From Alcanivorax limicola (GTDB lineage Bacteria; Pseudomonadota; Gammaproteobacteria; Pseudomonadales; Alcanivoracaceae): a stretch of 64,000 nucleotides of DNA. A program made the translations under genes and the position numbers. Position 1 is the stretch's first letter. Every line of letters begins with the position of its first letter. Below are positions 1 to 64,000 of this stretch, piece by piece. Where the stretch lies: contig NZ_JAIOUB010000004.1 of NCBI RefSeq assembly GCF_019931215.1, forward strand, positions 124,001 through 188,000. Reading direction: 5' to 3'. The notes beneath the pieces are model-generated. The model had not been told where the DNA came from, did not search any database, and saw only the letters and a list, made by a program, of their open reading frames with translations.

Positions 1-52
1 GGCAGCGCCAGCAACACGCCGGATCACCGTGTCGACAGGATGAAACGTACCT

Positions 53-80
53 TTGCAAATCCCTCCGGCTCCGGTAGAAT
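53..80 (+). promoter_or_regulatory. Probable sigma70 promoter of rpsU
   Basis: TTGCAA at 53-58 and TAGAAT at 75-80 are separated by 16 bp, about 100 nt before the rpsU start. The position fits the promoter that commonly drives the rpsU-dnaG-rpoD block. No start of a divergent tsaD-like gene is visible in the first 180 bases on the minus strand. Inferred from pattern only. Confidence 0.45.
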
Positions 81-182
81 GCCGCGCTCTTTGCCCCGCA
101 GACCTGATCCAGGCCGCTTCGGGCATGATTGACTACTTAAACGGGTCGCCTGGCGCGCCCCGCTATACAAAGGTGATTGTGC

Positions 183-398
183 ATGCCGCAAGTACGAGTA
201 AAGGAAGGCGAACCGTTTGACGTGGCACTGCGCCGCTTCAAGCGCTCCTGCGAGAAGGCTGGCATCCTGGCCGAAGTACGTCGCCGTGAGTTCTACGAGA
301 AGCCCACCCAGGAACGCAAGCGCAAGCGTGCGGCCGCCGTCAAGCGCCACCTGAAGAAGGTGTCCCGCGAGCAGCTGATCCGCAAGCGTCTGTACTGA
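183..398 (+). CDS. rpsU: 30S ribosomal protein S21
   Basis: A 71-residue, strongly basic protein beginning [21 protein letters not shown] and ending in the Lys/Arg-rich tail typical of S21. It is a small-subunit protein of the ribosome that helps 16S rRNA pair with mRNA during initiation. The ATG at 183 is chosen over the TTG at 177 because it matches the family start and has AAAGGTG at a suitable distance. It is the first gene of the rpsU-yqeY-dnaG-rpoD block. Identification is secure from sequence and order. Confidence 0.98.
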
Positions 399-417
399 TT
401 CCTGCCGGATACCTGCC

Positions 418-864
418 ATGAGCGCCATCAAGGCCCGTCTTACGGACGCCATGAAAGATGCCATGCGAGCCAAGGACAGTGTCCGTCTGGGCACTATCCG
501 TATGGTGCTGGCCGCGCTCAAGCAGGTGGAAGTGGACGAGCGCATCGAGCTGGATGACAGCCGCGTGCTCGCCATTTTCGACAAGCAGCTCAAGCAACGT
601 CAGGACGCCGCCCGCCAGTACGCCGACGCGGGCCGTCAGGAACTGGCTGACATTGAGCTGGCAGAGATTGAGGTACTGCGGGAGTTCATGCCGCAACCGC
701 TCTCGGATGACGAGATCGATGCGCTGATCACCCGGGCGATTGCCGACAGCGGCGCTGCCGGCATGCAGGACATGGGCAAGGTCATGGGCCTGCTCAAGCC
801 GCAATTGCAGGGCCGCGCCGACATGGGCGCCGTCAGCGGCAAGATCCGCGCGCGATTGCAGTAA
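418..864 (+). CDS. GatB/YqeY domain protein
   Basis: A 148-residue protein with the YqeY pattern: an N-terminal helical part (MSAIKARLTDAMKDAMRAKD, then RLGTIRMVLAALKQ) and a C-terminal GatB/Yqey-type helical bundle ending GAVSGKIRARLQ. The C-terminal domain resembles the tRNA-binding tail of the GatB amidotransferase subunit, so a tRNA-linked role has been proposed for the family, but the reaction is not established. It lies 19 nt after rpsU and is probably co-transcribed with it. The gene is full length for the family. Confidence 0.93.
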   Translation: MSAIKARLTDAMKDAMRAKDSVRLGTIRMVLAALKQVEVDERIELDDSRVLAIFDKQLKQRQDAARQYADAGRQELADIELAEIEVLREFMPQPLSDDEIDALITRAIADSGAAGMQDMGKVMGLLKPQLQGRADMGAVSGKIRARLQ

Positions 865-1079
865 CACCGGGCAGCTCGCCAACACTACCCTTGAACCACC
901 CCCCTCTCTCGTTTTCCTGACTTGCCGTCACACGCTTGTCGGCGCGCTCGTGTCCCAGCCAGGGGAACGAGGTATCCGTGCTGGGCGGCCTGCGCCATGC
1001 AGGCTACACTGGCGTCCTGATTCCATGGCGCATTGGCCACCACACTCGACCACACTCAACAGCAACCGATACGGCACTC

Positions 1080-3131
1080 ATGTCACGCATCCCCGAGGCT
1101 TTTGTTCAGGACCTGCTCGCCCGCACTGATCTGGTGGAACTGATCGATGCGCGCGTACCCCTGAAAAAGACCGGCCGCAATTACAGTGCCTGTTGCCCGT
1201 TTCATAACGAAAAGACGCCCTCTTTCACCGTCGCCCCGGACAAACAGTTCTATTACTGCTTCGGCTGCGGCGCCAAAGGCAACGCCGTGGGCTTCCTGAT
1301 GGAATACGAGCACCTCAGCTTCCCGGAAGCCGTCAAACAGCTGGCCGACAAGGCCGGCGTGGAAGTGCCCCGAGAACGCCCGGAGACCGCCCAGGACGTG
1401 GCCCGCAAGGATCAGGTGCAACGCATCCTCGACCTGCTGTCCCGCGCCGACCGCTATTACCGCCAGCAGCTCAAGAGCGCCCCGGAGCGCCAGAGCGCCG
1501 TGACCTACCTCAAGGGGCGCGGCCTGAGCGGCACCGTCGCCGCCCGCTTCGGCCTCGGCTTTGCCCCGCCGGGCTTTGATAACCTGATGACCAGCCTGTC
1601 CCTGGATCAGCCAGGCCTGGATCTGGCCCTGGAAGCGGGCCTGCTGGTGCGCCGTGACGACACCGGCCGCACCTACGACAAGTTCCGCGACCGCATCATG
1701 TTCCCGATCCGCGACACCCGCGGCCGCACCATCGGCTTCGGCGGGCGCCTGCTCGGCGACGGCAAACCCAAATACCTGAACTCCCCGGAAACCCCGGTGT
1801 TCCACAAGGGCCGCGAACTCTACGGCCTGTGGGAGTGGCGCCAGAGCCGTGACAAGTCACCGCAACTGTTCGTGGTGGAGGGCTACATGGACGTCATCGC
1901 CCTGGCCCAGCACGGCATCGATAACGCCGTGGCCACCCTCGGCACCGCCACCACCGAGGACCACGCCCAGAAGCTGTTCCGCCAGGTCGATGAAGTGGTG
2001 TTCTGCTTCGACGGCGACAATGCGGGCCGCAACGCCGCCTGGCGCGCTCTGGAATCCGCCCTGGCCACACTGGAAGATGGCAAACAGGCCCGCTTTCTGT
2101 TTCTCCCCGACGGCGAAGACCCGGACACCCTGGTGCGCACCCAGGGCCGCGAAGCCCTGCTGGCGATGGCCGCCGAGGCCCCCAGCCTGTCCGAATTCCT
2201 GTTCCGGCATCTGGAAGAGGGGCTGGATGTGCGCACCGTAGACGGCCGCGCCCGCCTCGCCCGCCTTGCCCTGCCGTATATCCAGAAAGTGCGCGGCGAC
2301 TTCTACCGCAGCCTGCTGCGCCGTGAACTGGCCGACCGCACCCGGCTCACCGAAGAAGAACTGGAACGGCTGACCCCGGCGCCTGCGCCACGCGCGAGTG
2401 CTGGCGGCCATTCCGGCGATCGGAGCGGCAACCCTCACAGCAACAGCAGCTACAGCGCAGCACCGCCCCGGCAGCACTTTCACAACGGCGATCTCCCGCC
2501 TGCCCCGCCGCCGGAGGACTATGCGAGCGGTTATGCCGACAGCCACGACAACTACCCGGGCGGCGACATGCCCCCCGCCGATATCTACGGCGGCACGGCG
2601 GGCCAGGCTGCACCGCCGTCGCGTTTTGACGACCGTGCAAAGCAGAACACCCGGCCAGCGCCTCGCGCACCGGCCCAGCGCCCCCGTGGCAGCACCCTGA
2701 GCCTGGGCGAGCGCATGACCCTGATGCTGCTCAATACCCCGACCCTGATTCGCGAGAAACCGCTGCCCGAGGGCGTGGAAGAACTGGAACTGCCGCAACT
2801 GGATCTGCTGTTTCAGGTCAGCGCGCTGGTGCGCGACAACCCCGACCTGCCCCCGGCCGCCCTCATGGGCAGCCTGATGGCGCTGGAACAGGGCGAAACC
2901 CTGGCCCGCCTGTTACGCGAGACCCTGCGCGCGCCCATGGACGAAACCACCACCCGGCGCTATTGGCACGACGCCATACAGCAGCTGGAAGTCCGCCGCC
3001 TGGAGGCCGCCATTGCCCACGAAGTGGCGCAGGCCAAACCCGACGCCCGACGCCTCTCCGAGCTGACCCGGGCCCTGAGCAGTGCCCGCCTGAGCCTGTC
3101 CATGCCGCTGGACCAGGCTCCGATGGGCTAG
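1080..3131 (+). CDS. dnaG: DNA primase
   Basis: A 683-residue primase that makes RNA primers for lagging-strand synthesis at the replication fork. The N-terminal CHC2 zinc site is visible (Cys39, His42, Cys60, Cys63 in CCPFH and CFGCG), followed by the RNA polymerase/TOPRIM core (VVEGYMDVIAL; CFDGDNAGRNAA) and a C-terminal DnaB-binding helical domain. Between core and C-terminal domain is an unusually long Pro/Gly/Ala/His-rich linker, roughly residues 445-585, looking disordered. The start MSRIPEAF matches the family; the reading frame is open upstream to 936 but that extension has no family counterpart. A 215-nt gap from yqeY could hold its own promoter. Confidence 0.97.
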   Translation: MSRIPEAFVQDLLARTDLVELIDARVPLKKTGRNYSACCPFHNEKTPSFTVAPDKQFYYCFGCGAKGNAVGFLMEYEHLSFPEAVKQLADKAGVEVPRERPETAQDVARKDQVQRILDLLSRADRYYRQQLKSAPERQSAVTYLKGRGLSGTVAARFGLGFAPPGFDNLMTSLSLDQPGLDLALEAGLLVRRDDTGRTYDKFRDRIMFPIRDTRGRTIGFGGRLLGDGKPKYLNSPETPVFHKGRELYGLWEWRQSRDKSPQLFVVEGYMDVIALAQHGIDNAVATLGTATTEDHAQKLFRQVDEVVFCFDGDNAGRNAAWRALESALATLEDGKQARFLFLPDGEDPDTLVRTQGREALLAMAAEAPSLSEFLFRHLEEGLDVRTVDGRARLARLALPYIQKVRGDFYRSLLRRELADRTRLTEEELERLTPAPAPRASAGGHSGDRSGNPHSNSSYSAAPPRQHFHNGDLPPAPPPEDYASGYADSHDNYPGGDMPPADIYGGTAGQAAPPSRFDDRAKQNTRPAPRAPAQRPRGSTLSLGERMTLMLLNTPTLIREKPLPEGVEELELPQLDLLFQVSALVRDNPDLPPAALMGSLMALEQGETLARLLRETLRAPMDETTTRRYWHDAIQQLEVRRLEAAIAHEVAQAKPDARRLSELTRALSSARLSLSMPLDQAPMG

Positions 3132-3273
3132 GTCTCGCCCCTCCCACCAGCACCTTGAAATCCCCCGTATCGACCCGATATCTCCCCCTGTCGACACGTT
3201 TTTCACACAGCCCGACCCTGCGCCTCAAACGCGCCGACAAGCACGCTGCCACCGTCTTTCAGCGGTGCGCGTG

Positions 3274-3302
3274 TAGGAATAAACACGGGCTTCCAGTATA
3301 AT
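3274..3302 (+). promoter_or_regulatory. Probable promoter of rpoD
   Basis: A perfect TATAAT lies at 3297-3302, 34 nt before the rpoD ATG. The corresponding -35 position (TAGGAA, 3274-3279, 17-bp spacing) is weak. The 205-nt dnaG-rpoD gap suggests rpoD has its own promoter besides read-through from dnaG. Confidence 0.5.
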
Positions 3303-3336
3303 CCGCCGTTTGGCAACTCCAACCACGGGCCGCGAC

Positions 3337-5211
3337 ATGACATCGCAGAAAGAGCAGCAGCAGTCACAGCTGAAGCAGCTGATCGCTTTGGGCAAAGAGC
3401 AGGGTTACCTGACCTATGCTGAGGTGAACGACCACCTGCCGGATTCGATCACTGACACCGATCAGGTGGAAGACATCATCCAGATGATCAACGACATGGG
3501 GATTCCCGTCGTTGAGAAGGCATCTGATGCCGAACAGCTGATGATGGATGAGAACACCGACAGCCCGGATGAAATTGCCGCCGAGGAAGCCGCTGCGGTA
3601 CTGGCTTCCGTGGAATCCGAACCGGGCCGCACCACCGACCCGGTGCGCATGTACATGCGCGAAATGGGCACCGTGGAGCTGCTGACCCGCGAAGGCGAAA
3701 TCGAAATCGCCAAGCGCATCGAGGAAGGCATCCGCGAAGTGCTGCACGCCATGGCCTACTGGCCCGGCACCGTGGAAATCGTGCTGGCCGAGTTCGACCG
3801 CGTGACCGCCGAAGAGCGTCGCATTTCCGACATCATCGCCGGCTATCTCGACCCCAACGACGATGGCGCCGCTGCCCCCTCTGCCCCGGCCGAGCCGCAG
3901 TTCGCCAACCGCAAGGACGAGAAAGACAAGAAAGACGACGCTGACGAAGACGACAGCGACGACGATGATGACGACGAGGACGATGGCAGCCTGGACCCGG
4001 TGCTGGCCGCCGAGCGTTTCAACGCCCTGCGCGCCCAGTGGGAAAAAACCCAGCGCTCCCTGAAGCGCAACGGCCGCGACCACGCCACCACCGCCAAGCA
4101 CATGGAACAGCTGGCCGAGCAGTTCACCATCTTCAAACTGGTGCCCCGCATCTATGAAGAGCTGCTGCGCCAAGTGCGCATGACCCTGGACGTGATTCGC
4201 CGCCATGAACGCGAAATCATGGCACTGGCCATCCGCCGCGGCGGCATGGACCGCAAGGAATTCATCAAGTCGTTCCCCGGCAACGAAACCAATATCGACT
4301 GGGCCGACAAGCAGACCCGCAGCAAGAAAGTGAAGCTGGACAACGACCGCTTCAACGCCGTCAAGGGCGACATCGTGCGCGCCCAGAAACGCGTGCTGCA
4401 GATCGAGGAAGCCGCTGGCGTCCCGGTCGCCGACATCAAGGAAATCAACCGCCGCGTCTCCATCGGCGAAGCCAAGGCCCGCCGCGCCAAGAAAGAAATG
4501 GTCGAGGCCAACCTGCGTCTGGTGATTTCCATCGCCAAGAAATACACCAACCGCGGCCTGCAGTTCCTCGATCTGATTCAGGAAGGCAACATCGGCCTGA
4601 TGAAAGCCGTGGACAAGTTCGAATACCGCCGTGGCTACAAGTTCTCCACCTATGCCACCTGGTGGATTCGCCAGGCCATTACCCGCTCCATCGCTGACCA
4701 GGCGCGCACCATCCGTATTCCGGTACACATGATCGAGACCATCAACAAGATCAACCGGGTACAGCGCCAGATGCTGCAGGAAATGGGCCGCGAACCTACT
4801 CCGGAAGAACTGGGCGTACGCCTGGAAATGCCGGAAGACAAGGTGCGCAAGGTGCTGAAGATCGCCAAAGAACCGATTTCCATGGAAACCCCCATCGGCG
4901 ACGATGAAGATTCCAGCCTTGGCGATTTCATCGAGGACGGCAACATCGAATCCCCGGTGGACTCCGCCACCATGCTCGGCCTGGAAGAAGCGACCCGCGA
5001 GGTACTGGCGAACCTGACCGCCCGCGAAGCAAAAGTCCTGCGCATGCGCTTCGGCATCGACATGAACACCGACCACACCCTGGAAGAAGTCGGCAAACAG
5101 TTCGACGTCACCCGGGAACGGATTCGTCAGATCGAAGCCAAGGCCCTGCGCAAACTGCGCCATCCGTCGCGCAGCGAACACCTGCGCAGCTTCCTCGATG
5201 GCGACAGCTGA
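3337..5211 (+). CDS. rpoD: RNA polymerase sigma factor RpoD (sigma70)
   Basis: The primary sigma factor, 624 residues, which directs RNA polymerase to housekeeping promoters. Region 1.1 ([20 protein letters not shown]), region 1.2 ([20 protein letters not shown]), regions 2.1-2.4 ([35 protein letters not shown]), region 3 and region 4 with its helix-turn-helix ([20 protein letters not shown]) are all present. The non-conserved insert between 1.2 and 2.1 holds a highly acidic Asp/Glu/Lys tract around residues 195-220. ATG 3337 is chosen because the protein then starts [15 protein letters not shown] like relatives; the frame also opens at a TTG at 3310. Confidence 0.98.
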
Positions 5212-5229
5212 TTAACACTTGAAACACAC

Positions 5230-5260
5230 CGCCAGCCGCTGCATTATTCAGCGGCTGGCG
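5230..5260 (+). terminator. Rho-independent terminator after rpoD
   Basis: A perfect 12-bp stem CGCCAGCCGCTG / CAGCGGCTGGCG with a 7-nt loop, followed by CGTTT, lies 19 nt after the rpoD stop. It closes the rpsU-dnaG-rpoD block. Confidence 0.85.
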
Positions 5261-5322
5261 CGTTTACAGCACCCGCAAGACCGCAAAAAAATTAATACAG
5301 CGTTTCTGATTTTCAGCTTTCC

Positions 5323-5399
<77 letters not shown>

Positions 5400-5424
5400 C
5401 ATTTCTCGTTTTCTACTTGCACAT

Positions 5425-5454
5425 AAAAAACCGGGCGGACAAAAGTCCACCCGG
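5425..5454 (-). terminator. Rho-independent terminator for the CsbD-like gene
   Basis: Inverted repeat CCGGGCGGAC / GTCCACCCGG (one mismatch) with an AAAA loop. On the minus strand it is followed by six T residues. It lies 26 nt beyond the stop of the CsbD-like gene. Confidence 0.8.
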
Positions 5455-5479
5455 CCATCGCGCTTCGTCATTACGTCAG

Positions 5480-5650
5480 TTATTTCTTCACATCGTTTTT
5501 CGCGTCGCCATAGGCGCCCTGAATCTTTCCTTCTTGATTCTTCACCTTGCCTTTGACTTCCATTTCCTTGTTGCCCAGGGTCTGGCCCGTCTTCTCTTTG
5601 ACTTTGCCTTCAACCTGCTTGGCCGTACCTTTAACCTGATCCTTGTTCAT
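5480..5650 (-). CDS. CsbD-like stress protein
   Basis: A 56-residue Lys/Gly-rich protein starting MNKDQVKGTAKQVEGKVKEK, with the repeated GK-type heptads of the CsbD family and no signal peptide or membrane segment. CsbD-like proteins are small, hydrophilic and often induced by general stress; their molecular role is unknown. It stands alone on the minus strand with its own terminator. The start is supported by AGCAC-rich leader only, but the family N-terminus matches. Family assignment is firm; function is not. Confidence 0.88.
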   Translation of the reverse strand: MNKDQVKGTAKQVEGKVKEKTGQTLGNKEMEVKGKVKNQEGKIQGAYGDAKNDVKK

Positions 5651-5830
5651 GGTGTGCTCCCAGCGTCATTAACTATCGGAACCAACTCTGAATTCGCATT
5701 GGCTACACCAGAGACTGGGCTTTGTATGACGGCAGGTCTATACGGCACGGCGTATCTTCGCGTTGTTTTACAAGCACGTTTATCAAAAAAGTAAAATGGG
5801 TAATATTTCCTGCACCCAGGCGGGGCGGGG

Positions 5831-6718
5831 TCACCTCCAAACCGGGAGATTCCGCCAGCCCTCGGGAAAGCCCATGGCATGAGCATCAATATGATGCTGC
5901 ACCAGCAAATCTCCCAACCTTTTCTTCCACTGACTATCCGGGCATACAACATCCATCAGCGCCGCCAGCATTACCAATGTGTTGTATATACGCCTTTGCT
6001 GGCCAGGGTTGAAACTGCTAACCAACGCCGCCGGTTTAGTACGAGGCAGCGACATAGTCACAGTGAGGCCACGGTTCCAGACACGACAGTGATGGGCGCA
6101 CAGATTGCGCACATACGCCAGATGGCGAACAAACCCTTTCAGGACATTTTGATCAAGCCCATACACTCGTGCCAGCAGCGCCCTGTCTGATGGAACCATA
6201 TGAGTAATCCAGCGCGATAGCATACCCAGCGACATGATCTCACTGACAGACCGTACTGGCGGCGAGACCGGGTTGCTGTAGGTACGGCAATAATGCTGGA
6301 TGAATATCTCATCAGAACGAGAAATCTCGTCCTGCAATTTGCCCAGGTGACGAGCATGAAGCTTTTGGTCCGTAGCCAGGCTCGCATCAAGATAACTGTG
6401 AGGGCCATGTTTGTGGGCCATGTGATAAGCCCACTGAGCACGCAGGGAGACCTCGACTCTCTCAATCGCATCCAGCAATAGCAGACGGAACTCTCGATCA
6501 AAAATGTAGAGATTCAGCACATCATCAAAAGACGCGCCTGACCTGAACCTGTGACTGGCATGATCTTCTTCGAAAGGTAGCCAGTACCCGGTCAACCGAT
6601 AGTAGTTGATATGCGCAAGGTAGTGCCCGGCTCGATCTGCATCAGGAATAATCAACCCACGGGCCTGTAGCAGCTCCAGCTGCTCTTGCCAGGTCCGGGC
6701 GGGCTTGGTGAAATCCAT
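5831..6718 (-). CDS. Abi_2 (AbiD/AbiF-like) family protein with HEPN motif
   Basis: A 295-residue protein with the Abi_2 signature: an N-terminal LINYYRLTGYWLPF-like block (INYYRLTGYW near residue 38), DREFRLLLLDAIERVEVSLRAQ, and the C-terminal RNLCAHHCRVWNR in which R204 and H209 form the R-x4-H of HEPN ribonucleases. Relatives are abortive-infection proteins thought to act as RNases upon phage infection; for this protein that is inference. It is of full family length, is not next to an obvious antitoxin and lies beside a housekeeping block, so it may be a solitary defence gene. Base composition is lower in GC than rpoD. Confidence 0.85.
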   Translation of the reverse strand: MDFTKPARTWQEQLELLQARGLIIPDADRAGHYLAHINYYRLTGYWLPFEEDHASHRFRSGASFDDVLNLYIFDREFRLLLLDAIERVEVSLRAQWAYHMAHKHGPHSYLDASLATDQKLHARHLGKLQDEISRSDEIFIQHYCRTYSNPVSPPVRSVSEIMSLGMLSRWITHMVPSDRALLARVYGLDQNVLKGFVRHLAYVRNLCAHHCRVWNRGLTVTMSLPRTKPAALVSSFNPGQQRRIYNTLVMLAALMDVVCPDSQWKKRLGDLLVQHHIDAHAMGFPEGWRNLPVWR

Positions 6719-6846
6719 TTTCAGCCCCTCATAAACAAGTAACCCGCCGGTTTGAGGGTACTCCGAAGAGCATAGCCTTGGCGGGTATTGTTACGACGTA
6801 TGATACTGCCCATGGCAATTTCAGCGCAAGTCCGAGCCAACCCGCC

Positions 6847-7665
6847 TCAGTCAACGGAGCCAGCGCTCTCTGGAGCGGCAGAAAATGCCGCATCCCGCAG
6901 GCGCCGCCATATGTCGTGGCCGACTTCATCGATGTCCTGCACAGCCGCCAGGCAGTCTCGGCGTGCCGCGCTGTCCACGAGTGGGTCGGGAAGAAGGGGG
7001 TCGTAGATCATCTGGCGGATAACCGCGTTGCCCAGCAGAAAGGATTCGCGTGCGGCTTCGTCCAGATCCAGTGCCGGCATCTTTGCCAGCCATTCCCGAA
7101 TGCGCCGGGTGGATTCGCGATATTGCGCGGTAAGCGCCGGGCCGTCCCACAGTGTGCGGGCCTGGGCCTCGCTCGCCGGGTCCAGGGCCTGGGCGCGCCA
7201 GACCAGGGCTTCGGCGTCCAGGCCAAGCCGTTGCAGGCGCTGGCGCAGTGCCGCGATATCTTCCACCAGGTTGTCTGGCCTGAGGTAGATGTCCCGTTGC
7301 AGGGCTTCGAAGCCGGCCAGGCGCAGCGCGCGCTGGCGCCGGTTCATGGCCGGTTTGTCGCTGCGTTTCAGTTCGCCGGTATGCACCATCAGCCAGTCAC
7401 CCTGCCAGGGCCTGATACGCGCCTCCGCCTGTTTCCAGAGGCCAAGTTCGCCGGCGAGACCCACTGCTTTCGCCCCCAGGCGATAGCTGCCACGCCCGAC
7501 GGCCTCGATCAGCCCCGCCGCATTCAGCCGCACCAGCGCCACGCGCACGCTGTTGGCCCGCACGCCGAACAGGGCGCAGGCGGACACCGCTTCGCGGGCC
7601 TCCAGCTCCCGGTCATCAGCCGCGAGCAAGAGGGTCAGGATCAGATCTTTCGGGTTCAGCTGCAT
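6847..7665 (-). CDS. PaaX-like transcriptional regulator
   Basis: A 272-residue protein with an N-terminal winged-helix (MQLNPKDLILTLLLAADDRE; VRANSVRVALVRLNAAGLI), a central domain (GDWLMVHTG; RRQRALRLAGFEALQRDIYLRP) and a C-terminal PaaX-type domain. PaaX represses phenylacetate degradation and is released by an aryl-CoA; here the divergent neighbour is a crotonase, so an acyl-CoA ligand is plausible but unproven. The ATG at 7665 is chosen because AAAGAGGA lies about 7 nt upstream; the open frame extends further but through short tandem repeats. Confidence 0.82.
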   Translation of the reverse strand: MQLNPKDLILTLLLAADDRELEAREAVSACALFGVRANSVRVALVRLNAAGLIEAVGRGSYRLGAKAVGLAGELGLWKQAEARIRPWQGDWLMVHTGELKRSDKPAMNRRQRALRLAGFEALQRDIYLRPDNLVEDIAALRQRLQRLGLDAEALVWRAQALDPASEAQARTLWDGPALTAQYRESTRRIREWLAKMPALDLDEAARESFLLGNAVIRQMIYDPLLPDPLVDSAARRDCLAAVQDIDEVGHDIWRRLRDAAFSAAPESAGSVD

Positions 7666-7720
7666 GACCATCCTCTTTATCAGCCGGCAAGTATCCCCTT
7701 GCAGACCCCTGGGGACCACC

Positions 7721-7776
7721 TTCCAGGCGCTTTCCAGGCGCTTTTCAGGCATGGGCCCGGCATGGGCCCGGCATGG
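7721..7776. repeat. Two adjacent 11-bp tandem repeat tracts
   Basis: TTCCAGGCGCT occurs at 7721-7731 and 7732-7742 with a partial third copy, directly followed by GGCATGGGCCC at 7748-7758 and 7759-7769 with a partial third copy. Both periods are 11 bp. They sit in the space between the PaaX-like gene and the crotonase gene. Confidence 0.9.
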
Positions 7777-7804
7777 ATCAGAATGTTACTCATAAAAGTT
7801 AATA

Positions 7805-7833
7805 TTGACAAACTATGTAACAACCAATAGAAA
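7805..7833 (+). promoter_or_regulatory. Probable promoter of the crotonase gene, with possible operator
   Basis: A perfect TTGACA (7805-7810) and TAGAAA (7828-7833) are spaced by 17 bp. The -35 is inside an imperfect inverted repeat with ends GTTAC (about 7783) and GTAAC (about 7817), a candidate binding site for the divergent PaaX-like regulator. The operator assignment is inference. Confidence 0.55.
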
Positions 7834-7869
7834 TGACGGATCACATCGGCATCTGAGTGGCAGGCAACC

Positions 7870-8784
7870 ATGGATACATTGAAGACGATGACCTACGAGG
7901 TCACAGGTCGCATCGCCCGTATTACGCTGAACCGGCCAGCCCGCGGCAACGGCATCACCATGGACATGCCCCGCGAGATGGCGGCCTGTGTCGAGCAGGC
8001 CAACCTGGACCCGGCGGTGCACGTTATCGCCCTGGCGGGCAACGGTTCCGGCTTCTGCGGCGGTTACGATCTGGTGGACAGCGCCCAGGACATGACGATG
8101 GACAACCCCGGCGGCGACTGGCCGCCCGGCTCGCCGCTGGACCCGCTGGTGCAGCGCGAGAACCACCGGCCTGACCGCACCTGGGACCCGATGACCGACT
8201 ACGCCATGATGAGCCGCAATATGCGCGGCTTCATGAGCCTGTTCCACTCGGACAAGCCAGTGGTCTGCAAGGTGCACGGTTTCTGCGTTGCAGGCGGCAC
8301 CGACATGGCCCTGTGCTCCGATCTGCTGGTCATCGCGGACGACGCCAAGATCGGCTATCCGCCAGCGCGGGTCTGGGGCTCCCCCACCACATCGCTGTGG
8401 TTTCATCGCCTTGGCCTGGAAAAGGCAAAGCGCCTGCTGTTCACCGGTGACTGTCTGTCCGGCAAGGAAGCACAGGCGTGGGGGCTCGCTATCGAATCGG
8501 CGCCGCCAGAGGCGCTGGGCACTCGCTTTGAAGCCCTGCTGGAACGCATTGCGCGCATGCCCGTCAATCAGTTGATCATGATGAAGCTGCTGCTGAACCA
8601 GTCCGTCATGCAGCAGGGCCTGCACACCACCCAGATTCTGGGCACGGTATTCGATGGCATCACCCGACACACGCCGGAAGGCTACGCCTTTCAGCAACGC
8701 GCGGCCGAAGCCGGATTCAAGCAAGCAGTGCGCGAACGCGACGAACCGTTCGGCGACTTCGGCCTGTCATCATTCAAGGGGTAG
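7870..8784 (+). CDS. Crotonase / enoyl-CoA hydratase family protein
   Basis: A 304-residue crotonase-fold protein. The oxyanion-hole segments are visible: GNGSGFCGGYDL near residue 58 and KVHGFCVAGGTDMALCSDLLV near residue 135, followed by AKIGYPPARVWG. Members hydrate or isomerise acyl-CoA thioesters in the cytoplasm; the exact substrate is not deducible. The insert around residues 75-105 (Asp/Pro-rich) is longer than in classical enoyl-CoA hydratase. It lies 13 nt before a fatty acid desaturase gene and is divergent from a PaaX-like regulator, which together suggest a small acyl-CoA-responsive operon. Confidence 0.88.
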   Translation: MDTLKTMTYEVTGRIARITLNRPARGNGITMDMPREMAACVEQANLDPAVHVIALAGNGSGFCGGYDLVDSAQDMTMDNPGGDWPPGSPLDPLVQRENHRPDRTWDPMTDYAMMSRNMRGFMSLFHSDKPVVCKVHGFCVAGGTDMALCSDLLVIADDAKIGYPPARVWGSPTTSLWFHRLGLEKAKRLLFTGDCLSGKEAQAWGLAIESAPPEALGTRFEALLERIARMPVNQLIMMKLLLNQSVMQQGLHTTQILGTVFDGITRHTPEGYAFQQRAAEAGFKQAVRERDEPFGDFGLSSFKG

Positions 8785-8797
8785 AGGAAAAACAATC

Positions 8798-9841
8798 ATG
8801 CACAACGCCACCACTGTCCCGGACATCACCCGACGCAAAGTCACCGAAATATTCACGCGTGATGAAATCAGAATGCTCACCGCGCGTTCCGATATCCGTG
8901 GCTTCATCGCCGTCGGCTTTACCTGGCTGACTATCTGCGCGTCGTTCGTTGCGCTTGCCTGGGCCAGCCAACAATCTTTGCTGATTTTTATCCCCGTGCT
9001 GCTGCTCGCCCTGTGCGTGCTGGGCGGCCGCCAACTCAGTCTTGCCATTCAGATGCATGATGCGTCCCATGGCACGCTGTTCAAGCGCAAATGGCTGAAC
9101 AATGTGGCGGCTGACTGGTTGTGTGCACGGCCCATCTGGAACGATCTGCACAAGTACCGCGCCCATCACATCGTGCATCACACCCACACCGGGCAAGCGC
9201 AGGATCCCGATCTGTCTCTGGTGGCGCCCTTCCCGACCACACGCCAATCCCTGGCACGCAAACTGTTGCGCGATATGGCGGGCGTCACCGGCATCAAGTT
9301 CTTTATCGGCCGCTTTCTGATGGATGCGGGTTATCTCAAATGGACCGTGGCCAACGATGTGGTGCGCCTGCCGGGCGAAGGCATGACACCCTGGCGCCGC
9401 CTCATCATGTTTGTGCGCAACGTGACGCCTACGGTGATCGTTAACGGCGTGATGTTCGCAGTGCTCTGGGCGTCGGGTTACCCCTGGTTGTTCGCGGTCT
9501 GGATACTGGCATACATGACCACGTTTTCATTGTTCGTCCGCATTCGCTCGATGGCGGAACATGCCTGCACTGAAACCGGCTCTGAAACCGGCTCTGAAAC
9601 CCGCTCTGAAAAAAGCCCCGACATGTTCCTGAATACCCGAACCACCCGCGCCGGGCTGCTCGCCCGCGCGACTGTCGCGCCCCTGAACGTGAATTATCAC
9701 ATCGAGCATCATGTCATGGCGTCGGTGCCGTATTTCCGCTTACCGATGATGCACCGCATGCTGCGCCAGCGCGGCGCGGTGCAGGCGCCGCCGGGCTATC
9801 TTGATGTGCTGCGTATCGTGTCGTCGAAGGCGGCTGCCTGA
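8798..9841 (+). CDS. Membrane fatty acid desaturase
   Basis: A 347-residue membrane protein with the three histidine boxes of the non-heme diiron desaturases: HDASHG near residue 87, HHIVHHTHT near residue 123 and NYHIEHH near residue 300. Hydrophobic segments lie near residues 35-80 and 205-245. It likely introduces a double bond into an acyl chain at the inner membrane. Start ATG 8798 follows GAGGA and a short spacer after the crotonase stop. A Glu/Thr/Gly/Ser stretch near residue 260 is made by three 12-bp repeats, an insertion in the loop before the last His box. Confidence 0.88.
   Translation: MHNATTVPDITRRKVTEIFTRDEIRMLTARSDIRGFIAVGFTWLTICASFVALAWASQQSLLIFIPVLLLALCVLGGRQLSLAIQMHDASHGTLFKRKWLNNVAADWLCARPIWNDLHKYRAHHIVHHTHTGQAQDPDLSLVAPFPTTRQSLARKLLRDMAGVTGIKFFIGRFLMDAGYLKWTVANDVVRLPGEGMTPWRRLIMFVRNVTPTVIVNGVMFAVLWASGYPWLFAVWILAYMTTFSLFVRIRSMAEHACTETGSETGSETRSEKSPDMFLNTRTTRAGLLARATVAPLNVNYHIEHHVMASVPYFRLPMMHRMLRQRGAVQAPPGYLDVLRIVSSKAAA
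9570..9605 (+). repeat. In-frame 12-bp tandem repeat in the desaturase gene
   Basis: CTGAAACCGGCT occurs at 9570 and 9582, and CTGAAACCCGCT at 9594, with a decayed further copy. It encodes repeated ETGS-type residues. Confidence 0.9.
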
Positions 9842-9858
9842 GGGGGCATGCCCCCTCA
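9839..9858. terminator. Hairpin between convergent genes
   Basis: TGAGGGGGCATGCCCCCTCA is a perfect 20-bp palindrome starting in the desaturase stop codon and ending 4 nt before the stop of the convergent SRPBCC gene. There is no clear T-run, so it may act as a weak bidirectional terminator or mRNA-stabilising end. Confidence 0.5.
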
Positions 9859-9861
9859 GAG

Positions 9862-10308
9862 TCACCCCTCAGGAATCTCCGGCTCAACCAGCTTCGCCAA
9901 CTGGATCAGCGATTCCTGCCAGCCCAGATAGCAGGCCTCTTCCGGGATCACATCCGGTACACCGTCCTGGGTGATATGCAGCTCAGTGCCGCAGGACACT
10001 GCCTTGAACGTCACCGTCACATTGATGGTGCCCGGCATGTTCGGGTCATCGAACTGGTCGGTGTAGCGGATCTGCTTGTGGGGGTCCAGTTCAAGATACT
10101 CGCCGCCGAAGGCGTGGCTTTGGCCGGTGGTGAAATTGGTGAATGACATCTTGTAGGTGCCACCCACCCGGGCGTCGAGGTGCTCGACCTTGCCGGTGAA
10201 GCCGTTGGGCGGCAGCCATTTGACCTTGGCCTCCGGGTCGAGGAACGCGCGGTAGACGCGCTCGGGCGGTGCTTGCAGAACACGATGGAGGCGGATGGTA
10301 TGTGGCAT
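9862..10308 (-). CDS. SRPBCC (AHSA1-type) family protein
   Basis: A 148-residue START/AHSA1-like fold protein: MPHTIRLHRVLQAPPERVYRAFLDPEAKVKWLPP at the start, a middle GGTYKMSFTNFTTGQSHAFGGEY and a C-terminal helix containing CYLGWQESLIQLAKLVEPE. Such proteins bind hydrophobic ligands or act as stress-related co-chaperone-like domains; no enzymatic residues can be named. ATG 10308 is chosen because AGGAG lies 7 nt upstream; the longer open frame overlaps the selO leader on the other strand. Confidence 0.85.
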   Translation of the reverse strand: MPHTIRLHRVLQAPPERVYRAFLDPEAKVKWLPPNGFTGKVEHLDARVGGTYKMSFTNFTTGQSHAFGGEYLELDPHKQIRYTDQFDDPNMPGTINVTVTFKAVSCGTELHITQDGVPDVIPEEACYLGWQESLIQLAKLVEPEIPEG

Positions 10309-10441
10309 GGGAATGCTCCTGTCTGAAACGCATGAGGGAATGAACACCCCGTGGTCGTTGCCCGGCACCGCATTTCGACAGGCCATCTCTGCTATCCTTG
10401 TCCTGCACGTCCCTTCATCCCGCTGTCGCCGGAGCTCGACC

Positions 10442-11956
10442 ATGTCCAACGCCTCGCCCCCCTACGGCTTCCGCTTTGCCGACCCGGAAAACAGCTACGC
10501 CTCGCTGCCAGCGTCGATGTTTGCGCATTGCGAGCCCACCGCCGTCAAGGCGCCGGTGATAACGCTGTTCAACACGGCACTGGCGACCTCTTTGGGGCTG
10601 GATGCGGCGGCGCTCAACACGCCAGAGGGGGCCATGCTGCTGGGCGGCAATACCGTGCCAGCGGGCAGCACGCCCCTGGCCCAGGCCTATGCCGGGCATC
10701 AGTTTGGTCACCCGAACATGCTCGGCGACGGGCGCGCCATTCTGCTCTTTGAGCAGCGCGCGCCGGATGGCCAGCTTTATGACATTCAGCTCAAGGGCGC
10801 CGGCCGCACGCCCTATTCCCGTGGCGGCGATGGCCGCGCGGGGCTGGGGCCAATGCTGCGCGAGTACATCATCAGCGAAGCCATGCAGGCGCTGGGCATT
10901 GCCACCACGCGCAGTCTGGCGGTGGTCAGCACCGGCGAACCGGTGCAACGGGAAACAGCGCTGCCAGGCGCAGTGCTGACCCGGGTCGCCACCTCCCATG
11001 TGCGCGTCGGCACGTTTCAGTTTGCCGCCAGCCGCGAGGACAAGGCGTCACTGCAGGCGTTGGTGGATTTCGTGATTGCGCGACACTATCTACAACTGAA
11101 GTTACAACTGCAGCCACAACTGGCTTCCGATTCGGGCAGCGCCTCCAACACGGCGCTGGTATTGATCGAGGCAGTGATGGATCGGCAGATTGATCTGGTG
11201 GTGGACTGGATGCGGGTGGGGTTTATTCATGGCGTGTTGAATACGGACAACGTGACCTTGTCCGGTGAGACCATCGACTATGGCCCCTGCGCGTTCATGG
11301 ACAGTTACCACCCGGAAACCGTATTCAGCTCCATCGATCATCAGGGCCGCTACGCGTACGCGAACCAGCCCGCCATCACACAATGGAACCTGGCCCGTTT
11401 CGCGGAAACCCTGCTGCCCCTGATTGCTGACGACCCGGAGCAAGCGGTCGCCCCGGCCACGGATCTGATCCGGTCATTCCCGCAGCGCTATGCTGAAAAA
11501 TGGCTGGCGATGATGCGCCGCAAGCTTGGCCTGTTTGGCGAGGATCCGGCGGACGAGGCACTCGCGACGGATCTGTTGAAGTGGATGCAGTCACAAGCGG
11601 CGGATTACACCAATACATTCCGAGATCTGAGCAGTGAAACCCGCCCGGAAGGCGCGCCTTATGACAGCGCTGATTTCCGCAGCTGGTACGATCGCTGGCA
11701 GGCACGGCTGGCAAAAAACACGAAGCCACTGGCATCGTCACTGTGCCTGATGCGCAACAGCAATCCGGCCATCATCCCGCGCAACCATCAAGTGGAAAAA
11801 GCCCTGGACGCCGCCAGCAGCCAGAACGATCTGGCACCGACACAACAACTGCTGGCGGTATTGGCAACGCCCTATGAAGACGGCCCGGACAAAGCAGCCT
11901 TCAAGGCACCGCCCGCCCCGGAAGAGCGGGTGTGCCAGACGTTCTGCGGCACCTGA
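10442..11956 (+). CDS. selO: Protein adenylyltransferase SelO
   Basis: A 504-residue SelO/YdiU pseudokinase-fold protein that transfers AMP to Ser, Thr or Tyr of target proteins. Visible signatures are YAGHQFGHPNMLGDGRA near residue 83, LKGAGRTPYSRGGDGRA near 120, LREYIISEAMQALGI and the metal-binding HGVLNTDN and IDYGPCAFMD blocks. The C-terminus carries Cys-x3-Cys (CQTFC), where eukaryotic SelO has a selenocysteine near the end. ATG 10442 gives the family start; the frame is open further upstream but overlaps the divergent SRPBCC gene. Confidence 0.95.
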   Translation: MSNASPPYGFRFADPENSYASLPASMFAHCEPTAVKAPVITLFNTALATSLGLDAAALNTPEGAMLLGGNTVPAGSTPLAQAYAGHQFGHPNMLGDGRAILLFEQRAPDGQLYDIQLKGAGRTPYSRGGDGRAGLGPMLREYIISEAMQALGIATTRSLAVVSTGEPVQRETALPGAVLTRVATSHVRVGTFQFAASREDKASLQALVDFVIARHYLQLKLQLQPQLASDSGSASNTALVLIEAVMDRQIDLVVDWMRVGFIHGVLNTDNVTLSGETIDYGPCAFMDSYHPETVFSSIDHQGRYAYANQPAITQWNLARFAETLLPLIADDPEQAVAPATDLIRSFPQRYAEKWLAMMRRKLGLFGEDPADEALATDLLKWMQSQAADYTNTFRDLSSETRPEGAPYDSADFRSWYDRWQARLAKNTKPLASSLCLMRNSNPAIIPRNHQVEKALDAASSQNDLAPTQQLLAVLATPYEDGPDKAAFKAPPAPEERVCQTFCGT

Positions 11957-11963
11957 CAGCCGC

Positions 11964-12668
11964 TTACGGCGCGTCCGCGAAACGGGGCTGCCAGGGCACT
12001 GCCGCCATGTCGGCCCGATCACGCTCGTCCGCAAATCCTGGCAACGCCTCGATGCGCTGGAAAAATTCTCGCGAGTGCAGCAGAACGTCCCTGACCTCAT
12101 AGGCGTGCCGCGCGGCATCCCGTTGTCGCGCCTCGGCGGCCTCAGCGATGGAGGAGAACCGGTTTTGCGCCACCAGGAATCTGTCCACCTCCTGGTCGCT
12201 GAAGCCCGCCAGCGCGACGATGGCCGGCACATCCAGGCTGTTGGCAACGCGTCCGTTGCCTGTGGCATTTTTTCGGCATGTCGCCGCATTCAACCGCTCA
12301 CCCGACAAGAACAGCGTGCTCACCGAACGGACATGCCGGCACAGGGCGGCATCCCCGGTATGAAACGCCACATCACGGAAGCAACCGCTGCGCACATAGC
12401 TCACTCTGGTGCCCCGCGCGTTGAACGCCGACCGGGTCAGGCTCTGCGGGTGGATGAGGTAGCACGGCTTGGCGGAATCCAGATAGCGCGCCAGATAAAG
12501 AAACTGGAATTCCACATCGTCGGGATCGCGCGGCGCTGCGAAGCCGACTTGTTCGTCCGCGCCGCTGATGAGACCGCAGCCGCTGAGGGCCAGCAGCAGG
12601 GCCATTATCGGGGCCATCAACAAGCCCCGCAACAGCCCCGCCCGGTGCCCGACATCTGCGCGGTTCAT
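11964..12668 (-). CDS. Hypothetical lipoprotein
   Basis: A 234-residue protein with an N-terminal hydrophobic signal and a lipobox LALSGC (Cys near residue 31), so probably an outer-membrane or periplasm-anchored lipoprotein. The mature part has five further cysteines in pairs (for example SGCFRDV and ALCRHV), suggesting disulfides, and a helical C-terminus. No family recognised. Its ATG overlaps the stop of the upstream OmpA-like gene (ATGA), so the two are probably translationally coupled and may act together in the envelope. Confidence 0.75.
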   Translation of the reverse strand: MNRADVGHRAGLLRGLLMAPIMALLLALSGCGLISGADEQVGFAAPRDPDDVEFQFLYLARYLDSAKPCYLIHPQSLTRSAFNARGTRVSYVRSGCFRDVAFHTGDAALCRHVRSVSTLFLSGERLNAATCRKNATGNGRVANSLDVPAIVALAGFSDQEVDRFLVAQNRFSSIAEAAEARQRDAARHAYEVRDVLLHSREFFQRIEALPGFADERDRADMAAVPWQPRFADAP

Positions 12669-13714
12669 CGCAGCACCAGCTCTACGCGGCGATTCTGTTC
12701 GCGACCCGCCTCGCTGGCGTTGCTGGCCCGGGGCGCCATAAAGCTGGCGCCCTTCGGCGTCATGCGCCCGGCAGCAATACCGAAATCCCGCACCAGTGCC
12801 TGGCGTACCGCTGAAGCGCGCCGCAGCGACAGATCCGCGTTGTAATCGAAACTGCCCTGGTTGTCGGTGTGCCCCACCACCAGCACCTCGATATCCGGAT
12901 GTGCTGCCAGCAACGCCGCCATCTGCGTCAGCGCTTCGCTGGACTCACTCCGCAGTGCGGCGCTGTCATGATCAAAGAAGATGCCGTCCACCACGGCATG
13001 GCCCTCAGCGGTGAGCGAGGCGCGGAGTTCATCGGCACTGCGGGCGCCCGTCTGCACCTGCCCGGTCTGCATGGCTTGCCCTTCCACCACTACTTTGTGG
13101 ATAACGGGCGCCGCCTGCTGATCCTGGATATACAGAAAAACGTGGGTGCGACCGGCGTCGTTATTGCGCTCGGCCAGCAGGGCGCGGGTGCCGCCACGCA
13201 CCAGAATGGTGGGATGCAGCGCATTGCGCATGTTGCGCCAGTAATCGTCGGGGAAGGTGACGTTTCTGACGTAAGCGCCGATCTGTCGACCACAGCCGGT
13301 TTGCTCGGCGCATTCAAAGCGCACGCTAAAACCGTCAGCGGTAAGCGCAGCCTGATAGTTGCGCTGTATTTCCAGCGGGCTTCTGCCTGCCGGCGCTTCG
13401 TAGGTCAGCCAGGTGACGCGTCCCTCAAGCAGCATCTGCAACGGCTGCAGGACCTCCTGATTCCAACCGCTGCGAAGATGGTAGGCATCCATCGGAATCG
13501 GCCCGAGGGGCAAGGCCACCTCGTCGTAGTCACGCGCCATATAGCCCTGCATGGTGGCGCCCGCGAAGCGGCTGACGAGCGGATTGTCCTGCCCCGGCTC
13601 CGAGGCAACGGTAATCATTGGTGCTGTGGTTACGACCGCGATGATCAGCGGGCGCAACCCCTGCGCCATTTCTGCTATGACCCTTTTTGTGATCCTTTTC
13701 ATGGCCCTGTTCAT
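12665..13714 (-). CDS. OmpA-family peptidoglycan-binding outer membrane protein
   Basis: A 349-residue protein with an N-terminal signal segment (APMITVASEPGQDN cleavage region), a central unassigned domain of about 170 residues with two Cys (FECAEQTGCGRQ), and a C-terminal OmpA domain: IFFDHDSAALRSES, VVGHTDNQGSFDYNADLSLRRA and NRRVELVLR. OmpA domains bind peptidoglycan non-covalently. The start MNRAMKR (13714) is tentative; MKR at 13702 is an alternative. It forms an operon with the downstream lipoprotein gene. Confidence 0.85.
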   Translation of the reverse strand: MNRAMKRITKRVIAEMAQGLRPLIIAVVTTAPMITVASEPGQDNPLVSRFAGATMQGYMARDYDEVALPLGPIPMDAYHLRSGWNQEVLQPLQMLLEGRVTWLTYEAPAGRSPLEIQRNYQAALTADGFSVRFECAEQTGCGRQIGAYVRNVTFPDDYWRNMRNALHPTILVRGGTRALLAERNNDAGRTHVFLYIQDQQAAPVIHKVVVEGQAMQTGQVQTGARSADELRASLTAEGHAVVDGIFFDHDSAALRSESSEALTQMAALLAAHPDIEVLVVGHTDNQGSFDYNADLSLRRASAVRQALVRDFGIAAGRMTPKGASFMAPRASNASEAGREQNRRVELVLR

Positions 13715-13838
13715 GACCGTACTGGCTCCCTGCAACCCCCTTGGATGTCCTTCTCTGTTTACCACCGGCCACGCGACATTTCCATGCGCCAGGTCCGTCC
13801 CCGGCAGAACCTTTACGCCACGTCCGCTCACAGCGTCC

Positions 13839-13891
13839 GTTACACGCCGTCGTTACACGCCGTCCATTACGTGGCGTCGTTACACGCCGTC
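13839..13891. repeat. 13-14 bp tandem repeat spanning the thiolase stop codon
   Basis: GTTACACGCCGTC occurs at 13839, 13852 and 13879, with a diverged copy (CATTACGTGGCGTC) at 13865. On the minus strand the unit is GACGGCGTGTAAC, that is, the last codons and stop of the thiolase-like gene. The gene end has been duplicated in tandem three times downstream. Confidence 0.92.
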
Positions 13892-15220
13892 AGGATTTTC
13901 CAGCAGCAGCGCGGCGCCCAGGCCGCCACCGGCGCAGGTGGACACCACCGCAAAGCGTTTGCCCTCCTGGCGCAGCCGCTGCGCTGCGGTGAGCAGCAAG
14001 CGGCAGCCGGTGGCGGCAAAGGGATTACCCAGAGACAGGGAACCGCCCCAGGCATTCAGGCTGTCACGGGGGATTTCACCGTGGGGCATGTCACTGCCGT
14101 GGCGAGCACGGACGAAGTCGGCATCGGCCATGCAGGCCATATTGACCAGCATCTGCGCCGCGAAGGCTTCGTGGATTTCCCATACGCCGATATCGGCGAA
14201 GCTCAGGCCGCTACGTGCCAGCAGCGGCGGGATCGACATGGCCGGGCCGAGCAGCATTTCATCCTGCAAGGTGTCGACACCGGCAAGCAAGTAATCGCGC
14301 ACGATGGCCAACGGCTTCAGGCCGCGGCGCGTGGCTTCTTCACGGCTGGCCAGCAACAACGCGCCAGCGCCGTCGGTAAAGCGCGAGGCATTACCGGGGG
14401 TGATGACCCCGTGCTCCCGATCAAACACCGGCGCCAGTTTGCCCAGCCGCTCCGCCGTCGCATCGGCACGCGGGGTGTTGTCTGCGTCGGCGGTTTCGCC
14501 AGCCTTGTTGGTCACCGCCGTAATCTGCCCGGCCAGATGCCCGGCGCTTGCCGCCCCGACCGCTCGGGCATGGCTTTCCGCCGCGTACGCATCGCAGGCT
14601 TCACGGGACACAGCGCGAGGATCAGCTGCGCCTTTCACCATGCGCTCGCAGGCCACCCCCATGGTCATGCCGGTGGTGTAGTCGCTGCCATCGGGAATAT
14701 CCAGCCCCAGATCGCGCAGCCGCAGCCCACCCAGCACTTTCATGCGCTCGCCGAAATCCTTGCGCTGGCGCAGCTTCATCAGGGCGCGGCGAATCCCCTG
14801 CCCCAGCCGCACCGGCACATCGGAAAAGTTTTCCGTGCCACCCGCGATGCCCAGCGTCAGGCGACCCAGACGAATCTGGTCGCACAGGTTCATCACGCCC
14901 ACGTTCGGGGAAATCCCCGCCATGGCCACGGTATAGGCCGGCGTGCGGCTGGCCATGCCCGCCGCCAGCATCGCCTCGCGGGCCACGTTGGTCGTCTCCA
15001 CCTCGTGCAGCACCGTGCCCATGATCACCAACTCGATATCCGCCGCCGGCACACCGGCGCGGTCCAGCAAACCGCGCAGCGCTGCGGCGCCCAGCTCGTA
15101 ACTCATGAGGTCGGCATACAGGCCCGCGCTGTCCAGGAACGGCGTACGCGTCCCCGCAGCAATCACCGGCTGGAGCTCTTCCGGCGTGGGATTCACCCGG
15201 GTCGCATTGAACTGGCTCAT
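13880..15220 (-). CDS. Thiolase-fold protein lacking catalytic Cys and His (acetyl-CoA acetyltransferase-like)
   Basis: A 446-residue thiolase-superfamily protein closest in pattern to FadI or trifunctional-beta types (VIMGTVLHEVETTNVAREAML; HEAFAAQ; NAWGGSLSLG). In active thiolases the nucleophile is Cys in a TVxxACIS motif; here the segment reads TVAMAGIS with Gly102. The GHP histidine is also replaced: LGNPFAATG with Asn399. The second Cys (STCAGGG, Cys429) is kept. Classical thiolysis or condensation is therefore doubtful; a structural, acyl-CoA-binding or altered role is possible. Coupled to the MaoC gene upstream by an ATGA overlap. The gene is otherwise intact. Confidence 0.85.
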   Translation of the reverse strand: MSQFNATRVNPTPEELQPVIAAGTRTPFLDSAGLYADLMSYELGAAALRGLLDRAGVPAADIELVIMGTVLHEVETTNVAREAMLAAGMASRTPAYTVAMAGISPNVGVMNLCDQIRLGRLTLGIAGGTENFSDVPVRLGQGIRRALMKLRQRKDFGERMKVLGGLRLRDLGLDIPDGSDYTTGMTMGVACERMVKGAADPRAVSREACDAYAAESHARAVGAASAGHLAGQITAVTNKAGETADADNTPRADATAERLGKLAPVFDREHGVITPGNASRFTDGAGALLLASREEATRRGLKPLAIVRDYLLAGVDTLQDEMLLGPAMSIPPLLARSGLSFADIGVWEIHEAFAAQMLVNMACMADADFVRARHGSDMPHGEIPRDSLNAWGGSLSLGNPFAATGCRLLLTAAQRLRQEGKRFAVVSTCAGGGLGAALLLENPDGV

Positions 15221-16137
15221 ACATCACCTCGCAACAACACATCACCGGCCTGGTACGTATTGCCAGCGCCATCGATCAGGCGCACACCATAGCGACCGTT
15301 GTCGTCCTTGCTTTGCGTCATCTGGATCGACAACAACGGGCTCGGCAACGGCAGCGGCCGGATAAAGCGCACATCAATTTCTGCGATGTCGTGGCCCTGA
15401 TGACGGATCGTCTCGAACACCTGCGCAAAGCACCCATAGCCGTGCATGATGCAGCCCTTGAAGCGAGTGCGTTTCGCCATGGCGGGCAACGTGTGGATCG
15501 GATTGAAATCGCCGGTCAGCTTGAAGAAGGTCACGCCCTCGCGCGCACCGGCTTGCCACTGGCCGATGGTGGCAAAATCTCGCTCCGCCGGTGCAGGAGA
15601 CTTGTCCCCTTTGGGCCGCGACTTGATCATCACCGCCGCATAGGAATCGATGATCATCGCCTGCGGATCAGCCTTCGGCCCGATGCTGATGCGGCTGTGA
15701 ATGCGCGCCCGGTAGCCGTCATCGCTGGCATCCAGCAACTCACCGTGCAACTGGAACACGCCCGTGCGCGGTAGCGGTGTATTGATGCGCAGGCAGACGC
15801 CCTGGTTCAGCACACTCAGCAGAGGATAAGGTGCTCGCGCCGTCAGCCGCGAAATGGTGCCCATGGCCATACGCGCCGCGGCAAAATGCGGCGGCAGCGT
15901 AGCGCCGAAGCGCGCCGTATCCATGCCACTCCAGCTGTCATAGGCCGCCAGCAGCGCCGCCGACGGCGCCTTCATGGTCAGATCCAGCGGCGTGGTATCC
16001 AGGCCGCCTTTTCTGGGCAACGGCAACACCGACCGCAGGCCACCACTGGCCATGGCCCAGGCGACAGGCAGATTTTCCAGAATAAAGCGGCTTGGCACCG
16101 CAGCAGACGATTCAGACATGGTCTTTCCCGTGGACAT
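15217..16137 (-). CDS. MaoC-like (hotdog) dehydratase family protein
   Basis: A 306-residue double-hotdog protein. The C-terminal half has the hydratase-2 motif: FKLTGDFNPIHTLPAMAKRT with the Asp and His expected for (R)-enoyl-CoA hydration, followed by CIMHGYG. The N-terminal half is a degenerate hotdog. It probably acts on an acyl-CoA together with the thiolase-like protein encoded by the next gene, with which it overlaps by ATGA. Start uncertain: ATGs at 16161, 16137 and 16119 are in frame; 16137 and 16119 both have GGAAA-type sites. Confidence 0.82.
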   Translation of the reverse strand: MSTGKTMSESSAAVPSRFILENLPVAWAMASGGLRSVLPLPRKGGLDTTPLDLTMKAPSAALLAAYDSWSGMDTARFGATLPPHFAAARMAMGTISRLTARAPYPLLSVLNQGVCLRINTPLPRTGVFQLHGELLDASDDGYRARIHSRISIGPKADPQAMIIDSYAAVMIKSRPKGDKSPAPAERDFATIGQWQAGAREGVTFFKLTGDFNPIHTLPAMAKRTRFKGCIMHGYGCFAQVFETIRHQGHDIAEIDVRFIRPLPLPSPLLSIQMTQSKDDNGRYGVRLIDGAGNTYQAGDVLLRGDV

Positions 16138-16330
16138 GATCTTTTCCGTGAAAGGAAACATGCAGCGGATTCTAGTGGACCCACCCCGGGGCACCATGAC
16201 CCCAAATTACAAATCGATTACCCGCTGAGGCCATAATGGTCCAGCCTACGCAGCCGAACGAGGCCAATAAGAAAATTAAACTAACAAAAACAAATACTTA
16301 TGAATTTTTAAAGGCAGCCCGTAGCGTTGC

Positions 16331-17056
16331 TCAATCGCAAACTGCTACAAACCGGTAACCTACCCCGGGCTCCGTCTGAATGTAATGTTGTTCCGTTGGA
16401 TCATCCCCCAACTTATGTCTGAGCCTCCCAATCAGAACACGCAAGTAATGGGTATCCCGGACGTGCGTCGGCCCCCAGATATCTTTCAAGAGTTGAGACT
16501 GCGTGACAATTTTTCCAGACGCCAACATCAGCGCCTGCAAAACAGTGAATTCCTTCGGGGTTAGCCTGATCAGCTTGCCATTGACCGAGACCTTGCGCAT
16601 CGACAGATCGATATGCAGCACACCATTATCAAAAATCGCAGAGGGATCTACTGAGACTCCGTCGTCGCGTCTATTGTTGCGCAGCTGCGTCCTCACCCGT
16701 GCCAGAAGCTCATCCACCCCGAACGGCTTGGTCACGTAATCGTTAGCGCCCAAATCAAGAGCTTTTACCTTCTCCAACTCCCTATCCCGGACTGAAAGTA
16801 TAATGACAGGCACCGCAGACCATTCACGTACCGCCTCAAGCAAGTCCGTGCCATCCATATCCGGCAGTCCCAGATCCAGAATAACAAGGTCCGGGGAGTG
16901 CCTGGCACATAAAGCAAGACCGGTTTCACCATTCTCGGCCTCCAGCAACTCATAACCTTCAGTTTTGAGGCTGATGCGAAGGAAGTGCCGAATCTGTGGC
17001 TCATCATCGACGATCAGGATGCGCGGCTTCTCCCGCACTGCACCTGTATCATTCAT
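16331..17056 (-). CDS. kdpE: Response regulator KdpE
   Basis: A 241-residue OmpR/PhoB-family response regulator. The receiver has ILIVDDEPQIR, the phospho-acceptor Asp in LVILDLGLPDMDG (near residue 59) and the conserved Lys of YVTKPFG; the C-terminal winged helix ends in RLRHKLGDDPTEQHYIQTEPGVGYRF. It activates the kdp transport genes under K+ limitation or osmotic stress when phosphorylated by KdpD. Its ATG overlaps the kdpD stop. It is the last gene of the operon; the following 130 bases to the MaoC gene are AT-rich without a clear hairpin. Confidence 0.96.
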   Translation of the reverse strand: MNDTGAVREKPRILIVDDEPQIRHFLRISLKTEGYELLEAENGETGLALCARHSPDLVILDLGLPDMDGTDLLEAVREWSAVPVIILSVRDRELEKVKALDLGANDYVTKPFGVDELLARVRTQLRNNRRDDGVSVDPSAIFDNGVLHIDLSMRKVSVNGKLIRLTPKEFTVLQALMLASGKIVTQSQLLKDIWGPTHVRDTHYLRVLIGRLRHKLGDDPTEQHYIQTEPGVGYRFVAVCD

Positions 17057-19731
17057 TCAAGCGATTCTCGATTGGCTTCATGTTCCGGTGATTCTACCAG
17101 AGGGAGCACAATTTCGATCACGGCACCCCGATTGTCAGTACCGGCCAATGCCCGAATACGCCCACCATGCGCAGCAATCATGCCATGGCAAATAGCAAGG
17201 CCGAGACCACTGCCATGGGGCCCACGATCCCCCTCTCCCCCCGTAAAGAACATATCGAATACCCTGTCACGCTGTTCTTCCGGGATTCCGGGTCCCTCGT
17301 CAGAAACCGCGATGATCAATTCGCCGCCGGCTTCACGAGCATGGATACGCAGCGTTGACCCATCAGGAGCGAACTTGGCAGCATTCTCCAATACATTCAC
17401 CAATGCCTGCTCGATAAGAGCAGGATGAACAAACAGCAAGGGTAGATTGTCAGCGACATCCCGCTCTACCCGGAGCTTTGTCATTAAACCCCGGGTACGC
17501 CTTAACGCCGAAGAGAGAATATCTGTCAGAGCTATCCAATCCCTCTCAATTTTCAGCGTTCCGTGACCCAGCTTGGTCATATCGAGTAAGTTGCGTATGT
17601 ATCGGTCCAACCTCTCACCTTCACCCAGAACAGAATCCAGCAAACTCACCCTGTCCTCCTCGGAAAGTCGGTCTGACATAGATTTCAAGGTGCTCGCGGA
17701 TCCGATCATAGATGCCAACGGCGTCCGAAGATCATGTGATATCGAGGAAAGCAGAGCAGAGCGAAGCCGCTCTGTTTCTTCGGCCACCCGTGAGGCGGAA
17801 AGATTCGCAGCAAGCTGGGTTCGGAACCAGGCCAATCCCAGTTGATGAACATAGACACCAACAGAAAGGCCTCGATAATACTCCGGTGTCATATCATCCA
17901 CCCACAACCCAAGAACAGCGCACACCTTGCCATCCGCTTCAATCGGCTCAAAGCGCCAACACTGGCCGCTCAAGGTGTCCGAGAACGCACCACTGGGTTT
18001 CCCATTACGCATCGCCCAGTCAATAGCCGAGCAAGCGCCTTCGCTGAGGGACCTCTCTGCTCCCCGATGCGCAACCACCTCCAAGGAGTCATCATCCGAG
18101 TTACGCTGCACAATAACGAGTGGCACTTTAAGTTGAGAAAAAAGTGCATCCGCTGCTTCTTTCTGGACCGATATAATATCTGGCGCAGAAGCCAGGCGAC
18201 GAGTAAATTTCAGATGGGAATCCGTCAAATTATTTGACGCGCGAAGCATATGAATCTGATCACGCAGTCTTCCGGCCAGATTTCCTCCAATAATCGCTAT
18301 AATCAGGAAGAACATCACGGTCAGAATTTCATCCGTGTCAGTCATGTTAAACGTAAGGCGCGGCTCCGTGAAAAAGAAATTGTAAGTAAGAAAACTGACC
18401 AGCGCTGTAAATAGCGCTGGCCTTATGCCAGTTCGCGCAGCGACCCAAAGAACTGCTGTCAAAAAGACGAGGGAAAGATTCCCAAGGGGAAGTACGTCCT
18501 GCATTCCCATAGCAACACCAGTCGCCACTGCGACGCTCGCAACTGACCAGGCATAGCCGCTCTTGCCACTACCTGAAGAAACATTTTCGAAAATTCGTTG
18601 GCGCTGCTTTCTGGGAACCGGAATAAAAGTAACCTCGAACGCCTCCGCGCGCCGCATAAGGTATCGGCTCGTGGATTTTCGAAAATGCCACCAGCGATTA
18701 TGGGAGCGCCCAAGGATTAGCGTTGTAACGTTCTGATCCCTGGCGAACGCCAGAATTTCCTCAGCCACATTGTAACCACGAAGCGTTGTCACCTCGGCGC
18801 CCAACCTGGATGCAAGCTCGAAAACTTTCTCCAGACGTTGGCGCTGCTCCGGCCCTGTGCGGCCATTATCGACAGTAACAACCGTCCATGGGGATTTCCG
18901 ACGATCCGCTATTCGCCGGCCAGCCCGAACCAGCGCTTCACCTTGCCCGGAACAATCGACGGCAACCAGCATCCGAGATCTGATATGCCAAGGCCCCTCG
19001 ATACCACGAGACTGCATGGTTTCGCGCAGATCTGCATCCAGACGTTCAGCGATTGTCTGGACAGCCAGCTCCCTTAGTGCGGAAAGATTCGAAGGAGAAA
19101 AGTAGCCCTCCATCGCTGCACGAGCCTGTTCAGGCACATAGACCTTCCCCTGCCTCAGGCGCTCAAGGAGTTCAGAAGGGGTAAGATCAACGAGTACGAT
19201 ATCCCTCGCCATCTCAAGGATTGAATCAGGTACCGTCTCCCGCATACGTACGCCGGTGATACCTGCAACAACATCAGACAGGCTCTCCAGATGCTGAATG
19301 TTCACAGCTGTCCAGACGGTTATACCGTGATCAAGAAGCTCCTCAATATCCTGGTATCGACGCGCATGGCGTGTGCCAGGAATATTTCGATGGGCAAGCT
19401 CATCCAGCAACAACACGTCAGGATTTCGCTTGATTGCCGCGTCAAGATCAAATTCAAGGAACAACTTTCCTGAATAGTCAACTTCCTTTGCCGGCAGCTT
19501 CTCAAGCCCTTCCGTTAAAGCCAGCGTATCCTTGCGCCCGTGGGTTTCGGCGACCCCGATAACAACATCAACACCGTGCCGGCGGAGCTCATGGGCTGCC
19601 TGAAGCATCTGATAGGTTTTGCCAACCCCCGGTGCCGCGCCTAAAAATATCTTCAGGCCGCCACCCGCCTCACGCTCCTGAGTCTTCAGGAGCGCATCGG
19701 GGTTGGGACGATGCTCGTCGCCTTGGTTCAA
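17053..19731 (-). CDS. kdpD: Sensor histidine kinase KdpD
   Basis: An 892-residue inner-membrane sensor kinase. In order: KdpD N-terminal domain with Walker A GAAPGVGKTYQ (near residue 32), a USP-like domain with RSHNRWWHFRKS, a four-helix membrane region around residues 395-500, a GAF-like region, a HisKA domain with SSISHDLRTPLASM (His near 665) and a HATPase domain (DEGPGIPEEQRDRVFDMFFTG; GSGLGLAICHGMI). It phosphorylates KdpE at low K+. Starts with ATG overlapping the kdpC stop and is translationally coupled in both directions. Confidence 0.96.
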   Translation of the reverse strand: MNQGDEHRPNPDALLKTQEREAGGGLKIFLGAAPGVGKTYQMLQAAHELRRHGVDVVIGVAETHGRKDTLALTEGLEKLPAKEVDYSGKLFLEFDLDAAIKRNPDVLLLDELAHRNIPGTRHARRYQDIEELLDHGITVWTAVNIQHLESLSDVVAGITGVRMRETVPDSILEMARDIVLVDLTPSELLERLRQGKVYVPEQARAAMEGYFSPSNLSALRELAVQTIAERLDADLRETMQSRGIEGPWHIRSRMLVAVDCSGQGEALVRAGRRIADRRKSPWTVVTVDNGRTGPEQRQRLEKVFELASRLGAEVTTLRGYNVAEEILAFARDQNVTTLILGRSHNRWWHFRKSTSRYLMRRAEAFEVTFIPVPRKQRQRIFENVSSGSGKSGYAWSVASVAVATGVAMGMQDVLPLGNLSLVFLTAVLWVAARTGIRPALFTALVSFLTYNFFFTEPRLTFNMTDTDEILTVMFFLIIAIIGGNLAGRLRDQIHMLRASNNLTDSHLKFTRRLASAPDIISVQKEAADALFSQLKVPLVIVQRNSDDDSLEVVAHRGAERSLSEGACSAIDWAMRNGKPSGAFSDTLSGQCWRFEPIEADGKVCAVLGLWVDDMTPEYYRGLSVGVYVHQLGLAWFRTQLAANLSASRVAEETERLRSALLSSISHDLRTPLASMIGSASTLKSMSDRLSEEDRVSLLDSVLGEGERLDRYIRNLLDMTKLGHGTLKIERDWIALTDILSSALRRTRGLMTKLRVERDVADNLPLLFVHPALIEQALVNVLENAAKFAPDGSTLRIHAREAGGELIIAVSDEGPGIPEEQRDRVFDMFFTGGEGDRGPHGSGLGLAICHGMIAAHGGRIRALAGTDNRGAVIEIVLPLVESPEHEANRESLE

Positions 19732-20330
19732 TCCAGAAACTCCTTGCCATCTAATGCCAGATTAATGCGCAGAACGTTGACCCTTGGCTGCCCAAAGATT
19801 CCCATTGTCGGGCCCTCTGTATACTGCGCGATAAGATCGTTGACGTTCGATACCGGTATATCTCGAGCTGTAGCCACGCGCATTGCCTGGAGCTGCGCTG
19901 ATTCCGGTGATATATGAGGATCTATACCGGAACCTGACGCCGCAAGTAAATCCACCGGCACCGATTCAACCTCAACACCTTCTCTGTCCGCAATATCTCG
20001 TGCATCTTCAGCCACGCGAGCTCTCAGATCCGGATTGCTGGCCGCATAATTTGAGCCGCCAACCGAGAAAGGATCATAATCCGCCGCCGAAGGCCTCCCG
20101 TGAAAGTACTTGGCAGCTTTGAATCTCTGGCCTACCAATTCGGAACCAACAATGTCGTCGTCAATAACAATCAGGCTTCCGGTGGCCTGATGAGGGAACA
20201 GCATGCCCCCGACCGTAGTTACCAGAAAAGGATACAGCCCACCGCATAGCAAGACAAAGACGAGCGCAGCTCTTGCTGCTGAAAGCCACGATGCTGAGCG
20301 ATATACGGATCCAGTATTTGAATCAGCCAT
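19728..20330 (-). CDS. kdpC: K(+)-transporting ATPase subunit C
   Basis: A 200-residue subunit with one N-terminal membrane helix (ARAALVFVLLCGGLYPFLVTTVG) and the KdpC signatures GSELVGQRF, YFHGRPSAADYDP, GGSNYAASNP and SGSGIDPHISPESAQLQ. It is the periplasmic partner that raises the affinity of the Kdp P-type pump for ATP and K+. Twelve nt separate it from kdpB. Confidence 0.97.
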   Translation of the reverse strand: MADSNTGSVYRSASWLSAARAALVFVLLCGGLYPFLVTTVGGMLFPHQATGSLIVIDDDIVGSELVGQRFKAAKYFHGRPSAADYDPFSVGGSNYAASNPDLRARVAEDARDIADREGVEVESVPVDLLAASGSGIDPHISPESAQLQAMRVATARDIPVSNVNDLIAQYTEGPTMGIFGQPRVNVLRINLALDGKEFLD

Positions 20331-20342
20331 TTCACTATCCCC

Positions 20343-22361
20343 TTATAGTACAACTGTGAGCATGAGGTCTATTGCCTTGATAGCTGGAAAGGGAAGCAAC
20401 AGACCGCCAACTCCAAAAATCAGTAGATTTCGTCGTAACAGCTTCGTAGCACTCGCAGGCTTATACCGAACTCCCTTCAAGGCGAAAGGTATTAGCGCGG
20501 GAATAATCAGAGCATTGAATATTGTCGCAGCCAGGACCGCGTTCACGGGGTTAGACAAGTTCAGAATATTCAGCGCGCCAAGTGCTGGCAAGCTGACAAC
20601 AAATAGAGCCGGCAGGATGGCAAAGTACTTTGCTACATCATTAGCGAGCGAGAACGTTGTCAGCGCGCCCCTGGTTATAAGTAGCTGCTTGCCAATTTCT
20701 ACTATATCCAGCAGTTTCCCGGGATCTGAGTCCAGATCAACCATATTGGCGGCTTCACGCGCGGCTTGTGTACCTGAGTTCATGGCGAGCCCCAGGTCCG
20801 CTTGTGCCAGGGCCGGAGCGTCATTGGTGCCATCGCCAACCATGGCCACGAGGCGCCCTTCTGCTTGCTCCTTCCGAATGATTTCCAGCTTCTGCTCTGG
20901 TGTAGCTTCAGCCACGAAATCATCAACACCAGCCTCAGCTGCTATGGCGGCTGCAGTTATCGGATTGTCGCCGGTGATCATCACCGTCTTCACTCCCATT
21001 TCCCGAAGCTTTGCAAACCGATCCTTGATGCCCGGTTTGATGACATCCGATAGCGCAATAACGCCCAGAACGCGGTTGCCTTCAGCGACAACCAGAGGCG
21101 TTGCGCCATTCTTGGCTACTCTCTCGACCAGGCGATCCGCCTCTTTCGGATAGTACCCACCACTTTCCGTCACCAGCTTGCGGATGGCATTGGTTGCGCC
21201 CTTTCGCAGAACTCGACCGCCAGACATGTCCACCCCTGACATTCGAGTCTTCGCAGAGAACTCAACAAAAAGCGCGCCCTCCTCAGCAACGGTGTCACTG
21301 CCCATATCGCGCGCCAGCGTAACCACGGACTTACCCTCAGGTGTTGGGTCTGCCAGTGATGTGAGAAGCGCTACATCCCTGAGGACGTCAGACTCCACGC
21401 CCGGAACTGGCTCAATCATCGTGGCTCGCCGATCACCTAAGGTGATGGTACCTGTTTTATCCAGAAGAAGAGTATCGATCGATCCGGCAACTTCAACTGC
21501 TTTACCAGACTTGGCGATAACATTCGCGCGCATTGCGCGGTCCATTCCGGCAATACCTATAGCAGGCAGCAGCCCCCCGATAGTCGTAGGGATGAGACAT
21601 ACCAGCAGCGCGACCAGCACCGAGAAAGAGGGAGAGGACTCCACAAAGCCAGCGAAAGGCACCAGTGTCACCACCACGATCAGAAAAACCAGAGTCATGG
21701 CGGCAAGCAGCACTGAAAGTGCAAGCTCGCTAGGCGTCTTCTGACGTTTCGCGCCCTCTACCAAAGCAATCATACGATCAAGCAATGAGTTGCCTGGATC
21801 AACGGTCACCTCTATTACAATATCGTCAGAAAGAACCTTGGTTCCGGCACTGACGCCGCTATTATCTGTACCCGCTTCTCTGAGCACGGGAGCAGATTCG
21901 CCAGTGACTGCTGATTCATTAATCGTTGCAGCTCCTTTGACAATCTCGCCATCAGCCGGAATAAGTTCGCCGGGCTTGACCAGCACCCTGTCACCTTTGC
22001 GAAGCTCCTGAGCTGACAGCTCCTCCTCACGATCACCGTTGACTTTTCGTGCTTTCAGCTCTCTTCGTGTTGCCTTGAGGGCACCGGCTTGGGCTTTACC
22101 ACGGGCCTCAGCTACAGATTCAGCTGCGTTAGCAAAAATTACCGTGAAAAGCAGTATAGCGCTGATAGTAATATCCAGAGCAGCAGGTTCGCCCTGTATC
22201 AGGTGAACGACACCCAGAAAACCCGTCACCAGTGTACCAATGCCGACAACCAGCATGACTGGATTACGTGCCAGGTTTTTCGGAGACAAGCGCTTGATGG
22301 ACTGGCGCAAGATACTGCCAGCGTCCAGCGAGTCGGTCTTCTTCAGTGTTTCGCTTGACAT
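20343..22361 (-). CDS. kdpB: K(+)-transporting P-type ATPase subunit B
   Basis: A 672-residue P-type ATPase catalytic subunit. The actuator TGES, the phosphorylation motif DKTGTIT (Asp near residue 302), the nucleotide-binding segment and the hinge [18 protein letters not shown] are all intact, along with the membrane helices. It hydrolyses ATP to drive K+ moved by KdpA at the inner membrane. Length is normal. Gene is AT-richer than the surrounding chromosome. Confidence 0.97.
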
Positions 22362-22374
22362 GCTCGTTCTCCCA

Positions 22375-24087
22375 TCAAGACATCAGAGCCAAAGCTTCAG
22401 CAATCGGGCCAAGGATCAGCACCGGCATAAAGCTCAGCAAGGTAAACATCACAATCACTGCCAGTGTCATCAGGCCGAAGGTGGCGGTATCAATGCCCAG
22501 ACTTCCGCGCCCCTCAGGAGCAGAGCGCTTGGCGGCAAGCGATGCCACAATTGCCAGAGGTGCAAGGATTGGAATGAAACGACCAAGAGCGAGGTTGACT
22601 GCACAGGTGACGTTCCACCATATCGAGTCATCATTCAGGCCCTCAAACCCCGAGCCATTATTAGCAAATGCTGAGGTATACTCGTAGATAACCTGGCTTA
22701 TGCCATGAAATCCAGGATTGGAATTTCCCGTAAGAGCCGGAAAAGCAACCGTGACGGCGCTGAATCCAAGAATGAGCATTGGCTGAATAAGCAAAGCGAT
22801 ACAAACCAGTTTTATCTCTTTTGTCTCAAGTGGCTTCCCGGCTATCTCCGGCGCGCGACCTATCATCAGCGAACCAAGGAATGCAGCGAGCAACAAGAAA
22901 AGGAAGTAGCCAATCAACCCGACACCTATGCCGCCAAAGGTGACATTGATGAACATATCGACCATCGGAACCATACCGCCGATGGGATTGAAGCTGTCAT
23001 GCATACCATTCACGGAGCCATTGGAGGTCTGGGTTGTCCAGCTGCCCCATAATGCCGTTGCGGTAGCGCCAAAACGTACTTCTTTTCCTTCCAGGTTCGG
23101 GCCATCAGCAGCCAAGCCCGAGAATGCAGCGTTGGGTTGATTTTCTGACCAGATCGCGACAGACGTAAGTGATACGGACATGACTACCATTACGCCCATG
23201 ATGACTTGCGCAAGTCGCCGACGCCCGGTCAGAAAGCCGAGCGCAAAGACCAGCGCTGCAGGAATCAGTACAATCGATACTGTCTGAACGAAGTTGCTTA
23301 CCGGCGTTGGGTTCTCCAGCGGCACGCTGGAATTCGGTCCATACCAGCCCCCACCGTTTGTCCCTACCTGCTTAATCGCAACCATCGGCGCAACTGGTCC
23401 GATAGGTATGTTTTGTTCGTTCATCTCAGCGGTCTGATCCAGCGGGGTGATGGTACGTGCGCCCTCATAGCTGTTAGGGACACCCTGAGAGGCCAGGACC
23501 AGCGCAACCGCAGTGGCTACAGGAAGCATTACTCGAACGATTGCTCGTGTAATATCCTCGTAGAAGTTCCCCACAGATACCGTGCCACCTGCCGAAGGCT
23601 GAACATTCTTGCCTGAGCGTCCGAGCAAGGTGCGAACAATCGCCACCAATGCCGCCATACCTGCCGCTGGTGTGACCACCTGAAGCGTCACAATTCCGAA
23701 GGTATGCGCCAGGTAGCTCAGTTGTGCCTGTCCAGAATAATGCTGCTGGTTAGTATTGGTGAGAAATGAGACGGCAGTATGTAAGGCCAGATCCCAACTC
23801 ATCCCATCAATATTATCCGGATTCAGAAAAAGAATGCCTTGAGCCATCAGAAGACCGAACACAATTAATGCCAGCACAAGGTGTAATTTGAGCAAGGCCT
23901 TTCCATAGCCCTGCCAGCTCATCGGTTCAGATGGATTGACACCCAGAAGACTGTAAATTGTGTTCTCGAAAGGCAGGAATATCCTACTTCCCGCCCCGGC
24001 GCCATCACTAAAAACAGCCGCAATATATTTTCCCAACGGCCATGCCAGCAGGAGCGTGACCGCATAAATTATAATTACCTCATTCAC
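22375..24087 (-). CDS. kdpA: K(+)-transporting ATPase subunit A
   Basis: A 570-residue channel-like subunit with about ten membrane helices and four pore-loop repeats (for example [29 protein letters not shown]). It carries K+ across the inner membrane in the KdpFABC complex. Start is GTG at 24087, overlapping the stop of the preceding 26-residue peptide gene and preceded by GGAGGAG; the ATG 4 nt further in is out of frame. Confidence 0.96.
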
Positions 24088-24164
24088 AGTCGCTCCTCCA
24101 GATCAATGAACAAGAAGCACAAGCCAAAAAGGCCAAGAATTATGCCAACGCCGATCAGAGCCAT
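24084..24164 (-). CDS. 26-residue membrane peptide between kdpF and kdpA
   Basis: MALIGVGIILGLFGLCFLFI followed by DLEERL: a single hydrophobic helix with a short acidic/basic tail. It starts 2 nt after the kdpF stop and its TGA overlaps the GTG of kdpA, so it is translated as part of the operon. Its size and layout resemble KdpF, but its sequence is different. A second small stabilising subunit of the Kdp complex is the simplest idea; untested. Confidence 0.7.
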   Translation of the reverse strand: MALIGVGIILGLFGLCFLFIDLEERL

Positions 24165-24166
24165 GG

Positions 24167-24253
24167 TCAGAACCTCTCGGGCCATAGCAGCGCAGCAACC
24201 AGATAGGCGCCAACTGCGAGTGAAACGACAAAAAGGAAAGTAGACACGCTCAT
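24167..24253 (-). CDS. kdpF: K(+)-transporting ATPase subunit F
   Basis: A 28-residue peptide (MSVSTFLFVVSLAVGAYLVA then ALLWPERF). One membrane helix with the YLV-ALL pattern and aromatic/charged tail seen in KdpF (E. coli tail YLVYALINAEAF). KdpF stabilises the KdpFABC complex in the membrane. AAGGAG precedes the ATG. It is the first gene of the kdp operon. Confidence 0.85.
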   Translation of the reverse strand: MSVSTFLFVVSLAVGAYLVAALLWPERF

Positions 24254-24292
24254 GCTCCTTCGGTGAGTGTGTCTGCATATTGCGCGGATGAG

Positions 24293-24346
24293 GCGTAAAA
24301 ATTCGATGGCACAAACCGGGTTTCAGCGTAAAAATCGCGTTAAAAA
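24293..24346 (-). promoter_or_regulatory. Three phased repeats, candidate KdpE binding region
   Basis: GCGTAAAAA occurs at 24293 and 24326 and GCGTTAAAAA at 24337 (on the minus strand, TTTTTACGC and TTTTTAACGC). Their starts are 33 and 11 bp apart, that is, three and one helical turns. OmpR-family regulators such as KdpE bind tandem direct repeats at such spacing. The nearest copy is 40 nt before the kdpF start. Confidence 0.6.
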
Positions 24347-24391
24347 CTGCGGCCTTGGGCATTCAGAGCACCAACGGCTATGCCCCAGTTG

Positions 24392-24418
24392 TTATACAAG
24401 AGTGAATCGCTTGTATAA
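24392..24418. promoter_or_regulatory. Perfect 9-bp inverted repeat, candidate operator
   Basis: TTATACAAG (24392-24400) and CTTGTATAA (24410-24418) are separated by 9 bp. It lies between the kdp operon and the divergent oxygenase gene and could bind a dimeric regulator of either. Owner unknown. Confidence 0.5.
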
Positions 24419-24507
24419 ACTCGCCCTGACTGGTTAGTCATCAGGTTTCGGCGCCCGTATGATCAGGCATAGCACCTGAAAACTGCACCCCGGGACAGGA
24501 GACCATC

Positions 24508-25638
24508 ATGACCGCCAGCGCTGCCGCCCCGACCACCACATCCAAGGCCAGCACATCCGAGCCCGAGCCCCGCTACAGCGACGCGTTCATGAACCGCATG
24601 CGCCAGACCGGCGACCCACTGGCGGATCAGGTGGCCGCACAGCTCCAGCGTCACCTGCCCTCGCAGATGCTGGACGAAGTGATGCTGCGCGCCGACCGCG
24701 AAGGCGGGATATTCCAGGACTTTCTGGATTACTCCTGGACCGTGCCGGACTGGGTGGACTGGCACCTGATCGACCGCGCCGCCCGTGTGCAACTGGCCTT
24801 CGGCCAGACCCGCGGCGTGGTGCTGTTGGTCGGCGGCCTCGCCGAAGGCGCCGGACTGAACAAGGCCTCCGAAGTGCTGGCCGCCACCGGCCGCTTCAAA
24901 CCGGAAAAAGTCATCAAGCGCCTGTACGAAACCGGCCAGATGACCCACAACAGCCAGGCCCCCAACGGCCTGCGCCCCGGCGGCCCCGGCCATCGCACCA
25001 TCATGGAAGTGCGCCTGCTGCACGCCATGGTGCGCCGCCATCTGTTGAGCAAGGGCTGGGATAGCGCCCAGTTCGACCACCCCATCAACCAGGAAGACAT
25101 GCTCTTTACCATCATCGAATTCAACCACCTGGCGGTGCGCGGCATGGCCCGCCTCGGCGCCACCCTGAGCCGCGAAGATCGCGAAGCCACCCATCACTTC
25201 TGGCGCTATGTGGCCTACCTCAACGGCGTGACCGATGAATTCCTGACCACCAGCCCGGAAGACGAAGCCCGGGCCTACGACCGCATCATGGAACGCGAAC
25301 ACGAGATCAAACCCATCACCGTCGAGCGCGTGCACGAACTGATCACCGGCACCGCCGGGAAGCCCCCCATGTACCTGCCCGCCGGCATGCTGTTCGAACT
25401 CTGCGCCACCTGCCTGGGCGAAGAACGCGCCCGGCAATACCAACTGCCCCGCTCACGCATCTGGCAAGCCGTCATCAAGATGCTGACCGTCAACAACCGC
25501 CTGCAAACGCGGCTGCATTATCTGGTACCCGGGTTGGGGCGCGTATTCGGGGCCTATAACTTCCGGCTGACGCACAAGATGTTGACGGCGAATATCGAGG
25601 CGGAAGTGGAGAAGCGGGCGTTTCGATGTATTGCGTGA
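24508..25638 (+). CDS. MpaB-family oxygenase (DUF2236)
   Basis: A 376-residue protein of the MpaB/latex-clearing-protein-like family: EGAGLNKASEVLAATGRF, a central R-x-HAMVRRHL block near residue 175, EDMLFTIIEFNHLAVRGMARLG and WRYVAYLNGV. These patterns carry the histidines that bind a b-type heme in characterised relatives. The substrate is unknown. AGGAG precedes the ATG. It ends 3 nt from the stop of the convergent antitoxin gene. Confidence 0.8.
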   Translation: MTASAAAPTTTSKASTSEPEPRYSDAFMNRMRQTGDPLADQVAAQLQRHLPSQMLDEVMLRADREGGIFQDFLDYSWTVPDWVDWHLIDRAARVQLAFGQTRGVVLLVGGLAEGAGLNKASEVLAATGRFKPEKVIKRLYETGQMTHNSQAPNGLRPGGPGHRTIMEVRLLHAMVRRHLLSKGWDSAQFDHPINQEDMLFTIIEFNHLAVRGMARLGATLSREDREATHHFWRYVAYLNGVTDEFLTTSPEDEARAYDRIMEREHEIKPITVERVHELITGTAGKPPMYLPAGMLFELCATCLGEERARQYQLPRSRIWQAVIKMLTVNNRLQTRLHYLVPGLGRVFGAYNFRLTHKMLTANIEAEVEKRAFRCIA

Positions 25639-25641
25639 GAT

Positions 25642-25935
25642 TTATGCAGCACTCTTTCCGACTGGCGCCACCTTCATTTCCACATGAAAACCGGCCCGGG
25701 AGGCGATGGTAACCAGAGCATCCAGGCTGAACTTCTGGATCTTTCCATTCATCAGGTAGGACACGCGCGGCTGCGTCAGGCCCAGCCTCCGGCCCGCTTC
25801 CGTGCCTGTCAGATTCTGTTGCCGGATGTATTCACTCAGGCATTGCATCAATGCACTACGCAGCTTCATGTTCTCTGCCTGCTCCGGCGTGTCCTCCAAC
25901 GCATCCCAAACGCTGTCGAATTCCTGATTGCCCAT
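25642..25935 (-). CDS. HigA-like XRE-family antitoxin
   Basis: A 97-residue protein with an XRE helix-turn-helix (NLTGTEAGRRLGLTQPRVSYLMNGKIQKFSLDALVTIASRAG) of the HigA/HTH_37 type that partners Gp49-like RelE-superfamily toxins. Antitoxins of this kind bind the toxin and repress the operon. ATG 25935 is chosen because GGGAGA lies 8 nt upstream; ATG 25941 is possible. The reading frame is also open upstream to 26181, but that extension is an accident of the decayed toxin gene. Confidence 0.85.
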   Translation of the reverse strand: MGNQEFDSVWDALEDTPEQAENMKLRSALMQCLSEYIRQQNLTGTEAGRRLGLTQPRVSYLMNGKIQKFSLDALVTIASRAGFHVEMKVAPVGKSAA

Positions 25936-25937
25936 GA

Positions 25938-26181
25938 TCATTCTCCCGGTAGGGTCCTGAAACGTGCCCTTGCCTTGTCGATATCCGCTTTCGGCGTTTT
26001 CCGTGTCTTCTTCTGAAAGCAGTGCAACACGTATACCGCCTCCTTTCGTGTGGCCAGATAAATGACCCGAAAGGCTCCACAATCTCCCAACACCCTGATT
26101 TCGCAAACACCGGGCCCGATTGTCTTCATCGGCTTCCAGGCTGGAGCCCATAAACCGGATCTTCTTTCGGCGAAATCTCAT
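25938..26181 (-). pseudogene. Decayed HigB/Gp49-like toxin with internal deletion and frameshift
   Basis: The 3' part codes for the toxin core from WKPMKTIGPGVCEIR through GAFRVIYLA and YVLHCFQKKTRKTP to the stop at 25938. The 5' part codes, in another frame, for RKKIRFMGSSLEA, which looks like a normal toxin N-terminus. The frames meet near 26125-26140. About 30 residues that usually separate these segments are missing, so a deletion not divisible by three is inferred. Without them the toxin fold should be lost, although a 63-residue fragment starting at 26129 could still be made. Confidence 0.75.
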
Positions 26182-26192
26182 CCTTGAGACTC

Positions 26193-26236
26193 ATATCAAA
26201 TTTGATATAAAGAGAGTATACCCAATTCGATATAAG
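26193..26236. promoter_or_regulatory. Palindromic operator of the toxin-antitoxin operon
   Basis: ATATCAAATTTGATAT (26193-26208) is a perfect 16-bp palindrome 11 nt before the toxin start, and AATTCGATATAA at 26224-26235 repeats its right half. This is the place and form expected for a HigA autoregulatory site. Confidence 0.65.
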
Positions 26237-26239
26237 CGC

Positions 26240-26655
26240 AAATGCCGCAATCATGCCTGGGTCAAGCCTCCCGAGATGATTGAAAAACTGTATGCCGTCG
26301 TAGCCGCCCTTATAGGCCCATATCCAGTCACGGCAGTGACAGCACTTCACCGGGGGGATATGTACTCGCCAGCTGCGATCAGTACGCCGGTTGCCAACCT
26401 CGAAGCTCAGCAGCACATGGAGGCTTTCAAGCCGCAGCAGCTCACATTTCTTTATGATATCTTTCTTGACGATTTTAAGGTTTTAGCGGTATAAAACGCT
26501 CCTTGGCGATTTACACCTGCCTGATTCGCCTCTTCACGTTTTATTCATTTTTACTTTTCAGTTACCGGGGAAACGGCGCTTTCCTGCCCTGCTTTCAATG
26601 TCGTGGCACGCCGTTTTATTAGCGAACACCTACATAAACACGCAAAGACCATTTT
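26240..26655. other. Gene-poor region with one promoter-like element
   Basis: I recognise no gene in these 416 bases on either strand; short open frames (for example 26126-26416 minus) have no family features. It is less GC-rich than its surroundings. TTGACG at 26466-26471 and TATAAA at 26490-26495 are spaced by 18 bp, a good sigma70 promoter candidate pointing towards the small H-NS-like gene 160 nt downstream. Confidence 0.5.
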
Positions 26656-26883
26656 ATGGCCATAGTTCTGGATAACCTTACCGTACCGCAATTAAGAGAA
26701 GTGATTGCTGACGCCGAAGTATTGCTGCGCAAGCGCCGTGAGCAGCAGGCACGTGAACTGGAAGCCCAGACGCGGGCCCAGGCTCAAGCCCAGGCGCAGG
26801 CTGCTGCACCGCGCACCATTGATCGCTCGCGGCTGGGTGAAGGCCTGCGCCGGCAGAGCAAGGGCGACAGCCACGCAGGCTGA
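26656..26883 (+). CDS. Small protein resembling the H-NS N-terminal domain
   Basis: A 75-residue protein starting MAIVLDNLTVPQLREVIADA, then a charged helix (LLRKRREQQARELEAQTRAQ) with a Gln/Ala repeat and a short basic tail. The first 45 residues resemble the oligomerisation helix of H-NS/BpH3-type proteins, but the C-terminal DNA-binding motif of H-NS is absent. It could be a natural truncated H-NS-like protein that modulates another H-NS protein, or an unrelated coiled coil. Good open frame with its own upstream promoter candidate. Confidence 0.55.
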   Translation: MAIVLDNLTVPQLREVIADAEVLLRKRREQQARELEAQTRAQAQAQAQAAAPRTIDRSRLGEGLRRQSKGDSHAG

Positions 26884-26988
26884 TTCTCCGCCGGGATCGA
26901 TGTGCTGGCAGCCCCCCTGCCGCTCTCCTACAATGATTCGCAAGCTGGCCGCACCGGGCAGCAGGCAGCATTCATTGACGGAGCGCTT

Positions 26989-27330
26989 ATGGACACCCCG
27001 ATCACGCAACACACTGATGACTTTGCCACCTGCGGGCAGATTACCGCTGCGGATATCGCGCTGTTCGCCGAGCAGGGCTTCCGCACGTTGATCAATAATC
27101 GTCCGGATGGTGAGGGCGGCGCGGCGCAACCACTCAGTGAAGAGCTCGCCAGAGCGGCTGCCGAGGCTGGCATTGCGTTTGTGCATCTGCCGGTGGTGCC
27201 GGGCCAGATCACGGCCGAGCAGGCGTCTGCGATGCGCGACATACTTGCCGAGGCAGAAAAGCCGGTACTGGCGTTCTGCCGCTCCGGGGCACGCTCCACC
27301 AACCTGTGGCAATTGGCCGGCGGGCGCTGA
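26989..27330 (+). CDS. DUF442 / beta-lactamase-hydrolase-like protein phosphatase family
   Basis: A 113-residue tyrosine-phosphatase-fold protein: CGQITAADIALFAEQGFRTLINNRPDGEG, then VHLPVVPGQIT and the phosphate-loop CRSGARS (Cys-x5-Arg). This matches the TIGR01244/DUF442 family, whose members often accompany sulfide or thiosulfate oxidation genes; no such genes are adjacent here. ATG 26989 with GGAG 7 nt upstream is chosen over an upstream in-frame start. Confidence 0.82.
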   Translation: MDTPITQHTDDFATCGQITAADIALFAEQGFRTLINNRPDGEGGAAQPLSEELARAAAEAGIAFVHLPVVPGQITAEQASAMRDILAEAEKPVLAFCRSGARSTNLWQLAGGR

Positions 27331-27437
27331 GCCGGTGACGGCGACGCCCAATGGTGGCAGACTGCAATCATCACAAGCGCCTCGGGCCGTAGAATCAGGG
27401 GCCGCAGGGTAAGGACGCGCCCCACGGGAATTGCTGC

Positions 27438-29642
27438 ATGGGTTCTGACATCTCCGGAAAGCCCTCTGGTGCCACAGGCTGGGCCAGTAACCATGCCTGG
27501 ACCGTCACGGTCGTGGCGTTGCTGGTGTCAGTCATGGTGGTGGTGCTGGTCTGGCACCAGATGCACGAGCAGGGCCGTGAGCAGGCACGCCGCGAGTTCA
27601 ACTTGCTCAACAACAACACGGTCGCCGAACTCGAAAGCCGTATGAACGACTACAAGCAGGTGCTGCGTGCCGGCGCGGCCCTGCTCGAATCCCGAGACGA
27701 GACCAGCCGCGAAACCTGGCACCGGTTTATCGAGCGCCTGGCCCTGCCGGAGCACTACCCGGGCTTCCTCGGCGTAGGCGTCAGCCAGATCATCACCCCC
27801 GAGGCACTGGCCGACCACGAGGCCGCCGTGCGGGCCGAGGGCTTCCCGGATTATCAGATCCACCCCGTCGGGGATCGGGCGCGCTATACCAGCATCATCT
27901 ATCTGGAACCTTTCTCAGGCCGCAATCTGGCGGCCTTCGGCTACGACATGTATTCCGATCCCGTGCGCCGGGCAGCCATGGACCTGGCGGTCAGCAAGAA
28001 CGCGGCGGTGCTCTCCAACGCGGTGACGCTGTTGCAGGAACCCGATGCCGACATACAAAGCGGGGTACTGATGTATCTCCCCTCTTATCACCCGGATATG
28101 CCTCTCAGTTCGGTAAGTGAGCGTTGGCAAGCCTTGCGGGCGTTTGTTTACAGCCCCTTTCGCATGGACGACCTGATCACCGGCACACTGGGCGCCCTGG
28201 ATGAGCTGGTGCATTTCGAAATATATGATGGACTGGTGCTGACAGACTCGACGCGCATCTATCGGTCCTGGCAGGGCGACGAGACTTTGCAGCCGGATGC
28301 ATTGCAGGAAACACTGCTGCTGCCACTCCACGAGCAGATCTGGACCCTTCGCTTCTACAGCACCCCCGCCTTCTCCAGGGCATTTATCCAACCTCGAGAA
28401 TCTGTAACGCTGGTGATGGGCCTGATCCTCTCTTTGATGTTGGCCGCCATCATCTACACCCTGGCCACCCGGCGCCAGCGGGCAGAGATGCTGGCCGAGC
28501 AAATGACCCGCGACCTGCGCGATACCGAGCAGGCTTTGCGCCTGAACCAGGAGCGCCACCTGCTGGCCATGGACTCCTCGTCCATGGGCACCTGGAGCTG
28601 GAACCTCAGCACTCGGCTGATCACCTGGGACGTTCAGCTGGCGCCCCTGTTCGGGCTCAAATCCAGTGATTATTTCGATGGCACACCGGAGGCCTTCATG
28701 ATGCTGTTGCACCCGGGCGACCGTGACCGTGTGCGCCAGGAGCTCAACAGTGCAGCCGCGAACCGCCATGAATATGACACTGAGTATCGCGTGATCTGGC
28801 CGGACGGCACCTTGCGTTACGTCGCTTCCCGAGCGAGGGTCATGGAGAGCCCCGGCGGCAACGACCTGATGATGACCGGCACTTGCTGGGACGTCACCGA
28901 GAAGCGCCGGGCGCAGGTGATGAAGCAGGAGTTTGTTTCCACGATCAGCCATGAGCTGCGCACGCCTCTGACCGCCATTTCCGGTGCCATGGGGCTACTG
29001 CTAGGCGGCGCGCTCGGCTCGCTGCCGGACCCTGTGCAGAACCTGATTCGCATTGCCAATGAAAACAGCAAGCGCCTGCTGCATCTGATCAATGACCTGC
29101 TGGATTTCGAGAAGCTGGATGCGGGCAAGCTGGAATTCCATTTCGAAAATCAGGACGCCAGAGCGTTGCTGATCAATGCCCTGGAAGTGAATGAGTCCGT
29201 GGCAGCCCGCCACCAGGCCAGCCTGGTCTTGCGCTGGCACCCGGCCACCACGGTATGGATCAATGTGGACGCCATGCGCTTCCAGCAGATCATGGCCAAT
29301 CTGATCTCCAATGCCGCAAAATACTCGCCGCCGGAAGGGCTGATCACCATCAGCGCCGACGTCAGCGGCGGCCGCCTGATCATCGCTGTCGCCGACCAGG
29401 GCAAGGGCATCCCGGATGCGTTCCAGGGACGCGTATTCGAACGCTTCGCCCAGGCCGACAGCTCGGATACCCGCCGCGTCGGGGGCACTGGCCTGGGGTT
29501 GGCAATCTGCCGGGAACTGATCTCCCATATGGGCGGCAGCATCCGCTTTGACAGCACCGACCAGGGCACGACTTTTTATATCGACCTCCCGGTTGTGCTC
29601 CGCATCCAGGACAGCACCACGCTCGACGCCCAGCGACCGTAA
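27438..29642 (+). CDS. CHASE-domain membrane sensor histidine kinase
   Basis: A 734-residue hybrid-free kinase. A first membrane helix (TVTVVALLVSVMVVVLVW) precedes an extracytoplasmic CHASE domain (about residues 60-290; SRETWHRFIERLALPEHYPGFLGVGV), a second helix near residue 330, a PAS/PAC domain (about 375-480), a HisKA domain with TISHELRTPLTAISG (His near 504) and a HATPase domain (DQGKGIP; GGTGLGLAICRELISHMGG). CHASE domains sense small molecules outside the cytoplasm. No response regulator lies next to it, so its partner is elsewhere. Confidence 0.92.
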   Translation: MGSDISGKPSGATGWASNHAWTVTVVALLVSVMVVVLVWHQMHEQGREQARREFNLLNNNTVAELESRMNDYKQVLRAGAALLESRDETSRETWHRFIERLALPEHYPGFLGVGVSQIITPEALADHEAAVRAEGFPDYQIHPVGDRARYTSIIYLEPFSGRNLAAFGYDMYSDPVRRAAMDLAVSKNAAVLSNAVTLLQEPDADIQSGVLMYLPSYHPDMPLSSVSERWQALRAFVYSPFRMDDLITGTLGALDELVHFEIYDGLVLTDSTRIYRSWQGDETLQPDALQETLLLPLHEQIWTLRFYSTPAFSRAFIQPRESVTLVMGLILSLMLAAIIYTLATRRQRAEMLAEQMTRDLRDTEQALRLNQERHLLAMDSSSMGTWSWNLSTRLITWDVQLAPLFGLKSSDYFDGTPEAFMMLLHPGDRDRVRQELNSAAANRHEYDTEYRVIWPDGTLRYVASRARVMESPGGNDLMMTGTCWDVTEKRRAQVMKQEFVSTISHELRTPLTAISGAMGLLLGGALGSLPDPVQNLIRIANENSKRLLHLINDLLDFEKLDAGKLEFHFENQDARALLINALEVNESVAARHQASLVLRWHPATTVWINVDAMRFQQIMANLISNAAKYSPPEGLITISADVSGGRLIIAVADQGKGIPDAFQGRVFERFAQADSSDTRRVGGTGLGLAICRELISHMGGSIRFDSTDQGTTFYIDLPVVLRIQDSTTLDAQRP

Positions 29643-29674
29643 TCCGTACATCCCTCACGACGGAGGCAAACCCC

Positions 29675-30583
29675 ATGCAGGCCCTGCGCACCCCCGATGC
29701 ATGCTTTGAAAATCTGCCCGGCTACGACTTTGCGCCACATTACCTGACCGTGGATGACACGGAGGGCGGCGAGCTGCGCCTGCATTATCTGGACGAAGGC
29801 CCCCGTGACGGTGCCGTTGTGTTGATGCTGCACGGCGAGCCGTCCTGGTCGTTCCTGTATCGGAAGATGATCCCCATCGTCGCCGCTGCGGGCTATCGTG
29901 TGATCGCCCCGGACCTGATCGGTTTCGGGCGCTCGGATAAACCCACGCGCCGCGAGGATTACACCTACCAGCGGCATGTGGACTGGATCCGCGCCCTAAT
30001 CACCGGGCTGGCACTGGAAGACATCACTCTGGTGTGCCAGGACTGGGGCGGCCTGATCGGCCTGCGCCTGGTGGGCGAGCACCCGGAGCGTTTTGCCCGG
30101 GTGGTGGCGGCCAACACCATGCTGCCCACCGGCGATCACCATCCCGGCGAGGCCTTCCTGAAATGGCAGCAGTTTTCCCAGAGCGTGCCGGTGTTTGCCA
30201 CCGGCAATATCATTCAGGGCGCCACCGCCACTGCGCTGTCTGCCGAAGTGATTGCCGGATACGATGCGCCCTTCCCCGATGAAAGCTACAAGGAGGGCGC
30301 CCGCCAGTTTCCGACGCTGGTGCCCACCAGCCCGGAGGATCCCGCCTCAGCCGCCAACCGCGCCGCCTGGGAGGTGCTCAAGCGTTTCGACAAGCCGTTC
30401 CTCACTGCCTTCAGCGACAAGGATCCGATTACCGCTGCGGCCGCACCGGTGCTGCGCAAGCTGATTCCGGGCTGCGCCGGGCAGCCACACACCACCATCG
30501 AGAACGGCGGGCACTTCCTGCAAGAAGACCAGGGCGAAGCACTCGCGAACGTCGTCGTCGATTTCATCGCCGGGACAGCATGA
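29675..30583 (+). CDS. Haloalkane dehalogenase (HLD-I type)
   Basis: A 302-residue alpha/beta hydrolase that hydrolyses carbon-halogen bonds in haloalkanes to alcohols. The nucleophile Asp123 sits in CQDWGG, whose Trp is a halide-stabilising residue; a second Trp is in FLKWQQF; the catalytic His280 is in GGHFLQED and the acid in SDKDP (Asp248 or Asp250). The HGEP oxyanion motif is present. The pattern and order match DhlA/DhmA-like enzymes. Its stop overlaps the start of the RNase J-like gene (ATGA). Confidence 0.88.
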   Translation: MQALRTPDACFENLPGYDFAPHYLTVDDTEGGELRLHYLDEGPRDGAVVLMLHGEPSWSFLYRKMIPIVAAAGYRVIAPDLIGFGRSDKPTRREDYTYQRHVDWIRALITGLALEDITLVCQDWGGLIGLRLVGEHPERFARVVAANTMLPTGDHHPGEAFLKWQQFSQSVPVFATGNIIQGATATALSAEVIAGYDAPFPDESYKEGARQFPTLVPTSPEDPASAANRAAWEVLKRFDKPFLTAFSDKDPITAAAAPVLRKLIPGCAGQPHTTIENGGHFLQEDQGEALANVVVDFIAGTA

Positions 30584-31953
30584 CGCCCGAACAGGACGAC
30601 CTCTGGTTCCTGCCGCTGGGCGGTTGTGGCGAAATCGGCATGAACCTCAATCTGTACGGCCATGATCATCAGTGGCTGATGGTGGATTGCGGTGTCACCT
30701 TCTCCCGCACCGGGCAACCGGATCATTTCGGTGCCGACGTGCAGATGGCGGACCCGGCGTTTATCAGCGAGCGCCGGGAGCAACTGGCCGGTCTGGTACT
30801 GACCCATGCCCACGAGGATCATATCGGCGCCGTCGCCTGGCTCTGGGACCGGCTGCGCTGCCCCGTTTACGCCACCCGCTTCGCGGCAGAAGTGCTGCGC
30901 CGCAAACTGGCAGAAACCGGGCTCAGTGGTCAGGTGCCGATTATCGAAATTGCCGCCGGCACCACCCATCAGGTGGGGGTGTTCACGCTCACCTGGCTGG
31001 ACCTGACCCACTCCATCCCGGAACCCAATGCGCTGATGATCCGCACCGCCGCCGGCAACATCTTCCACACCGGCGACTGGAAACTGGATGCCGCGCCGGT
31101 GATCGGCGCCGGGTTTTCAGAGCAGGCGTTCAGGCAGCTTGGCGATGAAGGCGTGGATGCGATGATCTGCGACTCCACCAATGCGCTGGTGACCGGCCAC
31201 TCGGGTTCCGAAGGCAGCCTGTATCGCGGGCTGCTGGCGGCCATCGCTGATGCACCGGGGCGCGTGGTGGTGGCCTGCTTCGGCAGCAACATTGCCCGGC
31301 TGCATACGTTGGCAACCATCGCCACCGAATCCCGACGCTACATGGGCCTGCTGGGCCGTTCGCTGGTGAACATGGTATCCGCCGCTCGCGCCACCGGTGT
31401 CTGGGAAAATGACACCGTGCCAATCCAGCCTGCGCATCTGGGCTATCTGCCGCCGGAGGAAGTGCTGGCGGTCGCCACCGGCAGCCAGGGGGAGCCACGC
31501 ACCGCGCTGCACCGGCTGGCCGTGGATGCACATCCGGACCTGACGCTGGCCCCGGGGGATCGGGTGATTTTCAGCTCACGCGTCATTCCCGGTAACGAGG
31601 AGGCGGTCGCCAGCCTGATCACCCGGCTACAGCAGCGAGGCATTGATGTCGTGACGGCCGAGGACAGCCCCCGGCCGATCCACGCTTCCGGCCACCCCGC
31701 CAGCGAGGAGCTGCAAGCCATGTATCAGTGGGTGCGGCCCAGGCTGGCCGTGCCGGTGCATGGCGAGCCAGCGCACATGCAGGCCAATGCACAGATCGCC
31801 CGGGCGAGCGGCGTGCCACGGCAGCTGACGGGCCGCAACGGCGACCTGTTCATGATCGCGCCGGTCGCCGGCATTCGCCGCAACGCGGTCAGCACCGGCC
31901 GGTTGGGCGTCGTGCAGGGCCAGTTGAAACCGCTGGATAGACTGCCGCTATGA
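30580..31953 (+). CDS. Ribonuclease J-like metallo-beta-lactamase protein
   Basis: A 457-residue RNase J/beta-CASP family protein: LPLGGCGEIGMNLNLY at the start, the metal motif THAHEDHIGA (near residue 76), HTGDWKLD, the beta-CASP part with CDSTNAL and ACFGSNIARL, then SSRVIPGNE and VHGEPAHM. Bacterial RNase J enzymes process and degrade RNA. It is shorter than Firmicute RNase J (about 550) and lacks the C-terminal domain. Translationally coupled to the dehalogenase gene. Whether it is an RNase or has another phosphodiesterase role is not shown. Confidence 0.85.
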   Translation: MTPEQDDLWFLPLGGCGEIGMNLNLYGHDHQWLMVDCGVTFSRTGQPDHFGADVQMADPAFISERREQLAGLVLTHAHEDHIGAVAWLWDRLRCPVYATRFAAEVLRRKLAETGLSGQVPIIEIAAGTTHQVGVFTLTWLDLTHSIPEPNALMIRTAAGNIFHTGDWKLDAAPVIGAGFSEQAFRQLGDEGVDAMICDSTNALVTGHSGSEGSLYRGLLAAIADAPGRVVVACFGSNIARLHTLATIATESRRYMGLLGRSLVNMVSAARATGVWENDTVPIQPAHLGYLPPEEVLAVATGSQGEPRTALHRLAVDAHPDLTLAPGDRVIFSSRVIPGNEEAVASLITRLQQRGIDVVTAEDSPRPIHASGHPASEELQAMYQWVRPRLAVPVHGEPAHMQANAQIARASGVPRQLTGRNGDLFMIAPVAGIRRNAVSTGRLGVVQGQLKPLDRLPL

Positions 31954-31973
31954 CATTCATGCGGCACACAGAC

Positions 31974-32003
31974 ATGACACTGTCATCAGAATCGGGTTAC
32001 TCT
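31974..32003 (+). promoter_or_regulatory. Candidate promoter and operator of the DAHP synthase leader
   Basis: ATGACA (31974-31979) and TACTCT (31998-32003) are spaced by 18 bp, which would start transcription about 20 nt before the leader peptide. The -35 overlaps a 13-bp palindrome ATGACACTGTCAT (31974-31986). Assignment is inference. Confidence 0.4.
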
Positions 32004-32029
32004 TCTTTTCATTACTCGAGGACATTTTC

Positions 32030-32146
32030 ATGCAACGCCTGACGGTACTCCGAAACGCATTACACCCACGCAGCCGCCACACCTCGGCCACGTCAGCGTG
32101 CGCGTTCCGTTTTTATGGCTATTGGTTCAGCCACCGGCGCGCCTGA
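32030..32146 (+). CDS. Aromatic-rich leader peptide of the DAHP synthase attenuator
   Basis: A 38-residue open frame with a good ribosome-binding site (GAGGAC, 7 nt upstream). Residues 26-33 are FRFYGYWF: three Phe, two Tyr and one Trp in eight codons (32105-32128). Basic residues fill the rest and no protein family is evident. It ends 50 nt before a terminator that precedes the DAHP synthase gene. This is the layout of a translation-sensing attenuator: ribosomes would stall here when any charged aromatic tRNA is short. Confidence 0.82.
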   Translation: MQRLTVLRNALHPRSRHTSATSACAFRFYGYWFSHRRA

Positions 32147-32229
32147 CACCCCCGCAGGCGCCCCGGTAAACAGGGACGCCTGACCGAACATCCAAGAACC
32201 CCCGGTCGGTCCGTCCCCCGGGGGTTTTT
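32132..32229 (+). promoter_or_regulatory. Transcription attenuator with alternative hairpins
   Basis: The terminator is CCCCCGG (32199-32205) pairing with CCGGGGG (32218-32224), followed by a T-run. A competing structure pairs GGGACG (32173-32178) with CGTCCC (32212-32217) and GACCGA (32182-32187) with TCGGTC (32206-32211). An earlier hairpin pairs GCGCCTG, which overlaps the leader stop codon, with CAGGCGC about 9 nt later, giving the usual 1-2-3-4 arrangement. Pairings were read by eye. Confidence 0.75.
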
Positions 32230-32292
32230 ATTGCCCGGCTGTCACCGGGCTGGAGCACCAACGGTAAGCAATAACAGGAAAGGATAGTGACC

Positions 32293-33393
32293 ATGAGCGC
32301 TTCCCTGCACTCAGCAACATCACACTCGACATCACACGCAACATCACACACAACAACATCAGCAGCACACGGCATCCGTCACAGCCTGCGCCTGCCCAGC
32401 ATCGCCGAGCTACGCGCCCGGCTGCCACTGTCACCGGCACTGAGCCAGCAGATCCAGCGGCACCGCGATGCCGTGCGCGCCGTGCTGCGCGGTGAAGATA
32501 CACGCCTGCTGGTCATCGCCGGGCCCTGCTCGCTGCACGACCCCGCCGCCGCACTGGATTACGGCGCGCGCCTGGCGGCACTGGCGGACGAACTCCGTGA
32601 TTCGCTGCTGATCGTCATGCGAGCCTACATCGAAAAGCCGCGCACCACCGTGGGCTGGAAAGGCCTGATCTACGATCCGCATCTGGACGGTAGCCACGAC
32701 ATGATCGCCGGGCTGGACGTGTCCCGGCGCCTGTTACGGGATCTCGCCGGGCTGGGCCTGCCACTGGCGACCGAGTTGCTGCACCCGATGGCCGCCGGCT
32801 ATGTCGACGACCTGCTCAGCTGGGCTGCCATCGGTGCCCGCACCACCGAATCCCAGGTGCACCGGGAAATGGTCAGCGCCCTGAATCTGCCGGTGGGTTT
32901 CAAGAACAGCACCGATGGGTCGGTGAGTGTGGCCGTGGATGCCATGGGCGCGGCGGCACACGGCCATCGGCATTTCGGCGTCGATGCCCAAGGGCATCCG
33001 GCCATGCTGGAGGCGGCGGGCAATCCTGATACGCATTTGGTGCTGCGCGGCGGCAACGACGGTCCCAACTACGATGCCGCCAGCCTGGCCCGGGCGCAGG
33101 CCGCGCTGGCACAGGCCGGCGTCAACCCGCGCTTGCTGGTGGATTGCAGTCACGCCAACAGCGGCAAGAATCCCGACAATCAACCGGCGGTGCTGCGCGC
33201 GCTGCTGGCCCAGCGCCGCGCCGGGCAGCAGGCGATTGCCGGCGTGATGCTCGAGAGCCATCTGCAACATGGCCGGCAGTCCGCCGACCCATCCAGCCAG
33301 GGGAATCTCGTCTACGGCATGTCGATCACGGATGGCTGCCTCGGCTGGGACAGCACAGCAGCTTTGCTGCGGGAGATCAGTACGCAAGTGTGA
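32293..33393 (+). CDS. 3-deoxy-7-phosphoheptulonate synthase (class I DAHP synthase)
   Basis: A 366-residue AroFGH-type enzyme that condenses phosphoenolpyruvate and erythrose-4-phosphate, the first step of the shikimate pathway. Signatures are LLVIAGPCSLHD, MRAYIEKPRTTVGWKGL, the long SWAAIGARTTESQVHREM block, GFKNSTDG, LRGG and VDCSHANSGK. It is controlled by the upstream attenuator. The first 26 residues (Ser/His/Thr-rich) are created largely by three 12-bp repeats and are not a family feature. Which of the Phe-, Tyr- or Trp-sensitive isozymes it is cannot be decided here. Confidence 0.94.
   Translation: MSASLHSATSHSTSHATSHTTTSAAHGIRHSLRLPSIAELRARLPLSPALSQQIQRHRDAVRAVLRGEDTRLLVIAGPCSLHDPAAALDYGARLAALADELRDSLLIVMRAYIEKPRTTVGWKGLIYDPHLDGSHDMIAGLDVSRRLLRDLAGLGLPLATELLHPMAAGYVDDLLSWAAIGARTTESQVHREMVSALNLPVGFKNSTDGSVSVAVDAMGAAAHGHRHFGVDAQGHPAMLEAAGNPDTHLVLRGGNDGPNYDAASLARAQAALAQAGVNPRLLVDCSHANSGKNPDNQPAVLRALLAQRRAGQQAIAGVMLESHLQHGRQSADPSSQGNLVYGMSITDGCLGWDSTAALLREISTQV
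32317..32352 (+). repeat. In-frame 12-bp repeat at the DAHP synthase N-terminus
   Basis: ACATCACACTCG, ACATCACACGCA and ACATCACACACA follow each other at 32317, 32329 and 32341, encoding repeats of Thr-Ser-His-x. Confidence 0.9.
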
Positions 33394-33491
33394 ACATGCG
33401 CCGCCAGCTTGTGACCTGCGGGGGTGTCTCGGACGCCCCGGTGCAGTAAAGTCTTGAGCAGCCTTCACACATACGGACATACGGAGCCATG

Positions 33492-33875
33492 ATGAAACTG
33501 CTGCCCCTTGCCTTGCTTGCACTGCTTACGCTGGTTGTCAGCGCCTGTGTCACGGTCGTGGATGAGCCAGCGACTGCCCCGGCCACATCCCCCGCGACGC
33601 CAGAGCCCACCCTGGCCGTGCCGCCGCAGGTGCGGGAGAACCCGGTGAACTATCCGCCGCAAGCTGATGGCGAACGGGGCACCGCGATGGTGCAGGTGAT
33701 GGTGCTTGCCAGCGGCCGCACCGGCGATAGCGTCCTGGTGCAGTCGGCCGGATCTGAGATCCTTGATCGGGCAGCGCTCGACAGCGTGCGCCAGTGGCGC
33801 TTCGCCCCGGCCCGGGATACCGAAGGCCAGCCGATGGACATGGCGACGGTGGTGTCCGTGGTGTTGCGGCCCTGA
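33492..33875 (+). CDS. TonB C-terminal-domain lipoprotein
   Basis: A 127-residue protein with a signal peptide and lipobox VVSAC (Cys near residue 19), a Thr/Pro/Ala linker and a TonB C-terminal domain (NYPPQADGERGTAMVQVMVLASGRTGDSVLVQSAG, then LDRAALDSVRQWRFAPA). Classical TonB is anchored by a membrane helix; this version is predicted to be lipid-anchored in the envelope, so it probably does not transduce ExbBD energy in the normal way. ATG 33489 directly upstream is an alternative start. Monocistronic. Confidence 0.8.
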   Translation: MKLLPLALLALLTLVVSACVTVVDEPATAPATSPATPEPTLAVPPQVRENPVNYPPQADGERGTAMVQVMVLASGRTGDSVLVQSAGSEILDRAALDSVRQWRFAPARDTEGQPMDMATVVSVVLRP

Positions 33876-33899
33876 TGCGGCCCTGATCCGGAAAGACAG

Positions 33900-34703
33900 C
33901 TACTTTTCCAGCTTCTTTTTCAGTCGCCAGTCCATCAACCGGAACAGCGGCTGGGTGTAGCGCGTCGCCGGCCCCGGCAGCGCCGCCAGCACCACGCTGC
34001 CGACATTGCCCAACGGGCGAGCGATGCGCGCCGGCTTTTCGCGGACGGCTTTCACCAGCCAGTCCGCTGCCGCATCGGTATCCATCATGCGCATGTGCTT
34101 GTAGATCCGCGTCTTGTTCGACATCGGTGTGCGCACCATGGGGAAATGCACCACCGTCACATCAATGCCCTTGTGGCCCAGCTCCGCCTGCAAAGAGCGC
34201 GAGAAGGATTCCAGCGCTGACTTGCTGGCCAGATAGGCGGAGAACAGCGGGATCGGCACCTGGGTCGACATGGTGGAGATATTCACCACCTGCCCCCGAC
34301 CCTGCTCCAGCATGCGCGGCAACAGCTTCAGGGTGAGCCCGACGGCGCCCAGGTAATTGATCTGGATGGTCCGCTGATAATCGTGCAGCCGGTCCAGTGC
34401 TTCCTCGATCGGCCGCCGGATGGAGCGTGCTGCGTTGTTGATCAGCACATCCACCCGGGCATGCTCCGCCAGAATCGCCGCAGCACATTCATTCAGTTGC
34501 GCTTCATCGGTGAGATCGGCGGGATAAATCCAGACCTTGCCACCGGCGGCGTCGATCTCGGCCTTCACGGCGCTGAGCTGCTCGCCATCGCGTGCTACCA
34601 GGCACAGTCGCGCCCCCGCGCGGGCCATCTTCTTCGCCGCCACCGCGCCGATACCGCTGGATGACCCCGTCAGTACAATCGTCTTGCCCCGCAGATGCGT
34701 CAT
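33900..34703 (-). CDS. Short-chain dehydrogenase/reductase
   Basis: A 267-residue SDR with the NAD(P) motif TGSSSGIGAVAAKKMARAGA, the NNAA motif, the active-site Ser (VNISTMSTQVPIPLFSAYLASKSAL) with Tyr-x3-Lys (YLASK), and a C-terminal membrane-proximal basic segment (ATRYTQPLFRLMDWRLKKKLEK). It most likely reduces or oxidises a lipid-like ketone or alcohol. Single gene, divergent from the FAN1-like gene. Confidence 0.88.
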   Translation of the reverse strand: MTHLRGKTIVLTGSSSGIGAVAAKKMARAGARLCLVARDGEQLSAVKAEIDAAGGKVWIYPADLTDEAQLNECAAAILAEHARVDVLINNAARSIRRPIEEALDRLHDYQRTIQINYLGAVGLTLKLLPRMLEQGRGQVVNISTMSTQVPIPLFSAYLASKSALESFSRSLQAELGHKGIDVTVVHFPMVRTPMSNKTRIYKHMRMMDTDAAADWLVKAVREKPARIARPLGNVGSVVLAALPGPATRYTQPLFRLMDWRLKKKLEK

Positions 34704-34858
34704 GGATGCGCTCCGTCCTGCTCGTTATCGTGTTTTCACTGTCATGGCGATCTTACAGTGCCGCAGCCTGCCCGCCCGGGCTCCCCCTGTCTTGACCTTT
34801 CGCGTCGGCCGGACGCATCACGCTTGGTCTGGGAGGCCGAGCCGGATAACATGGCCAT

Positions 34859-36649
34859 ATGGACAGTACTCAAGACCAGACTCATGTTGGGCCACCCACC
34901 GCTGCTGCATCGTCGACCTTTGCCGCGCCATTGGCAGACCCGCTTTATTACCTGCGCAATTTCGGCCGCCTGCTGGCCTGGGTGGCTGTGCGCTATGACG
35001 ACCTGCTCAATGATACCGAACGCGCCTTTGTCAGCGACTTCAACGCCCTGCCGGAGGCCAGCCAGGGGCTGCTGGTGCGGCTGGTCATGCGCCGTGGCGC
35101 GCTGTTCCGCCGCAGCCGTATCACCTACCCGGAGCTGGGGGATATCGGGGTGGGCGCCGCCCCGCTGCTGGCACTCGGTTGGCTCGGGGAAGACCCCGAG
35201 CTGGATGCTGAAACGCTTTCGGCGCTGATCACCCGCCCGGAGCTGCAATCCCTGCTCGCCGAAACAGACACCTTGACGAAAGCCACGCTGCGACAGGCGC
35301 GCAAGCCCGTGCTGGCGGACGCCCTGGCTGCGCAGCGTCCGGGCGACCACCGTTTCAGTGACTGGTGCGGGGCGGCGGGTGCCCCCGCTGCCAGCCTGGC
35401 CCGCGACCGGCTTTTCTCGCTGACAATCATGCCCCTGTGCGAACGTCTGCGGCTGATGTTCTTCGGCAACCTGTATCAGGACTGGTCCACCTTCGTGCTG
35501 ACCGAGCTCGGGCACCAGCGCTTTGAGCCGGTACCACTGACACAGGACAGCCGCGCCTTTACCTGCCGCAGCGATATCGACACAGCGCTGGCGCTGCATC
35601 AGTGCCGGGAATCGCTGGAAGCGGGTACCGCGCCTGAGGACGTGGCCGCGCGGATGCCGCCCGCACCGACGCTGTCCTGGCTACAGGCGCGCCATGACCG
35701 GCTGCGCTATCTGCTGGGGCGACAGTTCGAGCGCGTCGGTAATCACCAGGCCGCACTCGATTGTTATCACCCCTCTGCGCTGCCAGATGCGGCCATACGT
35801 CGTATCCGTGTGTATGAGCAGTCTGACGCGGCCGACGCCGCGCTGGCGCTGGCATGCGAGGTGCAGGCGCAACCGCCCAGTGAGGAAGTGGCACTACAAG
35901 TGCGGCGCATGCTGCCGCGCCTGTATCGCAAAGCCGGGCAGTCACGCCCCTCACCGGAAAAGGAAGCACAGGAAGAGCCGGCAATTGCAACAAGAACGCT
36001 GGCGCTTGACCAGACACCCGATACACGGGTGGAGCTGGCAGTACAGGCACACCTTGATGCAGAGATGCCGGGCAGCCGTGTGTACTACCTGGAGAACGCG
36101 TTGTTCAGCAGCCTGTTCGGGCTTCTGTGCTGGCCTGCGATATTTGCCCCGTTGCCGGGCGCCTTTTTTCACCCGTTCCAGAGCGGCCCGGCCGACTTGC
36201 GGCACAACGATTTCGCCCGGCGGCGCCAGGCGTTGTTTGATGCCTGCCTGGCGCCGCTTGCCTCGGGGCAAGCGTCAGATGAGCATCGTGGCATCATTAT
36301 AGAGCGTTACCGCAAGCATCACGGTACCCAGTCGCCGTTTGTTTACTGGGGCGCGCTCAGTGAAGCACTCCTCGACGAAGCCCTGGCGTGCATTCCGCCA
36401 ACGCATCTGCAACATATCTTTCAGCGTATGCTGGCATCACCGGAGCGACATCGTTCAGGCTTTCCCGATCTGATCCGTTTTTTTGCCGAAGAAAATCGTC
36501 AAGGAAGCCGCTACGAATTGATTGAGGTAAAAGGCCCCGGAGACCGCCTCCAGGACCATCAGCAACGCTGGCTGACTTTTTTCGCACACCATGGCATACC
36601 TGCTTCCGTTTGCCATGTGGTCTTTCCTGCGGAAAGCCAGCAGCCATGA
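34859..36649 (+). CDS. FAN1-like VRR-NUC structure-specific nuclease
   Basis: A 596-residue protein with an N-terminal SAP-like/helical region (YYLRNFGRLLAWVAVRYDDLLND), a TPR-like middle (LGRQFERVGNHQAALDCYHPSA) and a C-terminal VRR-NUC nuclease domain whose catalytic residues are visible: Pro-Asp537 in GFPDLIRF and Glu556-Val-Lys558 in ELIEVKGPGD. Bacterial FAN1 homologues cut branched DNA near 5' flaps and help repair interstrand crosslinks. Its stop overlaps the start of the helicase gene (ATGA), implying joint production and joint action. Confidence 0.88.
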   Translation: MDSTQDQTHVGPPTAAASSTFAAPLADPLYYLRNFGRLLAWVAVRYDDLLNDTERAFVSDFNALPEASQGLLVRLVMRRGALFRRSRITYPELGDIGVGAAPLLALGWLGEDPELDAETLSALITRPELQSLLAETDTLTKATLRQARKPVLADALAAQRPGDHRFSDWCGAAGAPAASLARDRLFSLTIMPLCERLRLMFFGNLYQDWSTFVLTELGHQRFEPVPLTQDSRAFTCRSDIDTALALHQCRESLEAGTAPEDVAARMPPAPTLSWLQARHDRLRYLLGRQFERVGNHQAALDCYHPSALPDAAIRRIRVYEQSDAADAALALACEVQAQPPSEEVALQVRRMLPRLYRKAGQSRPSPEKEAQEEPAIATRTLALDQTPDTRVELAVQAHLDAEMPGSRVYYLENALFSSLFGLLCWPAIFAPLPGAFFHPFQSGPADLRHNDFARRRQALFDACLAPLASGQASDEHRGIIIERYRKHHGTQSPFVYWGALSEALLDEALACIPPTHLQHIFQRMLASPERHRSGFPDLIRFFAEENRQGSRYELIEVKGPGDRLQDHQQRWLTFFAHHGIPASVCHVVFPAESQQP

Positions 36650-39066
36650 CGCAGACCGTCAACCCCCATTACTACATTGGCGTACGCGCCCTGTGCGAAT
36701 TTACCGCCAAACGCGGCGATCTGGACCTGCGCTTTACGCCCTCACCCAACGCCCGTGAGGGGATCGCCGGCCATCAGCTGGTCGCCAGCCGACGCGGTGA
36801 CGATTACGAGACAGAGATCGCGCTGCACTGCACCCGCGCCTTGCCACCATCAGACGCGATGCATACCGACACGGAGGTTGCGCACACACTCACCGTGCGT
36901 GGTCGAGCGGACGGCTACTGCCCCACCGACAATCGTCTGGAAGAGATCAAGACGTTTCGCGGCGACCTGAATCGGCTACCCGCCAATCATCGTGCATTGC
37001 ACTGGGCACAGCTGCACTGCTATGGCGCGCTGTTCTGCAACAGCCGCAATATCGAAGAGATCACCCTGGCGCTGGTGTATTTCGATGTGGTGCGGCAAAC
37101 CGAAACGCTGATCAGCGAAAGCTGGCACCGCACGGCACTCAACGACATTCTGGCGCGCCACTGCGATGACTTCGCCCGCTGGGTGGTGCAGGAAATCGCG
37201 CACAGGCAAACGCGCAATGCCGCACTCGCGCAACTGGCGTTTCCCCATTCGCATTTTCGCACCGGCCAACGCGCGCTGGCCGAGGCGGTGTATAAAAACC
37301 TGCACCAGGGGCGCTGCCTGATGGCACAGGCGCCCACCGGCATCGGCAAAACGCTGGGCACACTGTTCCCGGCCCTGAAGACGCTGACCACCTGCCAACG
37401 GGACAAGCTGTTCTTTCTCACCGCCAAGACACCGGGGCGACAACTGGCCCTGGATGCGCTGACGACACTGGCAGATAACGCCGACGATGCAGCAGGCCTG
37501 CCGCTGCGCACACTCGAGCTGGTCGCCCGGGAAAAATCCTGTGTCTATCCCGAGCTGGCCTGCCACGGTGACAGCTGCCCGCTGGCCAAGGGGTTCTATG
37601 ATCGCCTGCCCGCCGCACGTGCTGCCGCGGCGGTTGCGGGCAGGCTTGATCAGAGCGGCCTGGCAGCCGTCGCGCACGCGTATGAAATCTGCCCCTATTA
37701 TCTGGGCCAGGAAATGGCGCGCTGGAGTGATGTGGTGGTGGGTGACTACAACTATTACTTTGATGTCGGTGCCCTGCTGCACGGGCTGACACGCGAGCAT
37801 GACTGGCAGGTGAGCCTGCTGGTGGATGAGGCCCACAATCTGCTGCCCCGCGCCCGCAGCATGTACACCGCGACGCTGGATGAAGCACAACTGGCACGGC
37901 TTGCCCGTCACGCACCGAAGCCGCTGAAAAACAGCTTCTCTCGGCTGGAACAGGCCTGGCAAACCGTCAACCTGCTGCCTCGCGGCGACACTGATCTGCA
38001 AGGCACTGGTCCGCAAGGTGCTGATCCGCAAAGCGCTTACCGACTGTTCCCGGAGCCACCACCGGTGCTGATGTCTGCGCTGCATAATCTGGTCAGCGCC
38101 ATCACCGACTACCGCAATGATCACCCGGATGACACCCGTGGCGCCTTGCTGGACTTCTACTTCGACGCGCTGCATTTCTGCCGTATTGCCGATGCGTTCG
38201 ACGAACATTACCTGTTCGACAGCAGCGCACTGACCGTCGAGGAGATGCCGGCAGGCGATGACCTGCTGCAAGGCCTGGGCGATGACGGCGACCGCACGCG
38301 ACTGTGCCTGCGCAATCTGGTGCCCGCACCGTTCATCACGCCACGCCTGAAGGATGCGGCGGGAGCGGTGCTGTTTTCTGCCACACTGAGCCCGGCGGCA
38401 TTTCATGCCGACTTGCTGGGTATGCCAGAGGGCACCCGCTGGCTGGATGTGGAGGCACCGTTCAGTGCCGAGCAGCTGCGCGTCTCGCTGGTCCCGCAAT
38501 CCACGCGCTTCAACCAGCGCGCGGCCTCGATCGCCCCCATCGCCGCATTGATTGCACGACAGTTCGCCAGCCAGCCTGGCAACTATCTGGCTTTTTTCAG
38601 CAGCTTCGATTATCTGGAAGCCGTTGCTGATTTTCTCGCCACGCATTATCCGCACGTGCCACTGCACCGGCAGAGCCGGAGTATGCCGGAAGCGGCGCGC
38701 CAGCAGTTTCTGGCGCGGTTTACGCAGGATAGCGCGCATGTCGGCTTTGCCGTGCTCGGCGGGGCTTTCGCGGAAGGCATTGATCTGCCCGGTGCACGCC
38801 TGATCGGCAGCTTTATCGCCACCCTCGGCTTGCCGCAGTTCAACGAGATCAACGAACAGATGCGCGCCCGTGTGGACGCGCTGATGCCGGGCAAAGGCTA
38901 TGACTACACCTATTTTTATCCCGGACTACAAAAAGTCATTCAGGCAGCGGGACGTGTTATCCGCACACGAGAAGACCAGGGCGTGGTCTTTCTGATCGAC
39001 GATCGCTTCAGCCGGCCTGAAGTCCGCACCCTGTTGCCCGCGTGGTGGAAGCTTAATTGGCAATAA
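36646..39066 (+). CDS. XPD/DinG-type ATP-dependent DNA helicase with N-terminal nuclease-like domain
   Basis: An 806-residue protein. The first 200 residues resemble a PD-(D/E)XK nuclease fold (RGRADGY; E100-x-K102 in LEEIKTFRGD). The superfamily 2 helicase follows: Walker A APTGIGKT (Lys235), DEAH box (DEAH at 394-397), and the C-terminal motifs GGAFAEGIDLPG and QAAGRVIRTREDQG. Four cysteines between residues about 300 and 350 (CVYPELACHGDSC; YEICPYY) fit an iron-sulfur cluster as in XPD. It should unwind branched DNA for the FAN1-like nuclease. A 3x15-bp repeat makes TDLQGTGPQGADPQS near residue 450. It overlaps the convergent monooxygenase gene tail to tail by 14 bp. Confidence 0.88.
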   Translation: MTQTVNPHYYIGVRALCEFTAKRGDLDLRFTPSPNAREGIAGHQLVASRRGDDYETEIALHCTRALPPSDAMHTDTEVAHTLTVRGRADGYCPTDNRLEEIKTFRGDLNRLPANHRALHWAQLHCYGALFCNSRNIEEITLALVYFDVVRQTETLISESWHRTALNDILARHCDDFARWVVQEIAHRQTRNAALAQLAFPHSHFRTGQRALAEAVYKNLHQGRCLMAQAPTGIGKTLGTLFPALKTLTTCQRDKLFFLTAKTPGRQLALDALTTLADNADDAAGLPLRTLELVAREKSCVYPELACHGDSCPLAKGFYDRLPAARAAAAVAGRLDQSGLAAVAHAYEICPYYLGQEMARWSDVVVGDYNYYFDVGALLHGLTREHDWQVSLLVDEAHNLLPRARSMYTATLDEAQLARLARHAPKPLKNSFSRLEQAWQTVNLLPRGDTDLQGTGPQGADPQSAYRLFPEPPPVLMSALHNLVSAITDYRNDHPDDTRGALLDFYFDALHFCRIADAFDEHYLFDSSALTVEEMPAGDDLLQGLGDDGDRTRLCLRNLVPAPFITPRLKDAAGAVLFSATLSPAAFHADLLGMPEGTRWLDVEAPFSAEQLRVSLVPQSTRFNQRAASIAPIAALIARQFASQPGNYLAFFSSFDYLEAVADFLATHYPHVPLHRQSRSMPEAARQQFLARFTQDSAHVGFAVLGGAFAEGIDLPGARLIGSFIATLGLPQFNEINEQMRARVDALMPGKGYDYTYFYPGLQKVIQAAGRVIRTREDQGVVFLIDDRFSRPEVRTLLPAWWKLNWQ
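37991..38035 (+). repeat. In-frame 15-bp repeat in the helicase gene
   Basis: Three units of the form CTGATCTGCAAGGCA, CTGGTCCGCAAGGTG and CTGATCCGCAAAGCG, encoding Asp/Gly-x-Gln-Gly-type repeats. Confidence 0.8.
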
Positions 39067-40681
39067 TCAACTCATAGTCGTCCAGATCCAGATCTGCCAT
39101 CTGTCTGGCGAACTGGGTGGCAAAACCCGGATACATGGTAGCATTGAAGCCGTCTTCGGTCAGATACCAGCTCTTGCACCCTGAATTCCAGTTGGTCTTC
39201 GCCAGGCGCTTCTGAATCGCCTCATTGTGAGCAGCTTGTGCATCCGGCTTCACGTTCAACGCCTTGAGATTGCCGTCACGCAATGCCCGAATGCCCCGCA
39301 CCGCGTAATCAATCTGCGATTCCATATACACCAGCGCCGAGTTATGCCCCGGGCCGGAGTTCGGACCAAACGTCATGAACAGATTCGGGTAGCCGGAGAC
39401 ATTGATGCTTTTGTAGGCCTGCGCGCCCCGCGACCATTCCTCATTGAGCTGCCGACCGTCGATACCAGAGACCGGGAACGGCGTTCCGGAATGCGATACA
39501 TCAAACCCGGTGGCAAACACAATGCAGTCGAACTGGTGCTCGATACCTTCTACCGTGCGGATGCCCTTCTCGCTCAGGCGCGCAATCGGCCAGGTGATCA
39601 GTTTGCAGTTTTCTTTCTGCAGTGCCGGATAGTAATCGCTGGACATCAGGACGCGCTTGCAGCCAATGCGGAAATCCGGCGTCAACTGTCGGCGCAACCA
39701 CTTGTCCTTCACCTGAAAACGCAGATGCGCCTTGCCGATGCGCTCAATCAGGCGCGTCAGCGGTGAGTTCCAGATAATGCCCAAGGCCATGGATTCGTGG
39801 AACATGAACAACGCTTTGCGCATGGCATCCTGGCTGGCAGGAAAGCGCCGGAACAGGCCGCGATTCCAGTCCGGTGTCTGGAAGTCCGGGCGCGGCAACA
39901 CCCAACCCGGCGTGCGCTGGAATACCTTGACGAAACCCGCTTTCTTGACCAGCTCGGGAATGATCTGGATGCCACTGGCGCCGGTGCCGATGACCGCCAC
40001 CCGTTTGCCGGTGAAATCGTAATCATGGTCCCACATGGCGCTGTGTATCTTGTGGCCCTGGTATGTGTCGATACCCGGCATGTCAGGCAGGCTGGCGTTG
40101 GACAGCGGGCCCTGTGCCATGATCACAGAGCGGCCTTCGAATACCTTGTCACCCGTGACCGCGCGCCACAGACCCTGCGCCTGGTCGTAGCTGAGGCTCG
40201 CCACGTTCTCGTGGAACCGGATCAGCGGGCGCAGATGGTAGGTATCCGTCAGGTAATGCACGTACTTGAGAATTTCCGGCCCGCCGGAAAAGCTGCGGGA
40301 CCACTCCGGATTCTGCGCGAACGAAAACGAGTACAGATTCGAGGGGATATCGCAGGCGGCCCCGGGGTAGGTGTTGTCACGCCAGGTACCGCCCACATCA
40401 CCGGCACGCTCGAGAATGACGACATCCTCGATGCCTTGCTGACGCAGACGAATGGCCGCGCCCAGGCCGGCAAATCCGGCACCGATAATCAGCACCTCAC
40501 AACGGGCCGCCACTTCATCTTTCCGTGCGCGGGCCTTGCTCGGGGCTTTCTTTACGGCCGCCGACTTCACAGCACGGGGCTTGGCAGCAGCAGGCTTGCG
40601 CTTGGCGGCGGGCTTGCTCGCTGCTTTCTGCTGCGGCTTTGCGCTATCCGTTTCTGTACGCGTTTCTGTACTCATAGTCAT
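39053..40681 (-). CDS. Flavin-containing monooxygenase of the Baeyer-Villiger type
   Basis: A 542-residue FAD/NADPH enzyme. FAD motif VLIIGAGFAGLGAAIRL, the ATG/aromatic region GGTWRDNTYPGAACDIPSNLYSFSF, the Baeyer-Villiger-like fingerprint YQGHKIHSAMWD and the NADP motif VAVIGTGASGIQ are present. It probably inserts oxygen into a ketone or oxidises a lipophilic substrate. An N-terminal 55-residue tail rich in Lys, Ala and Pro (AAKRKPAAAKPRAVKSAAVKK) is not part of the enzyme fold and looks like the AlgP/histone-H1 type. First of a set with the diiron and SDR genes, all on the minus strand. Confidence 0.9.
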   Translation of the reverse strand: MTMSTETRTETDSAKPQQKAASKPAAKRKPAAAKPRAVKSAAVKKAPSKARARKDEVAARCEVLIIGAGFAGLGAAIRLRQQGIEDVVILERAGDVGGTWRDNTYPGAACDIPSNLYSFSFAQNPEWSRSFSGGPEILKYVHYLTDTYHLRPLIRFHENVASLSYDQAQGLWRAVTGDKVFEGRSVIMAQGPLSNASLPDMPGIDTYQGHKIHSAMWDHDYDFTGKRVAVIGTGASGIQIIPELVKKAGFVKVFQRTPGWVLPRPDFQTPDWNRGLFRRFPASQDAMRKALFMFHESMALGIIWNSPLTRLIERIGKAHLRFQVKDKWLRRQLTPDFRIGCKRVLMSSDYYPALQKENCKLITWPIARLSEKGIRTVEGIEHQFDCIVFATGFDVSHSGTPFPVSGIDGRQLNEEWSRGAQAYKSINVSGYPNLFMTFGPNSGPGHNSALVYMESQIDYAVRGIRALRDGNLKALNVKPDAQAAHNEAIQKRLAKTNWNSGCKSWYLTEDGFNATMYPGFATQFARQMADLDLDDYELIIAN

Positions 40682-40692
40682 GCTCTTTCCGA

Positions 40693-41619
40693 TCAGGCCG
40701 AGGGGCGATAGGTGAGTTCTTTCACCCAGGACGGCACGGCAGGCAGTGCGCGTTTCGGGATGTAACCTGTCAGTTTGACCATTGCATCCACCGGCACGTG
40801 GTAAATCCTGTTGCTGCGATTCACGACGAACTTCGCATGTTGGCGAATGATCTGGAACCAGGGGTTGGATCGCCCGTCAGCGGTACGTCCGCCAATCTTT
40901 TCGAACTTTTCCATGGCGGCATACAGCTTCTCTTCCGGCAACCCGAGCTCGACAATGTTGTCGCGCATTTTGTTCAGCAGCGGGAAGTAGGAGGCAATGC
41001 CCAGCAACAGGCGCGGATCAAGCAATGGCGCCAGCATTTTGACGGTCTTGATGTAGGTCGCACCGTGGCCCTGCATCTCCATCACGCTGAAGCCAACACC
41101 CAGGTGCCGTGACTCATCGTCATTGATCTTTTCGAAGGCCTGATGACAAACCGGGTCATCCACCGTATCCAGCAGGAATTTGCACAAGGCGCCGTCGAGG
41201 GCGATCTCGAGCATCGGCACGACGGTGCCCAGGACATAGAGCGGCATCTCGTCGGCATAGCGATCCAGCCATTCGATGACCAGGCGCAGATTGATGTTCG
41301 GCTCCGGAATTTCATCACCGTCCAGCATGCCCCAGCGCTTCATCAGCGCCATCTCGGCATTGGCATGGCGCTGTTCTTCCGCGTGGAAGTAGCTGTAGAT
41401 TTCTTTCAGCGTATCCGTAGGCGCTTTTTTGGACATCGCCGCAAACGCGCGCGCGCCCACATGCTCGATCCACATCAGATCGGCCATGAATTCTTTCAAC
41501 TTGGGCCACTGCTCTTCGGTAATCATATCGGCGCCCGGCGCATCCCAGTCGATGTCTGACAGGGACCATTGGGTGCTCTTGATTTTCAGCAGCATTTTAT
41601 CCAGATCGATACTCGCCAT
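40693..41619 (-). CDS. Ferritin-like diiron protein, putative oxygenase
   Basis: A 308-residue helical protein with diiron ligands in the ferritin-like pattern: an early Glu (MWIEHVGARAF), EEQRHANAEM, a later Glu (VPMLEIALDG) and DDESRHLGVG. The spacing fits AurF-like or other diiron monooxygenases rather than storage ferritin. Its substrate is unknown. It is 11 nt upstream of the Baeyer-Villiger-type gene in the same direction, so both may modify the same lipid-like molecule. Confidence 0.75.
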   Translation of the reverse strand: MASIDLDKMLLKIKSTQWSLSDIDWDAPGADMITEEQWPKLKEFMADLMWIEHVGARAFAAMSKKAPTDTLKEIYSYFHAEEQRHANAEMALMKRWGMLDGDEIPEPNINLRLVIEWLDRYADEMPLYVLGTVVPMLEIALDGALCKFLLDTVDDPVCHQAFEKINDDESRHLGVGFSVMEMQGHGATYIKTVKMLAPLLDPRLLLGIASYFPLLNKMRDNIVELGLPEEKLYAAMEKFEKIGGRTADGRSNPWFQIIRQHAKFVVNRSNRIYHVPVDAMVKLTGYIPKRALPAVPSWVKELTYRPSA

Positions 41620-41658
41620 GGTGTTCTCCGGTAAGGCTCTGCAATCAAAGCTCTGTCA

Positions 41659-42516
41659 TCAAAGCCTGGCAGTAGCCAGACGACTCAGCAGGCCCGCGCC
41701 GCGGGTATAGGTCGCGGGAATAAAGCGCTTGGCGCGCCAGATCATGCGTGCATCCAGTTGCGGCAATACATACAACTCGCCGCGATCCAGTGCGTTGAGC
41801 GTCTTGGTAACAACACCGTCTGCCGAGACACCGGTCCAGGCGACGAGCTTGTTCATCAGCGGCGTGGCCGACGCATCAATGCGCCCGGCCTGAAAGATGT
41901 TGGTCTTGACTACCGTCGGGCACAGCGCCGTGACGGACACACCGGTACCCGCTGTTTCTGCCGCCAGCGTTTCCGACAGCGCCAGCACGGCAGCCTTGGT
42001 CAGGTTGTAAGGCCCCATCATCGGCGCGGCCGCAAAACTGGCCGTGGAGCAGACGTTGATGATGCCGCCACGCCCCAGCGCCCGCAGCTTTGGTGCGAAC
42101 ACATGACAGCCGTACACCACACCCCACATATTGATCCCAACGGTCCATTCCCAGTCGGCCATGGATATTTCGCCGATGGGTTTGCCGCCCACACCCACGC
42201 CGGCATTGTTGATGACCAGATCTACCGGGGCCTGAAGCAGGCGCTCGGCCTCATCAGCCATCTGCTGTACGGCGTCCAGGCTGGTGACGTCACAGTGCAG
42301 GGCCCAGGCCCGGCCACCCGCCGCTTCAACCTGCGCGACGGTTTCTTGCGCGGTCTCCAGATTGATGTCCGATACCACAACAGCACCGCCGCGGCGCGCG
42401 ATCTCCAGCGCGAAGGCCCGGCCAATACCGCTGCCCGCGCCAGTCACCACAGCATTGGCACCTTGAGAGGGGCCCTGAGCAGAACCGAAAGGGTGTGGGA
42501 GCTTGATTCCAAACAT
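41659..42516 (-). CDS. Short-chain dehydrogenase/reductase
   Basis: A 285-residue SDR with TGAGSGIGRAFALEIARRGG, NNAGVGVGG, the active-site Ser in INVCSTASFAAAPMMGPYNLTKAAV with Tyr-x3-Lys (YNLTK), and a C-terminal extension. It is the first gene of the minus-strand SDR-diiron-monooxygenase set and is divergent from a TetR regulator. A role in oxidising an alcohol to the ketone that the Baeyer-Villiger-type enzyme would use is plausible inference. Confidence 0.88.
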   Translation of the reverse strand: MFGIKLPHPFGSAQGPSQGANAVVTGAGSGIGRAFALEIARRGGAVVVSDINLETAQETVAQVEAAGGRAWALHCDVTSLDAVQQMADEAERLLQAPVDLVINNAGVGVGGKPIGEISMADWEWTVGINMWGVVYGCHVFAPKLRALGRGGIINVCSTASFAAAPMMGPYNLTKAAVLALSETLAAETAGTGVSVTALCPTVVKTNIFQAGRIDASATPLMNKLVAWTGVSADGVVTKTLNALDRGELYVLPQLDARMIWRAKRFIPATYTRGAGLLSRLATARL

Positions 42517-42545
42517 AGAGACGCGGCCTGTTGTTGACGTTGATC

Positions 42546-42565
42546 GTTACATCCAGTGATGTCAC
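42546..42565. promoter_or_regulatory. Candidate TetR operator
   Basis: GTTACATC and GATGTCAC form 8-bp arms with one mismatch around CAGT, in the 90-bp gap between the SDR and the TetR gene. Its position suits control of both divergent genes. Confidence 0.5.
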
Positions 42566-42606
42566 AATAAAGCGAATGCTTGTTCGGATTCAATTCGGAA
42601 CTCACT

Positions 42607-43221
42607 ATGGCCAGAAAACCCCGTCAGGCCCGCTCCAGGGCCACCGTCAATGCCATCGTGGAGGCCGCCTTCATTGCCGTGGCCCGACACGGCCCGGCCG
42701 CCGCCACAACGCGCCAAATTGCTGATATTGCAGGGATTGGTGTCGGTTCGCTGTATGAGTACTTCAGCAACAAGGAGGCGATTTTTGCTGCCATGAGCGA
42801 GCGTTTCGTGTCCGACACCGTGGCCATGCTGCAGCCCCGCGTGCCCGAGCTTGTTCGGAAAAACATACGCGACGCGGTCCTGGATATGCTGGTGCTTTTC
42901 CGGGAATTCCTGCAGGAAAACGATGAGCTGTACCTCAAATGCGCCCGGCATGCCTTCGCCATGGATTTCGAGGAGTACCTGGATCCGGTCCACCGATTGC
43001 TGCTGGACATCGTCACCCAGCACATGATGCGGCACCCGGAAACCGCCCGGGTACGCAACATTCCGGCGATGACCTACATCTATATCAATGGCGGGATTTT
43101 TTCGGTGGTGCGCCACCTGTCAGAGCAGAACCCGCCGGTGACCTTTGAGGAGCTGTCTCGAGGCCTGGCGGACATGGTCGGGCATTATGTGGATCAGGAG
43201 CTGTTGCTAACGCAGCAGTAA
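42607..43221 (+). CDS. TetR-family transcriptional regulator
   Basis: A 204-residue regulator with an N-terminal helix-turn-helix (RATVNAIVEAAFIAVARHGPAAATTRQIADIAGIGVGSLYEYFSNKEAIFAAM) and a helical ligand-binding domain. It probably represses the divergent SDR-diiron-monooxygenase operon until a hydrophobic ligand binds. ATG 42607 is chosen because MARKPRQARS is a typical basic start; the frame is open 9 codons further upstream. Confidence 0.9.
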   Translation: MARKPRQARSRATVNAIVEAAFIAVARHGPAAATTRQIADIAGIGVGSLYEYFSNKEAIFAAMSERFVSDTVAMLQPRVPELVRKNIRDAVLDMLVLFREFLQENDELYLKCARHAFAMDFEEYLDPVHRLLLDIVTQHMMRHPETARVRNIPAMTYIYINGGIFSVVRHLSEQNPPVTFEELSRGLADMVGHYVDQELLLTQQ

Positions 43222-43440
43222 CCTGAGCACCGTTCATCCGGAAAAACCCTCACTTCATCATGCAACCACCCCGGTTTCATGCATCATGGACACGTGGGGG
43301 AGTGGAATTATTGTGACGCAGGGCACATTATTGAAACAGGAAGGTCGTTAAACGGAAGGACGAAACAGAATAACAGAGCAACGTGGCTGCGCCGGGCTAT
43401 ACCGCAAAGCTCACCAGCGTCATGACGGGAAGCAAACATC

Positions 43441-44130
43441 ATGAGCGTGACTCAGGCAAGAACATCGGGAACAAGAACATCGGGATCTGACGTGCACCCC
43501 CTCTCCCTGCCGGGCCTTGCTATTCTGCTGCCCGCACTCCTGTGCTGGAGCACACCGAGCCAGGCCGAACCTTCTGCGGATGATCTGTTCATTGAGCAGG
43601 TTTATGCAGAAGGCGGGCAAACGTTGTATTGCGCTACGCCATTCATGCCCGGGGACAGAGTGCGAATCGAACGGATTTATCCGGATAGACAATTGCTGCA
43701 GCACGCAGGCTGCACCCACGCACGCCTCTGCCGCAATAACGCAGATTACCTGCGCGCCAGCAACGACATGCATCATATGTTTCCTGTCGAACGACAATCC
43801 GACCTGGACCGACGGGGTGCGTTGTTCGGTGAGCTACGCTCTGGTGTGCCGACCAGCGAGCGCTGTGGCTACCGGCTCGGTTTCCAGACCTTCGAACCGC
43901 CAGAGGCGGTTCGCGGCATCGTTGCGCGGGCAATGATGTATATGCACGTAGAACACGACGTGCCACTGGCGGGTTCTTACGAAATGTTCCTGCGCTGGCA
44001 TGAGGAATCGCCGCCGGAAACGGCAGAACGGGAGCGCAATGCCCTGATCGGCGAGATACAGGGCAACCGCAATCCCTTCATCGACAATCCCGCCAGCATG
44101 CGGAATGTGCCACCACCAAGCCCGTTCTGA
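43441..44130 (+). CDS. Periplasmic endonuclease I
   Basis: A 229-residue secreted nuclease: signal peptide (AILLPALLCWSTPSQAEPS), then CATPF, the beta-beta-alpha-Me catalytic segment NDMHHMFPVERQSDLDRRG, ARAMMYMHVEH and the C-terminal LRWHEESPPETAERERNALIGEIQGNRNPFID. These match EndA/NucM-type DNases that degrade DNA in the periplasm or outside. The typical family DLHHLxP and NRNPF motifs are present. Four Cys probably form disulfides. Single gene. Confidence 0.88.
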   Translation: MSVTQARTSGTRTSGSDVHPLSLPGLAILLPALLCWSTPSQAEPSADDLFIEQVYAEGGQTLYCATPFMPGDRVRIERIYPDRQLLQHAGCTHARLCRNNADYLRASNDMHHMFPVERQSDLDRRGALFGELRSGVPTSERCGYRLGFQTFEPPEAVRGIVARAMMYMHVEHDVPLAGSYEMFLRWHEESPPETAERERNALIGEIQGNRNPFIDNPASMRNVPPPSPF

Positions 44131-44148
44131 GGAGCCTCCTCCGGCGCA

Positions 44149-45924
44149 TCAGAACGCGTCGGCGGCCAGGCCCATAATGGCATCGCTGCCCGCTTCCAGC
44201 TGCGCCACCAGGCTGTGCGCCCGGGGCAACAACCGCTGGAAATAGAAGCGGCCGACCAACAACTTGCTCTCGCCAAACTGATCATCACGACCCGCTGCGG
44301 CCTGCATCATGCGCGCCCACAACCAGGCGTAGGTCACCAGCCCGAACAGATCCAGGTATTCCACCGCAGAGGCATTGACCGCATCCGGGTCGCTGCTGGC
44401 GCGCTCAAGCAGTTGGGTCGTTGCCTGCTCCAGCAAGCCCAATGCCTCTTCCAGCTTCGGTGCCACCGACGCCAGTGCGTCACTGCCACCCGCCTCGGCC
44501 AGCCATTCACGCACTTCGGCGATAAAGCGGCCGGCTGAAGCACCGCCGTTACGCACAACCTTGCGGCCCGCCAGATCCAGTGCCTGGATACCGTTGGTGC
44601 CTTCGTAGATCTGGGCAATACGTGCGTCACGCACAAACTGCTCCATGCCCCACTCACGCACATAACCGTGGCCGCCCAGCACTTGCTGCCCGATGATGCA
44701 GGTTTCCAGGCCGCGATCGGTGAAGAACGCCTTGGCCACCGGTGTCAGCAGCGCAACGCGATCGTCCGCCAGCTTGCGCGCTTCAGCATCTTCAGAAAAC
44801 TTGGCGATATCCAGTTGCATGCCGAGATACGAAGACAGCGCACGGCCGCCTTCATTCAGGGCACGCATAGTCAGCAGCATGCGCCGCACGTCGCCGTGCA
44901 CGATGATGGGATCGGCATTGCCATCCGGGTTCACCGGGCCGCTGGCAGCGCGCCCCTGCACCCGGTCACGGGCGTATTCCACAGCGCTCTGGTAGCTGAT
45001 TTCGCCCAGGCCGAGACCTTGCAGGCCGATGGACACCCGCTCGTAATTCATCATGGTGAACATGGCCGCCAGCCCCTGATTCGGCTCACCGATCATCCAG
45101 CCCCGGGCACTGTCGAAATTCATCACGCAGGTGGCGGAGCCCTTGATGCCCATCTTGTGCTCGATGGAACCGCACGCCACACCGTTACGCTCACCGATGC
45201 TGCCGTCTTCATTGACCAGGAATTTCGGCACCAGGAACAGGGAAATGCCTTTGCTCCCCGCCGGCGCATCCGGCAGTTTGGCCAGCACCAGATGGATAAT
45301 GTTATCCGTCATGTCGTGCTCGCCACCGGTGATGAATATCTTGGTGCCGCTGATCAGAAAGCTGTCATCCGCCTGGGGTTCTGCCTTGGTGCGCATGATG
45401 CCCAGGTCCGTGCCACAGTGCGGTTCGGTCAGGCACATGGTGCCCGCCCATTCCCCGGAGTAGATCTTCGGCAGATAGGTCTGCTTGAGTGACTCGGTGG
45501 CGTGGGCATCCAGACACAGGCAGGCGCCGTTGGACAGCAGCGGGTACAAGGCCAGCGACGTATTGGCGCTGTGAATCATTTCCTCGAACAGCACGGCAAG
45601 CATTTTCGGCATGCCCTGGCCGCCGTATTCCGGATTACCGGACAGCGCCGTCCAGCCATTTTCCGCCATGGTGCGGTAAGCACTTTTGAAGCCTTTCGGC
45701 GTGGTGACCACGCCATTCTCGAACTGGCAGCCTTCCTCATCACCCGAGCGATTCAGCGGCAACATCACGCCTTCCACCATCTTGCCCGCCTCCTCGAGGA
45801 TGGCATGGGACAAATCACGAGTGACTTCTGCGGTGGCGGGCATGCTCGCCCAGAGTTGCTCCGACGCGAACACGTCGTCGAGGATGAACTTCATATCATC
45901 CAGCGGGGCCTTGTAGGTCGCCAT
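44149..45924 (-). CDS. Acyl-CoA dehydrogenase (about 590-residue type)
   Basis: A 591-residue FAD enzyme that oxidises acyl-CoA to trans-2-enoyl-CoA. Signatures are MCLTEPHCGTDLGIMRTKAE, ISGTKIFITGGEHDM, the substrate-binding ARGWMIGEPNQGL, QVLGGHGYVREWGMEQFVRDARIAQIYEGTNGIQALDL and an extra C-terminal domain typical of this longer family. ATG 45924 follows GGAG; the frame is open further upstream. A PsrA-type palindrome lies 80 nt upstream. It is paralogous to the gene at 47801. Confidence 0.93.
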   Translation of the reverse strand: MATYKAPLDDMKFILDDVFASEQLWASMPATAEVTRDLSHAILEEAGKMVEGVMLPLNRSGDEEGCQFENGVVTTPKGFKSAYRTMAENGWTALSGNPEYGGQGMPKMLAVLFEEMIHSANTSLALYPLLSNGACLCLDAHATESLKQTYLPKIYSGEWAGTMCLTEPHCGTDLGIMRTKAEPQADDSFLISGTKIFITGGEHDMTDNIIHLVLAKLPDAPAGSKGISLFLVPKFLVNEDGSIGERNGVACGSIEHKMGIKGSATCVMNFDSARGWMIGEPNQGLAAMFTMMNYERVSIGLQGLGLGEISYQSAVEYARDRVQGRAASGPVNPDGNADPIIVHGDVRRMLLTMRALNEGGRALSSYLGMQLDIAKFSEDAEARKLADDRVALLTPVAKAFFTDRGLETCIIGQQVLGGHGYVREWGMEQFVRDARIAQIYEGTNGIQALDLAGRKVVRNGGASAGRFIAEVREWLAEAGGSDALASVAPKLEEALGLLEQATTQLLERASSDPDAVNASAVEYLDLFGLVTYAWLWARMMQAAAGRDDQFGESKLLVGRFYFQRLLPRAHSLVAQLEAGSDAIMGLAADAF

Positions 45925-46004
45925 GTGCACTTCTCCACGAATTTGGCCGGTGGCAAATTTTAAGCAGGTCGGCATGCCGGTGACAGGGCTATTTGTGACT
46001 CACC

Positions 46005-46024
46005 GTTCATACGAGCGTTTGAAC
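46005..46024. promoter_or_regulatory. PsrA/FadR-like palindrome before the acyl-CoA dehydrogenase gene
   Basis: GTTCATAC-GAGC-GTTTGAAC is a 20-bp imperfect palindrome (one mismatched pair). It shares form and flanking sequence (ATTTGTGAC at the same distance) with the site at 49745. Confidence 0.6.
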
Positions 46025-46063
46025 CGCTCCCGAGCGTTTCACCATGATGGCGTCTCGGGAGCG
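46025..46063. repeat. 10-bp inverted repeat after the YdgA-like gene
   Basis: CGCTCCCGAG and CTCGGGAGCG are perfect arms around a 19-nt loop, 28 nt beyond the YdgA-like stop. No T-run follows, so it is not a typical rho-independent terminator. Confidence 0.6.
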
Positions 46064-46090
46064 ATGCAGAAGTGAAAGTGCCGTCAGATC

Positions 46091-47674
46091 TCAGTAGTCA
46101 GACATGTCCAGCCAGTCTGACGCACCGGGGTAGATGCCGATTTCGTAGCAGTAATCCGGAATATCGTTGCTATCCGCATCCTCGCCGTAACAGGCCTCAA
46201 TATCCAGCACTGTCACGTCGCCACCGGTACGCAGCGGCGACAACCGCTCCATGAACTCCGCCGCCGTCAGCGTGCCACCGTTGAACACCAGCTCGCCATC
46301 CTTGACCGTCAGGGTCATGCCGTAGCGACCGTTGTGCAATGTCGCCAGCTCGGCGCTGACCATCTCAGCCGCAAATTCCGCTTGCCCGGCCGGCAGCAGC
46401 GTCTCGTCCACATCCAGGCTCAGGGACGCATTGACCAGATGCAGGATTTGCGCCTCGTCCAGTGACGCCTGCTCATCCAGCGGCACATTGCTACCGTTCA
46501 GGCCCTGGTAATCCACCTGCGCATTCAGTGACACCTGGCGCACACCTGCATTGTCCAGCATGAGCTGCACATTGGCGCTACTTTCCCCGGGACGCAGCAG
46601 ACGCTCGGACAGCACCACCGCCATCTCCTCAGTGAGCGCGGTCATCTGCGCAAACAGCTCGTCGGCGGACATGTCGTCAGCCAAGCCGTCGGGCTCTGCA
46701 AACAGGTTCACCATCATCTGCGATTGCAGCCGGTCGATGTCGTCGGACAACTGCTGTATACGCACCATGGCATCCCGATCAATGCCACGGTAGGCCAGCG
46801 CCATGTAGGCGTGGTCCAGCGGGATATCCAGAGAATCCGCCACCACATCCGTCAACCACAGCGACATGGTGCCGCTCAGTGCATCGCCCTCCAGCGCGCT
46901 GGTTGCATCCAGCGCCAGGTCAAAACTGGCGTGGGCATCGTCTTCCCAGGGCTGACGTGCATCGCGCCCCGCCCGAATGCCGTTCGCGCGCAGTTGCACC
47001 TGCAGGAGCGGCAGGATGCCCTCGATCATGTCAACGACATCCACGGTCATATCCACCGCAGCGATCGTCAGCTCCCCTTCCGGGCCACCGTTGAGCGCGA
47101 GCTCTCTCATGACAAGAAACACTTTGCCGGTGTCACCGGTCATGGAGGTCATATAGGCGTCCAGCTCCAGGCGCGCCAGTGAGGCACTGAATTCACCGGA
47201 TGCAAAGCTGATTTCAGGCACCCAGGCACGCACCCGGGCACTGCGGTCGAACGACAACCACGTTTCCGCGTAGAGCGGTGACTCGTCACCGAGCACGTCG
47301 GCGATCACACTGCGAATGTCGTCAGGCAGAGGCGCCATATCCAGTTCGCCGTGGCTGAACGCCAGGCCCGCCCAGGGGCCGCTGGAGGTCCACATCACAG
47401 GACCATGACGCAACGTGCTCTTGTCGCACACGTAACCGGAAAACGCGGCCAGCTTCGGCAAGGTCTCGTCTACCGTCAGGCAAGAACGTACCTGCGACGA
47501 AAAAATACCGCGACGGTACTCCACAACCCGAAAACGCAGGCCGTCCTGTCCGGGCAGCACTTCCATTTCAGCCAATGCATCCGTGTACAGGGTTTCAACA
47601 CGCGCGCCCACCAGATAGCTACTGCCAATCCACACAATGGCGACTACCAGCAGCCCGACAATGATTTTTTTCAT
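46091..47674 (-). CDS. YdgA family (DUF945) protein
   Basis: A 527-residue protein with an N-terminal membrane anchor (MKKIIVGLLVVAIVWIGSSY) and a long, mostly extracytoplasmic beta-rich body starting RFRVVEYRRGIFSSQVRSCLTVDE, as in YdgA/DUF945. Molecular function of the family is unknown; members are envelope proteins. A C-terminal acidic segment with Asp-rich ACYGEDADSNDIPDYCYEIG has a Cys pair. Lies between the two acyl-CoA dehydrogenase genes but is not obviously linked to them. Confidence 0.85.
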   Translation of the reverse strand: MKKIIVGLLVVAIVWIGSSYLVGARVETLYTDALAEMEVLPGQDGLRFRVVEYRRGIFSSQVRSCLTVDETLPKLAAFSGYVCDKSTLRHGPVMWTSSGPWAGLAFSHGELDMAPLPDDIRSVIADVLGDESPLYAETWLSFDRSARVRAWVPEISFASGEFSASLARLELDAYMTSMTGDTGKVFLVMRELALNGGPEGELTIAAVDMTVDVVDMIEGILPLLQVQLRANGIRAGRDARQPWEDDAHASFDLALDATSALEGDALSGTMSLWLTDVVADSLDIPLDHAYMALAYRGIDRDAMVRIQQLSDDIDRLQSQMMVNLFAEPDGLADDMSADELFAQMTALTEEMAVVLSERLLRPGESSANVQLMLDNAGVRQVSLNAQVDYQGLNGSNVPLDEQASLDEAQILHLVNASLSLDVDETLLPAGQAEFAAEMVSAELATLHNGRYGMTLTVKDGELVFNGGTLTAAEFMERLSPLRTGGDVTVLDIEACYGEDADSNDIPDYCYEIGIYPGASDWLDMSDY

Positions 47675-47753
47675 CTTCCCCCAACTCCCTCGATAAGGTT
47701 ATCGCGCTATCCAGCGCTTCATTCAACAAGCTGCATGATGTTACATCAAGCAC

Positions 47754-47782
47754 AAAAAAGCCCGCCAGCGGCGGGCTTTTTT
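47754..47782 (-). terminator. Rho-independent terminator of the second acyl-CoA dehydrogenase gene
   Basis: GCCCGCC-AGC-GGCGGGC flanked by A6 on one side and T6 on the other, 18 nt after the minus-strand stop. It is symmetrical and could work in both directions. Confidence 0.9.
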
Positions 47783-47800
47783 GTTACAGCGTTTGGCGGA

Positions 47801-49597
47801 TCAGAGAGCCAGCTGCTCTTCGGTGATCGCCATCAGGCAATCAACGCCACCTTCGATAGCGCCTTTGTGCGCCGCAACACGCGGCAGCAGACGCTTGAAG
47901 TAAAAGCGCGCTGTCGCCAGCTTGCCCTTGTAGAAGTCTTCTTCCGACGTCCCTTCTGCCAGTTTGGTCTGTGCCACTTCCGCCATGCGCGCCCAGAAGT
48001 AGGCCAGCGTGACGTAACCGGAGTACATCAGGTAGTCCACGGACGCGCCGCCTACTTCCTCGATGTTCTGCATCGCCTTGGCGCCGACCGCCATGGTGAT
48101 ATCACCCCACTCCTTGTTCAGACGGCTCAGCGGCTCAGCGAACTCTTTCATGTTCTCCTGCTCTGCCACGCCTTCGCAGTACTTGTGGATCACCTTGGTC
48201 CACGGACGCAGCGCTGCGCCCTGGGTCTGCAGCACTTTGCGGCCCAGCAGATCCAGCGCCTGGATGCCGGTGGTGCCTTCGTAAATCGTGGAGATCTTGG
48301 CATCACGCAGGTTCTGCTCCATGCCCCACTCGCGAATGAAGCCGCTGCCGCCGCACACCTGAATACCCAGGCAGGCAGATTCCACGCCGGCTTCGGTCAG
48401 GAACGCCTTGGCGATCGGTGTCAGCAGTGCCATCAGGCTGTCTGCTTCCTTGCGCTCGGCTTCGTCCTTGGCCAGTTTGACCTTGTCGCCCAACTGGGAC
48501 AGGAAGTAGACCAGCGCACGGCCCCCTTCGGCAAACGCCTTGGAGGTCAGGATCATACGGCGCACATCCGGATGCACGATTACCGGATCAGCAGGACCGT
48601 CCGGGTTTTTCGGGCCGGACAGGGAACGCATGGCCAGACGCTCGCGGGCAAACTCCACAGAGCCCTGGAAGGCCAGCTGCGCGTGGGCCACACCCTGAAT
48701 AGCCGTGCCGAGACGGGCAAAGTTCATGAAGGTGAACATGCAGTTCAGGCCCTTGTTCTCCGGCCCGATCAGCCAGCCTTTGGCGCCGTCGAAGTTCATG
48801 ACACAGGTGGCGGAGCCGTTGATGCCCATCTTGTGTTCGATGGAACCACAGGCCACCGCATTGCGCTCACCGACGGAGCCGTCATCGTTGACCAGAAACT
48901 TGGGCACGATGAACAGGGAGATACCCTTGGTGCCCGCCGGTGCTTCCGGCAGACGCGCCAGCACGATGTGGACGATGTTGTCAGCCATGTCGTGCTCACC
49001 GGCAGAAATCCAGATCTTGGTGCCAGAGATCTTGTAGGTGCCGTCAGCCTGTGGCTCTGCCTTGGTGCGCAGCAGACCCAGGTCAGAACCACAATGCGGT
49101 TCGGTCAGACACATGGTGCCGGTCCAGTGACCGCTGGTCAGTTTCGGCAGGTAGGTTTCTTTCTGTTCCTGGGTGCCGTGCTCTTCGATCGTGGCAACAG
49201 CGCCATGGGACAGGCCCGGGTACATGCTCCACGCCCAGTTGGCAGTACCGGTCATTTCAGAGATCGGGATACCGGCAGAGGTCGGCAGGCCCTGGCCGCC
49301 AAACTCGGGCTCGCCGCCCAGGGAAGGCCAGCCGCCCTCCACGTACTTGGCGTAGGCTTCCTTGAAGCCTTTCGGCGTGGTGACAACGCCATTGTCGAAA
49401 TGGCAGCCTTCTTCGTCGCCGGTGCGGTAGATCGGGGCCAGTTCGTTCTGGGAAAACTTCGCGCCTTCTTCCAGGAACGCGTCAACCAGCTCGCTGTTCA
49501 CCTCTTCCAGGCCGAGCTGCTGGTAATGACCGTCCAGATCCAGCACTTCATTCAGGACGAAACGCATATCGCGTACTGGGGCTTTGTAATGGGGCAT
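47801..49597 (-). CDS. Acyl-CoA dehydrogenase (about 600-residue type)
   Basis: A 598-residue paralogue of the gene at 44149, with the same order of signatures: MCLTEPHCGSDLGLLRTKAE, ISGTKIWISAGEHDM, SIEHKMGINGSATCVMNFD, KGWLIGPENKGL, CGGSGFIREWGMEQNLRDAKISTIYEGTTGIQALDL, and a C-terminal helical domain. Probably for fatty acyl-CoA of another chain length. Start MPHYKAPVRD is preceded by GGAGG. A PsrA-like palindrome lies about 150 nt upstream. Confidence 0.94.
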   Translation of the reverse strand: MPHYKAPVRDMRFVLNEVLDLDGHYQQLGLEEVNSELVDAFLEEGAKFSQNELAPIYRTGDEEGCHFDNGVVTTPKGFKEAYAKYVEGGWPSLGGEPEFGGQGLPTSAGIPISEMTGTANWAWSMYPGLSHGAVATIEEHGTQEQKETYLPKLTSGHWTGTMCLTEPHCGSDLGLLRTKAEPQADGTYKISGTKIWISAGEHDMADNIVHIVLARLPEAPAGTKGISLFIVPKFLVNDDGSVGERNAVACGSIEHKMGINGSATCVMNFDGAKGWLIGPENKGLNCMFTFMNFARLGTAIQGVAHAQLAFQGSVEFARERLAMRSLSGPKNPDGPADPVIVHPDVRRMILTSKAFAEGGRALVYFLSQLGDKVKLAKDEAERKEADSLMALLTPIAKAFLTEAGVESACLGIQVCGGSGFIREWGMEQNLRDAKISTIYEGTTGIQALDLLGRKVLQTQGAALRPWTKVIHKYCEGVAEQENMKEFAEPLSRLNKEWGDITMAVGAKAMQNIEEVGGASVDYLMYSGYVTLAYFWARMAEVAQTKLAEGTSEEDFYKGKLATARFYFKRLLPRVAAHKGAIEGGVDCLMAITEEQLAL

Positions 49598-49744
49598 TGC
49601 AACCTCCGAAGGCGTTAATTCGCGTATTGATCACTGTGGCGCTGACGACCCTGCCGCGGCAGGTCAAAAAACGAGCAGCGCTGAGAGGGGCACAATCTTA
49701 TCGCCGCCGGCAGCCGCGTCCTACCGGTATTTGTGACCCGATGG

Positions 49745-49760
49745 TCAAACAGGCGTTTGA
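49745..49760. promoter_or_regulatory. PsrA-like palindrome TCAAAC-N4-GTTTGA
   Basis: TCAAAC (49745-49750) and GTTTGA (49755-49760) form a perfect palindrome with a 4-bp spacer. The published PsrA box has the form (C/G)AAAC-N2-4-GTTT(G/C). It lies in the gap between this acyl-CoA dehydrogenase and the Trm112-like gene. The regulator itself is not in the window. Confidence 0.62.
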
Positions 49761-49858
49761 AACCACCGTTTACCTGTCTTTTTCGCTTATACTCTGCCGC
49801 GACAGGTGAATGGCTGGTGATTGGCACCAGCTGCCCGCTTTCCTGCAGGAAGCCCGTT

Positions 49859-50047
49859 ATGCTCGACAGAGAACTCCTGGACATCCTCGTCTGTCCGGTC
49901 AGCAAAGCACCGCTGGCCTGGATTGAATCCGCTGGTGAACTCCAGTGCAAAGCCAGTGGCCTGGCCTACCCGGTACGCGATGGCATCCCCGTGCTGCTTG
50001 AGGAAGAAGCACGCACCCTCAGCGACGACGAACTACGCAAGCTCTGA
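49859..50047 (+). CDS. Trm112-like protein
   Basis: A 62-residue protein of the Trm112/YcaR family: [20 protein letters not shown], then [25 protein letters not shown]. Only two of the usual zinc-binding cysteines are present (CP and QC), as in YcaR-type members. Such proteins are small partners of methyltransferases or lipid A biosynthesis neighbours. ATG 49859 follows CAGGAAG. Confidence 0.9.
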
Positions 50048-50077
50048 CACGCCATCTCTGACAAAAGGGAATTTGCC

Positions 50078-51172
50078 ATGACTCGCCTGATGTCGCCGGT
50101 ATTGACGGTTCTGCTGGCCCTGGCAGTGGCCACTTCCGCCAGCGCGGATCTCTTGCTGGCGCCGGCTGACCAGAATGAAGAGGCGGACTCATCATCAAGC
50201 AGCAATGCCACTGATGACGACACTGGTGATGACGCCACAGCCAACGCCGGCAGGAACAAGACCGCCTGCATGGACCAGTTGCTGCGCGACGCTCCGGCAG
50301 ATACGCCTGTCAGTCAACTGCGAGAATGGTGCGGCCTGAATGGCAAAGACCCCCGTCAGCGCAGTGTCGACGCCCTGCGCGCCCGCATGGCGCTGGAAGA
50401 AAGCTCCCAGTTCAACCCCTTTGTCATGACCCCGCACCGGCGCAACTACATCATGCCGGTCAGCTACTGGTCCAACCCGGAGTGGAATGACCCGGACAAA
50501 AGCGACGACAACCTCGACGCACTGGAAGCCAAGTTCCAGATTTCGATCAAGGTGCCACTGGCGACTGAAGTGTTCAAATTCTACAACGTCTACTTCGCCT
50601 ACACCCAGACCAGCTTCTTTCAGGTTTACAACGCATCACAGTCGCGACCGTTCCGGGAAACCAACTACATGCCCGAGCTGTTCGTGACCCGCGCGATCGA
50701 CTGGCAACTGGGCCCGATCGACTCCGAGCTGCTGAGTTTCGGCTATCTGCATCAATCCAACGGGCAGGACGTGCCCGTGTCACGCAGCTGGGAGCGCCTG
50801 TTTGCCTCCTATGTTGCGCGCACCGGCAACTACTACTGGGGTGTGCGCACCTGGCTCCGGATTCCGGAAAAAAGCAAGGATGATGCGGATGACCCGCGCG
50901 GCGACGACAACCCGGATATCGAAAAATACATGGGCAACTTCGACCTGACGGTGGCGCGTCCCTTTGGCAATCACGTCGCCGAGGTCATGGTGCGTAACAA
51001 CCTGCGCCGTGGCGACAACCGGGGCGCGGTGCAGCTGGACTACACCTTCCCGCTGAGCAGCCGCTTCAAGGGCATCTTCCAGGTGTTCAGCGGCTACGGC
51101 GATTCGCTGATCAACTACGACGATTACCAGAACCGGTTCAGCATCGGCATTCTGTTGACCGATACCTTGTAG
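50078..51172 (+). CDS. pldA: Outer membrane phospholipase A
   Basis: A 364-residue OMPLA-family protein: signal peptide ending near TSASAD, an acidic Ser/Asp/Asn linker, then a 12-strand barrel. Catalytic His225 and Ser227 are in GYLHQSNGQ. The third triad residue, Asn156 of E. coli OMPLA, is Glu239 here (SRSWERLF instead of SRSWNRLY), with the same 14-residue spacing from His. It hydrolyses phospholipids in the outer membrane, if active. Follows the Trm112-like gene by 30 nt. Confidence 0.88.
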   Translation: MTRLMSPVLTVLLALAVATSASADLLLAPADQNEEADSSSSSNATDDDTGDDATANAGRNKTACMDQLLRDAPADTPVSQLREWCGLNGKDPRQRSVDALRARMALEESSQFNPFVMTPHRRNYIMPVSYWSNPEWNDPDKSDDNLDALEAKFQISIKVPLATEVFKFYNVYFAYTQTSFFQVYNASQSRPFRETNYMPELFVTRAIDWQLGPIDSELLSFGYLHQSNGQDVPVSRSWERLFASYVARTGNYYWGVRTWLRIPEKSKDDADDPRGDDNPDIEKYMGNFDLTVARPFGNHVAEVMVRNNLRRGDNRGAVQLDYTFPLSSRFKGIFQVFSGYGDSLINYDDYQNRFSIGILLTDTL

Positions 51173-51268
51173 CCGATATGTTGTAGCTGGCGCCTGGCAA
51201 GGCTTCACGCCGCCTTGGCCATGCTGCGCAGACACTGACCTGACTCGATTTTCACGCAGGGGCAGGTC

Positions 51269-52027
51269 ATGACAGCGCAGCACTTCCTGGTTCAGGGCGC
51301 CAGCCGGGGCATCGGTCTCGCCATGGTGACCCGGCTCCTGGCGCGGGCCGATATTACCCATGTCTACGCCTGCAGCCGCGCCCCGCAAAACAGTTCACCG
51401 TTGCAGACACTTGCGTCCGCGCATCCCGGCCGCCTGACCCTGCTGCCCCTCGACATCACCCTTGAAGCGGATATTGTCCGTGCCGCCGCTACCGTGGGCG
51501 AGCGGCACGAGCGACTGCACGGCCTGATCAATTGTGCAGGGGTGTTGCACGACGACGCGCTGTCTCTCCAGCCCGAAAAGCGCCTGGAACAGATCGATGC
51601 CAGCGCACTGGACGCCAGCTTTCGCGTCAACACCTTCGGCCCCATGCTTCTGGCACGCCATTTTTTTCCACTGCTGAAGCACGATCAACCGGCCCGCTTC
51701 GCCACGCTGTCCGCCCGTGTTGGCAGCATCAGTGACAACGCCATGGGTGGCTGGTACAGCTACCGGGCGAGCAAAGCGGCGCAAAATCAGTTCACCCGTA
51801 CCTTCGCCATCGAAGCCCGGCGGCGGGCAAAGCAGCTGATCATTCTTGCGCTGCACCCGGGCACTACCGATACCGCGCTGTCGCAACCGTTCCAGAAAAA
51901 CGTCCCGGAGAAAAAGCTGTTCACCACAGACTTCGTCGCCGAGAGCCTGCTCAACATTGTTTTCAACGCCACGACGGAAGACTCAGGCCGTTTTATCGCC
52001 TGGGATGGTCAGGACATACCCTGGTGA
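51269..52027 (+). CDS. SDR of the C-factor (CsgA-like) type
   Basis: A 252-residue [31 protein letters not shown], active Ser and Tyr-x3-Lys in [29 protein letters not shown]. It resembles the C-factor/YhxC-type SDRs whose substrates are mostly unknown. Its last 16 bp, including the stop, are repeated directly downstream. Followed by DUF2256 and CRY-DASH genes in the same direction. Confidence 0.87.
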
Positions 52028-52043
52028 GGACATTCCCTGGTGA
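52012..52043 (+). repeat. 16-bp tandem duplication spanning the SDR stop
   Basis: GGACATACCCTGGTGA (52012-52027) is followed directly by GGACATTCCCTGGTGA (52028-52043). The second copy adds another TGA and ends 7 nt before the DUF2256 start. Confidence 0.92.
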
Positions 52044-52050
52044 GCCAGTC

Positions 52051-52206
52051 ATGACAACGCACCGGAAACAGGATCTCCCCAGCAAGCACTGTGCTGTTTG
52101 CGGCCGACCTTTTACGTGGCGTCGCAAGTGGGCCGCCTGCTGGGACGAGGTCCGCTACTGTTCAGAGCGCTGTCGCCGGCATCGACGCGAGGCCAGACCT
52201 TCATGA
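52051..52206 (+). CDS. DUF2256 zinc-ribbon protein
   Basis: A 51-residue protein with the DUF2256 pattern: [20 protein letters not shown] followed by [11 protein letters not shown], giving two Cys pairs for a metal. Members frequently sit next to, or are fused with, cryptochrome/photolyase genes. Here its stop overlaps the start of the CRY-DASH gene (ATGA), so the two are coupled. Role unknown. Confidence 0.85.
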
Positions 52207-53624
52207 CCACGCTCTTCTGGTTTCGTAACGACCTGCGCGTTGATGACAATCCGGCGCTGCTACGCGCTTGCGCGGATGGCCGGGTGGTACCCGTCTATTG
52301 CCTTGAACGGTCTCGACGCGGCACGCATCGACAGCGCTTTCTCTGCGAGGCACTGCACGACCTGCATCAACAGCTGCGCCAACGCGGCAGTCATCTGGTA
52401 GTGCGCCATGGCGCGCCCGCCGACGCGCTGACGGCGCTCGCACACAGCGTCAAGGCACGCCGTATCGTGACCAGCTGGCAGCCCGGCACCGAGGAGGCCG
52501 AGGTGCTGGCATTGGTGCAGCGCGCGCTGCCAGACATCCCCGTGGATGTGATCGAGAACGACGGCCTGTTCCGGCGCGCCCAGTTGCCGTTTGCGCTGGA
52601 CAATTTTCCCCGCACTTTCACCGCGTTCCGAAAAAAGATCGAAGCCCATGCCGACAGCGATCTGCCGTTGGATGCACCCGATACTCTACCCCCGGTTGCT
52701 GATGCCGCGCTGGCACTCGATCAGGGGGTGCCTTCGTCCTTACACTCGTCCTTACACTCGCCCTCGCATTCCCTTTATGTCGGCGGCGAGACCGCCGCAT
52801 GGCAACGGCTTCAGCACTATTTCCGGGACAGCAAGGCGCTGCGCCACTACAAGGAAACCCGCAACGGCTTGCTGGGCATTGACTACTCCTCGAAATTTTC
52901 TCCGTGGCTGGCCCACGGCTGTCTGTCGCCGCGCCGGATCGTTGCCGAAGTGCGCTGTTTCGAAGCCGACATTGTGAAGAACGACAGCACTTACTGGCTG
53001 GTGTTCGAATTGCTCTGGCGGGAGTATTTTCGCTGGCTGTCGTTGTTTGCGGGGGCACGCCTGTTTCGCTTTCAGGGCATGCGCGAACACCCCGCGCCGG
53101 TGCCGGATTTCTCATCCCGGCGTTTCACCGCCTGGTGTCAGGGCAACACCGGTATGCCGTTCGTTGATGCCAACATGCGCGAACTCAATGCCACCGGTTT
53201 CATGTCCAACCGGGGCCGACAGAACGTGGCCAGCTTTCTGATTCATGATCTGCAACAGGACTGGCGTCTCGGTGCCGCTTGGTTCGAGCAGCAGCTGCTG
53301 GATTACGACGTGGCCAGTAACTGGGGCAACTGGGCTTATATTGCCGGCGTCGGCAGCGACCCGCGCCAGGGGCGCTGGTTCAATGTGCTGGGGCAGGCGC
53401 TGCGCTATGACCCGCAGGGGGACTATGTCAGCCACTGGTTACCCGAACTGGCGGGGCTGCCCCCGGCACGGCGGCATATGCCGTTTATCGAGAACGCTCC
53501 TATCGAGAGTACTTCTATCGAGAGTACTGCGCCTCCCCCTGCCCGCGACTACCCCGACTTGATCATTCCCGTTCCCGAAGGCTGGCGCGACACGCTGCCC
53601 CCCCGTAAAGACGCCGCAGGGTAG
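52203..53624 (+). CDS. DASH-family cryptochrome/photolyase
   Basis: A 473-residue FAD-dependent photolyase-fold protein. It has [39 protein letters not shown], the FAD-binding block [43 protein letters not shown] and [16 protein letters not shown] with conserved Asn/Trp residues. DASH proteins repair pyrimidine dimers in single-stranded DNA or act in blue-light responses. ATG 52203 is chosen because it overlaps the DUF2256 stop. The protein has two repeat-made inserts, near residues 178-190 and 430-445. Confidence 0.92.
52734..52769 (+). repeat. In-frame 12-bp repeat in the CRY-DASH gene
   Basis: TCGTCCTTACAC occurs at 52734 and 52746, followed by diverged TCGCCCTCGCAT, encoding [12 protein letters not shown]. 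Confidence 0.85.
53486..53530 (+). repeat. In-frame 15-bp repeat near the CRY-DASH C-terminus
   Basis: TATCGAGAACGCTCC, TATCGAGAGTACTTC and TATCGAGAGTACTGC follow in tandem, encoding repeats of Ile-Glu-x-x-x. Confidence 0.9.
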
Positions 53625-53758
53625 CATCAGATCACCCTGATTCTGGGCACCGTGCTGGCAGCAACGCAGGAAAACAACGACAACCGGTGAACCGGGCCGC
53701 TATGATCCGGTCTGATCAAATACGTTGCGAATCTGTCTACCGCTCACTGGAGTCTTTG

Positions 53759-54223
53759 ATGTCGACCCTGCGCCTGCATCTTGTCGCTGTAATCAGTTTT
53801 GTCCTGCTTGCGGGCTGTACCAACCTGCGCAGTGAAATGCTGCCGCCGGAGGTGGCGCTCTCGGATATTCGTCTGGTCAACATGACCATGCTGGAACAGG
53901 AGTGGGAGCTGACCCTGCGCACCCGCAACCCCAATGATCAGGCGATCGACCTGCGCAGCCTGGAATATCAGATTCTGGTGGAGGACCGGCCTTTCGCCAG
54001 AGGGTTGACCAACAGTGCAGTGACCTTGCCCGCCATGGGTGATGCGCTGGTAAGAACCCGGGTGACCACCGGGCTGTTCGAAACGCTGCGCCAGTTCCAG
54101 GCGATGCAGCACGAACCGGGCAAGCCGATCACCTATCGCATCAGCGGTAGCGCCCGGGTCGGCGGTGTGCCGTTTGCCTTGCCGTTTGATCAGACTGGTG
54201 AAGTGTTGATGCCGGCGCTGTAA
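53759..54223 (+). CDS. LEA type 2 / WHy-domain lipoprotein
   Basis: A 154-residue lipoprotein: signal peptide with lipobox LLAGC (Cys near residue 21), followed by a WHy/LEA_2 beta-sandwich (IRLVNMTMLEQEWELTLRTRNPNDQAIDLRSLEYQILVEDRPFARG). These domains are linked to desiccation or stress tolerance; exact role unknown. ATG 53759 with GGAG 8 nt upstream is chosen over an upstream in-frame ATG. Confidence 0.82.
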   Translation: MSTLRLHLVAVISFVLLAGCTNLRSEMLPPEVALSDIRLVNMTMLEQEWELTLRTRNPNDQAIDLRSLEYQILVEDRPFARGLTNSAVTLPAMGDALVRTRVTTGLFETLRQFQAMQHEPGKPITYRISGSARVGGVPFALPFDQTGEVLMPAL

Positions 54224-54258
54224 CGCACCCTGCACGTGCAAGTACGTGCCGTCACGGA

Positions 54259-55392
54259 TCAGTACCAGAGCGTGAATACGAGCGTGGTGACCCACGCATC
54301 GAAACTGTAGAGCGGCTCTTCTCCCGGCGTCGCGCTGACACGCAGATCACGGAAATCGCGGTAGTCATAACGGTACAGATCAACGCCCAGGCGGGCGCCA
54401 TAGCGATCAACCCAGGGCATGCCGGGCCAGCGCCGTTGGAATCCGGCGGTGGCACCGAATGACACGGCGCGAAACGTGCTCATTTCCTTGTCCCGGGCCA
54501 GAAAATTCTGTGCATCCTGAAACGGAAACAGGTCGCTGTAGAAATCCGCCGCGTTCTGCCGATAATGCCGCGTGCGCAGCTCCAGCACCCACTCTTCGCT
54601 GAGCGGCTGCACCAGAGTCAGGGACCAGTCCCGGGCATCAATGCCCCAGGAATCCTCGAACCAGCGAAATTCGCCATGCAATGCCGCTCGCCAGGGCAGA
54701 TAGTAGCTGCCGCGCAAAGCCGTCGCTTCGCTGGTGCGGGTCCGTGGATACACTTCCGGTTGATAGGCAAAACTGCCGCCGTTCAGGTAACGGACCGAAC
54801 GATAGGGATTATTCAGATAGCCCCGATCCGTGATCAACTCATGATTGATGCCCACAATCAGATTGCGGGTCAGCACCTGGCTGACGCCCACCTGGTAGCT
54901 GCGGCGAATCAGGTCTTCACTGAAATCCGGGTCATCACGACGCCGGACTTCGTCTGCACCATGGGAATAGCCCAGCGAAAGCGTGGTCATGTCGCCGAAG
55001 AAATCCTGACTGACACCCACAAAAGCCGTGCGCCCGATGTAATCGCGCTCATCACTGGCTGTAACGCCTACCGAATACAATGTCTTGTCGGAAAGGTAAT
55101 CCAGGCCGATGCCTTTTTCGATGCGTTCTTCGGTGTAGGGGCTGGCCGTGGTGACCACATCAACCGACGCGGCGCTGACCTTGTCGACATAGTAATTGGC
55201 GTTCACCGACACCTTGTCAGCAAAGCTCTTGCGCACCAGTACCGAGGGCCCCTTGATGTCCATGCCGCCGCCATCATAGCGATGGTAGAGCACATCCATA
55301 CGGTCTTCCGGCAGCACAGCAGCATGCAGCGCTGGCGCGCACAGCAGCAAGAGCAACGGCCACAATATGCTGCGCCGACAGATCAGTTGCAT
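54259..55392 (-). CDS. DUF3570 outer-membrane protein
   Basis: A 377-residue protein with a signal peptide (LLLLLCAPALHAAVLPEDR) and a long beta-rich body ending in Trp-Tyr (FTLWY), as expected of an outer-membrane barrel. The N-terminal DRMDVLYHRYDGGGMDIKGPSVLVRKSFADKVSV segment matches DUF3570. Function unknown. DUF3570 genes commonly sit next to DUF4266 and TlpA-type genes, as here; the ApbE gene often found in such sets is not visible in this window. Its start overlaps the DUF4266 stop. Confidence 0.85.
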   Translation of the reverse strand: MQLICRRSILWPLLLLLCAPALHAAVLPEDRMDVLYHRYDGGGMDIKGPSVLVRKSFADKVSVNANYYVDKVSAASVDVVTTASPYTEERIEKGIGLDYLSDKTLYSVGVTASDERDYIGRTAFVGVSQDFFGDMTTLSLGYSHGADEVRRRDDPDFSEDLIRRSYQVGVSQVLTRNLIVGINHELITDRGYLNNPYRSVRYLNGGSFAYQPEVYPRTRTSEATALRGSYYLPWRAALHGEFRWFEDSWGIDARDWSLTLVQPLSEEWVLELRTRHYRQNAADFYSDLFPFQDAQNFLARDKEMSTFRAVSFGATAGFQRRWPGMPWVDRYGARLGVDLYRYDYRDFRDLRVSATPGEEPLYSFDAWVTTLVFTLWY

Positions 55393-55625
55393 CCGCAGCC
55401 CCCGCCCGCACTGCCCTCGGCGCCCCGGGAGCGCTCCCGCGACTGGTGCACATGCTTGAGATACGCCGCAGCCGCCGGATCACGATCCTTGCTCATGATG
55501 GGATCGGCCAGGCGCGCGCGTTCATACGGCTGCACCCAGGGCGCCGGCGGTGTCAGTGAGCAAGCGCTCAACCACAGCAGCACTGCCAGCAGCGCGCCGA
55601 CGCGGCAGATGTCAGCCAACATCAC
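55383..55625 (-). CDS. DUF4266 small lipoprotein
   Basis: An 80-residue protein with a lipobox LWLSAC (Cys near residue 22) and a DUF4266 body (WVQPYERARLADPIMSKDRD). The C-terminus ends AGGGCGCN: two Cys in a Gly-rich tail, well placed to bind metal or carry a thiol. Function unknown. It overlaps both neighbours by a few bases and is probably translated with them. Confidence 0.85.
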   Translation of the reverse strand: MMLADICRVGALLAVLLWLSACSLTPPAPWVQPYERARLADPIMSKDRDPAAAAYLKHVHQSRERSRGAEGSAGGGCGCN

Positions 55626-56125
55626 TCAAGCACCAGCGCGCGCAGGCGCTCGGCGTATATTTTTTCTTCGCCGGCGCGGTAACCACGATGCAGATAGCGC
55701 ACCATGCCATCACGATCAATCAGCACCGTGGTCGGCATGGCATCCACTTGCCAGGCCTTGCTGACGCTGCTTTGTGGATCAAGCAGGATCGGGAAGGTGA
55801 CAGGAATGCGCGCCAGCAAGCGCTCGGCATCGGCGGTGTTCTCGTCGACGTTGATCCCCAGCAATTCGAACCCGTAGTCCTGATATTCCTGATACAGATC
55901 CTCGAGCAGCGGCATTTCGATACGACAAGGTCCACACCAGGATGCCCAGAAGTTGACCATCACGATCTGGCCCTGAAGCTCGCTGAGCTTGATGTTCTCC
56001 CCGGTGCGGCTCTTGAGTGTAAAGTCCGGCGCCGGCACGGGTTCAGCCACGGCACTGCCGGCCCATAACAGCACGGCCAGCAGCACTGTCGTCCGCCCTT
56101 TGCGATACTGATTCACTTTCAACAT
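55622..56125 (-). CDS. TlpA-like thiol-disulfide oxidoreductase
   Basis: A 167-residue exported thioredoxin-fold protein. Signal peptide ends near SAVAEP; the active site is WCGPC in FWASWCGPCRIEM; the cis-Pro segment is DAMPTTVLIDRDG. TlpA/ResA-type proteins reduce cysteines in the periplasm, for example in cytochrome c maturation. Linked by overlap to the DUF4266 gene, whose tail has two Cys, and near three c-type cytochrome genes. Confidence 0.92.
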   Translation of the reverse strand: MLKVNQYRKGRTTVLLAVLLWAGSAVAEPVPAPDFTLKSRTGENIKLSELQGQIVMVNFWASWCGPCRIEMPLLEDLYQEYQDYGFELLGINVDENTADAERLLARIPVTFPILLDPQSSVSKAWQVDAMPTTVLIDRDGMVRYLHRGYRAGEEKIYAERLRALVLE

Positions 56126-56175
56126 GCTTTCCCCCTGTGAGAATCTCTCAACTTTCGTGCTTCAGAAACAGCGGC

Positions 56176-56868
56176 TCAGAAATAGCCCCCCAACCCCAGC
56201 GTCCAGGCCAGATTCTGCGTCGTCTTGTTGCGACCGGTCACATCCAGATCAAACACATGATTCCGGGTTTCCAGCCGTACGGTCAGCCCTTTCGCCAGTA
56301 TGACCCGGTATCCCGCACCGATGCTGACGGTAAAATTATCGTCGCCCGCGAAGCGAGTCGAGCCAGCGCCGCCGAGCAGATAAAAGCTGGTGTTGTAGGC
56401 GCGGTTGCCACCGACAAACGCCTCGCCCGGCAGCAGGTTATAACCCACTGACATGTCATAGTAGCGAAAGTCCCGCTCGCTACCACGCAACAACTCAACA
56501 CCAGGGTTAAGCGTTTCAAAGCTGGTGTCTCCGGCACGGGCCTGAGCAACAGCCGCCTCAAAAAACACATCTTCCGACACGTGATACGCGACACGCGCGC
56601 CATAAATCGCGCTGCTGCCGAAGTCCTCGATACTGATGACGCCAGCAAATGCACCGACCTCGATATTCGAGCCCTTTATCTGCGATTCACTGATGCGCCG
56701 CCGCTCGACCTGCGGTGTCAGGATCGTCGCCGCAGCACCTTCGCGGGCACTACCTTCCCGGGCGCTGGTGTCACCACGCGCATCAGCAAACGCGACGGCT
56801 GGCGACAGAGAAGCCACCACGCACAGGAGCGCGGCGCTTAAAAAAGTACGCTGAATCCGGTTCGCCAT
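56176..56868 (-). CDS. Outer-membrane beta-barrel protein
   Basis: A 230-residue protein with a signal peptide (ALLCVVASLSPAVAFAD), a short Ala/Arg/Glu linker and a small beta-barrel with alternating strands (NIEVGAFAGVISIEDFGSSAIYGARVAYHVSEDVFFEAAV) ending in GLGGYF, a typical C-terminal Phe of barrels. It seems to belong to the same family as the following SH3-containing protein. Function unknown. Overlaps the next gene by 31 bp. Confidence 0.75.
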   Translation of the reverse strand: MANRIQRTFLSAALLCVVASLSPAVAFADARGDTSAREGSAREGAAATILTPQVERRRISESQIKGSNIEVGAFAGVISIEDFGSSAIYGARVAYHVSEDVFFEAAVAQARAGDTSFETLNPGVELLRGSERDFRYYDMSVGYNLLPGEAFVGGNRAYNTSFYLLGGAGSTRFAGDDNFTVSIGAGYRVILAKGLTVRLETRNHVFDLDVTGRNKTTQNLAWTLGLGGYF

Positions 56869-57599
56869 TGTTCCAGCTCTTCGTTGTCGTCTTTGTCAGT
56901 GAGAAAAACATAATGACGGTATTCTGCCCGCCAGATAAAACTGCGTGTCAGGTAAGCGCGGACCCCCGCGCCCGCCTGCACCGAACGCTCATTGCGCACA
57001 TCCGCATTCACCAGCACAGTGCGTGGTGTGACCTTGACGCGCCCGGTGCCCACCAGCACATAGGGTGACACGCGGCGGCGTGGTGCCAGCAAGGCGGACA
57101 ACGACACATCCAGCAAGCGTCGGCTGGCAAAATCACTGTTGGCTTGCGTCCAGGCCAGCTCCAGTCGCATACGGTCGGTAAAGGCCCAACCGCCCTGCAC
57201 CGTCAGCGAGGTCGTGCCGGCCAGCTCGCCCACACCCACGCCGAACTCACCATGCGGCCGAAAATAATCGCTCAGGCTGCGCTCCTGCAGCGCCAGATAC
57301 TCGCCAGTGCCATCCAGTGTGCGGCCCAGTTGGGCGCGACTGACCCAGCCCTGGTGCCCCCGGGGCGCCCGGACCTCGACCCACTGTGTACGGCGCTGGA
57401 TCAGGGTGACCGGCTGCCCCTGCTCTACCACATGAAATACCGGATAGCCGCGCCCGGGGCCCGTGCGCAGTTCGATAAACGGATCGGCTACCGTGACCAC
57501 CAGCTCATCGGCGCCCGCCGTCTGCCCCAGACTGGCCAGCAGCAGGGCGCACAGGAGGCCCAGTATGCCGACGCGACGGCGGCGAACATCTCCCCTCAT
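56838..57599 (-). CDS. SH3-domain plus outer-membrane beta-barrel protein
   Basis: A 253-residue protein: signal peptide (LLCALLLASLGQTAGAD), a bacterial SH3 domain (VADPFIELRTGPGRGYPVFHVVEQGQPVTLIQRRTQWVEVR), then a barrel ending in RTGFSVLF. SH3b domains bind peptidoglycan or protein ligands in the envelope. Part of the minus-strand cluster from 60311 to 54259. Confidence 0.8.
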   Translation of the reverse strand: MRGDVRRRRVGILGLLCALLLASLGQTAGADELVVTVADPFIELRTGPGRGYPVFHVVEQGQPVTLIQRRTQWVEVRAPRGHQGWVSRAQLGRTLDGTGEYLALQERSLSDYFRPHGEFGVGVGELAGTTSLTVQGGWAFTDRMRLELAWTQANSDFASRRLLDVSLSALLAPRRRVSPYVLVGTGRVKVTPRTVLVNADVRNERSVQAGAGVRAYLTRSFIWRAEYRHYVFLTDKDDNEELEQWRTGFSVLF

Positions 57600-57623
57600 T
57601 CAGGCGCTCTCATTGCAATGCTC

Positions 57624-60311
57624 TCATTGCGGCACCTCGAACGGATTGTTGTAGTACTGACCGCCGATATCCAACCACTCGGCCACCAGGCGCAGCTCAG
57701 CCGCCGTGAGCCAGCCCGCGTGGCTGCCATCATTTGCGAACAGGGAAAAGAAGCGCTCACTGGCCCGGGCGTTACCCGCCGTCATGCGCTGGCCGAGTTG
57801 CACCGGCACCAGCACCGGAATGGGCTCGCCAAATTCATCCAGAATCAGTTCGCCTTCCTCGTCCACCTGATAAACCGGCTCGCCGTTCTGGATGAGCGGC
57901 ACCCGTTCTTCCACCAGCGCCCCGTCTTCCAGTACCAGCGCGGTATCCGGGAACAGCAGTTCCCGATAGCTGGTCAGGTGCAGGGGCTGCTGCCCGGACG
58001 CTTCACCGGTCAGCTCAAGCTGCGCGGGCGCCACTTGCAACTGGTTCATGTCATCGCGGCGGGTGTGGCAACTCACGCAGGTAACCTCCACGATGTCGCC
58101 GTTCTCCTCCACATCCCGAGGAAGGTCCCACAGTGGCTGTATGTGCGTCTCGTAATGAATCACGCTGCGGCACAGGGTATTCCAGGCGTCCAGACATTCC
58201 GGGGTCACCGGCAGCGGCGTCTCCAGCATGTCGTAACGCAACGCCAGCGGCGCATCGGGCGCGCGTACAGCCGGGTCGGTCCAGATGTCCTCGTAAGACA
58301 TATCCGCCTGCAAGGATTGATCAGCGGGGTGCAGCCGCGCGCGCACCTGGGCCATGGTTTCACCGAAATCGGCAAACAACTCGGCGCGCGTATTGGGGAA
58401 CGGCACGCCCGTGTCCGGCGCGCCTGCATTGAGCGGCAAGCCCAGCGCCTCGTAGCGCCCGTGGGGCACGCCAGCGCCGGGTGCATGGCAGCCATTGCAT
58501 TGCAGGGTTTCCCCCGGGCGCACCGTCAACCAGTTGCCATGGCGATTACCCAGCGCGCGCCCTGCCGCGTCTACCAATTGAATTTCCAGCGGCACATTGG
58601 CTGGCACCACCGCACGCACCGAGCCATCCGGTTCGACCGGGATGTAACCGGCAATTTCGCGCATGCCGAACGCTGCGTTGCGGCCGAAGGCCGTGCCGGG
58701 GACATCCAGCAGATCATCATCGGGAATCAGCACCGCCTTGCTGACGCGCAGAAAACGCACCGCCCTCTCTGGCGCGCTCACCTGGGCCGGATCACGATAG
58801 GCGGCCAGGGTCTGCACGCCCACCGGCAAAGGCCCGAACACCTGGAAGTTGCCATCAAGATCGAACACTGAGCGGATATCCAGCACGCCAGCGCCGTCCT
58901 CGAAAAGCCCCTGATCCAGCCCGGCGCCGGGTTGCAGGTCCGGCAACAGCAGGGCGTCCTGCCGTGGCGACATCACCGCAACGCTGGTGATCATGCGGCC
59001 CACGCGCGGCAACACCACCGGGCGCTCCGTGCCGGCCATCTGGTCGAAGATCCACAGCCCGTATGCGGGCTCGGCTTCCGTCACATCGTCCTGATCCAGC
59101 ACGTCATCCGTGCACGGGCGCAACACCTCATTCAGCAACGCCCGACAGGGCGACCAGGCCGCCAGATAACGTTGTGTGCCATCGGATAACGGCACCATGG
59201 CGGCGACACGGCCGCCCCGCGATATCTCGGCGTCCGACATTGCCAGCGGCATATCCAGCAAAGGCTGCTCGGCGCCCTCTGCGGCAACGCCACCGCTGAG
59301 CATCTGCGTGCGCCGTTGATAATCCCGGATCTGCACACGGCGCGGAATGCCCGACCAGCTGCGGCTTACCCGGGGACGCGCCAGCACCATCAGCGCGCCA
59401 TCCGGTAACCACTGGGCGTCGGAGTATTCCTGATTCAGCGCAGGTGGCGCCGGGTTCTGGCGATCCTTGCCGTACAGCAAACCGGTTGCCGTGCCATCGG
59501 GGTTCAGGGCATACAAATCAAAGCTGTTACGGTTCTGTTTATTGTCCCAGCGCAACATGGCCAGCCGGCCATCACCGAGCACCAGCGGCGCCATGTCGTG
59601 ACCGGGATTGAAACTGATCTGGCGAATATCCGTGCCGTCGTCTGCCATGACATGCAGCGACAGCGCGTGGGTCTGCCGGGTTTCTTCCAGATGGGCAAAC
59701 TGGGGCTTGCCTTCATCCAGCAACCGGGCACGCGCCTGGCGCTGCCGCGTGGAGGCAAACACGATGCGCCCATCCGGCAGGTAGCGGGGAAACAGATCCT
59801 GGCCTTCCTCCGCGATCAGGTCGTTGCCGATCACACGCCGCAGCAGCGCTGTGTCCAGATTATATTCCCAGATATTCCAGGTCGGCTGTTCGTCATCGTC
59901 GGCGCCGTCGATCTCCGGTGCGCGCAGCGCAAACAGCAAGCGGCGGCCATCAAAGCTGACACTCAGGTCACGCACATCAATGGCGCCGTCGAACAGGTCG
60001 GCGGTAAGAGAGATTTCACGGGCATTCGGTGAGGCGAGTTCACGCAGGTACAACGCAGCGCCGGGGAAGAAGGCCGCCGGTTCGCGCAGATCCCGCTGCT
60101 CCGGCATGCCATCGTCGTCCCGGGGCAGGCTGCGCGCCACGTAGGCCACAGGCCGATCCAGCAACACCGCATCTGCCCGGGCATCATCGTCGCCACCCAG
60201 ATCGCAGCCTGCCAGGATGGCCAGGAGCCCGACCAGCATTGTCGCCGTCAGCCGCAGGTGTCGGCCCCGCGATGTCTGAATGCTGCGGCCTGTATCGCTT
60301 TGTATTTTCAC
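57624..60311 (-). CDS. HzsA-like diheme c-type cytochrome lipoprotein
   Basis: An 895-residue protein with a lipobox near residue 30 (LLAILAGC), an N-terminal beta-propeller with PD40-type repeats (ISFNPGHDMAPLVLGDGRLAM; DLFPRYLPDGRIVFAST), and a C-terminal cytochrome part with two heme motifs, CNGCH (Cys605) and CVSCH (Cys745). The C-terminus (ELRLVAEWLDIGGQYYNNPF) and domain order resemble the alpha subunit of hydrazine synthase, HzsA. It lacks the other subunits, so hydrazine synthesis is unlikely. The GTG at 60311 follows GGAAGG; ATG 60335 is an alternative. Confidence 0.8.
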   Translation of the reverse strand: MKIQSDTGRSIQTSRGRHLRLTATMLVGLLAILAGCDLGGDDDARADAVLLDRPVAYVARSLPRDDDGMPEQRDLREPAAFFPGAALYLRELASPNAREISLTADLFDGAIDVRDLSVSFDGRRLLFALRAPEIDGADDDEQPTWNIWEYNLDTALLRRVIGNDLIAEEGQDLFPRYLPDGRIVFASTRQRQARARLLDEGKPQFAHLEETRQTHALSLHVMADDGTDIRQISFNPGHDMAPLVLGDGRLAMLRWDNKQNRNSFDLYALNPDGTATGLLYGKDRQNPAPPALNQEYSDAQWLPDGALMVLARPRVSRSWSGIPRRVQIRDYQRRTQMLSGGVAAEGAEQPLLDMPLAMSDAEISRGGRVAAMVPLSDGTQRYLAAWSPCRALLNEVLRPCTDDVLDQDDVTEAEPAYGLWIFDQMAGTERPVVLPRVGRMITSVAVMSPRQDALLLPDLQPGAGLDQGLFEDGAGVLDIRSVFDLDGNFQVFGPLPVGVQTLAAYRDPAQVSAPERAVRFLRVSKAVLIPDDDLLDVPGTAFGRNAAFGMREIAGYIPVEPDGSVRAVVPANVPLEIQLVDAAGRALGNRHGNWLTVRPGETLQCNGCHAPGAGVPHGRYEALGLPLNAGAPDTGVPFPNTRAELFADFGETMAQVRARLHPADQSLQADMSYEDIWTDPAVRAPDAPLALRYDMLETPLPVTPECLDAWNTLCRSVIHYETHIQPLWDLPRDVEENGDIVEVTCVSCHTRRDDMNQLQVAPAQLELTGEASGQQPLHLTSYRELLFPDTALVLEDGALVEERVPLIQNGEPVYQVDEEGELILDEFGEPIPVLVPVQLGQRMTAGNARASERFFSLFANDGSHAGWLTAAELRLVAEWLDIGGQYYNNPFEVPQ

Positions 60312-60565
60312 GGCTTGACGCCTTCCCCCACCCATTGAAACTGCCCGGGCTACTGTTTTGTTTATTACGTGTGTCGGCCCGCCCCCCGGCGTGACAACCA
60401 GTATCACCAACTTTTCCTCCCGATTCTGGGCGGTCGTTCACTATCCGTGGGTGCAGTGGTCGCCTAAATCGCCCGAACAAGGTAGTTATAGTAGAAACTT
60501 CAAAAAAAGAACGGCCACACCGGCACTGTATTAACACAGTACAACCTCGTCGGGGGGATGAGGGA

Positions 60566-61831
60566 ATGGAAAGATACCGCACCCGGGCGGCTTGCGAGCC
60601 GTCCCGCCTGGCGCCACCGATGGCGCTGACCATGGCATTGATGATGCTCCTGGCAGCCCTGCTGGCGCCGTCGCCAGCCCAGGCCAATGCCCGGGATCAG
60701 GCGCAACGCATCCACAACCGCCTCACCGGCACTCCGCCGGATGCCGCCTTGCTGGATACCATGGCAACCCTGGTGGAAGCCGGTCAGATGCGCGAAGCCG
60801 CACTGCTGGCCACTGAGCAAGATGCCTTCTATAACGTCGTGCTGAAGAATTTCGCCACGCCCTGGACCAATCGCGAGGGTGACATCTTCGCGCCGTTGAA
60901 CGACTACACCGCCACCGTAATCGGGCTGGTCATCGATGATGCGGATTTTCGCCAGGTGCTCACCGACGATGTCGTCTATGTGGGTGACCCCGGCGAGCTG
61001 AGCGCGCTGGGCTTCCATGATATTCCCGCTGTCAGCGCCAGCAACAATCAGCATTACGCCGCGCTGGAACGGGACAATGTGCCGCTGCAGCAGGTGCTGA
61101 TTTCCCGCAGCCAATCGTCCCTGTATGACCTGCCCTCCGAGGCGACCGCTGGCGTCATGACCAGCCGGGCCGCCGCCAACGCCTTTTTCTATGCCGGCAC
61201 CAACCGGGCCATGCTGCGTTTTACCCTGATGAATCACCTGTGCCACGACCTGGAACAGCTCAAGGATGGCACCCGCCCGGCGGATCGCATTCGTCAGGAC
61301 ATTACCCGCAGCCCGGGGGGCGACAGCCGCATTTTCATCAACAACTGCGTCACCTGCCACGCAGGCATGGACCCGCTGGCCCAGGCCTTTGCCTATTACC
61401 AGTGGGACGGCGCCGAGAACGCGCCCACGGGGCAGATCCGTTACAACCGCGAGGGCCAGAATGATCCCGTCACCGGCACACGGGTGCAGCCCAAGTATCT
61501 GATCAACGCCAATAACTTCATCCACGGTTTCGTGACCGAGGACGACAGCTGGGACAACTACTGGCGCGAAGGCCAGAACGCCGTGCTGGGCTGGGATGGC
61601 AGCCTGCCGGGCAGCGGCGCCGGGGCCAAAAGCCTGGGCATGGAGCTGGCCAACAGCGAGGCCTTTGCCACCTGCCAGGCGGAGAAAACCTTTCGCGCCG
61701 TGTGCCTGCGTCGCCCGGCCTCCAGCGAAGACATCAGCCAGGTTGCCAGCATGACGGGCAACTTCCGCAACAACGGCCACCAGCTGCGCGACCTGTTTGT
61801 CGACGCCGCCGTTTACTGCAGGGGGGACTGA
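60566..61831 (+). CDS. Exported monoheme c-type protein of unknown family
   Basis: A 421-residue exported protein: signal peptide (MALMMLLAALLAPSPAQANA), a long helical region with AFFYAGTNRAMLRFTLMNHLCHDLEQL, then one heme motif CVTCH (Cys261) and a C-terminal domain (NSEAFATCQAEKTFRAVCLRRPASSED) reminiscent of planctomycete-type DUF1588/DUF1585 cytochrome proteins. Function unknown. The stop overlaps the next gene's start. Divergent from the HzsA-like gene with a 250-bp gap. Start uncertain; ATG 60566 has a GGGGGG site 8 nt away. Confidence 0.72.
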   Translation: MERYRTRAACEPSRLAPPMALTMALMMLLAALLAPSPAQANARDQAQRIHNRLTGTPPDAALLDTMATLVEAGQMREAALLATEQDAFYNVVLKNFATPWTNREGDIFAPLNDYTATVIGLVIDDADFRQVLTDDVVYVGDPGELSALGFHDIPAVSASNNQHYAALERDNVPLQQVLISRSQSSLYDLPSEATAGVMTSRAAANAFFYAGTNRAMLRFTLMNHLCHDLEQLKDGTRPADRIRQDITRSPGGDSRIFINNCVTCHAGMDPLAQAFAYYQWDGAENAPTGQIRYNREGQNDPVTGTRVQPKYLINANNFIHGFVTEDDSWDNYWREGQNAVLGWDGSLPGSGAGAKSLGMELANSEAFATCQAEKTFRAVCLRRPASSEDISQVASMTGNFRNNGHQLRDLFVDAAVYCRGD

Positions 61832-64000
61832 TGATGAGACTGAACAGAGATTCCATCATGACTGCTGGCGCACAGGTCAGAGCGCTTGTCCAAACCCGCT
61901 CCCGCCTGCTGCTGCTATTGCCTGCCCTGGCGCTGGCCAGCGCCTGCGGCGGCACCAGCTCCGGCGCGCCTGTCACCAGTAACCCGCCGCCGGGGGATGG
62001 TGGCACGCCCAACTACACCGGCCCGGTGGCGCGCACCGCCGACGTAGCCGCCTTCAAACTGAACGTCTGGGATAATCTGGTGCGTGCCGACCGCTGTGGC
62101 GCCTGCCACGGCACCGGCGGCCAGGCGCCTGCGTTTGTGCGCAACGACGACATCAATCTCGCCTATAACACGGCGAATACTGTGGTGAACCTGCGCCAAC
62201 CGGACACCTCGCAAATGGTCAGCAAGCTGCTCAGCGGTCACCACTGCTGGGAGGGCAGCGGTGCAGCGGCAGATCAGGCCTGTGCCGACCAGCTCACCGT
62301 GTGGATCAGCAACTGGGCCGGCCAGAGCCTCGACGGCGGCGCTCAGGGCGTGGAATTTGTCGCGCCACCGATTCGTGATGCCGGGGGCAGCCGCGCCCTG
62401 CCGGCCTCACCGGCCCTGTTTGAGGCGCATGTGTGGCCGCTGCTGCGCAGCCACTGCGCCGCGTGCCACGCGCCCAATGCCGCCGGCACACCGATTTCGC
62501 CGTTTTTCGCCAGCGCGGATCTGGATGCCGCTTATGCGGCGAGCCGCACCGCCATCAATCTGGATACGCCTGTCAGTTCGCGCCTGGTGGTGCGTCTGGT
62601 CGGTGATGCACACAACTGCTGGAGCGACTGCAGCAGTGACGGCGAGACGTTGCGCGCGGCCATTCAGGCCATGGCTGACGAGATTGATGTGGCGGCACCG
62701 GATGACGCGCTGGTGCTGAGCAAGGCATTGCGCATCGAAGACGGCGTGCTCGCCGCCAGCGGTGGTCGCCACGACAGCAACATCATCGCCCGCTATGAAT
62801 TCCGCAGCGGCATGGGCAATACCGCCTTCGATACCAGCGGCGTCGAACCGGCGCTGAATCTCGCGCTCAGTGGTGATGTGGAATGGGTCGGCGGCTGGGG
62901 CATCCGTATCAACGATGGCAAGGCACAGGGCGCCACCGCCACCAGCGCCAAGTTGCAGCAGCTGATCACCAGCAGTGGAGAATTCACCTTCGAGGCCTGG
63001 GTGATCGCGGCCACGCCGGCACAACAGAACGCGCACATCCTCAGCTACTCCGCCGGCGGCGACAGCCGCAACGCCACGCTCAGCCAACAGCAGGACAGTT
63101 ATGCCTTCGCGCTGCGCCACAACAACACCAGCGGCAACGGCGAGCCACTGCTGGACTCGCCGCCGGAAACGCTGCAGGCCAGCCTGCAACATGTGGTGCT
63201 GACCTACGATGCGGTGAATGGCCGCCGCATCTACGTCAATGGCGTCAACAGCGGCATCGCTGATCCCGTTGCCCCCGCGCTGCTCGACAGCTGGAACGAC
63301 ACCCACGCGCTGGTACTGGGCAACGAAGCCTCAGGCAACCGTCTCTGGCAGGGTGTTATTCGCTTTGCCGGCATTCATAACCGGGCACTGAGTCCGGCCC
63401 AGGTGGCGGATCACTTTGCGGCCGGCGTGGGCGAGCGTTTTTATTTGCTGTTCAGCATCAGTGATCTGATCAACACGCCGGAATCCTATATCGGCCTGGA
63501 GGTCTCCCGGTTCGACAACTACGGCTATCTGTTTGCCGAACCCTTCTTCATCAATCTGGATGGCCTGTCGCCCCCCGCCACCGATCTGGCCGGCATGCGC
63601 ATCGGCATCAACGGCCGCGAGGTGGCTATCGGCCAGACCTGGACCCGGCTCACCACGCAGATCGGCGGCCCGGATTACGACGGCGGCATACAGCCGCTGT
63701 CCCGGCTCGGCACCGTCATTGGCCTGGATCGCAGTCAGGAGGAGGATGAGTTCTTCCTGACCTTTGCGCAGCTGGGCAGCCACAGCAATGTCTACACCGA
63801 GCCGGTGCCGATACCGCAGCCTGCGATTCCCGCGGCACCGCAACCGCATATCGGCCTGCGCACTTTCGACGAGATCAACGCCACCATGAGCGTGCTGACC
63901 GGCGTGCCCAGCACCTATGGCGACGTGCCGGAAACCTTCAATCTGGTGCGCCAGCAACTGCCGGTCAACCACGATATTGGCGGCTTCGTGACCGCACATC
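61831..64000 (+). CDS. LamG-domain multi-heme lipoprotein, 3' end outside the window
   Basis: At least 723 residues, still open at the window end. Lipobox ALASAC (Cys near residue 37), then two c-heme motifs: CGACH (Cys89) and CAACH (Cys209), each in a cytochrome-like module with partner HHCWEG and NCWSDC segments. From about residue 315 a concanavalin/LamG-like domain follows (LQHVVLTYDAVNGRRIYVNGVNSG; ALVLGNEASGNRLWQGVIRFAGIHNRALSPAQV), then a Pro-rich stretch. Probably a surface-attached electron-carrying or carbohydrate-binding protein. Coupled by ATGA to the preceding gene. Confidence 0.8.
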   Translation, partial: MMRLNRDSIMTAGAQVRALVQTRSRLLLLLPALALASACGGTSSGAPVTSNPPPGDGGTPNYTGPVARTADVAAFKLNVWDNLVRADRCGACHGTGGQAPAFVRNDDINLAYNTANTVVNLRQPDTSQMVSKLLSGHHCWEGSGAAADQACADQLTVWISNWAGQSLDGGAQGVEFVAPPIRDAGGSRALPASPALFEAHVWPLLRSHCAACHAPNAAGTPISPFFASADLDAAYAASRTAINLDTPVSSRLVVRLVGDAHNCWSDCSSDGETLRAAIQAMADEIDVAAPDDALVLSKALRIEDGVLAASGGRHDSNIIARYEFRSGMGNTAFDTSGVEPALNLALSGDVEWVGGWGIRINDGKAQGATATSAKLQQLITSSGEFTFEAWVIAATPAQQNAHILSYSAGGDSRNATLSQQQDSYAFALRHNNTSGNGEPLLDSPPETLQASLQHVVLTYDAVNGRRIYVNGVNSGIADPVAPALLDSWNDTHALVLGNEASGNRLWQGVIRFAGIHNRALSPAQVADHFAAGVGERFYLLFSISDLINTPESYIGLEVSRFDNYGYLFAEPFFINLDGLSPPATDLAGMRIGINGREVAIGQTWTRLTTQIGGPDYDGGIQPLSRLGTVIGLDRSQEEDEFFLTFAQLGSHSNVYTEPVPIPQPAIPAAPQPHIGLRTFDEINATMSVLTGVPSTYGDVPETFNLVRQQLPVNHDIGGFVTAH

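Follow-up and report, generated by a model that had tools for sequence, protein, structure and literature searches.

A probable transcription attenuator with Phe, Tyr and Trp codons in its leader peptide upstream of the DAHP synthase gene of Alcanivorax limicola

Does the short, aromatic-rich ORF upstream of the class I DAHP synthase gene of Alcanivorax limicola serve as the leader of a transcription attenuator, and could a single leader of this type sense Phe, Tyr and Trp together? Since DAHP synthase governs the entry of carbon into aromatics, it is a practical control point in Pseudomonas putida and in the relatives of Alcanivorax, and a response to any of the three amino acids is expected of a leader that has all of its aromatic codons in a stretch where read-through is permitted. 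We analyzed the region within a window of 64,000 nucleotides (the whole stretch of DNA studied; all positions are those of the window, and all features of the locus lie on the plus strand) and in related genomes. An attenuator should comprise a short ORF with a start codon and ribosome binding site 5' of the gene, a group of codons specifying the amino acids of the pathway, an intrinsic terminator between leader and gene, an exclusive antiterminator that is favored while a ribosome occupies the regulatory codons, and a downstream gene that acts in the pathway whose amino acids are sensed.

Results

The leader ORF and the alternative RNA structures upstream of the DAHP synthase gene

Between an ORF that ends at 31953 and the DAHP synthase gene lies a 38-codon ORF (32030..32146) that starts with ATG, stops with TGA and reads MQRLTVLRNALHPRSRHTSATSACAFRFYGYWFSHRRA; the ribosome binding site GAGGA (32018..32022) is located seven bases 5' of the ATG, providing sequence evidence for translation of the frame much as the original prediction had described it. 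The predicted run FRFYGYWF, which combines Phe, Tyr and Trp codons, is present at 32105..32128 and supplies the ORF with a codon cluster for the amino acids of the pathway (the sensor block). Across the six frames of the window, only three of 106,438 stop-free eight-residue stretches contain six or more F/Y/W; FRFYGYWF is one, and the others are a mutually overlapping pair on the minus strand (5782-5808). The weak promoter-like sequence ATGACA-18-TACTCT (31974..32003), which begins at the first base of the region originally singled out, 31974, is a candidate promoter for the leader and was absent from a stricter promoter scan. A palindrome, ATGACACTGTCAT (31974-31986), overlaps the -35 element of this candidate; the TGACAnTGTCA palindrome occurs at the -35 position in four loci of the genus (the window, L031, L113 and L114) and is possibly a repressor site.

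Six segments recur in the RNA of this and related loci: S1 lies in the Gly-Tyr codons, S2 (GGCGCGCCTG, 32136..32145) consists of the last leader codons with the first two bases of the stop codon, S3 (CAGGCGCCCCGG, 32155..32166) and S4 (GGGACGCCTGACCG, 32173..32186) follow the ORF, S5 (32199..32216) is the 5' arm of the terminator with its loop, and S6 is the terminator 3' arm. S3 has two possible partners, S2 (with a ribosome stalled upstream) and S4; S4 in turn pairs with S3 in the termination state or with S5 in the antiterminator, leaving S5 to choose between S4 and S6. The prediction of alternative hairpins including a true terminator held, in that a GC-rich intrinsic terminator hairpin with a U run lies between leader and gene (32194..32229) and a 12-bp S4:S5 antiterminator can form (32174-32178 with 32212-32216 and 32180-32186 with 32203-32209), drawing in part on bases of the terminator loop. 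The RNA from 32090 to 32235 folds at -66.5 kcal/mol (z -3.92), and 0 of 200 shuffled sequences folded as well.

The gene that follows (32293..33393) encodes, as predicted, the first enzyme of aromatic synthesis, a class I DAHP synthase (NF009395, 500 bits; TIGR00034, 433 bits; PF00793, 256 bits), placing it in the pathway whose products the leader would sense. Its translation may start at ATG 32293 or at the alternative GTG 32287. The N-terminus encoded by 32293-32373 is low in complexity and rich in Ser, Thr and His (SHSTSHATSHTTTS); many of the alignments to relatives begin past this stretch.

A conserved RNA followed by a terminator could also be a metabolite riboswitch, a reading that draws on a remark about synteny in the available part of Livny et al. 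We regard it as very improbable, since the conserved part lies within the ORF and the switching modeled below follows the position of the ribosome; moreover, scans for known aptamers returned no riboswitch family, neither for the window at the gathering scores, where a tRNA was the sole match, nor by E-value for 31900-32450, where Rfam family P15 alone was found.

The aromatic leader accompanies this type of DAHP synthase in related genomes

The DAHP synthase protein was the sole criterion for choosing relatives (the best 80 of 185, together with the best 30 places in 57 genomes). The resulting 107 loci comprise the window, genomes of its genus, family and order, and records from Pseudomonas, Halopseudomonas, Serpens, Carnimonas and Acinetobacter; they correspond to L031-L139, with the window's own locus counted in, less L075 (gene at a contig end) and L112 (taken as a duplicate of L031, the one comparison to which duplicate removal was confined). 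Their DAHP synthases range in identity from 49 to 100%. For comparison we used 38 genes, 46-52% identical, which are either paralogues from within the family of the window or DAHP synthases from other families, with L199 (only 25 nt of upstream sequence) and L215 (the same gene as L139) left out; L140 (50% identical) is outside the 107, and the same gene appears among the 38 as L211, with a score below 5.

At all 107 loci, an ORF in which some stretch of eight residues holds five or more F/Y/W was found within 600 nt upstream of the DAHP synthase gene, and at 96 of them the number is six; the opposite strand gave 3 of 107. Upstream of the 38 other DAHP synthases such an ORF was found once on the sense strand (L207) and twice on the other strand. 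Except in Acinetobacter and L139, the leaders nearly always have an (F/Y)-rich stretch followed by GYWFS, and their N-terminal halves drift. Thus, the leader frame, whose lack of conservation would have spoken against the original prediction, accompanies the gene throughout the 107 loci, and the helices described below are 86-90% paired in 58 aligned sequences.

Differently worded leaders precede DAHP synthase genes in other families of the order, for example EFFFGYYFSQ in L207 (genome G041) and WWFGYGFYFSQ in L139/L215 (genome G054). In Acinetobacter (L076-L110) there is mostly a tandem pair of aromatic leaders before the gene, for example MLKHTVNTNAYFYFWQY and MYTFNYSYFSKISWFYF, which are unlike the GYWFS leaders; in L079 and L101, visual inspection showed a U-run terminator after the first of the two.

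For analysis of the RNA we assembled 79 distinct elements from 104 candidates, after setting aside 14 (places already present, and L139 and L140, whose type differs), L068 and L166 (which the terminator pattern failed to detect) and nine identical copies. Of the 79, 68 have a start codon in frame that is accompanied by a Shine-Dalgarno match of at least 4. The best promoter score 5' of the leader averaged 7.1 of 12, compared with 5.3 for mononucleotide shuffles, and reached 8 or more in 17 of 79 elements, compared with 9% of shuffles.

The core of the sensor block is conserved at the level of codons

Phe, Tyr and Trp codons all occur in the block of each of the 79 elements, where the constancy of W and F is partly due to selection because the element pattern demanded [YF]W[FY]. 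The core codons, GGG TAT TGG TTT AGC (corresponding to 32117-32131 of the window), are nearly fixed at synonymous sites among the relatives: GGG is used in 68/77, TAT in 76/78 for Tyr and TTT in 76/79 for Phe, compared with 12.8%, 20.6% and 9.1% for the same codons in DAHP synthase genes. The window's core carries GGC and TTC. Unlike the fixed core, codons -5 to -3 (counted from the Trp codon as 0) often swap Phe and Tyr. Fixation at synonymous sites argues for a role of the core at the RNA level; one guess would be a pause hairpin, UGGU-UUA-GCCA.

These patterns bear on the proposal that the ribosome stalls not on uncharged tRNA but through interaction of the GYWFS peptide with a free aromatic ligand and the exit tunnel, as in nascent-peptide arrest of the TnaC kind. 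In its favor, the Gly and Ser of GYWFS are nearly as fixed as its aromatic residues. This proposal nevertheless seems improbable to us: the near-fixation extends to the codons, which a requirement for the peptide does not need, the codons directly 5' of the core exchange Phe and Tyr, and residue order varies in the leaders of family f37.

The element is related to the Rfam family P15

The original suggestion that such a leader may be undescribed in this lineage holds in part. Among open-access PMC papers, judged by title and the start of the abstract, we found no description of it as a leader, although an earlier prediction may exist, but the element is a relative of an RNA already in Rfam, where it is annotated as an sRNA. 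Positions 32104..32224 match RF00627 ("Pseudomonas sRNA P15") with 56.8 bits (E 8e-11 in the scan of 31900-32450; E 1.2e-10 for the whole genome). Because this score is below the curated gathering score of 70, the element is not filed as a P15 member and, as judged from its sequence, is a diverged relative of the family. The gathering score was attained in 7 of 14 relatives' loci tried, and a genome of the same genus (G003) scored 94.5 bits. When whole genomes were searched with filters that lose weak matches, P15 was detected in at least 27 of the 293 genomes from the order (E ≤0.001), of which 14 exceeded the cut-off, and in at least 11 of 369 drawn from the class (E ≤0.01), one of them above it; none of 14 control genomes matched. 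The tie to P15 of P. aeruginosa rests on the Rfam covariance model.

A DAHP synthase gene was present at 31 of the 36 loci from the P15 searches, and the aromatic run preceded it at all 31 (one of which is the window, while L168 and L176 are one place). Two of the genomes, both of family f207, lie outside the order. The five matches without DAHP synthase (L170, L171, L173, L174 and L175; E 3e-4 or weaker) were dismissed as chance; the aromatic run was absent from four of these and in L175 sits inside a 305-codon open frame.

The Rfam listing of RF00627 gives its type as "Gene", sRNA, and names neither a leader peptide nor a target, and the label "P15" is absent from the available main text of five papers on P. 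aeruginosa RNAs (PMC8297930, PMC9308961, PMC3460626, PMC8395346 and PMC3349714). The element could, accordingly, be chiefly a trans-acting small RNA, for which the ORF and the place before DAHP synthase are secondary. Such a role would agree with the filing in Rfam and with the near-fixed synonymous sites of the core (the TAT and TTT counts given above), which imply constraint on the RNA itself. It would leave unexplained why 31 of 36 loci precede DAHP synthase, all with the aromatic run and the remaining five being weak matches, and why the modeled switch tracks the position of the ribosome, and we therefore think it has little probability. Under the attenuator reading that we prefer, the short terminated RNA would be what Pseudomonas catalogues call "sRNA P15".

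Covariation provides partial support for the alternative helices

The helices were evaluated in an alignment (A1) of 58 of the 79 elements, in which L126, L127, L133, L135 and L136 are apparently one column off in the terminator and hence partly counted as unpaired. For S2:S3, 86.6% of cells were paired and the covariation score was 0.080 compared with 0.035 for shuffled alignments; sliding the helix by -2 columns gave an equal covariation score with fewer pairs. S4:S5 was 86.1% paired (covariation 0.143 vs 0.116 shuffled) and S3:S4 together with the terminator 89.8% paired (0.076 vs 0.037), the terminator stem including a C-G to A-U change at one pair in 17 of 58 rows. By itself S3:S4, which is almost invariant, was 85.9% paired without covariation (0.015 vs 0.012; 54 of 500 shuffles as high). 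The covariation check proposed with the original prediction therefore came out in favor of S2:S3, S4:S5 and S3:S4 with the terminator, and not of S3:S4 alone or of the S1:S1' hairpin. The latter, which pairs the Gly-Tyr codons with sequence after the stop codon and is part of the P15 consensus, scored 0.108 compared with 0.106 for shuffles and was dropped from the mechanism.

Counts of pair types were never clearly above the shuffles (181, 457, 87 and 421 of 500 as high in four helix tests), and the shuffles leave the relatedness of the sequences in, so covariation is supporting and not decisive. The RNAalifold consensus of A1 contained the terminator and S3:S4; the antiterminator was missing from it, as expected because the structures are alternatives.

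The modeled switch point coincides with the aromatic block

To relate structure to translation, we folded the RNA 3' of a ribosome before S6 is made and counted the expected pairs of S5 with upstream RNA in the 79 elements, taking the footprint to extend 13 nt past the A-site codon's first base. The mean number of antiterminator pairs was 9.0 at codon -6, 10.5-10.7 from -5 to 0 and 10.1 at +1, falling past the block to 7.3 at +2 and 5.7 at +5/+6. The codons yielding the most modeled antiterminator are therefore those of the aromatic block. A footprint of 10 or 16 nt moved the curve by one codon. The mean difference between the block and codons +4 to +6 was 4.71 pairs, compared with means of -0.19 to 0.88 when the spacer from stop codon to terminator was shuffled (20 sets); it exceeded 2 pairs in 68 of 79 elements and was 2 or less in 11, with small drops past the block in f37 and f207. 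In the Pseudomonadaceae group, stalling at -10 to -7 gave 6.7-6.9 pairs compared with 10.3 at -5, a dip that may reflect S1:S1'.

At the stop codon the result varied with the footprint (5.6, 7.9 and 9.5 pairs for 10, 13 and 16 nt), compared with 10.7, 10.5 and 10.1 pairs at Trp, and the excess of Trp over stop was larger than 2 pairs in 69, 43 and 14 of 79 elements, respectively. This dependence indicates that the positions favoring termination are the codons just 5' of the stop; as modeled, the switch requires either that S3:S4 pair during passage of the ribosome over S2 or that the footprint be short. Calculated energies behaved similarly: relative to the stop codon, a stall at Trp biased the fold toward antitermination by about 4.9 kcal/mol on average, with a shift above 1 kcal/mol in 75 of 79 elements and a largest opposite shift of 2.7. 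Since equilibrium favored the terminator in all 13 elements listed (among which L058 shifts in the wrong direction), timing or kinetic order must matter. In silico, then, an exclusive antiterminator is favored with the ribosome on the regulatory codons, in a manner that is footprint-dependent at the stop codon.

For the window itself, the terminator was favored by 4.9 kcal/mol in the stalled state and by 8.5 at the stop codon. The minimum-energy fold of its stop state is antiterminator-like and not a plain terminator, making the window a weaker case than many of its relatives. Conceivably, its copy is a decayed attenuator that switches poorly, as the ambiguous stop-state fold, the GGC and TTC in its core and the P15 score below the cut-off would suggest. 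This seems rather unlikely given an intact 12-bp antiterminator, an energy shift of 3.6 kcal/mol, 9.9 antiterminator pairs at Trp compared with 7.0 at +4 to +6 and 7.6 at the stop, and a relative in the same genus well above the P15 cut-off (G003).

Many relatives have a second leader upstream of DAHP synthase

Many relatives have a further ORF, L2 (such as MNYATYYRYDSFSAWRFTSLRSGQ...), located 3' of the P15-type terminator and 5' of the DAHP synthase gene. A TGGCG(A/C)TTTA-type pattern identified 59 distinct L2 stretches among 90 loci (one other-strand match was dropped), for example L032:1249-1459, L058:1373-1529, L131:1346-1523 and L165:1207-1408 (minus strand). L2 carries TGGCGATTTA (Trp-Arg-Phe), to which the long form adds GCC(A/G)CC(U/G)CCGA...GGUGGC. 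It was not found in any of the seven loci of the window's genus; no Rfam family matched it in the one Pseudomonas locus searched, L032, and visual inspection of the loci listed showed no U-run terminator 3' of L2. We rejected the idea that L2 masks the Shine-Dalgarno sequence of DAHP synthase, because accessibility of the start was flat (0.49-0.56) at all ribosome positions in 40 sequences.

Discussion

Our results suggest that this element is probably a ribosome-mediated transcription attenuator of DAHP synthase with a six-segment switch resembling that of his. The original interpretation as an attenuator is thereby supported. Its basis is sequence and calculation, which show a leader ORF with its aromatic block, a terminator, alternative helices and a dependence of folding on ribosome position, the modeled switch point falling on the aromatic block. 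Our confidence is tempered because the result at the stop codon changes with the footprint and S3:S4 lacks covariation. According to the proposed mechanism, with ample charged tRNA-Phe, -Tyr and -Trp the ribosome would clear the block and cover S2, so that S3:S4 forms, S5 is left free for S6 and RNA polymerase stops. Scarcity of any one of the three charged tRNAs would halt the ribosome on the block and allow S2:S3 to form, releasing S4 to capture S5 before S6 is made; the resulting S4:S5 would permit read-through into DAHP synthase. In the model the antiterminator is similar for every position in the block, so shortage of Phe, Tyr or Trp singly should open the switch, which would then act as an OR gate over three end products. 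We infer from this that three-way sensing and control would take place in vivo; the behavior of the Phe-Tyr-Phe leader of C. glutamicum aroF, described below, speaks against a response to every amino acid encoded.

These considerations provide a candidate mechanism and target gene for an RNA family that is labeled "sRNA" without a function in the sources consulted, and a second leader element shares many of the same transcripts with the P15-type leader. We give about even chances to the broader proposal that "sRNA P15" is what termination leaves of the leader of an old attenuator with Phe OR Tyr OR Trp logic at the entry to the shikimate pathway, present in the order that contains Pseudomonas and Alcanivorax as well as in one or more families beyond it, and that many genomes gate DAHP synthase twice in series by means of a second aromatic leader with an undescribed RNA element, both peptides being translated.

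Leader-peptide attenuation is already known, as is a DAHP synthase leader in Corynebacterium. As far as the open literature shows, what is new is the identification of P15-type RNAs as putative tri-aromatic DAHP synthase attenuators, the his-like switch and its spread. The his attenuator of enterobacteria also has six segments, and its stalled state pairs the early segments and blocks the terminator; it shares the six-segment layout with the window but senses a single amino acid, His, and has another target. The trp and pheA leaders have a four-segment layout and resemble the window in combining codons for the product with an alternative terminator, but each senses one amino acid and acts on a terminal branch and not on DAHP synthase. 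The ilv and thr leaders of enterobacteria are multi-amino-acid leaders.

According to the available part of PMC11802643, the codons in trpL and pheL are for the product of the pathway, one amino acid each. In C. glutamicum, the aroR-aroF system has a Phe-Tyr-Phe leader before DAHP synthase and ribosome-mediated attenuation (available parts of PMC4046766 and PMC11802643), and the leader responded to Phe and not to Tyr (PMC11802643). Thus, the statement that known leaders mostly sense one amino acid applies to trp and pheA and needs qualification for multi-amino-acid kinds, such as ilv, thr and the Phe-Tyr-Phe leader. In Shewanella, a cis-regulatory RNA predicted at aroF is listed as an "attenuator sensing tyr-tRNA" (PMC2659441); it is like the window in being a predicted motif 5' of a DAHP synthase gene, but it is a prediction, and no tri-aromatic leader is described in the available part of that paper. 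RF00627 has the same leader core, hairpins and terminator as the window, but is annotated as an sRNA gene whose Rfam listing names no leader peptide or target. C. glutamicum aroR-aroF is similar in that leader peptide attenuation precedes a DAHP synthase gene, and different in that it belongs to another phylum, Trp is unmentioned in the available parts of PMC4046766 and PMC11802643 and the response to Phe is not accompanied by one to Tyr.
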